Of a DNA stretch of 47,050 bases, positions 1 to 47,050 are shown piece by piece. This DNA is from Candidatus Fermentithermobacillaceae bacterium. Its GTDB lineage: Bacteria > Bacillota > Sulfobacillia > Fermentithermobacillales > Fermentithermobacillaceae. Position 1 is the first letter of the stretch; each line of letters starts with the position of its first letter. The stretch is taken from assembly GCA_012837895.1 (NCBI GenBank), contig DUQH01000084.1:1-47050 (forward strand), in the 5' to 3' direction. The notes under the pieces are model-generated. The model was not told where the DNA came from and did not search any database. It saw nothing but the letters and a program-made list of their open reading frames with translations. Position numbers and translations under genes: made by a program.

Positions 1-49
1 CAGCTTTTCGGAAACCTGTGTGAATACCAGGCGGGTTTTCGAAAAGCTG
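1..49 (+). other. Hairpin in first 196-bp repeat copy
   Basis: CAGCTTTTCG at 1-10 is the exact reverse complement of CGAAAAGCTG at 40-49, with a 29-base loop. The matching arms in the second copy (197-206 and 236-245) are only partly complementary. There is no T run after the right arm that would mark a classical terminator, although a T run follows at 53-59. Confidence 0.5.
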
Positions 50-276
50 TAGTTTTTTTGGACGGCTGTCTAAGATTCGTACACCATCCGGTGGAAGGCG
101 TAGCGAAATCATACAGTTCTTCCGTTGGGTTGTAGGTTTTTGATACGGCTGTCTGAAATCTATACAGCTTCAGGCTGAACTTGTAGAAAATAGATACAGT
201 TTTTTCGAACCCTGCGTCAAAACCAGGCAGGGCCTCTTGAAAGCTGTGGTTTTTTGAACGGCTGTTTAAGATTCAT

Positions 277-297
277 ACACCTTCCGGTGGAAGGTGT
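277..297. other. Perfect 9-bp palindrome in second 196-bp repeat copy
   Basis: ACACCTTCC, loop GGT, GGAAGGTGT: a perfect 9-bp inverted repeat. The equivalent in copy one (81-101) has two mismatches. It may be an RNA hairpin or a protein-binding site; nothing else identifies it. Confidence 0.5.
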
Positions 298-398
298 AGC
301 GAAATCGCACAGCTTTTCGGGCGGGTTGTCGCTTTTTGCTACGGTTGCCCAAGACCGACACATCTTCACCCCGAATACTTCTTGTGCTCCCGTTGAAA

Positions 399-427
399 TT
401 GCCAAGCTGTCCAAGGACCAATATACT
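399..427 (+). promoter_or_regulatory. Sigma-A type promoter for polA
   Basis: TTGCCA at 399-404 and TATACT at 422-427 are separated by exactly 17 bp; each hexamer matches consensus at five of six positions. Transcription would start near 434, giving a short leader of about 28 bases before the polA start at 462, with GAGGGGTGA as the ribosome site. Confidence 0.65.
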
Positions 428-461
428 GATACTGTAAATACTACAGAGGGGTGACAGTGAA

Positions 462-3164
462 ATGGCTGGTAGACGACTTCTGCTGGTAGATGCCAACTCC
501 CTTGCGAACCGGGCCTTTTACGCACTTCCCCCGCTTTCTACAAGCAAAGGTGTTCCCACGAACGCTGTGTACGGATTCCTTACGATGCTTTTCCGGCTAA
601 TTGACGAGAGGCAACCTGACCATATCATCTGTGCCTTTGATCACCCATCGCCAACATTCAGGCATGTTGAATTCGAGGATTACAAGGCTACCCGGAGGCC
701 CAGCCCGGACGAATTCAAGGTACAGATGCCTATGCTCAAAGAGGCCCTTTCTGTACTCCGCCTGGCTTACGTGGAACTTCCGGGGTATGAAGCTGACGAT
801 ATAATTGGTGCCCTGGCGTGCAAATACAGCGGTGAAGGTTTTGAAGTGCTCATCCTTTCAGGTGACAAGGACTGCCTGCAGCTGGTAGGCGAAGGGCGTG
901 AAGCAATCCTTTTCGTCAAGGGAATCAGCCAGTCCAGGCAATATGACCGGGAGGCTGTTAAGCAGGATATGGGTGTATGGCCTGAGCAAATCCCTGATTT
1001 CAAAGGGCTCGCAGGCGATCAGTCTGACAATATCCCCGGGGTGAAAGGGGTAGGCGTCAAGACTGCAATCAACCTGCTTAACCAGTACCGGGATATAGAG
1101 CAGGTCTTTGCCAATATTGACCAGGTTTCACCGCCAAGGGTTCAAAAACTGCTCAAGGAGCAAAAAGAGATAGCGCTGCTATCAAAGCAGCTGGCCACGA
1201 TTGCGTGCGACGCGCCTTGCCATGTTGATTTCCAAGACGCCAAGTGGGAGGGGCCTGACCTTGAGAAGGCCCAGGAATTCTTTAACACCATGGAGTTTCA
1301 GAGCTTGTTAAGAAGGCTTGACAGGTTTGCAGCAGTAAGCGAACATGTGCCTGTCTCAGGCAGCTTGCCAGATACATACGAGATCATAGATTCAAAAGAA
1401 AGACTAAAAGCTCTTGCAGCCCGGATAACAGAATCAGGGTATATGTCGGTGTACGCAGGCGTGAGCGATATAGATACTCAGGTGACCCGGGAATTCTTGT
1501 GGCCGCGGATGCTGGGGATTTCGCCGGGCGACCGCCCTTATCTGGTTGATTTCGGCTCAGGGGAACCTGCCGGTTCAGACGCTTACCAGGACCTTATGTG
1601 GAAATGCTTTGGCCCTCTGCTGGAAGACCCTGATGTAAAGAAGTTTGGCTTTGACCTCAAGTGGCTTTACACCCTGGGTTTCCATAAGGGCATTGGCCTC
1701 AGAAGCCTCGGGTTTGACGTAATGGTGGCAGCGTACCTGCTCGACCCTACCCGGACAACGTACAAGCTTGACGCTTTGGTCAATAGCTACTTGGGTGGCA
1801 ACATGCCCCAGAGCATTGAGAGCTTTCCCAAGGATCAAAGGTCGGGAGCCGGTGCTAAGAAAGCTCACATGGCGCACCTGGCCCAGGGCGCATACTTTGC
1901 ACTGAAGCTAGCGGATGAGATGAAATCAGACCTGGAGCGGAACGGGCTTTGGGCCTTAGCTCAAGACGTAGAGTTTCCCATGATTGAAGTGCTGGGTGCT
2001 ATGGAAGCCCTGGGAGTAGCCATAGATCTCTCTAAAGGCCAGACGCTTAGGGAACAGTTTGCACAGAGATTAGAGGCCTTGGAACGGGAAATATACGAAA
2101 TCGCCGGGGAAGAGTTCAACCTGGGTTCCCCAAAACAGCTAAGTTACATCCTTTTTGGCAGACTCAACCTGCCGCCGGCGAAGAAGACCAAGACCGGATA
2201 TTCCACTGATGCTGAGGTGCTCATGACCCTGAGCGCAATTCACCCGCTTCCTGACAAGATCCTGGACCACCGTCATTACGCGAAACTAAAGTCCGCCTAC
2301 TTGGACGTACTGGAAAGTGTGGTCAATCCGGTTACAGGCAGGGTCCATTCAACATTTCATCAAAATGTTACTGCCACAGGCAGGCTTTCAAGCTCCGAGC
2401 CAAACTTGCAGAACATCCCTGTGAGGACCGAATCAGGCAGGGCAATCAGGGAGATATTCGTGCCCGCGCCAGGCCGGTTGTTCCTGGCATCTGATTACTC
2501 CCAGATTGAACTCAGGGTAATGGCGCACATGTCAGGCGATGAGTCCATGATAGAAGCGTTCAGGCAGGATCAGGACATCCACAGGGCCACTGCATCAGAG
2601 ATGTTTGGGGTCCCTATGGATGAAGTTACGCCTGAGCTAAGGGACCAGGCTAAGGCTGTGAATTTTGGGGTGATATACGGTATATCTGAGTTCGGGTTGG
2701 CCAGGAACACTGGCGTTTCAAGGGAGCAGGCCAGGGAGTTCATCCGGGCCTATTTCGAAAGGTACCCCATGGTAAAACAGTATATGGATGACATGGTAGC
2801 TCAGGCCAGGCAGACGGGCTACGTAACCACAATCCTCGGCAGGAGGCGGCCTATACCCGACATTAGCTCCAGGAACAGGGTGAGACGGGGGTTTGCCGAG
2901 AGGACTGCAATCAATACGCCGATCCAAGGAAGCGCTGCCGACCTGATTAAGCTCGCCATGGTCCGCCTGTACAGGAGAATCATGAAAGAAGGGCTTGGTT
3001 CCAGGATCATCCTCCAGGTGCACGACGAACTCATATTCGAAATCCCGCCTGAAGAGAAGGATTACATGGTGCAAATCGTCAGAGAAGAGATGGAAGGGGT
3101 CATGGAACTCAAAGTGCCCTTGAAAGTTGAGATTGACGTTGGAGAAAGCTGGGCCCATGTGTAA
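462..3164 (+). CDS. polA: DNA polymerase I
   Basis: Family A polymerase for Okazaki-fragment maturation and repair synthesis; full length at 900 residues. Residues 1 to about 290 are the 5'-3' exonuclease (flap nuclease) domain, about 310-510 the 3'-5' exonuclease fold, and the rest the polymerase. Motif A is DYSQIELRV from D678, the O helix has R727, K731, F735 and Y739, and motif C is QVHDE with H854, D855 and E856. In the proofreading domain the usual DxE of the first exo motif is absent (the strand reads SVYAGVSDID), so proofreading is probably lost, as in several thermophile and Bacillus enzymes. The ATG at 462 follows GAGGGGTGA. It overlaps the following coaE by 8 bases, suggesting translational coupling. 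Confidence 0.97.
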   Translation: MAGRRLLLVDANSLANRAFYALPPLSTSKGVPTNAVYGFLTMLFRLIDERQPDHIICAFDHPSPTFRHVEFEDYKATRRPSPDEFKVQMPMLKEALSVLRLAYVELPGYEADDIIGALACKYSGEGFEVLILSGDKDCLQLVGEGREAILFVKGISQSRQYDREAVKQDMGVWPEQIPDFKGLAGDQSDNIPGVKGVGVKTAINLLNQYRDIEQVFANIDQVSPPRVQKLLKEQKEIALLSKQLATIACDAPCHVDFQDAKWEGPDLEKAQEFFNTMEFQSLLRRLDRFAAVSEHVPVSGSLPDTYEIIDSKERLKALAARITESGYMSVYAGVSDIDTQVTREFLWPRMLGISPGDRPYLVDFGSGEPAGSDAYQDLMWKCFGPLLEDPDVKKFGFDLKWLYTLGFHKGIGLRSLGFDVMVAAYLLDPTRTTYKLDALVNSYLGGNMPQSIESFPKDQRSGAGAKKAHMAHLAQGAYFALKLADEMKSDLERNGLWALAQDVEFPMIEVLGAMEALGVAIDLSKGQTLREQFAQRLEALEREIYEIAGEEFNLGSPKQLSYILFGRLNLPPAKKTKTGYSTDAEVLMTLSAIHPLPDKILDHRHYAKLKSAYLDVLESVVNPVTGRVHSTFHQNVTATGRLSSSEPNLQNIPVRTESGRAIREIFVPAPGRLFLASDYSQIELRVMAHMSGDESMIEAFRQDQDIHRATASEMFGVPMDEVTPELRDQAKAVNFGVIYGISEFGLARNTGVSREQAREFIRAYFERYPMVKQYMDDMVAQARQTGYVTTILGRRRPIPDISSRNRVRRGFAERTAINTPIQGSAADLIKLAMVRLYRRIMKEGLGSRIILQVHDELIFEIPPEEKDYMVQIVREEMEGVMELKVPLKVEIDVGESWAHV

Positions 3165-3804
3165 AACAGATAGGTGGCATAACCTATACATCCTGGGGCT
3201 TACCGGAGGCATAGCTACGGGCAAGAGCACTGTTTCCCGTTACTTGTGCGAGCTTGGCGCACACGTGATCGATGCGGACAAGATAGCCCACCAGGTAACT
3301 ATGCCCGGTACCCAGGGTTTGTCCAAACTGGTCCAAAGGTTTGGCGATAGCATAGTTACCCCTGAGGGAGCGCTTAACCGCAAGGTGTTGGGGCGTATAG
3401 TCTTCAACGACAAAAAAGCCCTTTCAGCTGTTAATTCCATCGTGCATCCCCTTGTAATCGATGGAATCCACAATATGCTGGATGCTTTGGACAGGAGGTC
3501 CGGCGAGGGCGAAGCCAAGACGTGTGTGGTGCTGGATGTACCGCTCTTGTTTGAAGCGGGCATAGACAAGATTTGTGATGAAATATGGGTTGTGGCAATA
3601 GATCTGGAACTTCAGATAAAGAGGCTTAGGGAAAGAGACGGCTACTCCAGGGAAGAAGCTTTGAGGAGGATCAGATCCCAAATGGACCTGGAAGAGAAGC
3701 TAGCCCGTGCCGATGTAGTGATAGATAACTCGGGCAGCCGCGATGATATCAGGAAAACTGTCCGGCGGCTGTGGCAGGAGCTGAACAGGAGATTGGAGCG
3801 GTGA
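3157..3804 (+). CDS. coaE: Dephospho-CoA kinase
   Basis: Phosphorylates the ribose 3' hydroxyl of dephospho-CoA, the last step of coenzyme A synthesis in the cytosol. The P-loop GGIATGKST is near the N-terminus, followed by DADKIAH for substrate binding and VPLLFEAG of the CoA-binding part; 215 residues is normal for the family. I chose ATG 3157 because it lies 12 bases after GGAG and overlaps the polA stop; an upstream in-frame TTG at 3127 would only add residues inside polA. The polA-coaE order is common in Bacillota. Confidence 0.93.
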   Translation: MCKTDRWHNLYILGLTGGIATGKSTVSRYLCELGAHVIDADKIAHQVTMPGTQGLSKLVQRFGDSIVTPEGALNRKVLGRIVFNDKKALSAVNSIVHPLVIDGIHNMLDALDRRSGEGEAKTCVVLDVPLLFEAGIDKICDEIWVVAIDLELQIKRLRERDGYSREEALRRIRSQMDLEEKLARADVVIDNSGSRDDIRKTVRRLWQELNRRLER

Positions 3805-3858
3805 GCCCGAATCTGTGGTTCTTGAAAACACATCAGGACTAACCGGGAGGAAGGCTGT

Positions 3859-4230
3859 ATGGACCAATTGGAAAAGAAGAGCGTTGAGATGAAAGACGTA
3901 ACAAGCAAGATGTTTGACAAGGAGATATCAAGCTCCAGGGCGTCTGTAGTGAAGTTCTGGGCGCCGTGGTGCATGCCGTGCAAGCAGCTGGCAGTAGCTA
4001 TAAGCCGGGTCTTGCCTGATCTTGAGAGTAAATACCAGGGGCAGTTAAACTTCCTGCAAGTGAACGTAGATGAAGAAAGCGAGCTTGCTCAGAAGTTCAG
4101 CGTCATGACTTTGCCGACGGTAATTGGTTTTAGCGGGACTAACCCCATTGAAAGATTCACAGGGCGCACTGAAGATGAATTTGTGAAATGGGTGCACAGG
4201 GTTGCACAAAGGGCAGGGATTGCCGACTAG
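3859..4230 (+). CDS. Thioredoxin-like protein
   Basis: Small cytosolic thioredoxin-fold protein of 123 residues, expected to exchange thiols and disulfides with client proteins. The active site is WAPWCMPC with C38 and C41; the central pair is MP rather than the classical GP, which would alter the redox potential. The cis-proline loop LPT is present, and no signal peptide is seen. GGGAGGAAGG lies just before the ATG. It could be a specialised thioredoxin rather than the main TrxA. Confidence 0.88.
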   Translation: MDQLEKKSVEMKDVTSKMFDKEISSSRASVVKFWAPWCMPCKQLAVAISRVLPDLESKYQGQLNFLQVNVDEESELAQKFSVMTLPTVIGFSGTNPIERFTGRTEDEFVKWVHRVAQRAGIAD

Positions 4231-4321
4231 CAGGCGGTGCCCTGTCTGGGTGGGCATGTGTTGAGCATACGGACTATAGACCTTTTGGACAAGACTGAAC
4301 CGACTGAACGGAGGGGCCTCA

Positions 4322-5359
4322 TTGAAGAAAATCATAGACTTGCGTTCTGACACTGTGACACAGCCGACTCCCGATATGCGAGAAGCTATGGCCAGGGCAG
4401 AAGTGGGTGATGACGTTTACGGCGAAGATCCTACCATAAACCAGCTTGAAGCCCTGGGTGCAGAAATGGCGGGCAAGGAGGCAGCTGTGTTTGTGCCTAC
4501 AGGCACCATGGGGAACCAGGTATCTATAATGGCATGGACTGACCGGGGCGATGAGATTATCGTGGAATCCAATGCCCATATTTTCATGTACGAAGCAGGT
4601 GGGCCTGCGGTGCTTTCAGGGGTCCAGGTTAGGACTGTTCCAGGCACGCGTGGCGCCATGGATCCCGACGATGTGAAAGCAGCCATCAGGGAAGATGACC
4701 TGCATTGTCCCCGCACATCTTTGATATGCATGGAGAATACCCACAACAGGTCGGGTGGGTGTGTACTCCCCCTTGACAACATGAAAGCTGTATATGAGCT
4801 GGCCAAAGAAGAGGGAATCGCAGTACACCTTGACGGAGCAAGGGTTTTCAACGCAGCTGCCGCGCTTGGGGTGGACGTGAAACAGATCACCCAGTATACA
4901 GACTCGGTGCAATTCTGCCTGTCCAAGGGGTTGTGCGCTCCTGTGGGTTCCCTGGTTGCAGGCCCGAAAGAGTTTATCGAAAAGGCTCGCAGGTGCAGGA
5001 AGATCCTTGGAGGCGGTATGCGTCAAGCCGGTATCTTGGCAGCAGCGGGAATAGTGGCCCTGGAAAAGATGACCAAACGCCTTGCTGAAGACCATGAGAA
5101 AGCCCGGAAACTCGCCCAGGGGCTTTCAGGCATCCCGGGACTGGACATTGATATGAGTACTGTCCAGAGCAATATGGTCTTAGTCGGGACCAAAGGCACA
5201 GGGATGGACGCATCAGGGTTTGCTAGCCTTATGAAATCTCACAGGTTGCTGTTCAACCCGTCTACACAGTATAAGGTCAGGATGGTTACCCACAACGACG
5301 TGGGTTTTGACGATATAGATGAGGCAATCAGGCGCGTAAAGGAAGCGTTAAGTGCATGA
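4322..5359 (+). CDS. ltaE: Low-specificity L-threonine aldolase
   Basis: PLP-dependent fold-type I enzyme that cleaves L-threonine or L-allo-threonine to glycine and acetaldehyde. The N-terminus [10 protein letters not shown] is the family hallmark, and the Schiff-base lysine is K202 in [11 protein letters not shown]. The length of 345 residues is normal. Translation starts at TTG 4322, placed five bases after GGAGGGG. The stop overlaps the start of rarA by four bases (ATGA), so the two are probably co-translated. Confidence 0.92.
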
Positions 5360-6807
5360 GCCAGAAGGGGTTATGGGACAATCAGCCTGATGATCTTAAG
5401 CCAGGGGCAGCCGGGCAAGAGCCTAAGGGACCAGGGCGTCCCGGCCGCTCCGGACGTGGCGTGTGGGCAGGTGTGGACGGCATAAGGTATGTGCCTCCAG
5501 GCGCGCCGCTGGCTCTCAGGATGACCCCGCTGGATTTTGACGAGTACTTGGGCCAGGAGGCAATAATGGGGCCTGGGAAACCCCTCAGGCGTATGGTGGA
5601 AGAGGATAAGCTGATATCCATGATATTCTGGGGGCCTCCTGGCACAGGGAAAACTGCCCTGGCACGGCTGATTGCGTCAAAGACCCGTTGTTACTTCAAG
5701 CAACTGTCGGCGGTATCCTCAGGGGTGCAAGATGTCCGCAAGATAGTGGATTTTGCACGTGAAGCCAGGAGGGCCGGAAGGAAGACAGTCTTGTTCTTAG
5801 ATGAGATCCACCGCTTCTCCAAAGCCCAGCAGGATGTGCTGTTACCTTACGTGGAGAATGGCACCCTCATACTCATCGGCGCTACTACCGAAAACCCGTA
5901 TTTCTCGGTCAATTCTGCACTGCTGTCAAGAATGAGGATATTCCGGTTTGAGCATCTCGCACCGGAGCAGATCCGGGCTTTGCTTGAAAGGGCCATAGGT
6001 GACCCGGACAGGGGGCTGCTGGCGGGCGTTCTTGAGGAACAGGACAGACAAGACTGGCCCGGGTCAAGACTGGTAATAGAAGATGGAGTGCTGGACCACA
6101 TAGTTGCGTATTCAAAAGGAGACGCGCGTACAGCCCTTAACGTGTTGGAGGGTCTCTACTATGCCGGCGACCCGGTGGACGGCAAAAGGGCGTTGACGCT
6201 GGAAAAACTCACTGAGCTCACCCAGAGCCCGGCAGGCTTGTACGATAAGACAGGGGACTGGCATTACGACATAATTTCCGCCTATATCAAAAGCATGAGG
6301 GGAAGTGATCCTGACGCAGCCCTCTACTGGCTCGCCCGCATGCTCCATTCAGGGGAGGACCCGAGGTATGTTGCCAGGCGGCTTGTGATATGCGCCTCTG
6401 AAGATGTGGGCATGGCAGATCCTATGGCCCTTGTGCTGGCAGAGGCAGCTTTCAGGGCTGCGGAACACCTTGGGATGCCTGAAGCGAGGATACCGCTGGC
6501 CCAGGCAACTGTGTATGTTGCCCTGGCGCTCAAATCAAATTCAGCTTACCTTGCCATAGACAGGGCACTTCAAGATGTCAGGGAAAGGCCCGGCTACCCT
6601 GTGCCTGTGCACCTCAGGGGAACCGGTTATGATGGGGCCAGGCAGCTTGGCCACGGCGACGGTTACCTTTATCCCCACGATTACCCCGGCCATTTCGTCG
6701 AGCAGCAGTACCTTCCTGAACAGCTTAAGGGGGCAAAATACTACGAACCAGGTGAAAATGACATAGACCCCGGACGCTCCTCCACGAAAGATGAGCCTGA
6801 AAGGTAA
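5356..6807 (+). CDS. rarA: Replication-associated recombination protein A (AAA+ ATPase)
   Basis: RarA/MgsA family clamp-loader-like AAA+ ATPase that acts at stalled replication forks. Walker A is GPPGTGKT at 93-100, Walker B is [10 protein letters not shown], and the sensor stretch [12 protein letters not shown] is typical of RarA/WRNIP1. The C-terminal half carries the tetramerisation domain, including [20 protein letters not shown]. The first 50 or so residues are a proline- and glycine-rich extension ahead of the conserved start (LALRMTP), somewhat longer than usual. Starts at ATG 5356 inside the ltaE stop. Confidence 0.94.
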
Positions 6808-6936
6808 GTCCCGTATACCCCGAACCCGGTGTTTTGTTCTTGGATAATCGTCAGCCCGTAGGGGAAGAATTTTTGTGACAGGACTGCGATGACGGGATTG
6901 TCAGGATAGAGATTTTACCGGTCAGGGGGCGTCTGT

Positions 6937-7167
6937 ATGAACTGCCCGAAATGCAGGAGCAGGTCTACAGGGAGAATTGGGCAGGGCCAATATTACTGCT
7001 GGGATTGTAGCATCGAATTTGAACCCACAGACAAGGGAGTCAGGATGTACAGACTAGAGCCCAACGGCATCGCCATACCTGAGACTCTTGAGGATGGGGT
7101 ACTGCCAGGTTCTACGCCAACAAGCCAATCCCAGCCAGGCACAGGATTGCGGCGTGAACCTGAATGA
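6937..7167 (+). CDS. Small zinc-ribbon protein of unknown function
   Basis: A 76-residue protein beginning MNCPKCRS and continuing QYYCWDCSIEF: two CxxC knuckles 17 residues apart, typical of a zinc ribbon. The C-terminal half is polar and probably disordered. CAGGGGG precedes the ATG. Its last codon overlaps an ATG of the next frame. The function is unknown; nucleic-acid or protein binding is only suggested by the zinc ribbon. Confidence 0.75.
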   Translation: MNCPKCRSRSTGRIGQGQYYCWDCSIEFEPTDKGVRMYRLEPNGIAIPETLEDGVLPGSTPTSQSQPGTGLRREPE

Positions 7168-7250
7168 TCTTCAATAAGCTGTGCGTCAAGGCGATCAAGT
7201 GGGGATTTGCCTTAGGAGTACTCACCGGGAAAAAGGAGTTGTGTCTGCGT

Positions 7251-7454
7251 ATGAAACAACGGACGTTTTGGGATGGGCTGGCACTGGGTGCCATAGGAGG
7301 AGTAATCCTTGGCTTTATGATGATGACAAAAGAGCCAATGACCCCTTCAGAGCGGGCCAGGATTGCAATGGAACGGAGAGCAAGGAGAGCTTGGAGGAGG
7401 GCACAAGGTAGTATCGGACGTATTGCAGGAAGGTTCTCACGCGGGGAAATCTAA
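7251..7454 (+). CDS. Small single-pass membrane protein (YtxH-like)
   Basis: A 67-residue protein: short polar N-terminus, one membrane segment (LALGAIGGVILGFMMM), then a strongly basic tail rich in arginine (RRARRAWRRAQ). This shape resembles YtxH-type proteins, but I cannot assign a function. I chose ATG 7251 because AAAAAGGAG lies 12 bases upstream; an in-frame ATG at 7164, overlapping the zinc-ribbon stop as ATGA, would add 29 residues and is the main alternative. Confidence 0.6.
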   Translation: MKQRTFWDGLALGAIGGVILGFMMMTKEPMTPSERARIAMERRARRAWRRAQGSIGRIAGRFSRGEI

Positions 7455-8478
7455 GCGCGAATACATAAAATATTTGATTTATCCGGGGATAATCATTGTT
7501 TCCATCCTTGTGCTTGTGCTCCTGCGCAAGGTGCTTATCCCCTTCATTATTGCGGCTTTTCTAAGTTACATCCTTGAACCGCCTGTGGGGTTCCTGAACC
7601 GCCGCGGCTTGTCGAGAACTGCCGCGATAAGCTTGGTGTACCTCATCATCTTCACAACTGCCCTCCTGATCGGGCTCTATTTTGTTCCCCGTTTTCTCCG
7701 GGACCTCCGGGAGATCTCAAGTGAAATTCCCAAGTACATTGAAACTATAGAGCACCTTTCTGCAAGGACTTACGAATTGGGCAGGGAGTACAACCTCCCC
7801 GAAGGTTTCGTACAGGGCGTCGCCAAGGCGCTTTCCCGGCTAGAGACCCGGCTTGTGAGTGCAGGCGAGGGGTTAGTCCAGGGGATTTTCTCGTCAGCCG
7901 GCTTTGTCCCATATCTCCTGCTTGCGCCGGTAATTGCATACTACATACTCAGGGACATAAACAAGTGGAGGCATCAAGCTCTCATCAGGATGTCAGCATA
8001 CCCCCTTCATTACATGGACCTTGTGAGGGACGTAGACAGGGTGTTTGCAGGCTTCATCAGGGGGCAATCCCTGGTCGCCTTGTTTGTGACAATGATGGTA
8101 TGGATTGCAGCTACGCTGCTCAAACTCAGGTACGGGGCGGTCTTGGGGGTGATAAGCGGGCTTGGGGAGTTCATCCCATATTTCGGGCCTGCCATTGGCA
8201 GCATACCCATACTTGTAGTGGCGTTTCTCAATTCGCCTGTCACCGGGTTATGGGCACTTGCCCTGGTAGCTTTCATACAGTGGTTTGATTCCAGCGTCTT
8301 GGTTCCGCGGGTAACCGGAGAACGGATAGGCCTCCATCCCCTATGGGTGATATTTGCAATCTTTGCAGGAGGCGAACTTCTCGGCTTCTGGGGGATCTTC
8401 CTCGCTGTGCCCTTAGCCGGGATCTTCCGTGTGCTTCTAGGGTTCCTCCAAGTTGTCCTTGCCGGCAAAAATCGGTGA
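7363..8478 (+). CDS. AI-2E/PerM family permease (YtvI-like)
   Basis: Multi-pass inner-membrane protein of the AI-2E transporter family (PF01594). The N-terminal hydrophobic pair is followed by a soluble stretch, then several membrane segments with the family signature PYFGPAIGSIP and WVIFAIFAGGELLGFWG near the C-terminus. Members transport small molecules or act in Na+/H+ exchange; the substrate here is unknown. The start is uncertain: ATG 7363 overlaps the preceding gene by 92 bases and lacks a clear ribosome site; TTG 7423 (residue 21) is an alternative. The membrane part begins only around residue 35, so either start keeps the domain whole. Confidence 0.87.
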   Translation: MQWNGEQGELGGGHKVVSDVLQEGSHAGKSKREYIKYLIYPGIIIVSILVLVLLRKVLIPFIIAAFLSYILEPPVGFLNRRGLSRTAAISLVYLIIFTTALLIGLYFVPRFLRDLREISSEIPKYIETIEHLSARTYELGREYNLPEGFVQGVAKALSRLETRLVSAGEGLVQGIFSSAGFVPYLLLAPVIAYYILRDINKWRHQALIRMSAYPLHYMDLVRDVDRVFAGFIRGQSLVALFVTMMVWIAATLLKLRYGAVLGVISGLGEFIPYFGPAIGSIPILVVAFLNSPVTGLWALALVAFIQWFDSSVLVPRVTGERIGLHPLWVIFAIFAGGELLGFWGIFLAVPLAGIFRVLLGFLQVVLAGKNR

Positions 8479-8581
8479 TTACCTGCGTATTCGTGGCTAT
8501 TCCTTTTCCCCGCCGTGACCTTCCTTTGGCAGGAATATACTCCGGGTTGTAGAAGGTTTTCTTTAGAGAGGAGGTTTCTGC

Positions 8582-9427
8582 ATGGCGGGAAAGATTGGCG
8601 TAGTAGGTGCCGGAACCATGGGCAGGGGGATTGCAGAATCGTGCCTTGCTGCGGGTTTTGATGTTGTTTTGCTCGATTCCACTCTTGATCTGGCGTCCAA
8701 AGGATACCAAGGCATTGAGAAGAGTCTTGACAGGGGCGTGCAAAGGGGAAGGATAACCGCTGAAGCTAAACAAGAGATGCTGTCCAGGCTCAGCTATTCA
8801 GATAATTACGATGACCTCAAAGATGCCGGGGCGATCCTGGAAGCGGTTTATGAAGATATGGAGGTCAAGAAGGATGTGTTGACGAAAATCTCCGCGGTCG
8901 CCGGCAAAGACGTACTTATAGGTTCAAACACCTCGTCCCTGAGCATCACAGGGATGTCAGGATCAGTTGACAACCCAGGCAGATTCATGGGGATACACTT
9001 TTTCAACCCAGTACCTGTCATGAAACTTGTAGAACTGATAAAGGGCAGGGATACCACTGAGGCAACACTGGATAAGGCCCGGGAATTGTGTGTGAAGCTC
9101 GGAAAGATCCCTGTGACTGTAAACGAGTCACCCGGTTTTGTCGTCAACCGTTTGCTATGCCCCATGCTCAACGAAGCGGCCTGCCTCTTGATGGAGGGCG
9201 TGGCGTCAGCTGAGGATATCGACACGGCTATGAAACTAGGAGCCAATCATCCGATGGGGCCCCTGTCCCTTGCAGACCTAATCGGGATAGATGTGCTCTA
9301 CGCTATCATGGACACCTTGCACAAGGGTTTTGGCGATGACAAGTACAAGCCGTGCCCGTTGCTTAAGCAAATGATAGACAAGAGACACCTTGGGCGGAAA
9401 ACCGGCCAGGGGTTCTTCAAGTACTAG
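8582..9427 (+). CDS. hbd: 3-hydroxybutyryl-CoA dehydrogenase
   Basis: NAD(P)-dependent oxidoreductase that interconverts acetoacetyl-CoA and 3-hydroxybutyryl-CoA in butyrate fermentation or fatty-acid oxidation. The Rossmann motif GAGTMG is at 9-14; catalytic H139 and E151 lie in GIHFFNPVPVMKLVE; NESPGFVVNR and the C-terminal dimerisation domain (GANHPMGPLSLADLIG) follow. It has 281 residues, the normal size. GAGAGGAGG precedes the ATG. No thiolase, crotonase or acyl-CoA dehydrogenase is adjacent, so its pathway cannot be read from the neighbours. Confidence 0.95.
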   Translation: MAGKIGVVGAGTMGRGIAESCLAAGFDVVLLDSTLDLASKGYQGIEKSLDRGVQRGRITAEAKQEMLSRLSYSDNYDDLKDAGAILEAVYEDMEVKKDVLTKISAVAGKDVLIGSNTSSLSITGMSGSVDNPGRFMGIHFFNPVPVMKLVELIKGRDTTEATLDKARELCVKLGKIPVTVNESPGFVVNRLLCPMLNEAACLLMEGVASAEDIDTAMKLGANHPMGPLSLADLIGIDVLYAIMDTLHKGFGDDKYKPCPLLKQMIDKRHLGRKTGQGFFKY

Positions 9428-9443
9428 GGCCAGGTATGATGCA

Positions 9444-9471
9444 GGCCGCTGCCAAGGTTCAGGCAGCGGCC
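9444..9471. terminator. Bidirectional hairpin terminator between hbd and the adenosine-kinase-like gene
   Basis: GGCCGCTGCC and GGCAGCGGCC form a perfect 10-bp stem with loop AAGGTTCA. It lies between converging genes. The T content after the stem is weak, so efficiency is uncertain. Confidence 0.6.
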
Positions 9472-9485
9472 GGATCCTTGTTAAC

Positions 9486-9974
9486 CTAGAGTTTGTAACC
9501 TATCTGCCTGAGGAATGACTTGCGTGCCTGGATGTCGTCAGGCCCTTCCACTCCTTCAGGCGGGCCTCCGTCTATTACCCCCATGATTCCCCGGCTTTGC
9601 TCAGTTTCGGCTACAACCACCTGCACCGGGTTTGCAGTGGCGCAGAAAATGTTAACAACCTCAGGCACCATCTTTATGTTATTTAGCACGTTTATCGGGA
9701 ATCCGGCCTCCATAAAAATGATGAAAGCGTGGCCGGTTCCAAGGGCCAGGGCGTTGTTCTCTGCAAGTTCAACCAACTTGCCGTCGTTGCCTGCTGAACG
9801 CACCAAACGGGGTCCGCTTGCTTCCAGGAATGCAATTCCAAACTTGATTCCGCCCCCGGCGTTTGCCATAGCTTCATAAAGATCTTCCACGGATTTGATG
9901 AAATGGGACTGGCCAAGTATCATGTTCATGTTTTCTGGTTTTTCAATATTTACAACCTCGAGCTTAACGCCCAT
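9486..9974 (-). CDS. Adenosine-specific kinase family protein (PF04008)
   Basis: A 162-residue protein matching the small family known mostly from archaea and thermophilic bacteria: VKLEVVNIEKPENMN at the start, GQSHFIKSVEDLYEA, GIKFGIAFLEASGPRLVR, GHAFIIFM and IFCATANPVQVVVAETEQ. An archaeal member was structurally studied and named for adenosine binding; the physiological reaction is not well established. Start at ATG 9974 follows AGGAGGAG by six bases; an upstream in-frame ATG at 10013 lacks such a site. It stands alone, convergent with hbd. Confidence 0.85.
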   Translation of the reverse strand: MGVKLEVVNIEKPENMNMILGQSHFIKSVEDLYEAMANAGGGIKFGIAFLEASGPRLVRSAGNDGKLVELAENNALALGTGHAFIIFMEAGFPINVLNNIKMVPEVVNIFCATANPVQVVVAETEQSRGIMGVIDGGPPEGVEGPDDIQARKSFLRQIGYKL

Positions 9975-10076
9975 GCTATCTCCTCCTATGCAATGATCGG
10001 GTGTTCCAGACATTCTACAACTTAACCGGCTTGTCCTTCCGTTTGTGGGCTGGCGCAGCGCCGCGGACCGGGCGGG

Positions 10077-10547
10077 TTACCCAGATCCGGCGTTGTCACC
10101 TACACCCACATATACGATCCGGCCGGTTGGCAGGAGGTCGTTTTGACGCACAGCGGGATTTGAGGTGATAAGGGTGCCGTCAGACGTTCTTGCGAGATAG
10201 ACGGACAAGGCTGCGCCAAGCTCAAGCCCCTGATGTCCTGCCAGGAGTTTGGCGGCTTCTAAAGCAGTTTCCCGGGTGACAGCTTCCACCTGAATAGGGA
10301 GTTGGTCTAACAAGGCAAGCAGTTCTGCAAACGAGTCCGGGTGTTCGGTTATCCCCTTAAGGTATACCTGGGCCATGTCCAGCGCCGTGATCCTTATCCT
10401 AGCCCCACGGGTGTGGGTCTGCTCCATAATCCTTTGTATCACTTGCCCCTTTGGAGTTCCTTCCAGATATGTGATTAGGGCAGGGGCGTCAATGATACAA
10501 GGTGAGTCACTACACAGGGACGCGTTATCCTGACTGCTTAACTTCAT
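10077..10547 (-). CDS. Degenerate PIN-domain (VapC-like) protein
   Basis: A 156-residue protein with PIN-fold layout: IIDAPALITYLEG at 18-30, a middle helix ALDMAQVYLKG, LGAALSVYLAR near 110-120, and GTLITSNPAV at the end. In active VapC RNases four acidic residues bind metal. Here the first (D20) is kept, but Q60 replaces the Glu, G111 stands where Asp is expected, and N130 replaces the last Asp. Nuclease activity is therefore doubtful. It follows the AbrB-type gene by four bases, the order of vapBC pairs. The ATG is preceded by GGGGAG. It may be a neutralised toxin kept for regulation or RNA binding. Confidence 0.75.
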   Translation of the reverse strand: MKLSSQDNASLCSDSPCIIDAPALITYLEGTPKGQVIQRIMEQTHTRGARIRITALDMAQVYLKGITEHPDSFAELLALLDQLPIQVEAVTRETALEAAKLLAGHQGLELGAALSVYLARTSDGTLITSNPAVRQNDLLPTGRIVYVGVGDNAGSG

Positions 10548-10551
10548 AAGT

Positions 10552-10749
10552 TTACTCCCCTTGAGCCGTGCTTTTCCTGTTGAAAAAACCTAGCCCGTGT
10601 CCTACCGGATCGTCTACCTCGGGCACGAGGACCACTTTGCCGTCAAGGTCGTATACGGCAAACTTGGTGCCTGGCTTCAGTCCGAGTTTATTCCTTATCT
10701 GAACCGGGATAACTATCTGGCCTCTTGTAGAAAGGGATGCTTTATGCAC
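10552..10749 (-). CDS. AbrB/MazE-type antitoxin-like DNA-binding protein
   Basis: A SpoVT-AbrB swapped-hairpin domain: LSTRGQIVIPVQIRNKLGLKPGTKF is the core, followed by DGKVVLVPEVDD. It would bind its own promoter and the PIN partner. Start GTG 10749 follows GAGGTGA by five bases; GTG 10758, three codons earlier, lacks a good site. The C-terminal 20 residues would contact the toxin in a classical pair. Its partner has lost most catalytic residues, so the antitoxin role may have become a plain regulatory one. Confidence 0.82.
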   Translation of the reverse strand: MHKASLSTRGQIVIPVQIRNKLGLKPGTKFAVYDLDGKVVLVPEVDDPVGHGLGFFNRKSTAQGE

Positions 10750-10990
10750 CGGATTCACCTCGCAGACTAGTTGCAGGGCTTTCCCGCCGAAGTGGCCACT
10801 CCAGATGCGTTACAGCGAAAAATGCAGGTTCCCATGCTTTTGTACTAGTATGCCCTGAACTACAGCGGGATAGCAGTTATGCTCGATTGTGTAAATTAAC
10901 TGTAAACATTGAATTTCTCTCTGAAGTCGGAGAACATATACACGAGACGATGCAATCAGCTCTAAGAGCGATTAATACGGAGGTGCTGAC

Positions 10991-11233
10991 ATGGCTGCCG
11001 GACGTGAAGTGATTGTGTATTCTACTCCTACGTGTCCCTGGTGTGTGAGAGCAAAAGACTATCTGAGAAACAACGGAATTGAGTTTGAGGAAAAAGATGT
11101 TTCAGTAGACGTTCAAGGTGCACGTGAAATGGTAAAGATCTCAGGCCAGATGGGCGTTCCCGTGCTGAGCATCGATGGCAATGTTGTAGTAGGGTTTGAT
11201 AAGAATAAGATTGATGAGCTGCTCGGCCTCTAA
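10991..11233 (+). CDS. Glutaredoxin-like protein (NrdH/YruB type)
   Basis: An 80-residue thioredoxin-fold protein with the redox pair C15 and C18 in PTCPWCVRAK, the loop MGVPVLSI (cis-proline) and the GFDKNKIDELL end typical of NrdH/YruB-like glutaredoxins. It likely reduces disulfides using thioredoxin reductase or low-molecular-weight thiols. GGAGGTG precedes the ATG. A strong hairpin follows, so it is probably a single-gene transcript. The 230 bases upstream (10759-10990) hold no other gene I can support. Confidence 0.9.
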   Translation: MAAGREVIVYSTPTCPWCVRAKDYLRNNGIEFEEKDVSVDVQGAREMVKISGQMGVPVLSIDGNVVVGFDKNKIDELLGL

Positions 11234-11254
11234 GCCGGCCTGGGAAAGGATGCT

Positions 11255-11278
11255 GGCCGCACCGGGGAGTGTGCGGCC
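11255..11278. terminator. Terminator after glutaredoxin gene
   Basis: GGCCGCAC and GTGCGGCC form a perfect 8-bp stem with loop CGGGGAGT, followed on the plus strand by a T-rich stretch (ATTCGTCGTTCATCTTTC). On the minus strand it lies after the small YjcZ-like gene, so it may serve both. Confidence 0.65.
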
Positions 11279-11294
11279 ATTCGTCGTTCATCTT

Positions 11295-11387
11295 TCAGTC
11301 TAGTCCCAGTATGAGCAGGATGAGGATTAGGAAGATGATGAACGCCAAGGATTCGTCAAAGAAAAAGTCACCATGTTTGCCTCCCAT
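11295..11387 (-). CDS. YjcZ-like 30-residue membrane protein
   Basis: A tiny gene coding for 30 residues: MGGKHGDFFFDESLAF followed by a membrane segment of Ile/Leu/Phe residues and ending GLD. Small proteins with a glycine-rich start and one membrane helix (YjcZ family) are common in spore formers and often appear in spore-coat or membrane inventories. The ribosome site is excellent: GAGGAGG six to seven bases before ATG. It sits between the glutaredoxin gene and cotF on the cotF strand. The role is unknown; a sporulation link is inferred from family and neighbour. Confidence 0.75.
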   Translation of the reverse strand: MGGKHGDFFFDESLAFIIFLILILLILGLD

Positions 11388-11465
11388 GATTGAGCCTCCT
11401 CTCCAGTAGCCTATTTCATATTATGTAAATGAGGAGAAGTTGCTACTCCCATCGGAGGTTTGTTG

Positions 11466-11524
11466 GCTGCACCGGGCCAGGTGTGGCTTCTGCCCGGTGC
11501 AGCGTCCCGGCCCTGGGGGCCGGG
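11466..11524. terminator. Two tandem hairpins downstream of cotF
   Basis: First hairpin: GCTGCACCGGGC (11466-11477) with GCCCGGTGCAGC (11492-11503), a perfect 12-bp stem. Second: CCCGGCC (11506-11512) with GGCCGGG (11518-11524). They lie 37 bases beyond the cotF stop. There is no long T run, so they may act as an mRNA 3' barrier or terminator for cotF. Confidence 0.55.
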
Positions 11525-11560
11525 TCCGGAAGGGTGCCTCAATACGCAACTCAAAGAGGC

Positions 11561-12175
11561 TTACTGTGGGTTGTAGTAACCGTGCTTCTGCATATAGTTG
11601 AAGATCTTTTCGCCATGTTTTTGCTCGTCCTGCTGGATCCTCTGGAGGTCTTGCCTTAGCTGCGGGTTAGCTGATTCAAATACAGATGTGTCGTAGGCGC
11701 CGGAAACAAACTTTTCTGTCATGAGCATATCTTGACACATCGCTGCGTCGTCAACGGCGCCTGCCTGTTGGCCCTGCCCTTGTTGTGCCTGCTGCTGGAA
11801 TTGCTGGCTCCATGCATGGGTCTGCCTGTCAAATTGGCCGGGCTCAAAGCCTGAACCTCTGGTCTGTAGGTGCTCTTGTGGTTGTTGCATTTGCTGTTGC
11901 TGGATCTGCTGTTGCTGCATTTGCTGTTGTTGGATCTGGCGTTGCTGCATTTCTTGTTGCTGCTGTGCTTGCTGTGCCCTGCCCTGGCCGCCCAGGTATC
12001 TGTTCAGGGTGTCGTAGTGATTTTGTTCCTCTTGGGCCATTTCGTTGAACAGCTTACGCAGTTCCTGGGACTTGGTGAGGTTGGCGTATCCCCTGTACTT
12101 CTTAATGCAGATTTCTTCATGAGCTAATTGGTCTTGAATTAATGACCGTTCCTTTTGAGTTAGCTGATGTGTCAT
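11561..12175 (-). CDS. CotF-family spore coat protein with glutamine-rich insert
   Basis: A 204-residue protein of the coat F family (ferritin-like helical bundle). The N-terminal half (THQLTQKERSLIQDQLAHEE, then ELRKLFNEMAQEEQNHYDTL) and the C-terminal half (QDMLMTEKFVSGAYDTSVFE, then LRQDLQRIQQDEQKHGEKIF) are the two helical pairs. Between them, residues about 66-145 are very rich in Gln, with a core of repeated QQQQMQQQQI-like units. The protein would localise to the spore coat. GAGGTGAT precedes the ATG. The insert resembles low-complexity linkers of other coat proteins and may vary in length. Confidence 0.85.
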   Translation of the reverse strand: MTHQLTQKERSLIQDQLAHEEICIKKYRGYANLTKSQELRKLFNEMAQEEQNHYDTLNRYLGGQGRAQQAQQQQEMQQRQIQQQQMQQQQIQQQQMQQPQEHLQTRGSGFEPGQFDRQTHAWSQQFQQQAQQGQGQQAGAVDDAAMCQDMLMTEKFVSGAYDTSVFESANPQLRQDLQRIQQDEQKHGEKIFNYMQKHGYYNPQ

Positions 12176-12449
12176 GACAATATCACCTCGTGTAAAGGAT
12201 GCGGAAAAACCTTAAGACATATTCTCAGCATTGCAGCAAAACCTATGCCATTATGCCGGTTCCATGTTGCCGGCCGGCCGGGACACGGTGGCACCAGATG
12301 TTGAGAGGAACTCACCGGAGGGCGGGGAACTCACCCGAGGTGAAGACCTAATAGCAAATGGATGAGCCAATTTGCATCCAGCTAATTTCTGGTTTGTTGC
12401 TGCTAGTCCGTGTTTTGGTCTGCCTTGATCCCTTTCCTCGAAATAGAGG

Positions 12450-12526
12450 TTGATTTCTTAACTGCGAAACTATATGGTGTATGTTGGTAAGGTATTTGTG
12501 ATGCTTGTAACAAGCGTTCCTTACCA
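12450..12526 (+). promoter_or_regulatory. Possible gdh promoter and leader hairpin
   Basis: A weak sigma-A-like pair, TTGATT at 12450 and TATGGT at 12473 (17-bp spacing, four of six each), is followed by a nested hairpin at the expected start of the transcript. The outer arms are TGGTAAGG (12485-12492) and CCTTACCA (12519-12526); the inner arms are GCTTG (12503-12507) and CAAGC (12511-12515). It may stabilise or control the glutamate dehydrogenase mRNA. The rest of 12176-12584 holds a short palindrome GCAAAT...ATTTGC (12354-12375) and a doubled GGAACTCAC (12308, 12326), but no gene. Confidence 0.35.
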
Positions 12527-12584
12527 CCGAGGGCTCCCGGTTGCGGGGGATGGGGATTACTGAATAAGCAAGAAGGGTGGTCAC

Positions 12585-13847
12585 ATGGCTCAAAAAACCA
12601 ATCCATTCGAGAACATGCTCGAACAGCTAGACGCGGCTGCAGAGATCGCGGGGTTAGACAAGCAAGATTACATAACCTTACGCTATCCTGAACGGGAACT
12701 GACAGTTAACTTCCCTGTCAAGATGGATGATGGAAGCATCCGCGTGTTTACCGGCTACCGCGTCCAGCACAGTACTGTTAGAGGCCCTGCCAAAGGCGGA
12801 ATCCGGTTTCATCCTGACGTAGATATGGATGAGGTCAGAGCTTTGGCAGCTTGGATGACCTTCAAGTGCGCCGTTGTTGACATTCCCTATGGAGGGGCAA
12901 AAGGTGGGGTAACAGTCGATCCTACCGGACTGTCCCAGGGCGAAATTGAGAGGATTACCAGGGGTTACACAGCCAAGATTGCAGATTTCATCGGACCTGA
13001 GAAAGATATTCCTGCCACAGACGTTAACACCACCCAGCAGATGATGGGTTGGATCATGGACACTTACAGCACCCTTGCCGGCGTGTATTCCCCAGGCGTT
13101 GTGACCAGCAAACCGGTGGAAGCAGGCGGATCTGTAGGCCGCAAAGAGGCTACAGGATTGGGAGTCTTTTTCGTTACCAGGGAACTTGCCAAGAAACTCA
13201 ACATGGATCTTGCCAAGTCTACCGTTGCGGTTCAGGGATTCGGCAACGTAGGCAGCAATGCAGCTAAGTACCTATATGAAGCAGGCGCTAAGATAGTAGC
13301 CGCAAGCGACGTATCAGGCGGGCTTTACTGTGAAGACGGCATAGACATACCTGCCCTGTTAGAGCATGTCGAAAAGCATCCGAGACGCCTTATCGAAGGC
13401 TACCGGCAGGATGGGATAAAGACCACAGACAACCACGGGATTCTCACATGCAAATGTGACTTCCTGGTGCTGGCAGCCTTGGAAAACCAGATTACAGAAG
13501 AGGTCGCAAAAGAAGTTCAAGCTAAGGTCGTGGTTGAAGGCGCCAATGGGCCGACAACCTTTGCCGGAGATAAAGTACTTGAGGAGAGAGGCGTCATAGC
13601 TTGCCCTGACATTCTCACCAATGCCGGCGGAGTCACGTGCTCATACTTCGAGTGGGTCCAGAACTTGCAGCACCATTACTGGGACCTGGAAACCGTGAAC
13701 TCCAATCTGGAGAGGATCATGGTCAAGGCTTTCAACGAAGTATACGAGGTTGCAGACGAATTGAAGATTCCTATGAGAATGGCAGCTTACATCGTAGCGC
13801 TCAAGCGGTTGATTGCTGTCCAGAAGATCAGGGGAATTTTCCTATAA
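12585..13847 (+). CDS. gdhA: Glutamate dehydrogenase (Glu/Leu/Phe/Val family)
   Basis: Converts glutamate to 2-oxoglutarate and ammonia with NAD(P). The 420-residue length fits the short bacterial/archaeal hexameric class (RocG/GudB-like). The catalytic lysine is K106 in PYGGAKGGV; KGGIRFHPDV is the substrate-binding lysine stretch; the dinucleotide motif is GFGNVGSNAA. It is intact to the end (KIRGIFL). The ribosome site is AGAAGGGTGG before ATG 12585. It stands alone in a transcription unit with a structured leader and a long untranslated downstream stretch. Cofactor preference cannot be told safely. Confidence 0.95.
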   Translation: MAQKTNPFENMLEQLDAAAEIAGLDKQDYITLRYPERELTVNFPVKMDDGSIRVFTGYRVQHSTVRGPAKGGIRFHPDVDMDEVRALAAWMTFKCAVVDIPYGGAKGGVTVDPTGLSQGEIERITRGYTAKIADFIGPEKDIPATDVNTTQQMMGWIMDTYSTLAGVYSPGVVTSKPVEAGGSVGRKEATGLGVFFVTRELAKKLNMDLAKSTVAVQGFGNVGSNAAKYLYEAGAKIVAASDVSGGLYCEDGIDIPALLEHVEKHPRRLIEGYRQDGIKTTDNHGILTCKCDFLVLAALENQITEEVAKEVQAKVVVEGANGPTTFAGDKVLEERGVIACPDILTNAGGVTCSYFEWVQNLQHHYWDLETVNSNLERIMVKAFNEVYEVADELKIPMRMAAYIVALKRLIAVQKIRGIFL

Positions 13848-14397
13848 GTTTCTGTTGGGGCTCCGGTAGGAGCATCTGGCAGATAGGTTGCGGAGTCAAG
13901 TCTGTGATAGCAAACGCAGCAACATAAGCAGCAACTAGGCGCACAAGGGTTTGCAGCACACTTCAAGAACAGCTTGTAGCGGCAAATGCAGCAGGAGACG
14001 CAGGATATACACACAGGTAGTTGCAGCAAGTATGATGCAAGAAACCTAGTAAGCAATGTACCAGATGCCAAAGAGGCATCAGACGCAGCAAGGAACCAAG
14101 TTAATAGCGACACACGACGAAGCAATGATTGCAGCAAGCACGAAATAGGAGTAGTACCAACATACCAAGCAAGTATTGCACCAGGTACGTACTACAAGAT
14201 TCGGCCAAGATAAACCGGAATCTAACGATGGGGTTCAAAACACAGGGGTTGTATGAGCGCACAGGGTACAATTCAGGGTTTTGGTCGATTACAGCGAGGA
14301 CGAAGCAGTAAACAGTAACAAAGAACGAAGCTCATATGTACCAGGGAATGCAGTACCATTTGCAGCAAACAACGGATCTGTGCCGCAGCCATAGCAG
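13848..14397 (+). other. Purine-rich untranslated region after gdh
   Basis: About 550 bases without a credible gene. The plus strand is strongly A- and G-rich and T-poor and is sprinkled with GCAGCA motifs (for example 13917, 13930, 13953, 13989, 14025, 14085, 14131 and 14361). It ends in a good terminator, which suggests it is transcribed, either as a long gdh 3' untranslated region or as an independent RNA. Short open frames exist on both strands but lack ribosome sites and family features. Confidence 0.5.
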
Positions 14398-14427
14398 AAA
14401 GGGGCCTATCAAGTAGGCCCTTTTCTA
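14398..14427 (+). terminator. Rho-independent terminator
   Basis: AAAGGGGCCTA (14398-14408), loop TCAAG, TAGGCCCTTTT (14414-14424): an 11-bp stem with one G-U pair, running into a T-rich end. It closes the purine-rich untranslated region. Confidence 0.8.
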
Positions 14428-14503
14428 TTAGCAGGAAACAGGCTACGCTTTCTTTAAGCGACCGGCAAAAGAGTGTAGAATCATGTTAAACAGGGAGATT
14501 TCT

Positions 14504-15208
14504 GTGACAGAAGGTGGGGGGCCATTGGACACGAGAGTGACCCACAATCCTGAGTACGCGCTGGTGGTCGCAGGTGGTTCAAAGGACGCCGCAGATAGGG
14601 CGCTGGTTGAACGCGCTTCGCTGGTAGTTGCAGCTGATTCAGGTTCGGAGTTCCTAAGGCAACACAAGCTGGTTCCCGACCTTGTCGTGGGGGACTTCGA
14701 TTCATCATACCCTGATACCATCGCACACTTCAGGGATTCAGGAGTTCCCATAATCTGTCTCGAGTGTGAAAAGGACAAGACAGATACTGAAGTGGCACTG
14801 GACCTCATCGCCTGCAAGGATTTCGATACGGCAATCATTATCGGGGCCACCCGGGGAAAGCGTCTCGACCACGAGTTAGCCAATGTGTTCTTGATTGAGC
14901 ATTACGCCAGGAAGGGTCTGGATCTAATACTCCACTCACAAGATGCTGTGGTCTTCGGTGTGTCAGGGGATGAATACCCCAAAGCAAGGCAAGAACGGGT
15001 GTTTACCGGCAACCCGGGGGACTGGGTCACGGTGATGCCTGTCACTTCCCGGGTTACCGGTGTTACTGCTGCTAACCTCAAGTATTGTCTCGACAATGCC
15101 ATCCTCTGCAGGGGTAGTACCCTGGGTGTTTCCAACGAAATGCTTGGCACTACCGCCACTATCTCAGTCAAGTCAGGCTTCGCCCTGGTGGTACTCAACT
15201 ACAGGTAA
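14504..15208 (+). CDS. thiN: Thiamine pyrophosphokinase
   Basis: Transfers pyrophosphate from ATP to thiamine, making thiamine diphosphate. Family motifs are present: AADSG, VVGDFDSS, KDKTDTEVAL and the GATRGKRLDHELANV stretch, then the C-terminal thiamine-binding sandwich. I chose GTG 14504 because CAGGGAGA lies five to six bases upstream; ATG 14483 is in frame but has no ribosome site, and TTG 14525 after GGTGGGGGG is also possible. The protein is about 234 residues, slightly longer than usual. No thiamine-biosynthesis neighbours or TPP riboswitch are visible. Confidence 0.9.
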   Translation: MTEGGGPLDTRVTHNPEYALVVAGGSKDAADRALVERASLVVAADSGSEFLRQHKLVPDLVVGDFDSSYPDTIAHFRDSGVPIICLECEKDKTDTEVALDLIACKDFDTAIIIGATRGKRLDHELANVFLIEHYARKGLDLILHSQDAVVFGVSGDEYPKARQERVFTGNPGDWVTVMPVTSRVTGVTAANLKYCLDNAILCRGSTLGVSNEMLGTTATISVKSGFALVVLNYR

Positions 15209-15263
15209 CACCTGTAACACATACTTGACTGCAAAAACTGCTAGGATAAGGCTGCCCCGGATG

Positions 15264-16055
15264 TCAATTGCCTGGCAGTTCACTTAAGGGTCTGCCTCTG
15301 GGATCATCCCTGGCCGGCTTGCCCAGGGACATGAGTTCTCCCAGGGTCATAATCTCATACCCGGCCGCCTTGAGATTCTCCAGCACCATAGGCAACGCTT
15401 CGTGGGTTTGCTTTGCTGAATCAGAGGCGTGGAACAGTAGTATGGCTCCGGGAAAGCTGAGTCTTGACACCCTCTCGACGATGTATGAAGCGCCTGGATT
15501 CTTCCAGTCTAGACTGTCAACAGCCCAGATTACGGTTTCATAGCCAAGTTCCCTGGCTGTGAGCACTACCAGGTCATCGTAGTCCCCGTTTGGAGGCCTG
15601 AAATACCTGGGTTCTGTATCTGTGAGGTTGATGAGTATGTCGTGGGCTGACTGTATGTTTTTCTTGATCTGTTCTTTACTTTCCTGGCTCAGGTTTACGT
15701 GTTCCTGCCCGTGGCTGGCAATCTCATGGCCGTCCTGGACGATCCGGGAAACTATGGACTTGTAATGGTTTGCCCATGGCCCTGAAAGAAAGAATGTAGC
15801 CTTTTGGTTGTGTTGCGACAGGACGTCAAGTACCTTTTCAGGAGTTTTGTCTCCCCAGGAAATATCAAAGGTAAGTGCCATTGCCTTCCTGTCGGTTTCA
15901 ACGTAGAACACAGGCATTTCCGTTCCCATTGCAAGCTTTGGGTCATACATTTCGAAAACAGGCTTTACCCCACGCGGGCGCAGACCATAGAATATGCCGC
16001 CTGCCACAAGAAGCACGGCAAGTGCGGCAAAAGCCACCCTTCTGTTCAAAAACAT
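15264..16055 (-). CDS. PdaB-like polysaccharide deacetylase
   Basis: A NodB-homology carbohydrate esterase, 263 residues, with an N-terminal membrane anchor or signal (AFAALAVLLVAGGIFYGL). The five NodB motifs are visible: TFDISWGD (the sporulation-type first motif), SHGQEH for metal binding, RPPNGDY, DSLDWKN and LLFHAS. The first motif and size match PdaB/YlxY-type sporulation proteins, which act on peptidoglycan in the spore envelope. GGGAGGA precedes the ATG. It is in a single-gene unit on the minus strand, with the small-protein operon upstream on the same strand. Confidence 0.88.
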   Translation of the reverse strand: MFLNRRVAFAALAVLLVAGGIFYGLRPRGVKPVFEMYDPKLAMGTEMPVFYVETDRKAMALTFDISWGDKTPEKVLDVLSQHNQKATFFLSGPWANHYKSIVSRIVQDGHEIASHGQEHVNLSQESKEQIKKNIQSAHDILINLTDTEPRYFRPPNGDYDDLVVLTARELGYETVIWAVDSLDWKNPGASYIVERVSRLSFPGAILLFHASDSAKQTHEALPMVLENLKAAGYEIMTLGELMSLGKPARDDPRGRPLSELPGN

Positions 16056-16151
16056 TGATATTCCTCCCGAGGGGCTGAGCCGGGGAGACTATCCCCGGCC
16101 TTGGTTCATCTTTGGTTCTCTTAAAATCATAGTTTTTCCGGGAGAAATATA

Positions 16152-17159
16152 TTACCTGTATCGGGCGAAAACCGGCTTGTCGCCATGCAGGGTTTCACCA
16201 GTTGCGTTGCTGCTGCAGGAGCGGCGTTGCTTGCTCCATCTCCTGCGTATTCCCACACCTGGCCTGTGACTGTGTGACGGCCGCTTAGCCGGAGGTTTTG
16301 CAGCTTGTGACGGCTGCTTAAGGAACTGGGACAATGACGGTGGTTGTTGTGGGGGTTGTTGCATAGTCTGGGTTGTACTCCTGGCTAGAACTGACTTGCC
16401 GTCTTCAGACAGGGTTATCTCAAAATCCTCCCCGCTCTTCACAGGGGCCACAGGTGGCGGCCTATCGGCTGTACGTACACTTGTCTTTTGCCTGGCTCTG
16501 TCGAACCCCATCAGGAGATTGAGGAGAGAAGCTATGAGGTTAGGGTCCAATCCCAAACTGCCCTGGGACGAGGGCTTGATCGCATCGTCCTCAGAAGCTT
16601 CACCGGCGCCGGCTGTAGCCTCTTGAGCTTCGTCAGCAGGTGAACTGCTCTTGCCGGTTGAAGCATGTTTGGTTTTTGAAGGGGATGTGACTAATTTCAG
16701 TATGGCTGATAACAGTGCAGGTTCAATTCCTCCTTCTTTGCTGCAAAGGAGCGAAGGAATCGCTGAAAGCAGCGGGGTTAAAGCATCTGCCCTTAGTGCC
16801 ATCTCGCCAGGGGTATCCGGTGAAGCGTGCGGTTGTACCGGAGGTCGGGAACTGCCTTTATCATTTACCAGCCGGGCTAGGACCTCTGCAACCGGATGCT
16901 GTTCCGCTGAATCCGGACTGCCGCCAGGTGCAGCCGGAACCGTTTCCTGTGTGGAACTTCCGGTGGATACCTGGCTATCCTGGGCTGCATCAGATGCTGG
17001 ACGCTCCGCTGTTTCGCCGGCTGCATAGAATACTTCTAGGATCCCCATGAGATTTAGCAGTGCAAGCAGGCCTGCCTTTTCCCGCAACTTAGCGGGATGA
17101 TCAGAACCTTCACTGGTCAAGAAAGTTTGGGCAAGTTCAGACAGACTGCCCTTATTCAC
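16152..17159 (-). CDS. Unknown helical, low-complexity protein
   Basis: I do not recognise this 335-residue protein. It has three hydrophobic helical blocks (LLALLNLMGILEVFYAAG; LTPLLSAIPSLL with PALLSAILKLV; PNLIASLLNLLMGFDRARQ) separated by Ser/Pro/Ala/Glu-rich linkers, then a Pro/Gln stretch and a very basic C-terminus. Start GTG 17159 overlaps the stop of the YbaB-like gene by eight bases (GTGAATAA) and follows a purine-rich site, so it is almost certainly co-translated. An ATG at 17267 would overlap by 116 bases. The related helical blocks look like diverged repeats, which would suit a scaffold or spore-structural role; this is inference. Confidence 0.6.
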   Translation of the reverse strand: MNKGSLSELAQTFLTSEGSDHPAKLREKAGLLALLNLMGILEVFYAAGETAERPASDAAQDSQVSTGSSTQETVPAAPGGSPDSAEQHPVAEVLARLVNDKGSSRPPVQPHASPDTPGEMALRADALTPLLSAIPSLLCSKEGGIEPALLSAILKLVTSPSKTKHASTGKSSSPADEAQEATAGAGEASEDDAIKPSSQGSLGLDPNLIASLLNLLMGFDRARQKTSVRTADRPPPVAPVKSGEDFEITLSEDGKSVLARSTTQTMQQPPQQPPSLSQFLKQPSQAAKPPAKRPSHSHRPGVGIRRRWSKQRRSCSSNATGETLHGDKPVFARYR

Positions 17160-17502
17160 CGTTGGCTCCGCTCCGTCCAAAGAAACCAGCAAATTCCGGA
17201 GGCACCTTTCCACCGAACACTCCTCCAATTTCTGTCTTGAGCAGGTTACGCGTCTTTCTGATGGCATCGTTGACTGCTTCAGCTATTAGCGCTTCCAGGG
17301 TCGCCAAATCAAAAGGTTGTGCAGCCAATTTGTCCCGGTCGATAGTGATGTTTTTGATGTTGAACCAGATGTCGCCTACCACTCTGACCAGGCCGTCGCC
17401 GGTAGTTCCCTGCACTGTCCGGTCCTGCAAATTTGACAATCTTGTATTTATCTCCGACTCGATTTTCTCCATCTGCATAAGTAAACTAGCCAGGTTGTGC
17501 AC
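17152..17502 (-). CDS. YbaB/EbfC-like small protein
   Basis: A 116-residue protein with YbaB-type layout: an N-terminal coiled-coil helix (LASLLMQMEKIESEINTRL), a central strand pair with DGLVRVVGDIWFNIKNITID, and a C-terminal helix (LEALIAEAVNDAIRKTRNLL). YbaB proteins bind DNA as nucleoid-associated dimers. The canonical ybaB sits next to dnaX and recR; this one lies in an operon of small membrane proteins, so it is likely a specialised paralogue. GGAGGG precedes the GTG start. The 134 bases before it (17503-17636) have no convincing gene. Confidence 0.65.
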   Translation of the reverse strand: MHNLASLLMQMEKIESEINTRLSNLQDRTVQGTTGDGLVRVVGDIWFNIKNITIDRDKLAAQPFDLATLEALIAEAVNDAIRKTRNLLKTEIGGVFGGKVPPEFAGFFGRSGANGE

Positions 17503-17636
17503 ACTAGTTCCCTCCAGTTACCCTTGTTTCAGCATCTTATGCATATCTTGCCGGTGTTGGTGCCAACCATTTGCCTCTGAGGAAAACCCTTGGAAGGCGC
17601 CTGGATCCAGCCTTCCTTAAGCTGTTCCGGCAAGCC

Positions 17637-17822
17637 TCAGGCCTTTTTAGCAGACTGCCTCTTTGATGAGCTCAGCAATTTGACCGGGCTCTCCCGTATT
17701 GACGAAGGATCTTTCTTGCCTGAACCGGTTACGTTTGTATCAAAAGAGCCTGTTGCAGCCAAGAGCAAGATCAAGATCAAGAACAACTCATACGGGTTTA
17801 CATCAACTCCGAAGATTTTCAT
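17637..17822 (-). CDS. Small single-pass membrane protein
   Basis: A 61-residue protein: MKIFGVDVNPYELF leads into one membrane helix (LILILLLAATGSF), then a Ser/Lys-rich soluble tail. AAGGAGGAG lies seven bases before ATG, a strong ribosome site. It follows the 94-residue membrane protein by 12 bases. Its function is unknown. Small one-helix proteins of this type are frequent in sporulation and forespore gene sets of Clostridia, but no family is recognised here. Confidence 0.65.
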   Translation of the reverse strand: MKIFGVDVNPYELFLILILLLAATGSFDTNVTGSGKKDPSSIRESPVKLLSSSKRQSAKKA

Positions 17823-17834
17823 CTCAACTCCTCC

Positions 17835-18119
17835 TTATGCTTGAGATATTCCAGGGTCATTGACACTTGAGAGTGTGAATACCTGCACCAACCACACTAC
17901 TACCAGAATGATGAACAGGGAGAAGGCCGAGTCGATCCTGGTAAACAGCATGCTTCTGGCCTGCTCTGCCAGGGATGTCAATTCGATTCCATTAGACAAC
18001 AAGGTTGAACTGTCAGTAAGAGTTATTAAGGTATCTATCACATCCCGGCCTCTCTGCCCGGTAAACGGCCTCAGGGCCGAGACAAGATCCAGCGTTTCTT
18101 TTGTGAGACTGTTGGCCAC
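17835..18119 (-). CDS. Small C-terminally anchored membrane protein
   Basis: A 94-residue protein with an N-terminal soluble helical part (TKETLDLVSALRPFTGQRGR and LITLTDSSTLLSNG) and a membrane helix near the end (FSLFIILVVVWLVQVFTL). It begins at GTG 18119, after AAGGGGGG. It is the first gene of the four-gene minus-strand set. Just upstream, CATATTA (18170-18176, minus strand) fits the -10 form used by forespore sigma factors, but I could not find a convincing -35, so the promoter type is open. Confidence 0.6.
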   Translation of the reverse strand: MANSLTKETLDLVSALRPFTGQRGRDVIDTLITLTDSSTLLSNGIELTSLAEQARSMLFTRIDSAFSLFIILVVVWLVQVFTLSSVNDPGISQA

Positions 18120-18356
18120 GGTTAGCCCCCCTTACGATGAGATAGTCAGGTTAGCGTTTTGTCATCACATAATATGACTGACACGGGTCTTATGTTTACA
18201 TCAACCGGGGTCAAAAGGGATGTTTTGTAGTACCATATTGATGTGTGGCCGTATGAAGACACTCTCAAAGATAAGTTAAGAAAAGTTGAAAAGGTAAACT
18301 TGAGCCCGGAAGAGAACATTAAGCGAAAGGCAGCTGAAAGAGGAGGGCAGTAGCAC

Positions 18357-19394
18357 ATGGACTTAGCTTCTGTTTTCAAGAAAAAATCTGAAAACGATCC
18401 TGCCATGGAAGAGATCCGGATGGAGCGGGCGGAAGAGATCCATTCCGAGAATTTGGTCATTGACGGGCACCAGGGGACGCTTCTCGATGTGATAAAGGGA
18501 GTCAGGCACTTTGGAGAGGAATCTTCCCTGGGGCATTCAGACCTGCCCAGATTGAGACAGGCAGGAGTGGATTGTGTTATCCTCAGCGTGTTTCCCCATG
18601 ACAGGTTGCATCCAATCAGAGGGGTACGGCAGGCCCTTGAGTACATAGATGCTTTCTGGGGATTGGCTCCGGTACCCGGGGTACGGCCCGTGATGGATAC
18701 TTCAGATATTGAAGAAGCCCAGGACCCAGGAGAAGTAGGCATCATGCTTAGCCTCGGTGACGGTGTAATGCTTGAAGGGAGCATTGAAGCTCTCAGGATG
18801 TTTTACAAATTGGGAGTCAGGATGCTCACTTTGACCTGGAACGATAGGAATCTCATAGGCGACGGCGCCGCCTTTTCAGCTTCCAGGGGCGGGCTTACTC
18901 CTTTCGGTTTTCAGGTTGTAGAGGAAGCAGCTAGCTTGGGGATGGTTGTAGACGTATCCCACTTGTCTGAGGCCGGGTTCTGGGACGTGTTGGATGTAGC
19001 CCAGGCACCTTTCGTAGCCAGCCATGCAAACTGCCATGCCCTGCTTGCCCATCCCAGAAATCTCACAGACGCGCAGCTAAAGGCTATCGGTGAGGCTGGG
19101 GGGCTTGTCGGCATTTCGTTCAACCATGAATACGTAACCGGCACAGACGAGAATGCTACCATTTCGCAGGTTGCGGATCACATTATCCACGCGATGGAAG
19201 TGGCCGGCGAAGACAATGTCGGCTTGGGTACTGATTTTGACAGTTTCGGGGAACCAGGGCCGGAACCTGTGTCCCACATAGGCAAACTCCCGCTGCTTAC
19301 GTTGGAACTTCTAAAGAGGGGCGTATCAGGACAGCAGATAGCAGGGATTTTAGGCCGGAACTGGATGCGCGTGTTGAGGGCTGTGATTGGATAG
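18357..19394 (+). CDS. Peptidase M19 (membrane dipeptidase-like) with altered metal site
   Basis: A 345-residue amidohydrolase-fold protein of the renal dipeptidase family, which normally cleaves dipeptides with two zinc ions. Recognisable parts are VIDGH near 34-38, LGVRMLTLTWND, VVDVSH (H202), ASHANCHAL (H223) and LGTDFDSFG. Two ligands differ from the canonical set: the HxD pair reads H38-Q-G40, so the Asp is missing, and the bridging Glu position (in the IEGG-like stretch) reads LGDG with G134. Activity may be changed or lost. It starts at ATG 18357 after GAGGAGG. It is divergent from the small-protein operon, with 237 bases between. Confidence 0.85.
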   Translation: MDLASVFKKKSENDPAMEEIRMERAEEIHSENLVIDGHQGTLLDVIKGVRHFGEESSLGHSDLPRLRQAGVDCVILSVFPHDRLHPIRGVRQALEYIDAFWGLAPVPGVRPVMDTSDIEEAQDPGEVGIMLSLGDGVMLEGSIEALRMFYKLGVRMLTLTWNDRNLIGDGAAFSASRGGLTPFGFQVVEEAASLGMVVDVSHLSEAGFWDVLDVAQAPFVASHANCHALLAHPRNLTDAQLKAIGEAGGLVGISFNHEYVTGTDENATISQVADHIIHAMEVAGEDNVGLGTDFDSFGEPGPEPVSHIGKLPLLTLELLKRGVSGQQIAGILGRNWMRVLRAVIG

Positions 19395-19480
19395 AACCAG
19401 GATCAGAACCGGATTTGTAAGAGGGATATGAAACAGGATAAGAAGCAGGATAGGAAACGGGAGGAGCTTAGGTTTTCGCC

Positions 19481-21034
19481 GTGAAAGTGCTCGTTGCCAT
19501 GAATGCCTTCAAAGGGAGCTTGCCGGCTTCTGAGGCGTGCGCCCTGGTTGCCCACGGGTTCAGGCAGGGGTTTCCTGAAGCTATTGTAGTGGAAATGCCC
19601 CTTGCCGACGGCGGTGACGGCACCGCCGGTGTGCTGGTAGCTGCCAAGTCCGGGGAAGTTCAACATGTGCAAGTGACCGGGCCTTACGGCAAGCCGGTGG
19701 ATTCGCCGTTAGGGCTGCTTCCCGGCGGAACTGTGGTTGTCGAAAGTGCTACCACTTCAGGGATTGCCCTTGCTACGCCAGAGGAGCGCAATGTCTTCCT
19801 TGCCACCAGCTACGGGGTAGGCGAACTTATGGCTGTGGCCGCCGCTCAAGGTGCCCGCCGGATTGTTGTGGGAGTAGGCGGGACAGCGATGAACGAAGGC
19901 GGCATAGGCATGGTGCAAGCTGCAGGAGGCAAGGTCCTGGACGCGGCCGGCCGCCAGGTCCCACATGGCATTTGCGGGTTGAAGCAGGTTTCCCGGGTGG
20001 ACCCTGGTGATATCCCCGAAAGGTTCAAGGATATTGAGGTAATAGCCATCTGCGATGTAGACAACCCTTTGACAGGCCCTGACGGGGCAACCATGATATA
20101 CGGGCCTCAAAAAGAGCTGGAAGCGCACCAGCTTGATGAAGTGGACTGTTATATGGACCGGTATGGTTCAGTGCTTGCCAGGGATTTGGGGCGCGATCCT
20201 AGAAACGTGCCCAGGGCAGGGGCAGGCGGAGGCTTAGCTGCGGCCCTGTGGGCGTTTTTCGGCGCGAAACTGGTAGACGGCGCCAGATTTGTTTTGGAAG
20301 AGACCGGTTTCATAGATGAATTGGATGGAGCACACCTTATCATAACAGGCGAAGGCAGGGTAGATTCCCAGACTGAAAAAGGCAAGGTTCCCTACGCCGT
20401 TGCTAAAGCAGGGTTTGAGCGGGGTATCCCAGTGATAGCTCTTGGCGGGAGTTTGGATGACAGTGTGCTACGAAGCTACCCTAGGGAGCTTACAGCTGTT
20501 TTTGACAGTACCACCGGCCCAGGAACTGTAGAACAAGCTATTGGGATGGCCAGGCTAACCCTGCCTTTCGTTGCGGGGCAAATTGCACGGTTGTCCAGGG
20601 CGGTGTTGCTCAGCGGCCCTGTTGCAAGGCAGGAATTGTCTGCCGGGGGGATCGTGTTCCGGGTAGGCAACGGAGGCACCCAGGTCCTCATGATCGAAGA
20701 CAGGTTTGGCTATCTCAGCTTGCCAAAGGGCCATGTGGATGAAGGGGAGACCCTTGTACGAGCTGCCCTAAGGGAAGTCAAGGAGGAAACGGGGCTTGAC
20801 TGTGAGATCGTCACATATGCAACGCCGCTGATGTACAGGTTCTTGGACAGCGGGTGTGTTCCCGTTGAGAAAACAGTGCATTACTATGTGATGAGGCCCA
20901 AAGGAGGAGAACTCCAACCTCAACCAGGCGAAACAACAAGAGTGATATGGGTTGGCCAGAAAGACCTCAAAGGCCTAAAGACATATCCCAAGATCGTGGA
21001 GATTATCGAAAAAGCTGCCGATCTATTGCCATAA
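19481..21034 (+). CDS. Glycerate kinase fused to a Nudix hydrolase domain
   Basis: One 517-residue frame holds two domains. Residues 1 to about 380 are a complete glycerate 2-kinase of the GarK/GlxK family: MNAFKGSLPASEA, PLADGGDGTAG, GVGGTAMNEGG and ITGEGRVDSQTEKGK. After a short linker, residues 387-517 are a Nudix domain (SAGGIVFR at the start) with the complete box at 417-439 (G417, E423, REVKEETG). The kinase makes 2- or 3-phosphoglycerate from glycerate; Nudix domains cleave nucleoside diphosphates linked to other groups. No frameshift is needed. It starts at GTG 19481, about 14 bases after CGGGAGGAG. The fusion is unusual, and the Nudix substrate is unknown. Confidence 0.9.
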   Translation: MKVLVAMNAFKGSLPASEACALVAHGFRQGFPEAIVVEMPLADGGDGTAGVLVAAKSGEVQHVQVTGPYGKPVDSPLGLLPGGTVVVESATTSGIALATPEERNVFLATSYGVGELMAVAAAQGARRIVVGVGGTAMNEGGIGMVQAAGGKVLDAAGRQVPHGICGLKQVSRVDPGDIPERFKDIEVIAICDVDNPLTGPDGATMIYGPQKELEAHQLDEVDCYMDRYGSVLARDLGRDPRNVPRAGAGGGLAAALWAFFGAKLVDGARFVLEETGFIDELDGAHLIITGEGRVDSQTEKGKVPYAVAKAGFERGIPVIALGGSLDDSVLRSYPRELTAVFDSTTGPGTVEQAIGMARLTLPFVAGQIARLSRAVLLSGPVARQELSAGGIVFRVGNGGTQVLMIEDRFGYLSLPKGHVDEGETLVRAALREVKEETGLDCEIVTYATPLMYRFLDSGCVPVEKTVHYYVMRPKGGELQPQPGETTRVIWVGQKDLKGLKTYPKIVEIIEKAADLLP

Positions 21035-21056
21035 AACGGCATGTGTGTGATATAAT
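21026..21056 (+). promoter_or_regulatory. Sigma-A promoter with TGn extension before long hairpin
   Basis: TATAAT at 21051-21056 with an upstream TGA (TGn extended -10), and TTGCCA at 21026-21031. The 19-bp spacing is longer than ideal, but the perfect extended -10 compensates. It overlaps the end of the glycerate kinase gene. The start site would be near 21063, just before the hairpin at 21070. Confidence 0.6.
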
Positions 21057-21062
21057 GCATAA

Positions 21063-21139
21063 TGCGAAGGGCCCGGTGACCTTACGAAACACGCCGTCGG
21101 GCGTGTTCCGGTGAGGCCGGGCCGTTTGTTTTGCTTCTC
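21063..21139 (+). ncRNA. Possible small RNA: long hairpin with U-rich tail (terminator or attenuator)
   Basis: A multi-helix stem spans 21070-21123: GGCCCGG pairs with CCGGGCC (21117-21123), CCTTAC (21080) with GTGAGG (21111), and AACACGCC (21088) with GGCGTGTT (21100), with loop GTCG and small internal loops. It is followed by GTTTGTTTTGCTTCTC, a U-rich tail. With a promoter only about 15 bases upstream, the transcript would be about 75 nt. It could be a stand-alone small RNA or a leader attenuator for the exported-protein gene that begins at 21185. It does not match 6S, SRP, tmRNA or any riboswitch I know. Confidence 0.5.
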
Positions 21140-21184
21140 GGCCGGCCCTCACGACCATGAGATCAACAGGGTGGGGGAGTTCCA

Positions 21185-21865
21185 ATGAAAAACCGCATGG
21201 GCCTTGTATTAAGGATGTCTTTACCTGTGTGTGCTTGTTTGTTAATTGGCACGCTGCTTGTTCGTTGGATCCTGTTTGGTGATTCGTTTGTGTTTGTGAC
21301 TGTTGAAGAGTCTTCGCTAAACGCCATCACCGGATGGCCCCTTACCATGCCTGAGCTATCCCAAGTGTTCATTGACACCGGTGAAAAAATCCTGGTAACG
21401 CCCGGGAAGAAAAACCTCCTGGGCATATGTCTTGGGGTGTATTACAGCGCTAGCTCCCAGGGAGTGGAATTCCACGAGCGCCTGGTTTTGTCCCGGACAG
21501 GCAAGGCAGTGTTGGATCTCACTGCGCCTGTCTCTTTTGTGGCCCCAGGCATTGATGGCGAAGCTGTTGAACTGGTGAACAACCTGGCCAGGGTGGTTTC
21601 GGGCAAGCTTAAGATAGTGAAAACAAGGCGGGATGGGACGGTTGAGTTAGAATATGGCTCCAAGCGCATTGTGCTCGGGCCCGGTGAATCCTGGGCTGAG
21701 CTCCTGGTGCTGGAGCCAGGCGGCCCCAGGGCGATTTCAGCTGACCGGTGGAAGGAAGAACTGGACAGGTGCGTCCGGTTGGCTTACCCTGCTACACGCC
21801 TGGCAATCGCCAACAGGGGGTTCTGGCCTAAGTCAGGGGTAAAGGCGGGGATTGCCGGTGATTAG
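21185..21865 (+). CDS. Membrane-anchored protein of unknown function
   Basis: I do not recognise this 226-residue protein. The N-terminus has one hydrophobic helix (LVLRMSLPVCACLLIGTLL) that is a signal anchor, and the remainder, rich in beta-prone stretches (KIVKTRRDGTVELEYG), would lie outside the membrane. GGTGGGGGAG precedes the ATG. It lies 46 bases after the long hairpin and just before another exported protein gene, with which it is probably co-transcribed. Confidence 0.6.
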   Translation: MKNRMGLVLRMSLPVCACLLIGTLLVRWILFGDSFVFVTVEESSLNAITGWPLTMPELSQVFIDTGEKILVTPGKKNLLGICLGVYYSASSQGVEFHERLVLSRTGKAVLDLTAPVSFVAPGIDGEAVELVNNLARVVSGKLKIVKTRRDGTVELEYGSKRIVLGPGESWAELLVLEPGGPRAISADRWKEELDRCVRLAYPATRLAIANRGFWPKSGVKAGIAGD

Positions 21866-21920
21866 AAGAATTTCCGCTCAGGCCTTTCAGGCCTGCGAAA
21901 TCTTAGAGGGTAGAACCACA

Positions 21921-24725
21921 ATGACTGGAACCAGAGTAGCTGGGAGCAGACTGGTTGGGAGAAGAATGACCGGGACGAAAGCGACCGGCTCCAGAGTGAC
22001 TGGGACCAGAGTGGCTGCTGTGATTGTGACAGTGTTGTGTATATTGCTCAACATTGCAGCGCCTTTGGACGGGCACGCGTCCCAAAGGAGTATCCCGTCC
22101 AAACCTTTAGTGCTTATCGGTGAGCCGTCTAGGGATGACGGTGCAAGTCTGTGGTCCCGGGCAGGACTGGTGTCCCGGCTCGAGGATTCAGGGTACGAGC
22201 TGGGTAAGACCTTGTTTGTGTACACACCCAGGGAGCCCTACGGCGACCTGGATTCAGGAGCTTATACATTGCGCCAAATGTTGGATGAAACCATAGAGGC
22301 CACCGGATGCAGCATGTTGGATGTAGCAGCTTATGGGGTCTCGGGGCTGGTTCTAAGGTTCGGGCTGGAAATGGGGATTATCCGGGACGGGCTGGTAGAC
22401 AATGCTATCATGCTCAGCACACCCCAAAGAGGTTCGTTTCTGGCAGACTTGCTGTTACAGGCATGCACTGTTGTGAAGCATGAGTGCTTGTTTGAGCGTG
22501 AGACCAGGTATTCAAGGTTTTCGCCGTTCGGAGACGTGAGCCCTACCTTAGATCCGGGAACCATATCTTCAAGAAGCACCGGGGATTTGCCAGCTTCCAT
22601 CGGTTCAAGCTACTTCTCGTGGGAAGGCGAAGCCTGGTGGGTGGCACAAAGGGCACGGGAAATCTATGAGCCTCTTTACAGCCAGTACGTGCAGGAAAGG
22701 TTCTTGTCCCTCCCTTACGTGCCTGTGGACTCACCAAAGCAAACATTCGCAGGGTGGATAAAGCAAAACCGCCCTCATATATGGGAAAACTGCATTGCAG
22801 CGGGCATCCGGCCGCCTTTCGGCCCCTTACCTGGAGATGCCTTAGACGGCCCGCCACAGGCAGGGTATGATTTCACCGTTGCATATTATGAACTCCTCGC
22901 AATGGCAGTCGGCAGAAACCAGTACGTAGTGAGGATGGCTTCCTCAGGAAGTCTGGGGCAGGCTTTGTTCGGCCCTTCCCATGGCCCTATGCCTGGCAGC
23001 CTAAAGGACGCCATTATACAATACGGGCTCAAAGCGCTTCTGCACTACGCCAAGAAGGCACTGGTCACAGTGAAAGCGGAAGTGCAAAGGATGATTGCAG
23101 ACAGCATTGTGAGTTCTATTGGATACCTGGACAGTGCTGAGAGCCAGTTCCTTAGAAGGCTTGTGAAAGAAGAAGTGTTGGTTAACCTGGGCACTTCTGC
23201 CGGCCAGAGATTCTATAGGGTGCCCGCTAACTACTACCTGGATCAGATTAACCGGAGGTCGTCTTCATCTTCCTATACACGCAATACGCGTTTTGTGAGC
23301 ATAACCGGAAGGGTTACAAACCTGCTGGGCATCGTATGGCCGCAGGTGGCTCCCAACAATTTGTTCTGTGAAGTGGATTCCGCAGTCCCGCCCCAGGGAC
23401 CCAGGGACACAATCCGCGTGTTTAACGGGTTCCTGTCCCCGTCGTATCTAAACCTCCTGAAAGACAAACAGGTCCAGGACAGCATAGTGTCGCTATTGTT
23501 GGAGCCGGATGAGCTGGCTCAAGTTACCACCGGGCATAGCGGACAGCAGCAGATCAGAGTATCCAGCTGGCAGCCTTCGTATGTGTCTCCGCCTTGGGGT
23601 ACGGCTGGGGACCAGGTGTTCCAGGTTTCAGTAAGCATACCGTCATTGCCTGAAGGATGGGGATGTGCTGTCTGGGTTGAAGGATACGATGGAGGGCGGT
23701 GGCTGCCTGTTCCAGGCTGGAACCAGCTGCTTACCAGTGGGACAAAGACAGATGTAATACTCAAGCACACAGCCTATAGGATAGGCCTACGGCTTGTGAG
23801 AACAGGCACGGTCAACCCTTATACACCAGGGGGAAAGGTTGAGTCTGCCTTCGAACGGGAAGTTTCCGGCAAGGCACTGCTCAGCGTTGACCCTTTGTCT
23901 ACTGCTGAAGGTGCGCCCTGGGGAAACTCGCCGGGTGAAGACATGTGGGGTGGAAGCACACCCAGTGAAGGCGTGTGGGGCCCTGGTGCCGGCTACATGG
24001 GTGATGACAACGGCCCGGCGACTGTCCCGGCCGCCCCTGGTTCAGGGACTGACCCGGCTGGTACCGGTTCATGGGATGATAGTCCGGGAGAAAACGGACC
24101 TCCTGGTTCAGCTCAAAGTCCAGCAGCCGGCGACGGTATTCCTGGCGATATTCCCAGCGTCAGGGTGGTTTACAGGAATAAGCACACTACCTTGTGGAAG
24201 CCCCACGAAACATATCATGTATATTGGGAAGTTGACTTCGGGGACGGCGAAACCGTTGTGCTCCAGGGGCAGCCCCGTCTCAAAATCGCCCACACCTTCA
24301 ACCCTTCAGGCCAATACCTGGTGCGCGCAGTCTCGTACGATAATCACAATGACGTGCTGGTTGAAAAATCGTGGAATGTTGTTACCGGCGGGGAACCTGA
24401 AGTCAGGGAGTTCTGCTGTTCCAGTATTATCCCTCCGGAGGTAGAATTGGAACTAATAGGCCCGCAGAAGTGGGTTACAGGGAAACATGCGCTGTTTTCA
24501 GGGGAGGTCACATGGAAACTACCTGACGGGGCACATATTGTTAGCGTAGACTGTGATCCGGGTGAGAGATTCCACGTGCTTTGGGAACGTTCAGGGGAAT
24601 TTGCGGTATATTGGGCTGCAAGGCTCACGATAGATTATGAATTAGAGGATAGGGTAATCCGGGTAAAGAATACGTATGTTACTGAAAAGCAGGTAGATGT
24701 GTTTACACCCGGCATTACCCGGTGA
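21921..24725 (+). CDS. Secreted lipase-like protein with PKD domain
   Basis: A 934-residue exported protein. A basic repeat-built N-terminus is followed by a hydrophobic signal segment (VAAVIVTVLCILLNIAAPL). The next region resembles LCAT/PGAP1-type alpha/beta hydrolases: DVAAYGVSGLVLRFG near 134-148 and AIMLSTPQRGSFLADLLL. In relatives this motif reads AHSMGGL with a nucleophilic Ser; here the aligned residue is G139, so catalysis is doubtful unless S141 substitutes. A Gly/Pro/Ser-rich linker (about 670-735) leads to a PKD-like domain (YWEVDFGDGE, AHTFNPSGQYLVRAVSYD). I chose ATG 21921, ten bases after GAGGG; TTG 21852 is an in-frame alternative. Its function is unknown. Confidence 0.72.
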   Translation: MTGTRVAGSRLVGRRMTGTKATGSRVTGTRVAAVIVTVLCILLNIAAPLDGHASQRSIPSKPLVLIGEPSRDDGASLWSRAGLVSRLEDSGYELGKTLFVYTPREPYGDLDSGAYTLRQMLDETIEATGCSMLDVAAYGVSGLVLRFGLEMGIIRDGLVDNAIMLSTPQRGSFLADLLLQACTVVKHECLFERETRYSRFSPFGDVSPTLDPGTISSRSTGDLPASIGSSYFSWEGEAWWVAQRAREIYEPLYSQYVQERFLSLPYVPVDSPKQTFAGWIKQNRPHIWENCIAAGIRPPFGPLPGDALDGPPQAGYDFTVAYYELLAMAVGRNQYVVRMASSGSLGQALFGPSHGPMPGSLKDAIIQYGLKALLHYAKKALVTVKAEVQRMIADSIVSSIGYLDSAESQFLRRLVKEEVLVNLGTSAGQRFYRVPANYYLDQINRRSSSSSYTRNTRFVSITGRVTNLLGIVWPQVAPNNLFCEVDSAVPPQGPRDTIRVFNGFLSPSYLNLLKDKQVQDSIVSLLLEPDELAQVTTGHSGQQQIRVSSWQPSYVSPPWGTAGDQVFQVSVSIPSLPEGWGCAVWVEGYDGGRWLPVPGWNQLLTSGTKTDVILKHTAYRIGLRLVRTGTVNPYTPGGKVESAFEREVSGKALLSVDPLSTAEGAPWGNSPGEDMWGGSTPSEGVWGPGAGYMGDDNGPATVPAAPGSGTDPAGTGSWDDSPGENGPPGSAQSPAAGDGIPGDIPSVRVVYRNKHTTLWKPHETYHVYWEVDFGDGETVVLQGQPRLKIAHTFNPSGQYLVRAVSYDNHNDVLVEKSWNVVTGGEPEVREFCCSSIIPPEVELELIGPQKWVTGKHALFSGEVTWKLPDGAHIVSVDCDPGERFHVLWERSGEFAVYWAARLTIDYELEDRVIRVKNTYVTEKQVDVFTPGITR
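21924..22013 (+). repeat. Six 15-bp repeats coding pentapeptides in the signal-peptide n-region
   Basis: Codons 2-31 of the lipase-like gene form six units: TGTRV, AGSRL, VGRRM, TGTKA, TGSRV, TGTRV. The pattern is xGx(R/K)x. At DNA level the units are recognisably related (ACTGGAACCAGAGTA-like), so they arose by tandem duplication. They give the signal peptide six positive charges or more. Confidence 0.8.
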
Positions 24726-24803
24726 GTAAGGGCCAGGGATGGAACTTGATGCCAGGTATTGCGTCAAGAATACAAAGGGAGCTTGAGCCGGAGGTGCAAG
24801 CAA

Positions 24804-25538
24804 ATGATAAAGATTAGGGGACTTACGAAAACATATCACATGGGCAAGGTCACAGTACCTGCCCTCAGGGAAGTTGACATGGATATTCCAAAAGGACAGT
24901 TTGTCGCGATAATGGGGCCCTCCGGGTCAGGCAAATCAACCTTGATGAATCTTCTCGGCTGTCTCGACAGGCCAACTTCAGGCGAATATTACCTTGACGG
25001 TGAAGACGTGAGCAAGAAGTCTGATAACGAGCTGGCGGAAATACGCAACAAGTGTATTGGCTTCATTTTTCAATCGTACAACTTGCTGTCAAGGGCAGAT
25101 GCAACGTCTAACGTAGAGATGCCTTTGATATACAGGGGCGTACCCCCGCGGGAACGGCGTGCAATGGCTACAAAAGCTCTTGAGTCTGTTGGGCTTGGGA
25201 AAAGGATACAGCACAGGCCCAACGAGATGTCAGGAGGCGAGCAGCAAAGGGTAGCTATCGCCCGGGCTATTGTCGGCGGGCCTAAGGTTATCCTGGCAGA
25301 TGAGCCCACAGGCAACCTGGACTCCCGTTCTGGCGAAGAGATTATGGTCATTTTTCAAGAACTACATGAACAGGGCATAACAATCATCCTGGTAACCCAT
25401 GACCCTGACATTGCCAGGCATTCTGAGAGGGTGATCTCGCTTAAGGACGGGAAGATCATTTCAGATGAAATGGTCCAAGACCGGCTGGATGCCAGGGAGT
25501 GCCTTGCAGCCATGCCTGAGCCTGACGTTTCAGCCTAG
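24804..25538 (+). CDS. ABC transporter ATP-binding protein (MacB/LolD type)
   Basis: A 244-residue nucleotide-binding subunit. Walker A is [10 protein letters not shown]-loop FIFQSYNLL, signature [14 protein letters not shown], Walker [13 protein letters not shown] and H-loop ILVTHD. The sequence type matches the MacB/LolD/YknY group, whose partners are FtsX-like permeases. No permease gene is next to it: the next gene is on the other strand. ATG 24804 follows GGAGGTG by seven bases; an in-frame upstream TTG at 24759 is less likely. It may pair with a permease encoded elsewhere. Confidence 0.92.
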
Positions 25539-25555
25539 GGGAAACAGGACATAAC

Positions 25556-25583
25556 AAAGGGCGCTCTGCATGGAGCGCTCTTT
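25556..25583. terminator. Bidirectional Rho-independent terminator
   Basis: AAAGGGCGCTC, loop TGCATG, GAGCGCTCTTT: an 11-bp stem with one G-U pair, followed by CTGTTTATTTTG. It separates the converging ABC ATPase and GerD-like genes. Confidence 0.8.
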
Positions 25584-25587
25584 CTGT

Positions 25588-25995
25588 TTATTTTGTCATG
25601 ATTTCTTCTGCTAAACGCCTGATTAGTGCGGTTCCTTCTTCGGTCTTGAGGAAAGAGTCCAGCGCTTCTCCCAGGGCTACACGGAACTCAGGCGACTCCA
25701 TGGCTTCCTCAAGCATTTGCTGCAATGTCAATGGCGCTTGGTTGCGTATGATATCGTTTACCAGGGCTTTTCCCTGTTCCGAAGACAGGATGTCCTGGAT
25801 GAGTGATTTGACTAACGACTGGTCAATCAAAGATTGGGCAGGGTCATCTTCCAGGCCGGCTCGTGTAATCACCTGCTGCCAGTGGAGGAAAACACCGGGT
25901 GCGTAATTAGCTACGCCTATTAGCGCTCCTACAGACAAGCATGTACCGATAACAACTCCCAGAAACACGTATGCTACTCGTTGTCTCCCGGACAC
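25588..25995 (-). CDS. GerD-like membrane-associated protein
   Basis: A 135-residue protein with an N-terminal membrane helix (VAYVFLGVVIGTCLSVGALIG) and a helical C-terminal part built of related segments: LSSEQGKALVNDII, ESPEFRVALGEALD and TEEGTALIRRLAEE. The same segment style (DDGKKAI, SPEF-like) is seen in the spore germination lipoprotein GerD, but here there is no clear lipobox cysteine, so the match is tentative. Start GTG 25995 follows GGGAGGG; the longer frame from ATG 26112 would run into the divergent lgt gene. Confidence 0.5.
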   Translation of the reverse strand: MSGRQRVAYVFLGVVIGTCLSVGALIGVANYAPGVFLHWQQVITRAGLEDDPAQSLIDQSLVKSLIQDILSSEQGKALVNDIIRNQAPLTLQQMLEEAMESPEFRVALGEALDSFLKTEEGTALIRRLAEEIMTK

Positions 25996-26092
25996 TGTTG
26001 CCGCCCTCCCGGCAAATTCTGTTTTATGTTGATAGCATGTATTCAATGGTATGTAATTATTCGGAGGTGGTATGATTGGTAGAGGTGATGGT

Positions 26093-26845
26093 ATGAGGCC
26101 TGTGATCTTCACTATAGGCGGGGTAGAGTTTTACTCATACGGCTTGATGGTCGGGCTGGGGTATGTGCTTGGCGCTTTAGTAGCAATGAGAATGGCCAGG
26201 AAAAAAGGAGTGGATCCAGACTCCTTGCTTGGCTTTTTCCTGCTCCTGTTCGTCTCCGGAGTGTTGGGTGGGCGATTGCTTCACATGGCATTGAATCCCG
26301 CCGGCTATCCGGACTTGAAGACTGTTTTGGACCTGAGGGATGGCGGCCTGTCGATTTACGGTGTGCTCATGGGAGGCATTATCGCCGTAGGTGTGTATTG
26401 CCGTGTGAAGAGAGTTCGCCTGGGCCAGTTGTTTGACATTGTGGTCCCGGGAGTTGCCTTGGGACAATCAATTGGCAGGTGGGGTTGCCTGCTAAATGGT
26501 TGCTGTTACGGGCGCCTGACCGGTGACGGGTGGGGAGTACTTACCAGATATGCCCCGGGGTTGAGGCACCCTTATCCAGTATACGAAAGCGTAGCTGATT
26601 TCCTGCTGTTTGCGCTGCTTCTGAGAATGTCTGAACGTGTACCTTTTGAAGGGGGTCTGTTTCTAATCTACATGGCCGGGTACTCAGGAATACGGTTTGC
26701 CCTCGAGTTTTTCAGGGATAGCCATACCTTTGTAGCAGGCTTGAGCCATGCCCAATGGTTTTCCGCGTTGCTGTTCGCAGCCAGTTTGGGCGCTTTCGCA
26801 TATCTTAAGCGAAAAACAGGCGTTGAAAACCGTCCTTCGCTCTGA
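26093..26845 (+). CDS. lgt: Prolipoprotein diacylglyceryl transferase
   Basis: Inner-membrane enzyme that moves the diacylglyceryl group of phosphatidylglycerol to the lipobox cysteine of prelipoproteins. About 250 residues, seven membrane helices. The signature is GQSIGRWGCLLNGCCYG, with the essential Arg; YSYGLMVGLGY near the start and the C-terminal IRFALEFFRD fit the family. The conserved His of the GG-SxHGG loop is Tyr here (GGLSIYGV), as in some clostridial-type members. ATG 26093 follows GAGGTGAT; ATG 26072 is possible but its ribosome site is too close. Confidence 0.92.
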   Translation: MRPVIFTIGGVEFYSYGLMVGLGYVLGALVAMRMARKKGVDPDSLLGFFLLLFVSGVLGGRLLHMALNPAGYPDLKTVLDLRDGGLSIYGVLMGGIIAVGVYCRVKRVRLGQLFDIVVPGVALGQSIGRWGCLLNGCCYGRLTGDGWGVLTRYAPGLRHPYPVYESVADFLLFALLLRMSERVPFEGGLFLIYMAGYSGIRFALEFFRDSHTFVAGLSHAQWFSALLFAASLGAFAYLKRKTGVENRPSL

Positions 26846-26953
26846 TAATCTAGATTACGTACTTCCAATTTTTGGACACTATCAATCGTTTTTCCGTTAA
26901 TCCGACATAGTGTATATACGGTTGTGAAAGCAAGGTCAAAAGGGGGTGACAAA

Positions 26954-28498
26954 GTGAAAGGCAAGTTTGCCCTCAAGTCAGAGGCGCTTACAACGGCGCT
27001 CAATGTGATCGACGTGGGGATTATGCTGGTAGACCCTACAGGCCGCATTGGGTTTGCCAACCAGAAAGCTGCTTTGCTTCTCAACTGCCATGAAAAAGGG
27101 ATAAGGGGGAATGTGTTTAGGGAGTTCATGGAAGCTATTGTTGCCTCCCATACCGGCAATCATACTGAGTTTGCCAGGTGGGTTGATCTTGTAGACGGTG
27201 CTCTATCTGTTTCGGGAGAAGATCTGAGGTTTGATTGCGAGATCGAGTATGAGGGCAACAGTCAAGACCGGATACTGAAGCTTACCGCCATACCTGTAGA
27301 CAAGCCCGGGCAAAGCTGCCTCAAAACGGTAATAACCATCAGCGACATATCTCGTCAGCGTAAGGTTGAACGGATCCTTCAATCAATATCCGGCAGCGAC
27401 GATTGGCTCCTGGATGTGCTTGATCCAGGGGAAGTTGACCTGAGACGAGACATAGCCCTGCGTGGGCCTCACACCCAGGCTGGGTCACCGGAAGTTGACC
27501 GGGAGACTATCGCGTCAAAGGAAATGAGCGTGATATTCCGTATCACTCAACAGATGAAAAAGCTCCTGGACTTGGACGACTTGCTCAACCACATTCTGTA
27601 CATCGTATCTACGGAAATGCGCTATACCGACTGTTCCATCCTGCTCCCTGACGAAGAAGGCGAGAACCTTGTGATCTCAGCCGGACTGGGAATGTCCCAA
27701 AAGGTACTCGGGCTCAAGATCCCCCGTGGAACGGGAATCTCATGGTGGGTCATGGAACACGGCCAGCCGCAGAATGTGCCTGATGTGGCCGTAGACGATA
27801 GGTATTATCGAGGCGCTCCAGAGGCAGCTTCAGAAGTATACGTGCCTCTTGAAGTGAGGGGAAAGCGGCTGGGGGTGCTGGTTGTGCAAAAGGCTGAGAA
27901 ATACGGCTTTACGCCGACAGACGTCAAACTGCTCATGGCAGTGGCGGGCCATATTGCATCAGCATTGGAAGTGGCCCAATTGCATAGCCAGGTCAAAAAA
28001 GCTGCCGAGACTGACAGCTTAACAGGGTTGTATAATAGAAGAAGCACCGTGTCTGCCCTGGACCGGTTCATTGAAAACGCGAAAGACAACAAAGGCCCTG
28101 ACTGCATATCAATTGTGCTGCTAGACGTAGACAGGTTGAAGTTTGTGAACGACAACTTCGGACACCTGGCAGGTGACCGGGTATTAGTGCACATTGCCCA
28201 TAGTCTCAGGAGAGGGTTCAGGGCCGATGACATAGTAGGGCGGTTCGGAGGTGACGAGTTTATCGTTTTGCTGCCTGGGGTTAATCCTAAACTGGCAGGC
28301 GAGCGCGTAAAGAGCGTCATTTCAAGCTGGCTTGATGCAGAACTCACGGACTTGTCGGGAAGGCAGATTCCGGTTCCTGGTGCATCTTTCGGCATATCAT
28401 GTTACCCCGAAGACGGGGTGGATTCAAGGCTGTTGATGGCAGCCGCTGACAACGACCTTCTGGCAGCGAAAGCGAAGGCCCATGAGAAAACATGTTGA
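26954..28498 (+). CDS. PAS-GAF-GGDEF diguanylate cyclase
   Basis: A 514-residue cytosolic sensor enzyme that makes cyclic di-GMP from two GTP. Residues about 10-130 form a PAS domain (IDVGIMLVDPTGRIGFANQK), about 190-345 a GAF domain (LNHILYIVSTEMRYTDCSIL), and 355-514 the GGDEF domain. The active-site motif GGDEF is at 432-436, with a product-inhibition site R423-A-D-D426 five residues before it. Both are intact, so the protein should be active and feedback-regulated. GTG 26954 follows AGGGGGTGA. The end overlaps the CCA-adding enzyme gene by 17 bases. The signal sensed is unknown. Confidence 0.9.
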   Translation: MKGKFALKSEALTTALNVIDVGIMLVDPTGRIGFANQKAALLLNCHEKGIRGNVFREFMEAIVASHTGNHTEFARWVDLVDGALSVSGEDLRFDCEIEYEGNSQDRILKLTAIPVDKPGQSCLKTVITISDISRQRKVERILQSISGSDDWLLDVLDPGEVDLRRDIALRGPHTQAGSPEVDRETIASKEMSVIFRITQQMKKLLDLDDLLNHILYIVSTEMRYTDCSILLPDEEGENLVISAGLGMSQKVLGLKIPRGTGISWWVMEHGQPQNVPDVAVDDRYYRGAPEAASEVYVPLEVRGKRLGVLVVQKAEKYGFTPTDVKLLMAVAGHIASALEVAQLHSQVKKAAETDSLTGLYNRRSTVSALDRFIENAKDNKGPDCISIVLLDVDRLKFVNDNFGHLAGDRVLVHIAHSLRRGFRADDIVGRFGGDEFIVLLPGVNPKLAGERVKSVISSWLDAELTDLSGRQIPVPGASFGISCYPEDGVDSRLLMAAADNDLLAAKAKAHEKTC

Positions 28499-29777
28499 CC
28501 CCGGTAAAATACCTTTCAAGGTTCAAGCCATAGCTTCCACCCTCAGAGACAGCGGAGCTACCCCCCTTATTGTCGGAGGCCCGGTAAGGGATGTTTTGCT
28601 TGGCAAGCAACCCCAGGACTGGGACATCGCCGTTAACATGGACCCTCAAGAGATATTGCAGGTGTTTCCAGCGGCATGTACTGTGGGAATCGAGTTTGGC
28701 AGGGTTTCAGTGGGCGATGTGGACGTGGTTTCCCTGCGGGCAGAGAAGGATTACCGCGATAAACGGCACCCCAGCCAGGTGATGTTTGGAGTTCCCCTTG
28801 AGAAAGACCTTGAACGCCGTGACTTCACCATCAACGCTATGGCATGGGATCCTTTTACCGGTGAGATTTTCGATCCTTTTGGCGGCATTAAGGACCTTGA
28901 ACGCAAGGCCCTTGTGTGCGTAGGGAATGCCCGGGAGCGGTTTGAGGAAGATCCCCTGCGGATTCTGAGGGCTGTGAGGTTTAAGACTTGCATGGGCCTT
29001 AACTTAGATGGCGAAGTAGTTGAAGCCATCTGCGCGTCTAAGCACCTATTGTCCCAAGTGTCAGGCGAGAGGGTGTTTGCCGAGTTAAGGCGAATTCTTG
29101 TTTCCCCGTCTGTCTACCAAGGCATAACGGACTTGTACGGATACGGGCTCAGTGCCATAGTCTTGCCTGAAGTGGACAAGGCTCCCGATCAGGCAGCAGC
29201 AGGCGTTTCCGTCTGTCATTCTGACCTTGCAGCCAGGTTGGCGGTGCTCCTGGGGATCACGGAAACAGGTATAGATGAAGTGAAAACAAGGTTTAACTTG
29301 CCCCTGGCTTTGGCAAAAGAAATAGAATGGTTAGTTCTAAACTGCGATCCTCAAATCATTCTGGACAACCGGTCCCTGCCAAAGGGACGCTCAGGTTTGT
29401 GGAAACAATCACACGGATACAATAACGATCCGGGATACCTGGCAAGAAGGATAGTCTATCATTGGGGCGCCAGGCAGCTTGAGCGCCTGATGGAAGTAAA
29501 ACGGGCAATCTGGCTCGGCCTTGGCAACAGCGGCCTGCCGGCCGGGTATTTGTTCTTGGCTGCCGGGCATTGGCTAATGTTACAATCTGATTGTCAGGAT
29601 TTCATGGACATTGCCCTCGACGGAAATGAAATCATGGGACTGCTGGATGTGGAACAAGGGCAGCTTATCGGCGAAGCTCTTGAATACCTGGAAGACGTGG
29701 TCTTGCAGAATCCTGAGTTAAACAAGAAACAAGCTTTGTCCCAAATCTTGCTGGAATGGTGGAGTAAACGGACTTGA
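28482..29777 (+). CDS. cca: CCA-adding / poly(A) polymerase family nucleotidyltransferase
   Basis: A class II tRNA nucleotidyltransferase-type protein of 431 residues. The head domain has VGGPVRDVLLG, the metal-binding DWDIA, RRDFTINAMAW and the EEDPLRILRAVRF stretch. It would add or repair the CCA end of tRNAs; some close paralogues add only part of CCA or poly(A), and this cannot be decided by eye. It overlaps the diguanylate cyclase end by 17 bases, an unexpected pairing. The stop overlaps the start of the following membrane protein gene (TTGA). Confidence 0.9.
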   Translation: MRKHVDPGKIPFKVQAIASTLRDSGATPLIVGGPVRDVLLGKQPQDWDIAVNMDPQEILQVFPAACTVGIEFGRVSVGDVDVVSLRAEKDYRDKRHPSQVMFGVPLEKDLERRDFTINAMAWDPFTGEIFDPFGGIKDLERKALVCVGNARERFEEDPLRILRAVRFKTCMGLNLDGEVVEAICASKHLLSQVSGERVFAELRRILVSPSVYQGITDLYGYGLSAIVLPEVDKAPDQAAAGVSVCHSDLAARLAVLLGITETGIDEVKTRFNLPLALAKEIEWLVLNCDPQIILDNRSLPKGRSGLWKQSHGYNNDPGYLARRIVYHWGARQLERLMEVKRAIWLGLGNSGLPAGYLFLAAGHWLMLQSDCQDFMDIALDGNEIMGLLDVEQGQLIGEALEYLEDVVLQNPELNKKQALSQILLEWWSKRT

Positions 29778-30301
29778 ATTCCAACGGAGTAAGGACTCTC
29801 ACCCGGATTGCAATAATGGTTGCTTTAGCTACTGCTTTGCATGTGGTTGAAGCTATGATCCCGATCCCTTATGTGGTCCCCGGCGCCAAACTAGGGCTTG
29901 CCAACATTGTAGCCCTGTATGCCGTGATGACCATGGCCCCCGGCGAGTCACTGGCCATAAGTTTCCTTAGGACCCTGCTGGGGAGCTTGTTGTCCGGAAC
30001 ATTCCTGAATGTCGCATACTACTTGAGCACTTCAGGAGCGCTGGTGTCTACTGCGGTGATGTACCGGTTCAGGAAGATGTTTGGGAGCAACTTATCGGTC
30101 ATAGGCATAAGCGTTGCAGGTTCGATTACCCACAACGTCACCCAGCTTCTCGTGGCCAGCTTGATTCTCCGGCAGATCGGTGTCATGTTCTACCTGCCGT
30201 ATCTACTGTTGTTCGCCATCCCTACAGGGATTTTTGTGGGAATACTGGCAGGAAGAATCATTGTTTACACAGAAAACTTGTCTAAAAGGCACCGTGGCTA
30301 A
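29774..30301 (+). CDS. Gx-type membrane protein (heptaprenyl diphosphate synthase component I family)
   Basis: A 175-residue protein with about five membrane helices, of PF07456. Signature stretches are TALHVVEAMIPIP, PGAKLGLANIVALYAV and LRTLLGSLLSGTFLN. The family name comes from an old annotation; membership in the energy-coupling-type Gx transporters is now favoured, but the substrate is unknown. TTG 29774 overlaps the upstream stop and follows GGTGGAG, so it is translationally coupled to cca. Rex follows 85 bases later. Confidence 0.85.
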   Translation: MNSNGVRTLTRIAIMVALATALHVVEAMIPIPYVVPGAKLGLANIVALYAVMTMAPGESLAISFLRTLLGSLLSGTFLNVAYYLSTSGALVSTAVMYRFRKMFGSNLSVIGISVAGSITHNVTQLLVASLILRQIGVMFYLPYLLLFAIPTGIFVGILAGRIIVYTENLSKRHRG

Positions 30302-30385
30302 GAGTTCCGTGGCCGTCCCAGGGCATACCGGAGAAACAGGAGTGAACTTGCTTACCGGATAACAGGGCAAGGAGGTATTAGCTCA

Positions 30386-31015
30386 ATGCGAACCAAGATT
30401 CCGGATGTTGTAATCCGCAGACTTGTGACGTACCTGAGGATTCTGACGGACATAGAAGCAGGGCCTGACGACTATATCTCCTCAGCTGAAATAGGGGATC
30501 TTGCGGCGGTGAACAGTGCACAAGTGAGGAAAGACCTGGCGCTTTTCGGGGAGTTTGGCAAGCAAGGCGTGGGATATCCCGTCTTAGGGCTGAGAAGGGA
30601 ACTCATAGAGATCCTGGGAGCCGACAGGCAGATGAATATAGCGATTCTCGGCGTTGGCGAACTTGGAACTGCTCTCGCCAGGTACCTGACTACGAGAAAG
30701 GAAGCCACTCCCAATTACCGGTTTGTTGTGAAGGGATTGTTTGATGTTGACCCGGGTAAAGTGGGTACCCTGGTAGAGGGAGTGCCGGTAAGGCACATCG
30801 ATGATCTGGAAGAAGTGACAGCTTCAGCTGATATCAAGATTGGTGTGATTACAGTACCGGCCCAGAATGCCCAGGATGTGGTCAACTATGCAGTTTCCAA
30901 GGGGATCAAGGGATTCTTGAACTTTGCACCTGTGAGAATTAAAGCTCCTCCCGGTGTAAGGATCCAGAATAGCGATGTGACTTCTGATCTTCAGGAGCTG
31001 GGTTTTTACCTGTAA
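30386..31015 (+). CDS. rex: Redox-sensing transcriptional repressor Rex
   Basis: A 209-residue repressor that senses the NADH/NAD+ ratio and controls fermentative and energy genes. The winged-helix N-terminus has DDYISSAEIGDLAAVNSAQVRKDLA, the NADH-binding Rossmann motif GVGELG follows, and the domain-swapped C-terminal helix ends VTSDLQELGFYL. AAGGAGGTATT before ATG is strong. No clear TTGTGA-N6-TCACAA operator was found in the flanking intergenic bases, so its targets are elsewhere or diverged. Confidence 0.95.
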   Translation: MRTKIPDVVIRRLVTYLRILTDIEAGPDDYISSAEIGDLAAVNSAQVRKDLALFGEFGKQGVGYPVLGLRRELIEILGADRQMNIAILGVGELGTALARYLTTRKEATPNYRFVVKGLFDVDPGKVGTLVEGVPVRHIDDLEEVTASADIKIGVITVPAQNAQDVVNYAVSKGIKGFLNFAPVRIKAPPGVRIQNSDVTSDLQELGFYL

Positions 31016-31032
31016 AGGTTCGGGGGTATACC

Positions 31033-31062
31033 TTCATTCCAGATCAAATTGGACTATATAAT
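31033..31062 (+). promoter_or_regulatory. Possible sigma-A promoter for the mmd cluster
   Basis: TATAAT at 31057-31062 is a perfect -10. The best -35 18 bp upstream is TTCATT (31033), only three of six. It would give a leader of about 165 bases before the mmdA start, in which I see no riboswitch. Confidence 0.35.
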
Positions 31063-31231
31063 AGATCCAAAAGCAGCACGACAATCTGCCTCAAACCCGC
31101 TTCCGGATGTACTCAAACTATTCTTCCACCTTTATTGTCTTTGTGTTATGCTATGTTTGGTTTAAGCTTTGGGCTGAGTATTGGCTGATCCAATTTGGCA
31201 GCCTCATGAATTCCTCGCGGAGGTGAACCGG

Positions 31232-32797
31232 TTGTCAGATCCAATGTTGCAGTTGGAAGAGAAACTCAAGGAACTGAGAGATCGACGCAACAAGATTGAA
31301 CAGGGCGGTGGTCAAAAAAGAATAGACAGGCAGCACGAGCGGGGCAAAATGACTGCCCGGGAGCGCATAGCTGCCTTTTTAGATCCCGGTACTTTTGTTG
31401 AGACTGATGCGTTTATTACCCACAGGGCAACTGAGTTTGGCATGGCAGCTGTCGAGGCGCCCGGCGAAGGTGTGGTTACAGGGTACGGGCTGGTTGACGG
31501 CAGGGCCGTGTGCGTTGCCGCCCAGGACTTCACTGTAATCGGAGGTTCGTTGGGTGAAATGCACGCAGAAAAAATCTGCAAGTGCATGGACCTTGCAGCT
31601 AAGGTCGGCATTCCGTTTGTGTCTTTGAATGACTCAGGCGGTGCCAGGATTCAAGAAGGAGTAGATGCACTCAAAGGTTACGGCAGCATCTTTTACAGGA
31701 ATGTGAAATACTCCGGTGTAATCCCGCAGATATCAGTGATCCTCGGGCCATGTGCAGGCGGGGCAGTGTATTCTCCAGCGCTTACTGACTTTGTGTTTAT
31801 GGTTGAAGGCACATCTAACATGTTCATTACAGGCCCCCAGGTTATAAAAGCGGTAACCGGTGAAGAGGTATCAACTGAGCAGCTGGGAGGCGCGCTCATC
31901 CATAACCAGGTAAGCGGTGTAGCTCAATTCATGGCTCCTGATGAGACTAGCTGTTTCGACATGATCCGGACGCTTCTGTCGTATCTCCCGGCCAATAACC
32001 AGGAAGATCCCCCGTTTATGGATACAGGAGACGATCCTGGAAGATTAGAGCCCGGGCTGCGCGAAGTAGTCCCTGTTGATCCCAACAAAGGATACAACAT
32101 GTACGACGTCATACACTCCATGGTAGACAACGGGGTTTTCTTCGAGGTCTCAAAGCATTTCGCCACCAACATCATAACGGGATTTGCCCGGTTTGGGGGC
32201 AGGGCAGCCGGTGTGATTGCAAACCAGCCAATGGCCAAGGCAGGATGCCTTGATATCGACGCTTCAGACAAAGCCTCAAGGTTCGTCAGGTTCTGCGACG
32301 CTTTCAACGTCCCCCTTGTAACCCTGGTAGACGTACCTGGCTATCTCCCAGGTGTGGATCAGGAGTACGGCGGGATTATCAGGCATGGGGCCAAACTCTT
32401 GTATGCATACTCAGAAGCTTCTGTGCCAAAGGTAACTGTAATAACCAGAAAGGCCTATGGGGGAGCTTACATAGCTATGTGTTCCAGGCATCTGGGAGCA
32501 GATATGGTATTTGCCTTCCCCCATGCAGAGATTGCAGTTATGGGTCCTGAAGGTGCAGCCAACGTGGTATTTAGGAAAGAGATTAGCGAGGCAGAGGATC
32601 CTGCTGCAAAACGCGCAGAGAAGATCAAGGAATTCCGTGAAGTGTTTGCCAACCCGTATGTTGCGGCAGGCAGGGGTTATATCGATGACGTTATCGATCC
32701 CCAGGAGATCCGTCCCAGGGTTATCGGCGCCCTTGAGCTTACGTCTACGAAAATGATTGAGCAGTCGCGCAAGAAGCATGGCAATATACCGTTGTGA
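31232..32797 (+). CDS. mmdA: Methylmalonyl-CoA decarboxylase alpha subunit / carboxyltransferase
   Basis: A 521-residue carboxyltransferase of the PCC-beta/MMD-alpha family. It moves the carboxyl of methylmalonyl-CoA to biotin on the carrier protein, in the sodium-pumping decarboxylase. Acyl-CoA and biotin pockets are marked by GSLGEMHAEKICK, NDSGGARIQEG, GPCAGGAVYSPALTDF, VDVPGYLPGVDQE and KAYGGAYIAM. TTG 31232 follows GGAGGTGA by five bases, much better than any start further upstream. The following delta, biotin carrier and beta genes make it a decarboxylase rather than a carboxylase, since no biotin carboxylase gene is present. Confidence 0.94.
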   Translation: MSDPMLQLEEKLKELRDRRNKIEQGGGQKRIDRQHERGKMTARERIAAFLDPGTFVETDAFITHRATEFGMAAVEAPGEGVVTGYGLVDGRAVCVAAQDFTVIGGSLGEMHAEKICKCMDLAAKVGIPFVSLNDSGGARIQEGVDALKGYGSIFYRNVKYSGVIPQISVILGPCAGGAVYSPALTDFVFMVEGTSNMFITGPQVIKAVTGEEVSTEQLGGALIHNQVSGVAQFMAPDETSCFDMIRTLLSYLPANNQEDPPFMDTGDDPGRLEPGLREVVPVDPNKGYNMYDVIHSMVDNGVFFEVSKHFATNIITGFARFGGRAAGVIANQPMAKAGCLDIDASDKASRFVRFCDAFNVPLVTLVDVPGYLPGVDQEYGGIIRHGAKLLYAYSEASVPKVTVITRKAYGGAYIAMCSRHLGADMVFAFPHAEIAVMGPEGAANVVFRKEISEAEDPAAKRAEKIKEFREVFANPYVAAGRGYIDDVIDPQEIRPRVIGALELTSTKMIEQSRKKHGNIPL

Positions 32798-32833
32798 TAA
32801 TGTTCTGAAACTGCGACGCGTGGAGGGATATAG

Positions 32834-33214
32834 ATGATACCTGACACTTTTGCAGGCGGTTTGATGTTGCTTGTGGTCAACATGACGGTTGTGTTTGCGG
32901 TACTTATCGTCATTGCATTTATGATCAACCTCATTCGCAAAGCGGCGTCCGGGGAAAGTGAGAAGCTCAACGAAGGTGCCGGGTCCGGAAACTCAGGTTC
33001 CCAGCTTGCATCTCAGAGTGCCGGGCAAGAAAATCTTACTGCCGGTCTTAACGCCGAAACGGTGCCTTTTGACTCGCTGGACGCCCGCCGTAAAGCGGCC
33101 ATTGTCGCAGCTTTACGCGCCTATCTGGGATATAGCACGGTTCCAGTGTTTGTGCGCAGGATTCCTGATGCCGGAATGTGGGGCAAGACGTCAAGAATTC
33201 ATGCGTTGAAATAG
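32834..33214 (+). CDS. mmdD: OadG-type delta/gamma subunit of the decarboxylase
   Basis: A 126-residue protein with one N-terminal membrane helix (LLVVNMTVVFAVLIVIAFMI), a Ser/Gly/Ala-rich linker, and a C-terminal stretch AIVAALRAYLG typical of OadG/MmdD, the subunit that joins the biotin carrier and carboxyltransferase to the membrane beta subunit. GGAGGG lies before ATG. Its position between mmdA and mmdC matches other anaerobic decarboxylase operons. Confidence 0.82.
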   Translation: MIPDTFAGGLMLLVVNMTVVFAVLIVIAFMINLIRKAASGESEKLNEGAGSGNSGSQLASQSAGQENLTAGLNAETVPFDSLDARRKAAIVAALRAYLGYSTVPVFVRRIPDAGMWGKTSRIHALK

Positions 33215-33253
33215 GCCAAGTATTATCTAATTGTTGATAAAGGAGGATCTAAC

Positions 33254-33664
33254 GTGCGGCGATTTAGAGTTAAGATAGATGATGAAGTGTTCGAGGTTGA
33301 AGTGGAAGAGATCGGGCAAGGTGCTGAAAGACAGCCTGTAGTGAGTACACCTGTGGCAAGGCCATCCCAACCCCCGGCGGCGTCTCAGAAGCCCGTGGCT
33401 GCTCCTAAACCTGCTGCAGCGCCTGTGCCTCAAGCTGTGCAAGCCGGAAGCGGTGCCGTCACAGCGCCTATCCCCGGAGTTGTCACTGAGGTTAAGGTTG
33501 CAGCGGGGGACAATGTGAAGAAAGGCGACATACTACTGCTCCTTGAAGCGATGAAGATGCAAAACGAAATCCTTGCGCCTTACGATGCGGCAGTGACTGA
33601 GGTACTTGTAAGCCAAGGAGCGACGGTACAGACAGGAGATGTGCTCATCCGCCTTGACAGATAG
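33254..33664 (+). CDS. mmdC: Biotin carrier (gamma) subunit
   Basis: A 136-residue biotinyl-lipoyl protein. After a short conserved N-terminus, residues 28-66 form an Ala/Pro linker. The biotinyl domain holds the modified lysine K101 in EAMKMQNE. AAGGAGGA lies before the GTG start. It shuttles carboxybiotin from the MmdA active site to the membrane MmdB. Confidence 0.95.
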   Translation: MRRFRVKIDDEVFEVEVEEIGQGAERQPVVSTPVARPSQPPAASQKPVAAPKPAAAPVPQAVQAGSGAVTAPIPGVVTEVKVAAGDNVKKGDILLLLEAMKMQNEILAPYDAAVTEVLVSQGATVQTGDVLIRLDR

Positions 33665-33698
33665 GATACCTTAAGCCGGAGGAAGGTGTATTCATAGC

Positions 33699-34835
33699 AT
33701 GAACGTAGGCACACTTGCTGAAAGATTATGGTTGGAAACTGGTTTTTCCCAACTTACGTTGGGCAATGTTGTGATGCTCTTTATCGGAATACTGCTCCTT
33801 TACCTTGCCATATATAAGAAGTTTGAACCTCTTCTCTTGGTACCCATTGCTTTCGGAGCAATTCTGGCCAACCTGCCCCTTGCTCCCATAATGAATCCTC
33901 CTGAGGGAGATATGCCAGGCGGATTGCTATACTACCTTAGCTTTGGTGTAGAGAAGGAAATATTCCCACCCCTGGTTTTCCTGGGGGTAGGGGCGATGAC
34001 TGACTTCGGGCCGCTCCTGGCTAACCCTTCAACTATCCTGCTTGGAGCTGCAGCTCAGATCGGCGTGTTTCTGGCCATGCTTATGGCAAAAGCTCTAGGA
34101 TTTACCTTACAGCAAGCCAGTGCCATTGGGATTATCGGAGGGGCTGATGGGCCGACAGCAATTTACACTGCAATGAAGCTGGCTCCGGAACTCTTGGGTC
34201 CGATTGCCGTGGCGGCATACACATACATGTCGCTGGTTCCCCTGATCCAGCCTCCTATCATGAGAGCTTTGACCACCAAGAAGGAACGCACTGCGGTCAT
34301 GAGCCAGCTAAGGCAAGTGTCCAAGACCGAGAGAATCGTATTCCCAATCGTAGTCACCATTTTGGTCGGATTGTTCCTTCCATCAGTAGCTCCTTTGATC
34401 GGGATGCTCATGCTAGGGAACCTGTTCAAGGAATGTGGCGTTACCGAAAGGTTGTCCAAGACCGCACAGAACGAGCTCAACAACATTGTGGTGATCTTGC
34501 TGGCCACCTCTGTCGGAGCCACCATGAGCGCTGAGAATTTCCTGACCCTTGATACCATCAAGATCATAGCCCTTGGGATAGTGGCATTCGCCGGAGGGAC
34601 TGCAGGCGGAGTGCTGCTTGGCAAACTCATGTACTACCTGACAGGTGGTAAAGTAAACCCGCTCATCGGTTCCGCCGGAGTATCAGCGGTACCCATGGCT
34701 GCAAGGGTCAGCCAGGTTGTTGGGCAGGAGGAAAACCCCCAGAATTTCTTGCTTATGCATGCGATGGGGCCTAACGTTGCCGGAGTTATCGGAACGGCGG
34801 TTGCTGCCGGTGTATTGATAGCGCTGCTTTCGTAG
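33699..34835 (+). CDS. mmdB: Sodium-pumping decarboxylase beta subunit
   Basis: A 378-residue integral membrane protein that decarboxylates carboxybiotin and exports Na+. The Na+-binding motif [10 protein letters not shown] contains the key Asp D150; [19 protein letters not shown] and [11 protein letters not shown] are also family hallmarks. Nine or so membrane helices are visible. GGAGGAAGG lies about 13 bases before ATG. With mmdA, D and C it makes a complete MMD-type pump. Confidence 0.95.
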
Positions 34836-34933
34836 GATCCTTGAACTAAGTTTGGCTGTTGGATTAGTTGGCGGATTAGACAAATTGATGTTCAGAACGA
34901 ATCAGTTGGCGATTTCTGAAGGAGGGTTACAGG

Positions 34934-35338
34934 ATGGACAGGACAATCAGGGTTCTTGTAGGAAAACCAGGCCTTGATGGCCATGACCGCGGGGCCAAGG
35001 TAATTGCAAGGTCCTTTAGGGATGCGGGCATGGAAGTGATCTACAGCGGTTTGCACCGGACTCCCGAAGAGCTGGCTAGGATGGCAGTGGAAGAAGACGT
35101 CGATGTGGTGGCCTGCTCCATTCTCTCAGGGGCACACAACACACTGCTTCCCCGGGTGGTAGAGTGTCTCAAGAAAGAAAAAGGTACCGAAGAGTTGGAT
35201 GTGTTGGTGCTTGCAGGCGGCATTATCCCCGCTGAGGACGTTGAGTTCCTCAAAGCTAACGGGGTAGACGAAGTGTTTGGTCCTGGAACCAATACCCAGG
35301 ACATTGTGGAATATACCAAGACTAACCTTAAGCGTTAG
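34934..35338 (+). CDS. mcmA2: Methylmalonyl-CoA mutase B12-binding subunit
   Basis: A 134-residue stand-alone cobalamin-binding domain: the DxHxxG motif is D15-G-H17-D-R-G20, followed by the B12-tail-binding [12 protein letters not shown] and LAGGIIP. It serves a two-subunit acyl-CoA mutase. GAAGGAGGG lies before the ATG. The large catalytic subunit is not adjacent and not in this window. MeaB follows six bases later. Confidence 0.9.
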
Positions 35339-35344
35339 CGTGAT

Positions 35345-36373
35345 ATGCAGCAGGCCGCGTGTGGCGGCCTCAAAATGTTTTCCGGCTATCCGGGCGGGAT
35401 GGTGTTGTATTTGCATAACCAGATAATCCAGGGTTTGTGTGAGAGGAAGCGGGCCGGCCTGGCAAGGGCTGTAACCCTTGTTGAGAACGGTTCCGAACAT
35501 GCCAGGCACATCCTGGAAGAAGCATATAGACTCAGAGGACATAGCAAGGTCATCGGGATAACAGGATCGCCGGGCGTTGGCAAGTCCACTTTGGTTGACA
35601 GCTTGATCGGTGCCATACGCGAGCGCGGGGATTCAGTCGGAGTGATTGCTGTAGACCCGTCTTCCCCGTTTACCGGCGGGGCCATACTTGGAGACAGGGT
35701 GAGGGTGCGTTCGCGCACCACTGATAACGAAGTCTTCTTCCGCAGTTTGGCCTCAAGGGGATACCTGGGAGGCCTCTCCAGGCATACAGGCGACATAATA
35801 ACCCTTTTTGATGCCTTTGGCTTCGACTATGTGCTGGTTGAAACGGTAGGTACGGGGCAGTCAGAAGTGGATATCATGCGCTATGCCCATTCTGTCCTGG
35901 TTGTGATGGCTCCGGGCTTGGGCGATGATATTCAGGCGATAAAGGCAGGGATTTTGGAAATTGGCGATGTGTTCTGTGTGAACAAAGCCGATCACCCTGA
36001 TGCTGACAGAGCTGTTGCCGTGTTAGAAGCAATGCTGGGCCTCAACAGGCAGTGGCAATGGAAACCCCCTGTTGTCAAGACAGTTGCATCCCAGGGTAAA
36101 GGTGTAGTTGAACTTCTGGGAAAAATCGATGAGCACTTGGAATTCCTCAAGCAGAACGGTTTGCTGGAGGAAAGGGTATCAAGGAGCTACATTGCCGCAC
36201 TGGAAGACAACATAAGGCGAGATACGGTTGACCGTATCCTTACGGAGGCCCGGTTAGACGGTACCCTTGACTTGGTTTTGACGCAGCTGTCGCAGGGCAA
36301 GACGTACCCGGCTGCCGTGGCAAAGCAGCTTATAGGGAAGTACTTGTGCGCTGAGGAAAGTGATAATCAATAG
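35345..36373 (+). CDS. meaB: MeaB/ArgK-type GTPase, mutase chaperone
   Basis: A SIMIBI-class GTPase that guards and reactivates B12-dependent mutases. The P-loop is GSPGVGKST at 74-82; VDPSSPFTGGAILGDRVRV, ETVGTGQSEVD and CVNKAD (NKxD base recognition) follow. The C-terminal dimerisation part is present. The start is uncertain: ATG 35345 sits six bases after the mcmA2 stop with no ribosome site; ATG 35375 and ATG 35399 are in-frame alternatives. The conserved part begins near residue 28, so any of these fit. Confidence 0.93.
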   Translation: MQQAACGGLKMFSGYPGGMVLYLHNQIIQGLCERKRAGLARAVTLVENGSEHARHILEEAYRLRGHSKVIGITGSPGVGKSTLVDSLIGAIRERGDSVGVIAVDPSSPFTGGAILGDRVRVRSRTTDNEVFFRSLASRGYLGGLSRHTGDIITLFDAFGFDYVLVETVGTGQSEVDIMRYAHSVLVVMAPGLGDDIQAIKAGILEIGDVFCVNKADHPDADRAVAVLEAMLGLNRQWQWKPPVVKTVASQGKGVVELLGKIDEHLEFLKQNGLLEERVSRSYIAALEDNIRRDTVDRILTEARLDGTLDLVLTQLSQGKTYPAAVAKQLIGKYLCAEESDNQ

Positions 36374-36500
36374 CATGTACGTCAGCATATGTCAGCATAT
36401 GCCTCAGCATGTACTTTGGCATGTATGTGGGCATGTGCAGGCATCTGAGTTGGCACGTGAGTATGCATGTGAGCCGGCGTGAGCCGGCACATGTGTTGCG
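36374..36500. repeat. Irregular GCATGT-rich repeat tract
   Basis: After meaB the sequence is a run of GCATGT, GCATAT and related hexamers about every 8-14 bases, with exact short tandem copies (GTCAGCATAT twice, GTGAGCCGGC twice). Many are self-complementary (CATATG, GCATGC). It lies before the terminator at 36509. No gene is supported here. Confidence 0.55.
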
Positions 36501-36508
36501 GAGCATGC

Positions 36509-36543
36509 GCCGGGAAGGGCAGCCAGGCTTTTCCCGGCTTTTT
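36509..36543 (+). terminator. Rho-independent terminator of the mmd-meaB unit
   Basis: GCCGGGAA (36509-36516) pairs with TTCCCGGC (36531-36538), with a 14-base loop, and is followed directly by TTTTT. It probably ends the transcript of mmdA to meaB. Confidence 0.8.
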
Positions 36544-36604
36544 GCTTCATTGTGCTTCTTCCTTCTCGCTTCTTGCTCTCTTCATAATATAGGTTCTCTG
36601 GACG

Positions 36605-37041
36605 TGCTCAGGAATTAACCAGATCGCTGCTCCGCCTGGTCCGGACTCGACCATTTCAACGCCGGAACTGGCTCCAAATCAGCCAGAATCGTAGCTTTCA
36701 GTCCCGAACTGGTCTGGAATTGACCAGATCATTGCCTCACGTGGTCGCATCTTAGCCACTTCAGTGTCAGACCTGGTCTCATATTAGCCGAAAGCTTAGG
36801 ATTTTGTCGGGGTCTGGTCAGGAATTGACCAGATTGCCGTGTCACCCGGTCCCATTTTGACCACTTCCGCGCCTGAGCTGGTTCCAGATTAGCCAAAACC
36901 CCAGGATCTGATCCAGAACTGGTCAGGAATTGACCAGATTGCTGCTCCGCCTGGTCCGGACTTGACCACTTCAGCACCGAACCTGGTTCCGGATTAGCCA
37001 CAGTCCTAGGTTCCAGTTTTGACCCGGTTTGGTATCGATCA
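36605..37041. repeat. 105-bp higher-order repeats carrying 12 hyphenated palindromes
   Basis: Four full copies and a decayed fifth copy of a 105-bp unit lie head to tail; GGAATTGACCAGAT-like blocks start at 36611, 36716, 36821 and 36926, exactly 105 apart. Each unit holds three 17-bp palindromes of form TGGYY-N7-RRCCA, at 36605, 36637, 36669, 36710, 36742, 36774, 36815, 36847, 36879, 36920, 36952, 36984, and a decayed one at 37025. Spacing within a unit is 32, 32 and 41 bp. A minus-strand frame stays partly open across units because 105 is a multiple of three, but stops interrupt it. The region lies between the meaB terminator and the HspR-like gene. Confidence 0.9.
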
Positions 37042-37237
37042 TTTTGCCGGTTTTACCGGTGCACCCGCCTCAGAACCGGCATCCGGTTTATTAGTCAATC
37101 AGGTCATTAAGTTGCAGTGACTTGGACATACTCGAATAGTATACAAATTACTTGACTGATTGAGATATAATCACTATTGGTACTCATTAAGAAAGCTATT
37201 CAGTCCGGATAGGTTTCTTGAATAAGGGGATGATTGC

Positions 37238-37609
37238 GTGGCTTACTTTCACGGTCCAGATGAACCGGTATATACCATAAGTGTTGCTGCGCGTCTTCTC
37301 GGTGAGACTCCGCAGTTCCTAAGGCAGATAGAAAACGAAGGGCTTATATCGCCCGCCCGGACCGATTCTAACATCCGCCTGTATTCCAGCAACGATCTCA
37401 GGTTGCTCGCCCGTATAATATACCTTTGGAGACAGTGCGGGATTAATCCGCAAGGTATCCGGGTGATAATCGCGATGGAGGAGGGGGATTCTGACAGCCG
37501 TACACACGTCAGCCGCAGGCCTCAGGATCCGGCAGGCGCCACCAGGCAGGGAAGGCAGAGTGCGGACAGGCGTGAGGCCACAAACGGAATGGTAAAGGAG
37601 GCCCGGTGA
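37238..37609 (+). CDS. HspR-like MerR-family regulator
   Basis: A 123-residue protein with a winged-helix MerR domain: PVYTISVAARLLGETPQFLR is the helix-turn-helix, then QIENEGLISPARTDSNIRLY, the wing, and LLARIIYLWRQCGINPQGIR. This closely fits HspR, the repressor of dnaK operons in Actinobacteria and some other phyla. The C-terminal tail is short and polar. GTG 37238 follows AAGGGGATGA. The order regulator-dnaK-grpE supports the heat-shock role. Upstream, TATAAT at 37166-37171 may be a promoter; no clear HAIR operator (CTTGAGT-N7-ACTCAAG) or CIRCE was found. Confidence 0.82.
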   Translation: MAYFHGPDEPVYTISVAARLLGETPQFLRQIENEGLISPARTDSNIRLYSSNDLRLLARIIYLWRQCGINPQGIRVIIAMEEGDSDSRTHVSRRPQDPAGATRQGRQSADRREATNGMVKEAR

Positions 37610-37674
37610 AGCGTGATGCTGCGGGCCACGATACGCCCGGAGAGACAAACTTGTGATGGTGTGGAGGTGCGTTT

Positions 37675-39603
37675 ATGTCCAAGATTGTAGGTATTGACCT
37701 TGGTACCACCAATTCTGTTATTGCGGTCATGGAAGGCTCTGAGCCAACAGTGATAATCAACGCAGAAGGTTCGCGGACTACGCCTTCTGTTGTGGCGTTC
37801 AGCAAGAAGAAGGAAAAACTGGTAGGCCAGCTTGCCAGGCGCCAAGCTGTACTCAACCCGGAAAACACAATATCGTCAATCAAGAGGTTTGTCGGCCGTC
37901 GCTATGATGAAGTCGAAGTTGAACGGGAGCGTGTGCCCTACAGGATAAAGCGGGGTAAGCATGGCGAAGTCAGGATATATGTGCCTTCCATAGATGAGGA
38001 ACTCACCCCTGAGGAACTGTCAGCCCATGTGTTGAGGAAAATGAAAGAAGATGCTGAAAAACACCTGGGCGAACCGGTCACCAAAGCGGTTATTACAGTC
38101 CCAGCCTACTTCAACGACTCCCAGAGGCAAGCTACAAAGGACGCAGGCCGGATAGCTGGGCTTGAGGTGCTAAGGATTATCAATGAGCCAACAGCTGCTT
38201 CCCTGGCTTATGGGGTAGACAAGAAGCAAAACGAAAAAATCCTCGTGTTCGACCTGGGCGGTGGTACCTTTGACGTATCACTGCTGGAAGTAGGCGACGG
38301 TGTGGTCGAAGTGCTGGCCACGGCCGGCGATACCCATCTTGGGGGCGATGACTACGACCAGAGAATCGTGGACTATGTGGCCGAAGAGTTCAGGAGAGAA
38401 TACGGGATTGACCTGAGGAAAGACAGGCAGGCCCTCCAGCGGCTTATAGAAGCTGCCGAAAAAGCTAAGATCGAGCTTTCACAGGTGCTTGAGACTACCA
38501 TCAGCTTGCCGTTTATCAGTGCAGACAGGGAAGGCCAGCCACTCCACCTGGAGGTCAGGCTCACCAGGGCCAAGTTTGAGGAACTCACTGACGATCTGAC
38601 CAGGAAGTGTGCCGGCCCGGTAAGAAGGGTTCTGGAAGATGCCAAACTCAAGGCAGAAGACTTGGACGAAGTGATCCTGGTCGGCGGTTCCACCAGAATG
38701 CCCAAGATTCAAGAGATGGTAAAAAGTCTTACCGGCAAGGAGCCTAACAGAAGCGTGAACCCTGACGAAGTAGTTGCCATGGGGGCTGCGATCCAGGCAG
38801 GTGTGCTTGCCGGGGACGTAAAGGATATTGTGCTCCTTGACGTGACGCCCCTGACCTTGGGTATTGAGACGCTTGGCGGGGTGATGACGCCTATCATTGA
38901 ACGGAACACGACCATTCCCGTGCGAAAGAGCCAGGTTTTCACAACTACGGCTGACTTCCAGCCGCAAGTTGAGATACACGTGCTCCAAGGTGAACGGCCC
39001 ATGGCGCGTGACAACAGGACCTTGGGAAGGTTTACTCTTTCAGGGATTCCGCCTGCCCCAAGAGGTGTGCCCCAGATCGAAGTATCTTTCGACATAGACG
39101 CCAACGGCATCCTGAATGTGTCAGCGAAAGATAAGGGCACAGGTAAAGAGCAGAAGATTACTATCAAAGCATCTACCCAGCTTCCCAGGGAAGAAGTTGA
39201 CAGGCTTGTGGAAGAAGCTGAAAAGCATGCTGAGGAAGACAGGAAGCAACGGGAGCGGATTGAGACCAGAAACCAACTGGACCAGCTGATATACACAGTT
39301 GAAAAGAGTTTGAAAGATGTCGGGGACAAGATATCATCGGACGATAAGGCCAAGGTAGAGGATGCCTTGTCCGCAGCCAGGGAAGCTCTAAACAGCGATG
39401 ACGCTGACAAAATGAAGAAAGCTTCGGATGAACTCCGGGATGCTGCTGCCAAACTGGCAGAAGAACTCTACAAGCAAGCAGCTCAGGAAGGCCAGGCTTC
39501 CGGCGAAGAAAGCGACGCTGCTTCCTCCGGTAGCGGTGACAAGAAAGACGTGTACGATGCCGAGTTCAAGGAAAAGACCAATGACAAGGAAAGCGGGACT
39601 TAA
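37675..39603 (+). CDS. dnaK: Molecular chaperone DnaK (Hsp70)
   Basis: A 642-residue Hsp70. The ATPase domain begins [15 protein letters not shown], with [37 protein letters not shown] and VGGSTRMP; the substrate domain follows from about 380 ([11 protein letters not shown]), then the helical lid and a Ser/Gly-rich tail ending in [10 protein letters not shown]. It refolds proteins together with GrpE and DnaJ. GGAGGTG lies before the ATG, and grpE starts inside its stop codon. No dnaJ follows. Confidence 0.98.
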
Positions 39604-40337
39604 TGCGTATGGATAAGAAGCATAGAGATTCCAATACACCGGAAGTCAACCCTGAGCCCGGGCCCTGCAATCCAGGAAAAACAGAGCGGTATCAAGCCGG
39701 ATATAAGCACGAGCAAGCTGGCAAATGCCCTGATATCAACGGTGAACCTTGCATTCAAGAGGAGGATTCACCTGCGGCAGGACCTGAGATTCCTGCAGAG
39801 GGACCTGGAGCTCCGGCGGCAGAATCAGGAACTCCAGAAGAAGCGCTGAACGAGGTAATCCAAGCACTTACACTTGAACGGGACCAATGGAAGTCCAAAG
39901 CCGCGGAATATTGGGACAGCTACCTCAGGGCTATGTCGGAAATGGACAATTTCAGGAAACGCACTGAAAGGGACATTCATACCAGGATAAACAGGGGCAA
40001 GTCTGAGCTCATACTGCCTTTGTTGGATGTGTTGGACAATTTCGACAGGGCCCTTGCCGCAGGGGAAAAGAACGCCAAAGCAGATCAGGGCAGCGGATTC
40101 AAAGCATTTTACGACGGGGTGGCTCTGATCCGGCGTCAGATCCTGGATGTGCTCGCCAGGGAAGGGGTAGAGCCAATCGAGGACCCGGTAGGCAAGGCTT
40201 TTGACCCAAAGTACCACGAGGCCATGTTTGCCCAAGAGGGCGGCGGGGAGCATGGTACCATAGTCCAAGAGTTCCAGAAGGGATACATGTATAAGGGTGA
40301 AGTCCTCAGACCAAGCAGGGTAAAGGTGATAAGGTAA
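39603..40337 (+). CDS. grpE: Nucleotide exchange factor GrpE
   Basis: A 244-residue GrpE. The first 90 residues are a polar, Pro/Glu-rich N-terminus, longer than in many relatives. The dimer coiled coil (LRAMSEMDNFRKRTERDI) and the C-terminal beta part (VGKAFDPKYHEAMF, VLRPSRVKVI) are typical. ATG 39603 overlaps the dnaK stop as TAATG, so it is translationally coupled. The order dnaK-grpE differs from the usual Bacillota hrcA-grpE-dnaK-dnaJ and resembles Actinobacteria. A hairpin follows, then a convergent gene. Confidence 0.95.
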   Translation: MRMDKKHRDSNTPEVNPEPGPCNPGKTERYQAGYKHEQAGKCPDINGEPCIQEEDSPAAGPEIPAEGPGAPAAESGTPEEALNEVIQALTLERDQWKSKAAEYWDSYLRAMSEMDNFRKRTERDIHTRINRGKSELILPLLDVLDNFDRALAAGEKNAKADQGSGFKAFYDGVALIRRQILDVLAREGVEPIEDPVGKAFDPKYHEAMFAQEGGGEHGTIVQEFQKGYMYKGEVLRPSRVKVIR

Positions 40338-40356
40338 ACATAACCGGGGTAGACAT

Positions 40357-40393
40357 AGCCGGCCTGTCAGAAGGATTGCAGTGCAGGCCGGCT
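40357..40393. terminator. Terminator between grpE and the BadF-type kinase
   Basis: AGCCGGCCTG (40357-40366) and CAGGCCGGCT (40384-40393): a perfect 10-bp stem with a 17-base loop, followed by CTTACTTGACGCCTTTTT. It serves converging genes. Confidence 0.65.
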
Positions 40394-40421
40394 CTTACTT
40401 GACGCCTTTTTCACACCTGTT

Positions 40422-41429
40422 TTACACCTCAGGCATGTCTATTTCCTGTATAGCGGCGATAGCCCTTGCCCTTACTTCTCCTTTGGCGGGCAAGTTACTC
40501 TTCTCGAGCCCCATAAGATAAGCTCCTCCTGCGGGTTCGAGCTCAGGTTTCTTGAGCCTGGCAAACGGCACAAACTTGTGGCAAGACAGTGCAAACGAAT
40601 CACCTAGGAGCGGGCTTACACCTTTTGTGAACAAGCTTCCCACCATCACAATGTCCTGGGGTATCTGCCATGAGCCCAGGGACCTGATCATCCTGCCAAT
40701 GACGTCCCCCATGGCTGTGCCAAGGTTTATCAGTATGTCCATGCAGACCTCATCGCCTTCGTTGGCCAGCTGGAATACGGCCGGCACTATGGCTTCAGCC
40801 TTCATGTAAATCTTGGAGAATTTGCCCTGAACCTCGTACATGTATAGAGACAAATCATCGTAAGACGGGAAATCAAGCAGCGAAAGCACAACTTGCTCCA
40901 AACGTGTCTTGGGTCCTGTACCGTCATTGGACCTGAATGCGTAGTGGAGTGCGCTCCTGATAAGGTCGCCTGCTCCGCCTTCGCCACCCCACTCATAGCC
41001 CATCCCCCTGCCTGTAATCTTCCTGCCGTCAGGTGCAGCTGCTGCAAAATTCGCTCCCGTACCGGCTATCACCACACCACCGTAATTCTCTTCAGTACCT
41101 GAGCGGAAGCCAACCCATGTGTCGTTCACGATCTCGAACTTAAGGCCAGGATATAGTTTTTGAATCCCGGCTGTGAGATTGCGGAAGTCAACAGGGAAAT
41201 CAGCGCCTGCCAGCCCGAACACGGCGTAGTCAAGTTTATCTACGCTAACCCCTGCATGGCCTAATGCTGTCCCTACAGCTGAATTGAGGTTAGCCATTGC
41301 CATTTCAATGCCTGTAACCTGGTAATTTGTCGGCCCTGCCAGGCCCGCGCCCAGAATCCGGCCTGTGTCGTCTCCCACCACAGCCAAGGTCTTGGTTGCT
41401 CCGCCATCAATGCCCAGAATGAAAGGCAT
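40422..41429 (-). CDS. BadF/BadG/BcrA/BcrD-family ATPase, likely N-acetylglucosamine kinase
   Basis: A 335-residue ASKHA-fold protein. Phosphate-binding GIDGGATKTL is at the start, then FGLAGADFP, IVNDTWVGF, GVVIAGTGAN and GYEWGGEGGAGD. This variant is typical of N-acetylglucosamine or other sugar kinases rather than benzoyl-CoA reductase activators, which carry an iron-sulfur cluster; no CxxC pair is seen here. ATG 41429 follows GAAAGGGGGACGG; an ATG further upstream (41486) is less likely. It is the last gene of a minus-strand sugar cluster with a GH4 glycosidase and an LmbE deacetylase. Confidence 0.82.
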   Translation of the reverse strand: MPFILGIDGGATKTLAVVGDDTGRILGAGLAGPTNYQVTGIEMAMANLNSAVGTALGHAGVSVDKLDYAVFGLAGADFPVDFRNLTAGIQKLYPGLKFEIVNDTWVGFRSGTEENYGGVVIAGTGANFAAAAPDGRKITGRGMGYEWGGEGGAGDLIRSALHYAFRSNDGTGPKTRLEQVVLSLLDFPSYDDLSLYMYEVQGKFSKIYMKAEAIVPAVFQLANEGDEVCMDILINLGTAMGDVIGRMIRSLGSWQIPQDIVMVGSLFTKGVSPLLGDSFALSCHKFVPFARLKKPELEPAGGAYLMGLEKSNLPAKGEVRARAIAAIQEIDMPEV

Positions 41430-41507
41430 TTCCGTCCCCCTTTCTATCACTTCTCGTATACTCAAACCCTGTCGGCATCCAATCAAGAATCGTGATCAAG
41501 AGCCCAG

Positions 41508-42836
41508 TCAGAAGCAGGGCAGATTCTTTCCCCTGAATTGAGGTAAGAACTCACTGTTTGCTTCCAGGATGTCTTTCAGCAAGCTAGCTGCTGTCTCTCC
41601 ATCCTGAACCAGGGGATGATTGATCAGGGCTGAAAAAGCTTTCTCAACGCTGCCATGGACTGCTGCCTCAACTGTTAGCTGTTCGTAGCATTTCACTTTC
41701 TGGACCAATCCCAGGACCTCTGCAGGCAGCATTTTTTGTGCCACTGGTTTCGGTCCTGCGCCGTCGACTGCCGACGTAACTTCCACTACTGCGTCTGGCG
41801 GGAGACCGGGCACGGTTCCCTTATTCTCCACGTTGAGCACTTCAAGATGGGGAACATTCCTCACTATGCTGGATATTGAGTTAAGAGCAACGTCAGAGTA
41901 GTATGCGCCGCCCCGTTTCTTGAGATCAGCCGGGAGGGTGTCAAGGGCTTGGTCTGAATACAAGTTGAAGAGCCGTTCTTCGATCTTCATCATCTGGTCA
42001 GCCCTTGTACCTTTGCCAGATGAGATGTCACTTTGTTGCTCTCTAATTGCCTTTAACCGGGGCCAATAGTAGAAGAGGTAGCTGCCTGGGATTACCTTAA
42101 GCTCCCTCACGAAAAATGCGAGGTGCCGGCCCACTTTGATCTTGTCCAGGTATTGTTCAAGCAAAGGCGAGCTCATAACCTGATCCATAACGTCTGCACC
42201 ATCCAGGTACAGCCCGGTGACGAAAGACAGGTGGTTTAACCCTGACACGTCAACGCTCAGCCTTTGATGTTCAACCCCCAAGGCTTGGCTGATTCCCATC
42301 TTGATTGATATGGGTACGTTGCACAAACCGAACACTTTGGCCTGTGTGTGTTTAAGGAGCGCTTCGGTTACAATCCCTGACGGGTTGGTGAAGTTGAGGA
42401 GCCAAGCGTTTGGGCAGGTTCTCTGCATTGCCTCTGCTATGCTGAGGGCGGCGGGAATTGTCCTCAACGCACATGCAAATCCGCCCGGGCCTGTGGTTTC
42501 CTGACCGACTATGCCGTACTTGGCGGGAATGTGTTCGTCTGTCTGCCTGGCTTTCATCCCGCCAACGCGGATCTGGCTTATGACGAAATCCGCGCCTTCA
42601 AGCCCCGGGGCAATATCAGTCCACCTGGTTACCTTGCACGGCATACCGGCCTTCTCAATCATTCTTTGCACGAAACCGCCGACTACTTCCAGTCTATCCC
42701 TGCCTTGGGGAATATCTATGAGTGCCAGGTGTTCCGCCAGGAACTCGTTGTCCTCCCAGCGCTTGATAAGCCCGTCGATGAGCTCAGGGGTATACGATGA
42801 ACCCCCGCCGATCACTGCTAATCTAATGGTTTTCAT
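41508..42836 (-). CDS. GH4 family 6-phospho-beta-glucosidase-like glycosidase
   Basis: An NAD+- and Mn2+-dependent glycosidase that cleaves by an oxidation-elimination route. IRLAVIGGGSSYTPELIDGL binds NAD; NFTNPSGIVTEAL and the metal Cys in GLCNVPI follow, with the His in GLNHLSF and GGAYYSDVAL. The length is about 442 residues. The type is close to CelF/LicH and the neighbours point to amino-sugar disaccharides, so the true substrate may be a chitobiose-type sugar. The start is set at ATG 42836, where family similarity begins; the ribosome site (GGGAGGG) is rather far upstream. Confidence 0.9.
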   Translation of the reverse strand: MKTIRLAVIGGGSSYTPELIDGLIKRWEDNEFLAEHLALIDIPQGRDRLEVVGGFVQRMIEKAGMPCKVTRWTDIAPGLEGADFVISQIRVGGMKARQTDEHIPAKYGIVGQETTGPGGFACALRTIPAALSIAEAMQRTCPNAWLLNFTNPSGIVTEALLKHTQAKVFGLCNVPISIKMGISQALGVEHQRLSVDVSGLNHLSFVTGLYLDGADVMDQVMSSPLLEQYLDKIKVGRHLAFFVRELKVIPGSYLFYYWPRLKAIREQQSDISSGKGTRADQMMKIEERLFNLYSDQALDTLPADLKKRGGAYYSDVALNSISSIVRNVPHLEVLNVENKGTVPGLPPDAVVEVTSAVDGAGPKPVAQKMLPAEVLGLVQKVKCYEQLTVEAAVHGSVEKAFSALINHPLVQDGETAASLLKDILEANSEFLPQFRGKNLPCF

Positions 42837-42880
42837 GTTTCTAAGACGTTGGTGTCCCTCCCTTCCAGACAAGGTCATAA

Positions 42881-43624
42881 TCAAGCTTCCCACGTGTCTA
42901 CCATAACATGAAGGTGAGTAGTGGTGAGTACCTTGAATGCTTCTCCTACCCTGGCGTTTGCATTGCTCCCGTATTCTCTTGACTTGGCCAGTATCAGCGG
43001 GTAGAACATGTCCCAGGTGGGGCCGGGGAATTGAGACCTATGGCATTTTATTGCCTCAAGCTTCTTTTCCCATGTGGCGTCGATACCAATGAAGGTATTC
43101 GGCTTGAGCGACAGTGCCAGGGCGATTCCGGTTACCTGCCATGGGACAAGGCCGTGCTCCATGTCTTCAGGTTGAATCATTGGCAATCCGGCAAAAAGGC
43201 AAGCCTCTACTGCGGCCATTGAGGCCCTGCGGTGATCAGGATGTGCCTCATAGGGAAGCCACGGGTCCAGGCTGATTACGAAATCAGGCTGGACTTCCCT
43301 GATGAGCGAAATCAGTGGCTCCCGTACTGTTTCAGGCTTAGGCACCTCTGTGTCCTGAAAACCAAGCCATATTATGTCTGCAACCCCAAGCACCTTTCCG
43401 GCTTGTTCCTGTTCAGCCCTCCTGATCGCAGCAACTTGAGCTTCTGAAAAGCCAGGTTCAAGGCCTCCCTTGGCCCCATCTGTCACCATGGCATAAGTGA
43501 TTTTGGCACCTTTTTCAGCCAGGAGCGCGATGGTTCCTCCCGCCGCGATCTCTGCGTCGTCAGGGTGGGGTGATACCACCAGCACATTTTGTGCCTGTTT
43601 GAGGTCGGGGATTGGGATGTACAC
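42881..43624 (-). CDS. LmbE/PIG-L family N-acetylglucosaminyl deacetylase
   Basis: A 247-residue zinc enzyme of the LmbE fold, which removes acetyl groups from N-acetylglucosamine in small molecules. The metal and catalytic motif PHPDDAE is at 19-25, and the second HPDHR motif near the middle supplies the third ligand. VTDGAKGG is typical. GAAAGGAGGGA lies before the GTG start at 43624. Next to a GH4 enzyme and a GlcNAc-type kinase it may deacetylate chitobiose or a related sugar; bacillithiol synthesis is less likely without bshA or bshC. Confidence 0.87.
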   Translation of the reverse strand: MYIPIPDLKQAQNVLVVSPHPDDAEIAAGGTIALLAEKGAKITYAMVTDGAKGGLEPGFSEAQVAAIRRAEQEQAGKVLGVADIIWLGFQDTEVPKPETVREPLISLIREVQPDFVISLDPWLPYEAHPDHRRASMAAVEACLFAGLPMIQPEDMEHGLVPWQVTGIALALSLKPNTFIGIDATWEKKLEAIKCHRSQFPGPTWDMFYPLILAKSREYGSNANARVGEAFKVLTTTHLHVMVDTWEA

Positions 43625-43672
43625 TGCAACTTCCCTCCTTTCGCCGGGTGTTTCACCGGATGTCTGTGTATG

Positions 43673-45628
43673 TTAGCTATGTGACAAATCTCTTTCCACA
43701 AGCAACCTGTATTTTGAGTCCGGGTTGGCCATGAGATCTTCGTGCGTTCCCCGCTCTGTTATTGCACCGTTTTCAAGGTACAGGATTTCGTCGGCGCTCT
43801 CAACCGTAGACAGCCTGTGGGCGATTACGATGCAAGTGCGCGTTTCCATGAGCTGCCGCAAAGCATCTTGGACCAACCTTTCAGATCCGGTATCAAGGGA
43901 CGATGTAGCTTCGTCCAGCAGGAGCACAGGCGCGTCCTTGAAAACAGCCCTGGCAATGGCAATCCGCTGCCGTTGGCCGCCTGATAGGTTCCTACCTCTT
44001 TGTCCCACCTGTGAATGAACCCCTTCTGGCAAGCTGCGTACAAAGCCGCCGGCGTGGGCGATGGCAAGTGCTTTTTCAACGTTGTCTACGCCTGGGTCAG
44101 GGGCAGCAACTTGTGCATGACCTTGCACGTTCTCCAGGACCGTTCCTGAAAACAAGAACGCGTCTTGGGGGACATACGAGAATTTGGCCCGCCAGGATTC
44201 CAAACTCGTTTGATAGATGCTTTGACCTTCCACCACTATATCCCCTGACAAGGGAGGATACAGGCCGAGCAATAACTTAAACAGGGTTGTCTTGCCGCTG
44301 CCCGATGGGCCTACAACTGCTACGGTCTTACCTCTGGGTACGGCAAAAGAGACGTTCTCCAGGGCATTCCCTGTGCTTCCTGGGTACCTGAAGGTTAAGC
44401 CTCTCACCAGTATGGCAGGTTGCCCCGTTTCTGCACTGGCTAAGGGTTCAACCGTACATGGGGGTTTTCCAATGGTTTTGGTCGTGCTTTCAGTAGTGGT
44501 TTCTCTAGTGATTTCAGTAGGCGTTGCTGTATGGGAAGGAGCGGTCCGTGTGTAGACGACGGGTTCACCAGGGGCGTCGAGTATCTCCAGAACTCTTTCG
44601 CCTGCAGCCAGGTTTGCCTGAATTCCCGCAATTGCGGCACCCAGCGTGGAGAACAAGTTCCTTACCGGGTTCATGAGCTGTACTATGGCTACAAGCACCG
44701 GTATCAGGGTGGGCTTGAGGATGGCCTGGTGGGCAGCGTACACAACGAAGAGCATCCTGGCAACCCCTGCGATCCCGTCTGCGGCTGAGTGTCCGGCTTC
44801 CAGGTATGTCTGGCGCATGCCCGCCTTGTGTACTTGTGTGGCCTGGCCAACTACACGCATGTGCATGATATCAGACAGATTGAAAGTCCTGATAACTTCA
44901 GCTCCTTGGATGAGGTCTGAAAACCCGGACACAAGTTTTCCCTTGTTTTCCTGAAGTGTCTTCCCGGCTTCCCTGAGCCGGGGAGCAAAGAGTAAACTGG
45001 CGATAACCGGCAGGGCACATATTGCAATAGACATGAGGCCGAGTTCCGGATCAAGCATCACAGCGTAAATGGCAGCCCCTGTTCCTGAAAAAACCGTGTT
45101 GGCCAGGACCTGAAACGATTGGCTGAAAACCGTACCTGCAAGGGTGGTGTCGTTGGTTGCCCTGGAGAGGATATCACCTGAGTGCCGTTGTTCCATGGCT
45201 GCTACAGGCATCTTCAAGACCGTGTGAAAGAAGGCATCTCTCAAGTCACCCAGAGCCATGGTGGTTGCGTTGATGAGTTTTCTTCCTGTCCAGAACACAA
45301 GCGCGCCTGCGGCAAGAATAGTTGTGGTCATAAGGCCTACCGACCCCAGGATAGCACGGGTATCCACAGCCATTGCACCACGGGCAAAGTCCATGAGCAT
45401 TCGTGCAAACAGTACGTTAATTCCCAAGTTGGCCAGGGCTATGCCTGCGATGCCTGTAAGATAGGCGGCGGTATAAGGTTTCATGAATTGGAACAGGCGC
45501 TGCAAGACCTTAGGTTGTCTCTCTGCCCGGGCGTTTGCGTGAGATTTGCCAGCATCGGGTTGGAGTGCTGGCTGCTGTGCCGGCCCTGTCCTAGCGGTCC
45601 TAGCGGTCTTGCCCGGAGTTGAAGCCAC
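43673..45628 (-). CDS. ABC exporter subunit (membrane plus ATPase), second half
   Basis: A 651-residue type IV ABC exporter half. The first 55 residues are polar, then six membrane helices, then a nucleotide-binding domain with Walker A GPSGSGKTTLF, signature LSGGQRQRIAIARA, Walker B VLLLDEATSSLD and switch IAHRLST. Between the membrane and ATPase parts is an unusual Thr/Ser-rich linker of about 50 residues (TPTEITRETTTESTTKTIGK is the core). GAGGAGGTG lies before GTG 45628. It is only three bases after the preceding subunit, so they likely form a heterodimer. The substrate is unknown. Confidence 0.92.
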   Translation of the reverse strand: MASTPGKTARTARTGPAQQPALQPDAGKSHANARAERQPKVLQRLFQFMKPYTAAYLTGIAGIALANLGINVLFARMLMDFARGAMAVDTRAILGSVGLMTTTILAAGALVFWTGRKLINATTMALGDLRDAFFHTVLKMPVAAMEQRHSGDILSRATNDTTLAGTVFSQSFQVLANTVFSGTGAAIYAVMLDPELGLMSIAICALPVIASLLFAPRLREAGKTLQENKGKLVSGFSDLIQGAEVIRTFNLSDIMHMRVVGQATQVHKAGMRQTYLEAGHSAADGIAGVARMLFVVYAAHQAILKPTLIPVLVAIVQLMNPVRNLFSTLGAAIAGIQANLAAGERVLEILDAPGEPVVYTRTAPSHTATPTEITRETTTESTTKTIGKPPCTVEPLASAETGQPAILVRGLTFRYPGSTGNALENVSFAVPRGKTVAVVGPSGSGKTTLFKLLLGLYPPLSGDIVVEGQSIYQTSLESWRAKFSYVPQDAFLFSGTVLENVQGHAQVAAPDPGVDNVEKALAIAHAGGFVRSLPEGVHSQVGQRGRNLSGGQRQRIAIARAVFKDAPVLLLDEATSSLDTGSERLVQDALRQLMETRTCIVIAHRLSTVESADEILYLENGAITERGTHEDLMANPDSKYRLLVERDLSHS

Positions 45629-45631
45629 CTG

Positions 45632-47050
45632 CTACACCTCCTCTGAGAGATTATTGTCCTGGAGGTTATTGTCCTGTTCTAGCCCGGTTTCTTCCGCAGA
45701 GCGATGAGAATCTCCAGAGCTAGCCGGCGAAGCAGAGTGATCCTGCCCGCTTTGCTGCGAAGAATAAAGGGTGGCGTAGCGTCCCTTAGCTTCCATGAGA
45801 GATGCATGGGTTCCGCTTTCAACCAAGGTGCCGCCCTCAAGTACATAGATCCTGTCCATGTTCACGATGGTTGAAAGCCTGTGGGCGATTGCCATGACCG
45901 TCCTACCTTCAAACATCTCCATCAGGCTGTCCAACACTTGGCGTTCTACATCGTAGTCCATCGCTGACGTTGCTTCATCAAGCAACAGTATTTCCGGTTC
46001 GCGCAGGATGGCACGTGCCAGCGACAAGCGCTGGCGTTCCCCGCCTGAAAACCTGCCTGCCATCTCGCCTGCCTGGGTCTCATAGGCATCAGGCAATTCA
46101 CTGATGAAACCGCTTATGCAGGCAGTATTGGCCGCCCGGTTCACTTCCTCCATAGTGACATCAGGCATGCCCATGGTAAGGTTTTCCCTGATGGAATAGG
46201 GAAACAAGTATGTATCCTGGCTTACCTTGGCGAAGTGAGAACGCAGGTGTCTGAGGGACCATTTGCTCACGTCATGTCCTCCAACGAGAACTGTCCCCTG
46301 GTCCGGTTCGTACTCGCCAAGCAACAGTCTGAAGATAGTGGACTTTCCCGAACCGCTTGATCCTGCAAAGGCCACCTTTTCCCCTTGTTCCACAGTGAAA
46401 CTTACATTTTTCAGGGCAGGCTCTTTAGCATCCGGATACGCAAAGGTTACGTTCTGGAATTCAACCACAGGGACGCCTTCAATGAATTCAAATGGTTTGC
46501 CGCATTCACGTTCCACGGGTATCCGGAGCACTTCCAGCACACGTTCTAAAGCGGCTGAATTGGATGCAATCTCACCCAGGTTTCTGGGTAAGCCCTCCAT
46601 GGGGAAAGTAACAAAATTGAGGAGATCTATGAACGCAAATAACACACCGAAAGTGACGCGGCCCTGGAGCATCAGGATGCCTCCCAGACCAAACACCAGG
46701 AGGAACGGTGTGAAGGAAACAATCAGGCCCACTGAAGCCAGCAGTGCCGCAAAGGTGTTCCGGCGCGTGCTCTTCTCCAGCCATATCTTGCTGTACAGGC
46801 GGAATCTTTCAGACAGGTTCTTCCCCAGTCCGAATACCCTGGCGATGGCGGCCCCAGCTATGGATTCTTCCATCAGAACGCTGATCTCGCTCAAAGCTTC
46901 CTGGGCTTCTTTGGTAAGTGCAGCCAGGGGCCCCTGGAGTTTTCCGGCTGCAAAGAAAATAAGCGGTGTGCCGAACACAGCCACGATCGCCAGGAGCCAG
47001 TCTTTGTATACCATGTAACACACTGCCAGTATTGCAGTGAGGAGTCCTGA
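45632..47050 (-). CDS. ABC exporter subunit, first half (cut by window end)
   Basis: Open to the window edge, so the N-terminal helices are missing. Visible are several membrane helices, then the nucleotide-binding domain: Walker A GSSGSGKST, signature FSGGERQRLSLARA, Walker B ILLLDEATSAMD and IAHRLST. Both ATPase halves keep the catalytic Glu. The C-terminus is a polar tail (LQDNNLQDNNL-like repeats) ending SEEV, with its last bases serving as ribosome site for the next gene. It probably pairs with the 651-residue subunit downstream. Confidence 0.9.
   Translation of the reverse strand, partial: SGLLTAILAVCYMVYKDWLLAIVAVFGTPLIFFAAGKLQGPLAALTKEAQEALSEISVLMEESIAGAAIARVFGLGKNLSERFRLYSKIWLEKSTRRNTFAALLASVGLIVSFTPFLLVFGLGGILMLQGRVTFGVLFAFIDLLNFVTFPMEGLPRNLGEIASNSAALERVLEVLRIPVERECGKPFEFIEGVPVVEFQNVTFAYPDAKEPALKNVSFTVEQGEKVAFAGSSGSGKSTIFRLLLGEYEPDQGTVLVGGHDVSKWSLRHLRSHFAKVSQDTYLFPYSIRENLTMGMPDVTMEEVNRAANTACISGFISELPDAYETQAGEMAGRFSGGERQRLSLARAILREPEILLLDEATSAMDYDVERQVLDSLMEMFEGRTVMAIAHRLSTIVNMDRIYVLEGGTLVESGTHASLMEAKGRYATLYSSQQSGQDHSASPASSGDSHRSAEETGLEQDNNLQDNNLSEEV

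Follow-up and report, generated by a model that had tools for sequence, protein, structure and literature searches.

A dispersed, probably mobile repeat built of helically phased palindrome triplets in Fermentithermobacillaceae and other Bacillota

Introduction

In the genome of a Candidatus Fermentithermobacillaceae bacterium, the interval between the gene of a MeaB-type GTPase and the gene of a MerR/HspR-like regulator holds a regular series of short hyphenated palindromes. This raises the question of what such a series is, and whether it belongs to the genes between which it lies. The stretch of DNA analysed here (the window) comprises 47,050 nucleotides of contig DUQH01000084.1 (assembly GCA_012837895.1). 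An initial annotation, made from the window alone, had described 12 palindromes in 105-bp repeats placed on one face of the helix, and had suggested either a multi-dimer protein-binding array (an operator or a partition-like site) or a chain of RNA hairpins. The array proves to be one copy of a scattered non-coding repeat family and not a local operator, a relationship that was missed as long as the single window was read by itself.

Results

The array occupies positions 36605-37041 of the forward strand, which carries the AATTGACCA half of the palindromes, and comprises 13 lattice positions, 12 of them clear palindromes and one decayed. The palindromes are hyphenated 17-bp sites of the form TGG-N11-CCA, the 12 clear ones spanning 36605-37000. 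They are arranged in four forward-strand units of 105 bp with three sites each: unit 1 at 36605-36709 (sites at 36605, TGCTCAGGAATTAACCA, and at 36637 and 36669), unit 2 at 36710-36814 (36710, 36742 and 36774), unit 3 at 36815-36919 (36815, 36847 and 36879) and unit 4 at 36920-37024 (36920, 36952 and 36984). The decayed thirteenth position, CGGTTTGGTATCGATCA, follows on the same strand at 37025-37041, 41 bp past the last clear site. Start spacings of 32, 32 and 41 bp repeat along the full length. Nine of the sites match TGGYY-N7-RRCCA exactly and three (36605, 36774 and 36847) do so with one mismatch, where chance would give about 0.24 matches in 437 bp and 25.5 in the 47-kb window. A chain score combining spacing and motif reached 31.0, against a maximum of 4.4 in 20 shuffled 11-kb sequences, and the 105-bp period was recovered independently by TRF, which bears out the repeat structure first described. 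A CRISPR array does not fit, since the repeats are degenerate and the linkers are homologous among arrays rather than unique spacers. TRF also reported two tandem repeats with a 15-bp period in predicted ORFs of the window (11881-11963 and 21922-22017).

The upstream neighbour is the MeaB-type GTPase gene (35345-36373, forward strand, Pfam PF03308), and downstream lies the MerR/HspR-like regulator gene (37238-37609, forward strand, Pfam PF13411), with dnaK then at 37675. Orthologues of the regulator occur in seven members of the Fermentithermobacillaceae, its nearest named relatives being DUVI01000042, JAAZEL010000046 and LFST01000046. A position immediately upstream of hspR would suit an hspR-dnaK operator to which the HspR-like protein binds, the tie that the location had first suggested. 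However, relatives retain meaB-hspR-dnaK with a relic of the array or with none. The meaB-hspR gap measures 865 bp and holds the full array in the window genome, 495 bp with five sites in the congener G010, and 281 bp in G009, where only a degenerate relic is left; gaps of 227-300 bp, all lacking the array, are found in G008, G011 and another genus. Moreover, the six other arrays of the window genome adjoin unrelated genes, so that the array is not confined to HspR targets. The operator reading was dropped and retains almost no probability. Directly 3' of meaB, at 36374-36490, there is another tract of degenerate short-period sequence (CATGTACGTCAGCATATGTCAGCATATG...GTGAGCCGGCGTGAGCCGGC) with many CATG and TATG steps, and a similar tract of about 11 bp (ATGCTATGTAGG) adjoins the array in L078, near positions 4760-4960.

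Three palindromes spaced at 32 bp, with up to one mismatch allowed, served as the search pattern in the genus, and the reversed pattern as control. The pattern matched 23 times in the window genome; three congeners gave 27, 19 and 6 matches, the fifth congener gave none at this threshold, and the other genera of the family gave 0-1, as did the reversed control. The palindrome clusters that the initial annotation had proposed to look for in this and related genomes are therefore present, with seven arrays in the window genome and about seven to nine in each of three congeners. Loci fetched from four congeneric species amounted to 32 candidates with 409 lattice sites, and all 32 keep the 32/32/41-42 rhythm with few departures. 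In the three best carriers most arrays consist of 11-21 sites over 360-710 bp. They are intergenic and neighbour meaB/hspR-dnaK, trigger factor, lactate/malate dehydrogenase, leuS, argS, metG, mreB, thiD, Sua5 and other genes. Alignments between arrays of different loci are collinear from unit to unit (L068 with L079 at 79% over 561 bp; L083 with L087 at 77% over 531 bp), so that the arrays share ancestry, their sequence having been exchanged or copied. Some array loci are shared by two or three species (tig, ldh, argS and an HTH gene). Polarity is uniform within each of the arrays L068-L087, all AATTGACCA halves of an array being on a single strand. Where the flanking genes are co-directional, the array was mostly opposed to them (about 8 of 11 loci when judged by eye), which is not significant.

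Outside the genus, 398 genomes of the phylum were searched for the exact triplet (no mismatches), and the reversed control pattern matched in none of them. Exact triplets were found in family f58 (65 in G407, 61 in G146, 10 in G276, 7 in G203 and 3 in G228) and in family f11 (11 in G024), with one isolated match in G346. The repeat thus has a patchy distribution over no fewer than three Bacillota families. Its hosts are uncultured anaerobes of several groups. A match in G420 (G420:C28:15509-15694) was set aside: it is letter-for-letter identical to G008:C61 although its bin is assigned to another family, and likely reflects cross-contamination of the metagenome bin. Four isolated single matches in IMG/VR were about the chance level and a plasmid search gave no match; a viral origin and plasmid or phage iterons or centromeres were rejected. 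In G203 (L147, f58) and in G008, G009 and G010 (L078, L082 and L118) of the window genus, arrays adjoin a like gene pair, a zinc-binding dehydrogenase-like gene and a lysine-2,3-aminomutase gene, separated in the second family by a sigma-54 activator gene; this is possibly chance and possibly horizontal exchange.

The spacing of the sites is tied to the helical repeat. Distances between exact sites, which were not fitted to any spacing, fall at 31-33, 41-42, 51-52, 63-65, 73-74, 84, 95, 105-106 and 116-117 bp, and their coherence peaks at exactly 10.5 bp both in the window genus (R 0.88, 235 sites) and in f58 and f11 together (R 0.89, 442 sites). Sites are grouped as triplets at three-turn spacing, with four or five turns between triplets. 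Among runs at three-turn spacing with a boundary at each end, triplets account for 57 of 63, 54 of 55, 7 of 7, 4 of 4 and 8 of 13 cases; G024 has longer three-turn runs and yielded no bounded runs for this count. With three-turn sites and modules joined by four- or five-turn linkers, all sites come to lie on one side of the DNA, and the phasing first noticed in the window recurs in independent lineages.

The sites themselves are constrained. In two clean orthologous pairs of arrays, at the trigger factor and FMN-reductase loci, core GG/CC bases changed at 4 of 106 positions as opposed to 60 of 464 in the linkers (p=0.006), and all arm positions together at 20 of 266 (p=0.026). Between orthologous copies, therefore, the core bases and the spacing are constrained while the linkers drift. 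In more diverged arrays at the same locus, arms differ by 10-19%, linkers differ by 37-58% and gaps are very rare; these arrays have probably exchanged units and so were left out of the constraint argument.

Constraint on the sites does not extend to pairing between their arms. The compensating arm changes reported in the initial annotation are not upheld across the 409 sites of the genus, where complementarity equals or falls below that expected of independent arms (0.528 against 0.521 for pair 4/14 and 0.425 against 0.465 for pair 5/13). C-A mismatches at pair 5/13 are not avoided (40 seen, about 34 expected), and arm covariation was absent within every genome examined. Pooled across genomes, complementary shifts of the arms are strong, with z up to 7.8, and the inner arms differ by lineage: TGGTCCCC/GGGGACCA in G407 and G146, TGGTAAG/CTTACCA in G024, TGGTAGA/TCTACCA in G276 and TGGTY/AATTGACCA in the window genome. 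The covariation anticipated for the arms is thus seen between genomes but not within them. Hairpins demand covariation within a genome, whereas a dimer demands only a common consensus for both half-sites, and the data fit the dimer. A joint shift of both arms from lineage to lineage is what would be expected of a symmetric protein dimer whose specificity varies among lineages. The inverted repeat at every site, together with a weak tendency to fold (z -1.4 and -1.8), could suggest a structured RNA transcript or a series of hairpins. However, in addition to the unpaired behaviour of the arms, there is no Rfam match and the 10.5-bp phasing has no reason at the level of RNA. This alternative is highly improbable.

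The way in which the repeat has spread is seen best in G407, from which about 20 arrays were fetched. Most of these carry a common element of about 740 bp, in both orientations and 78-90% identical, which as a set of homologous dispersed copies shows spread by copying. The borders of 12 copies are ragged, and neither terminal inverted repeats nor target-site duplications were seen; as these cannot be defined, transposition is proposed from dispersal only. A second dispersed repeat of about 200 bp is also present in G407 (L160:5207-5436, with copies in L161, L164, L171, L172, L166 and L169), up to 92-96% identical and often near palindrome arrays. One possible reading, less likely than the one favoured below, is a purely selfish miniature mobile element, in which a transposase or its partner, encoded elsewhere, would recognise the sites and resident copies would have no host function. 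The similarity of the G407 copies is in its favour, as are the patchy copy number (from none to 65 exact triplets within f58, several members of which are congeners without arrays), the presence or absence of the array at the dnaK locus, and the fact that no gene family recurs beside arrays: when neighbouring ORFs were clustered across ten genomes in search of a gene carried with the element, only spurious ORFs within arrays and a few common families recurred. However, resident orthologous copies keep their core bases and spacing under constraint, 13-20 phased sites are far above the need of known transposase ends, and the terminal features of such elements were not seen.

Under a chromosome-organising or partition-like system, the arrays would be kept for the host as parS-like, macrodomain or domain-boundary sites, which agrees with their long-range structure, the same-face phasing of constrained sites and their persistence at the orthologous tig, ldh, argS and HTH-gene loci. 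However, the fifth congener, most of the family and several f58 congeners do without arrays. Moreover, loci with a mappable neighbour were placed onto the complete chromosome of Fermentithermobacillus carboniphilus at 0.06, 0.33, 0.77, 1.17, 1.48, 1.53, 1.55, 1.79 and 1.97 Mb, all round a chromosome with its origin near 1.4 Mb (by skew) and not near origin or terminus. A system linked to origin or terminus was rejected on this scatter, and a chromosome-organising system in general appears unlikely.

Discussion

The explanation that we favour, with moderate confidence, is a dispersed, non-coding, probably mobile repeat which carries a chain of putative three-dimer binding modules. Each module consists of three 17-bp putative dimer sites (TGG-N11-CCA) spaced by three helical turns, and linkers of four or five turns join the modules so that every site faces one side of the DNA. 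The binder would be a symmetric dimer whose gene lies elsewhere in the genome; it would bind the DNA cooperatively, three dimers to each module of about 100 bp, and the element of 400-700 bp would fold into a compact, phase-locked nucleoprotein body. Binding by protein is predicted from phasing, symmetry and constraint; we infer cooperation of the dimers, and the wrapping of DNA by them is suggested by analogy. Of the readings first offered, that of a multi-dimer binding array therefore stands as a prediction, supported by phasing in independent lineages and by arms that are independent within genomes and shift jointly between them, while its partition-like form does not agree with a patchy repeat that is not confined to origin or terminus.

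No PF01037 (RAM-domain, Lrp-type) protein was found in nine genomes of the family, all four array carriers included, and an Lrp-family binder in the window genus was rejected. Genomes of f58 and f11 encode one or two PF01037 proteins, carriers and non-carriers alike. As the array is built like a chain of three-dimer operators in hosts from which PF01037 is absent, its reader would be another protein. An HTH_24 gene lies beside arrays in three species, but its family is also present in species without arrays and so gives no specific candidate.

A more speculative extension, about which we are doubtful, is that the arrays constitute a bacterial nucleosome-like packaging or boundary element, in which three-dimer modules, locked in phase and folding about 105 bp apiece, form chains that were placed chromosome-wide by copying and are read by a new family of dimeric proteins whose specificity co-evolved with the arms. 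The part of the literature that was searched contained no description of such arrays.

Dispersed palindromic repeats of bacteria are usually viewed as hairpin-forming relics. The array family follows a strict three-dimensional grammar of dimer site, triplet and 10.5-bp phase lock, which is kept in lineages that are independent and differ in recognition sequence. This points to a new multimeric DNA-binding protein, for the retrieval of which the arrays offer a ready substrate. If binding is confirmed, dispersed chromatin-like modules in bacteria would become testable, as would the spread of the arrays and their co-evolution with the reader.

The arrays share features with several known systems. 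Sites such as parS, matS and centromeric repeats are palindrome arrays to which dimers likely bind from a single side, which the present arrays resemble in their palindromes and putative one-face dimer binding, but the latter are patchy, variable in copy number and not confined to origin or terminus. Like MITE-like non-autonomous elements, they are short, non-coding and multicopy, with presence/absence polymorphism and similar dispersed copies, although they have internal 105-bp modules and neither terminal inverted repeats nor target-site duplications were seen. REP, REPIN and BIME sequences with RAYT transposases (PMC3116915) are non-coding palindromic repeats scattered over intergenic regions. 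The arrays share these traits, a probable mobilisation in trans included, but they lack hairpin covariation, have a uniform polarity in each array and sites locked to the 10.5-bp phase, and no gene recurs adjacent to them. Among described systems, the operator of Ss-LrpB, an Lrp/AsnC protein of Sulfolobus solfataricus, comes closest in architecture: three palindromic dimer sites lie on one helix face and about 100 bp are wrapped round three interacting dimers; site spacings of two or three turns have been reported for archaeal Lrp proteins (PMC2995911). The family of the window host has no such Lrp-type protein (PF01037), and its array modules are chained four to seven times and dispersed over many intergenic places, in contrast to the Ss-LrpB operator. 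In their three putative dimer sites at three-turn spacing on one helix face, as given by the triplet counts and the phasing, the arrays nevertheless resemble chains of Ss-LrpB-like modules.
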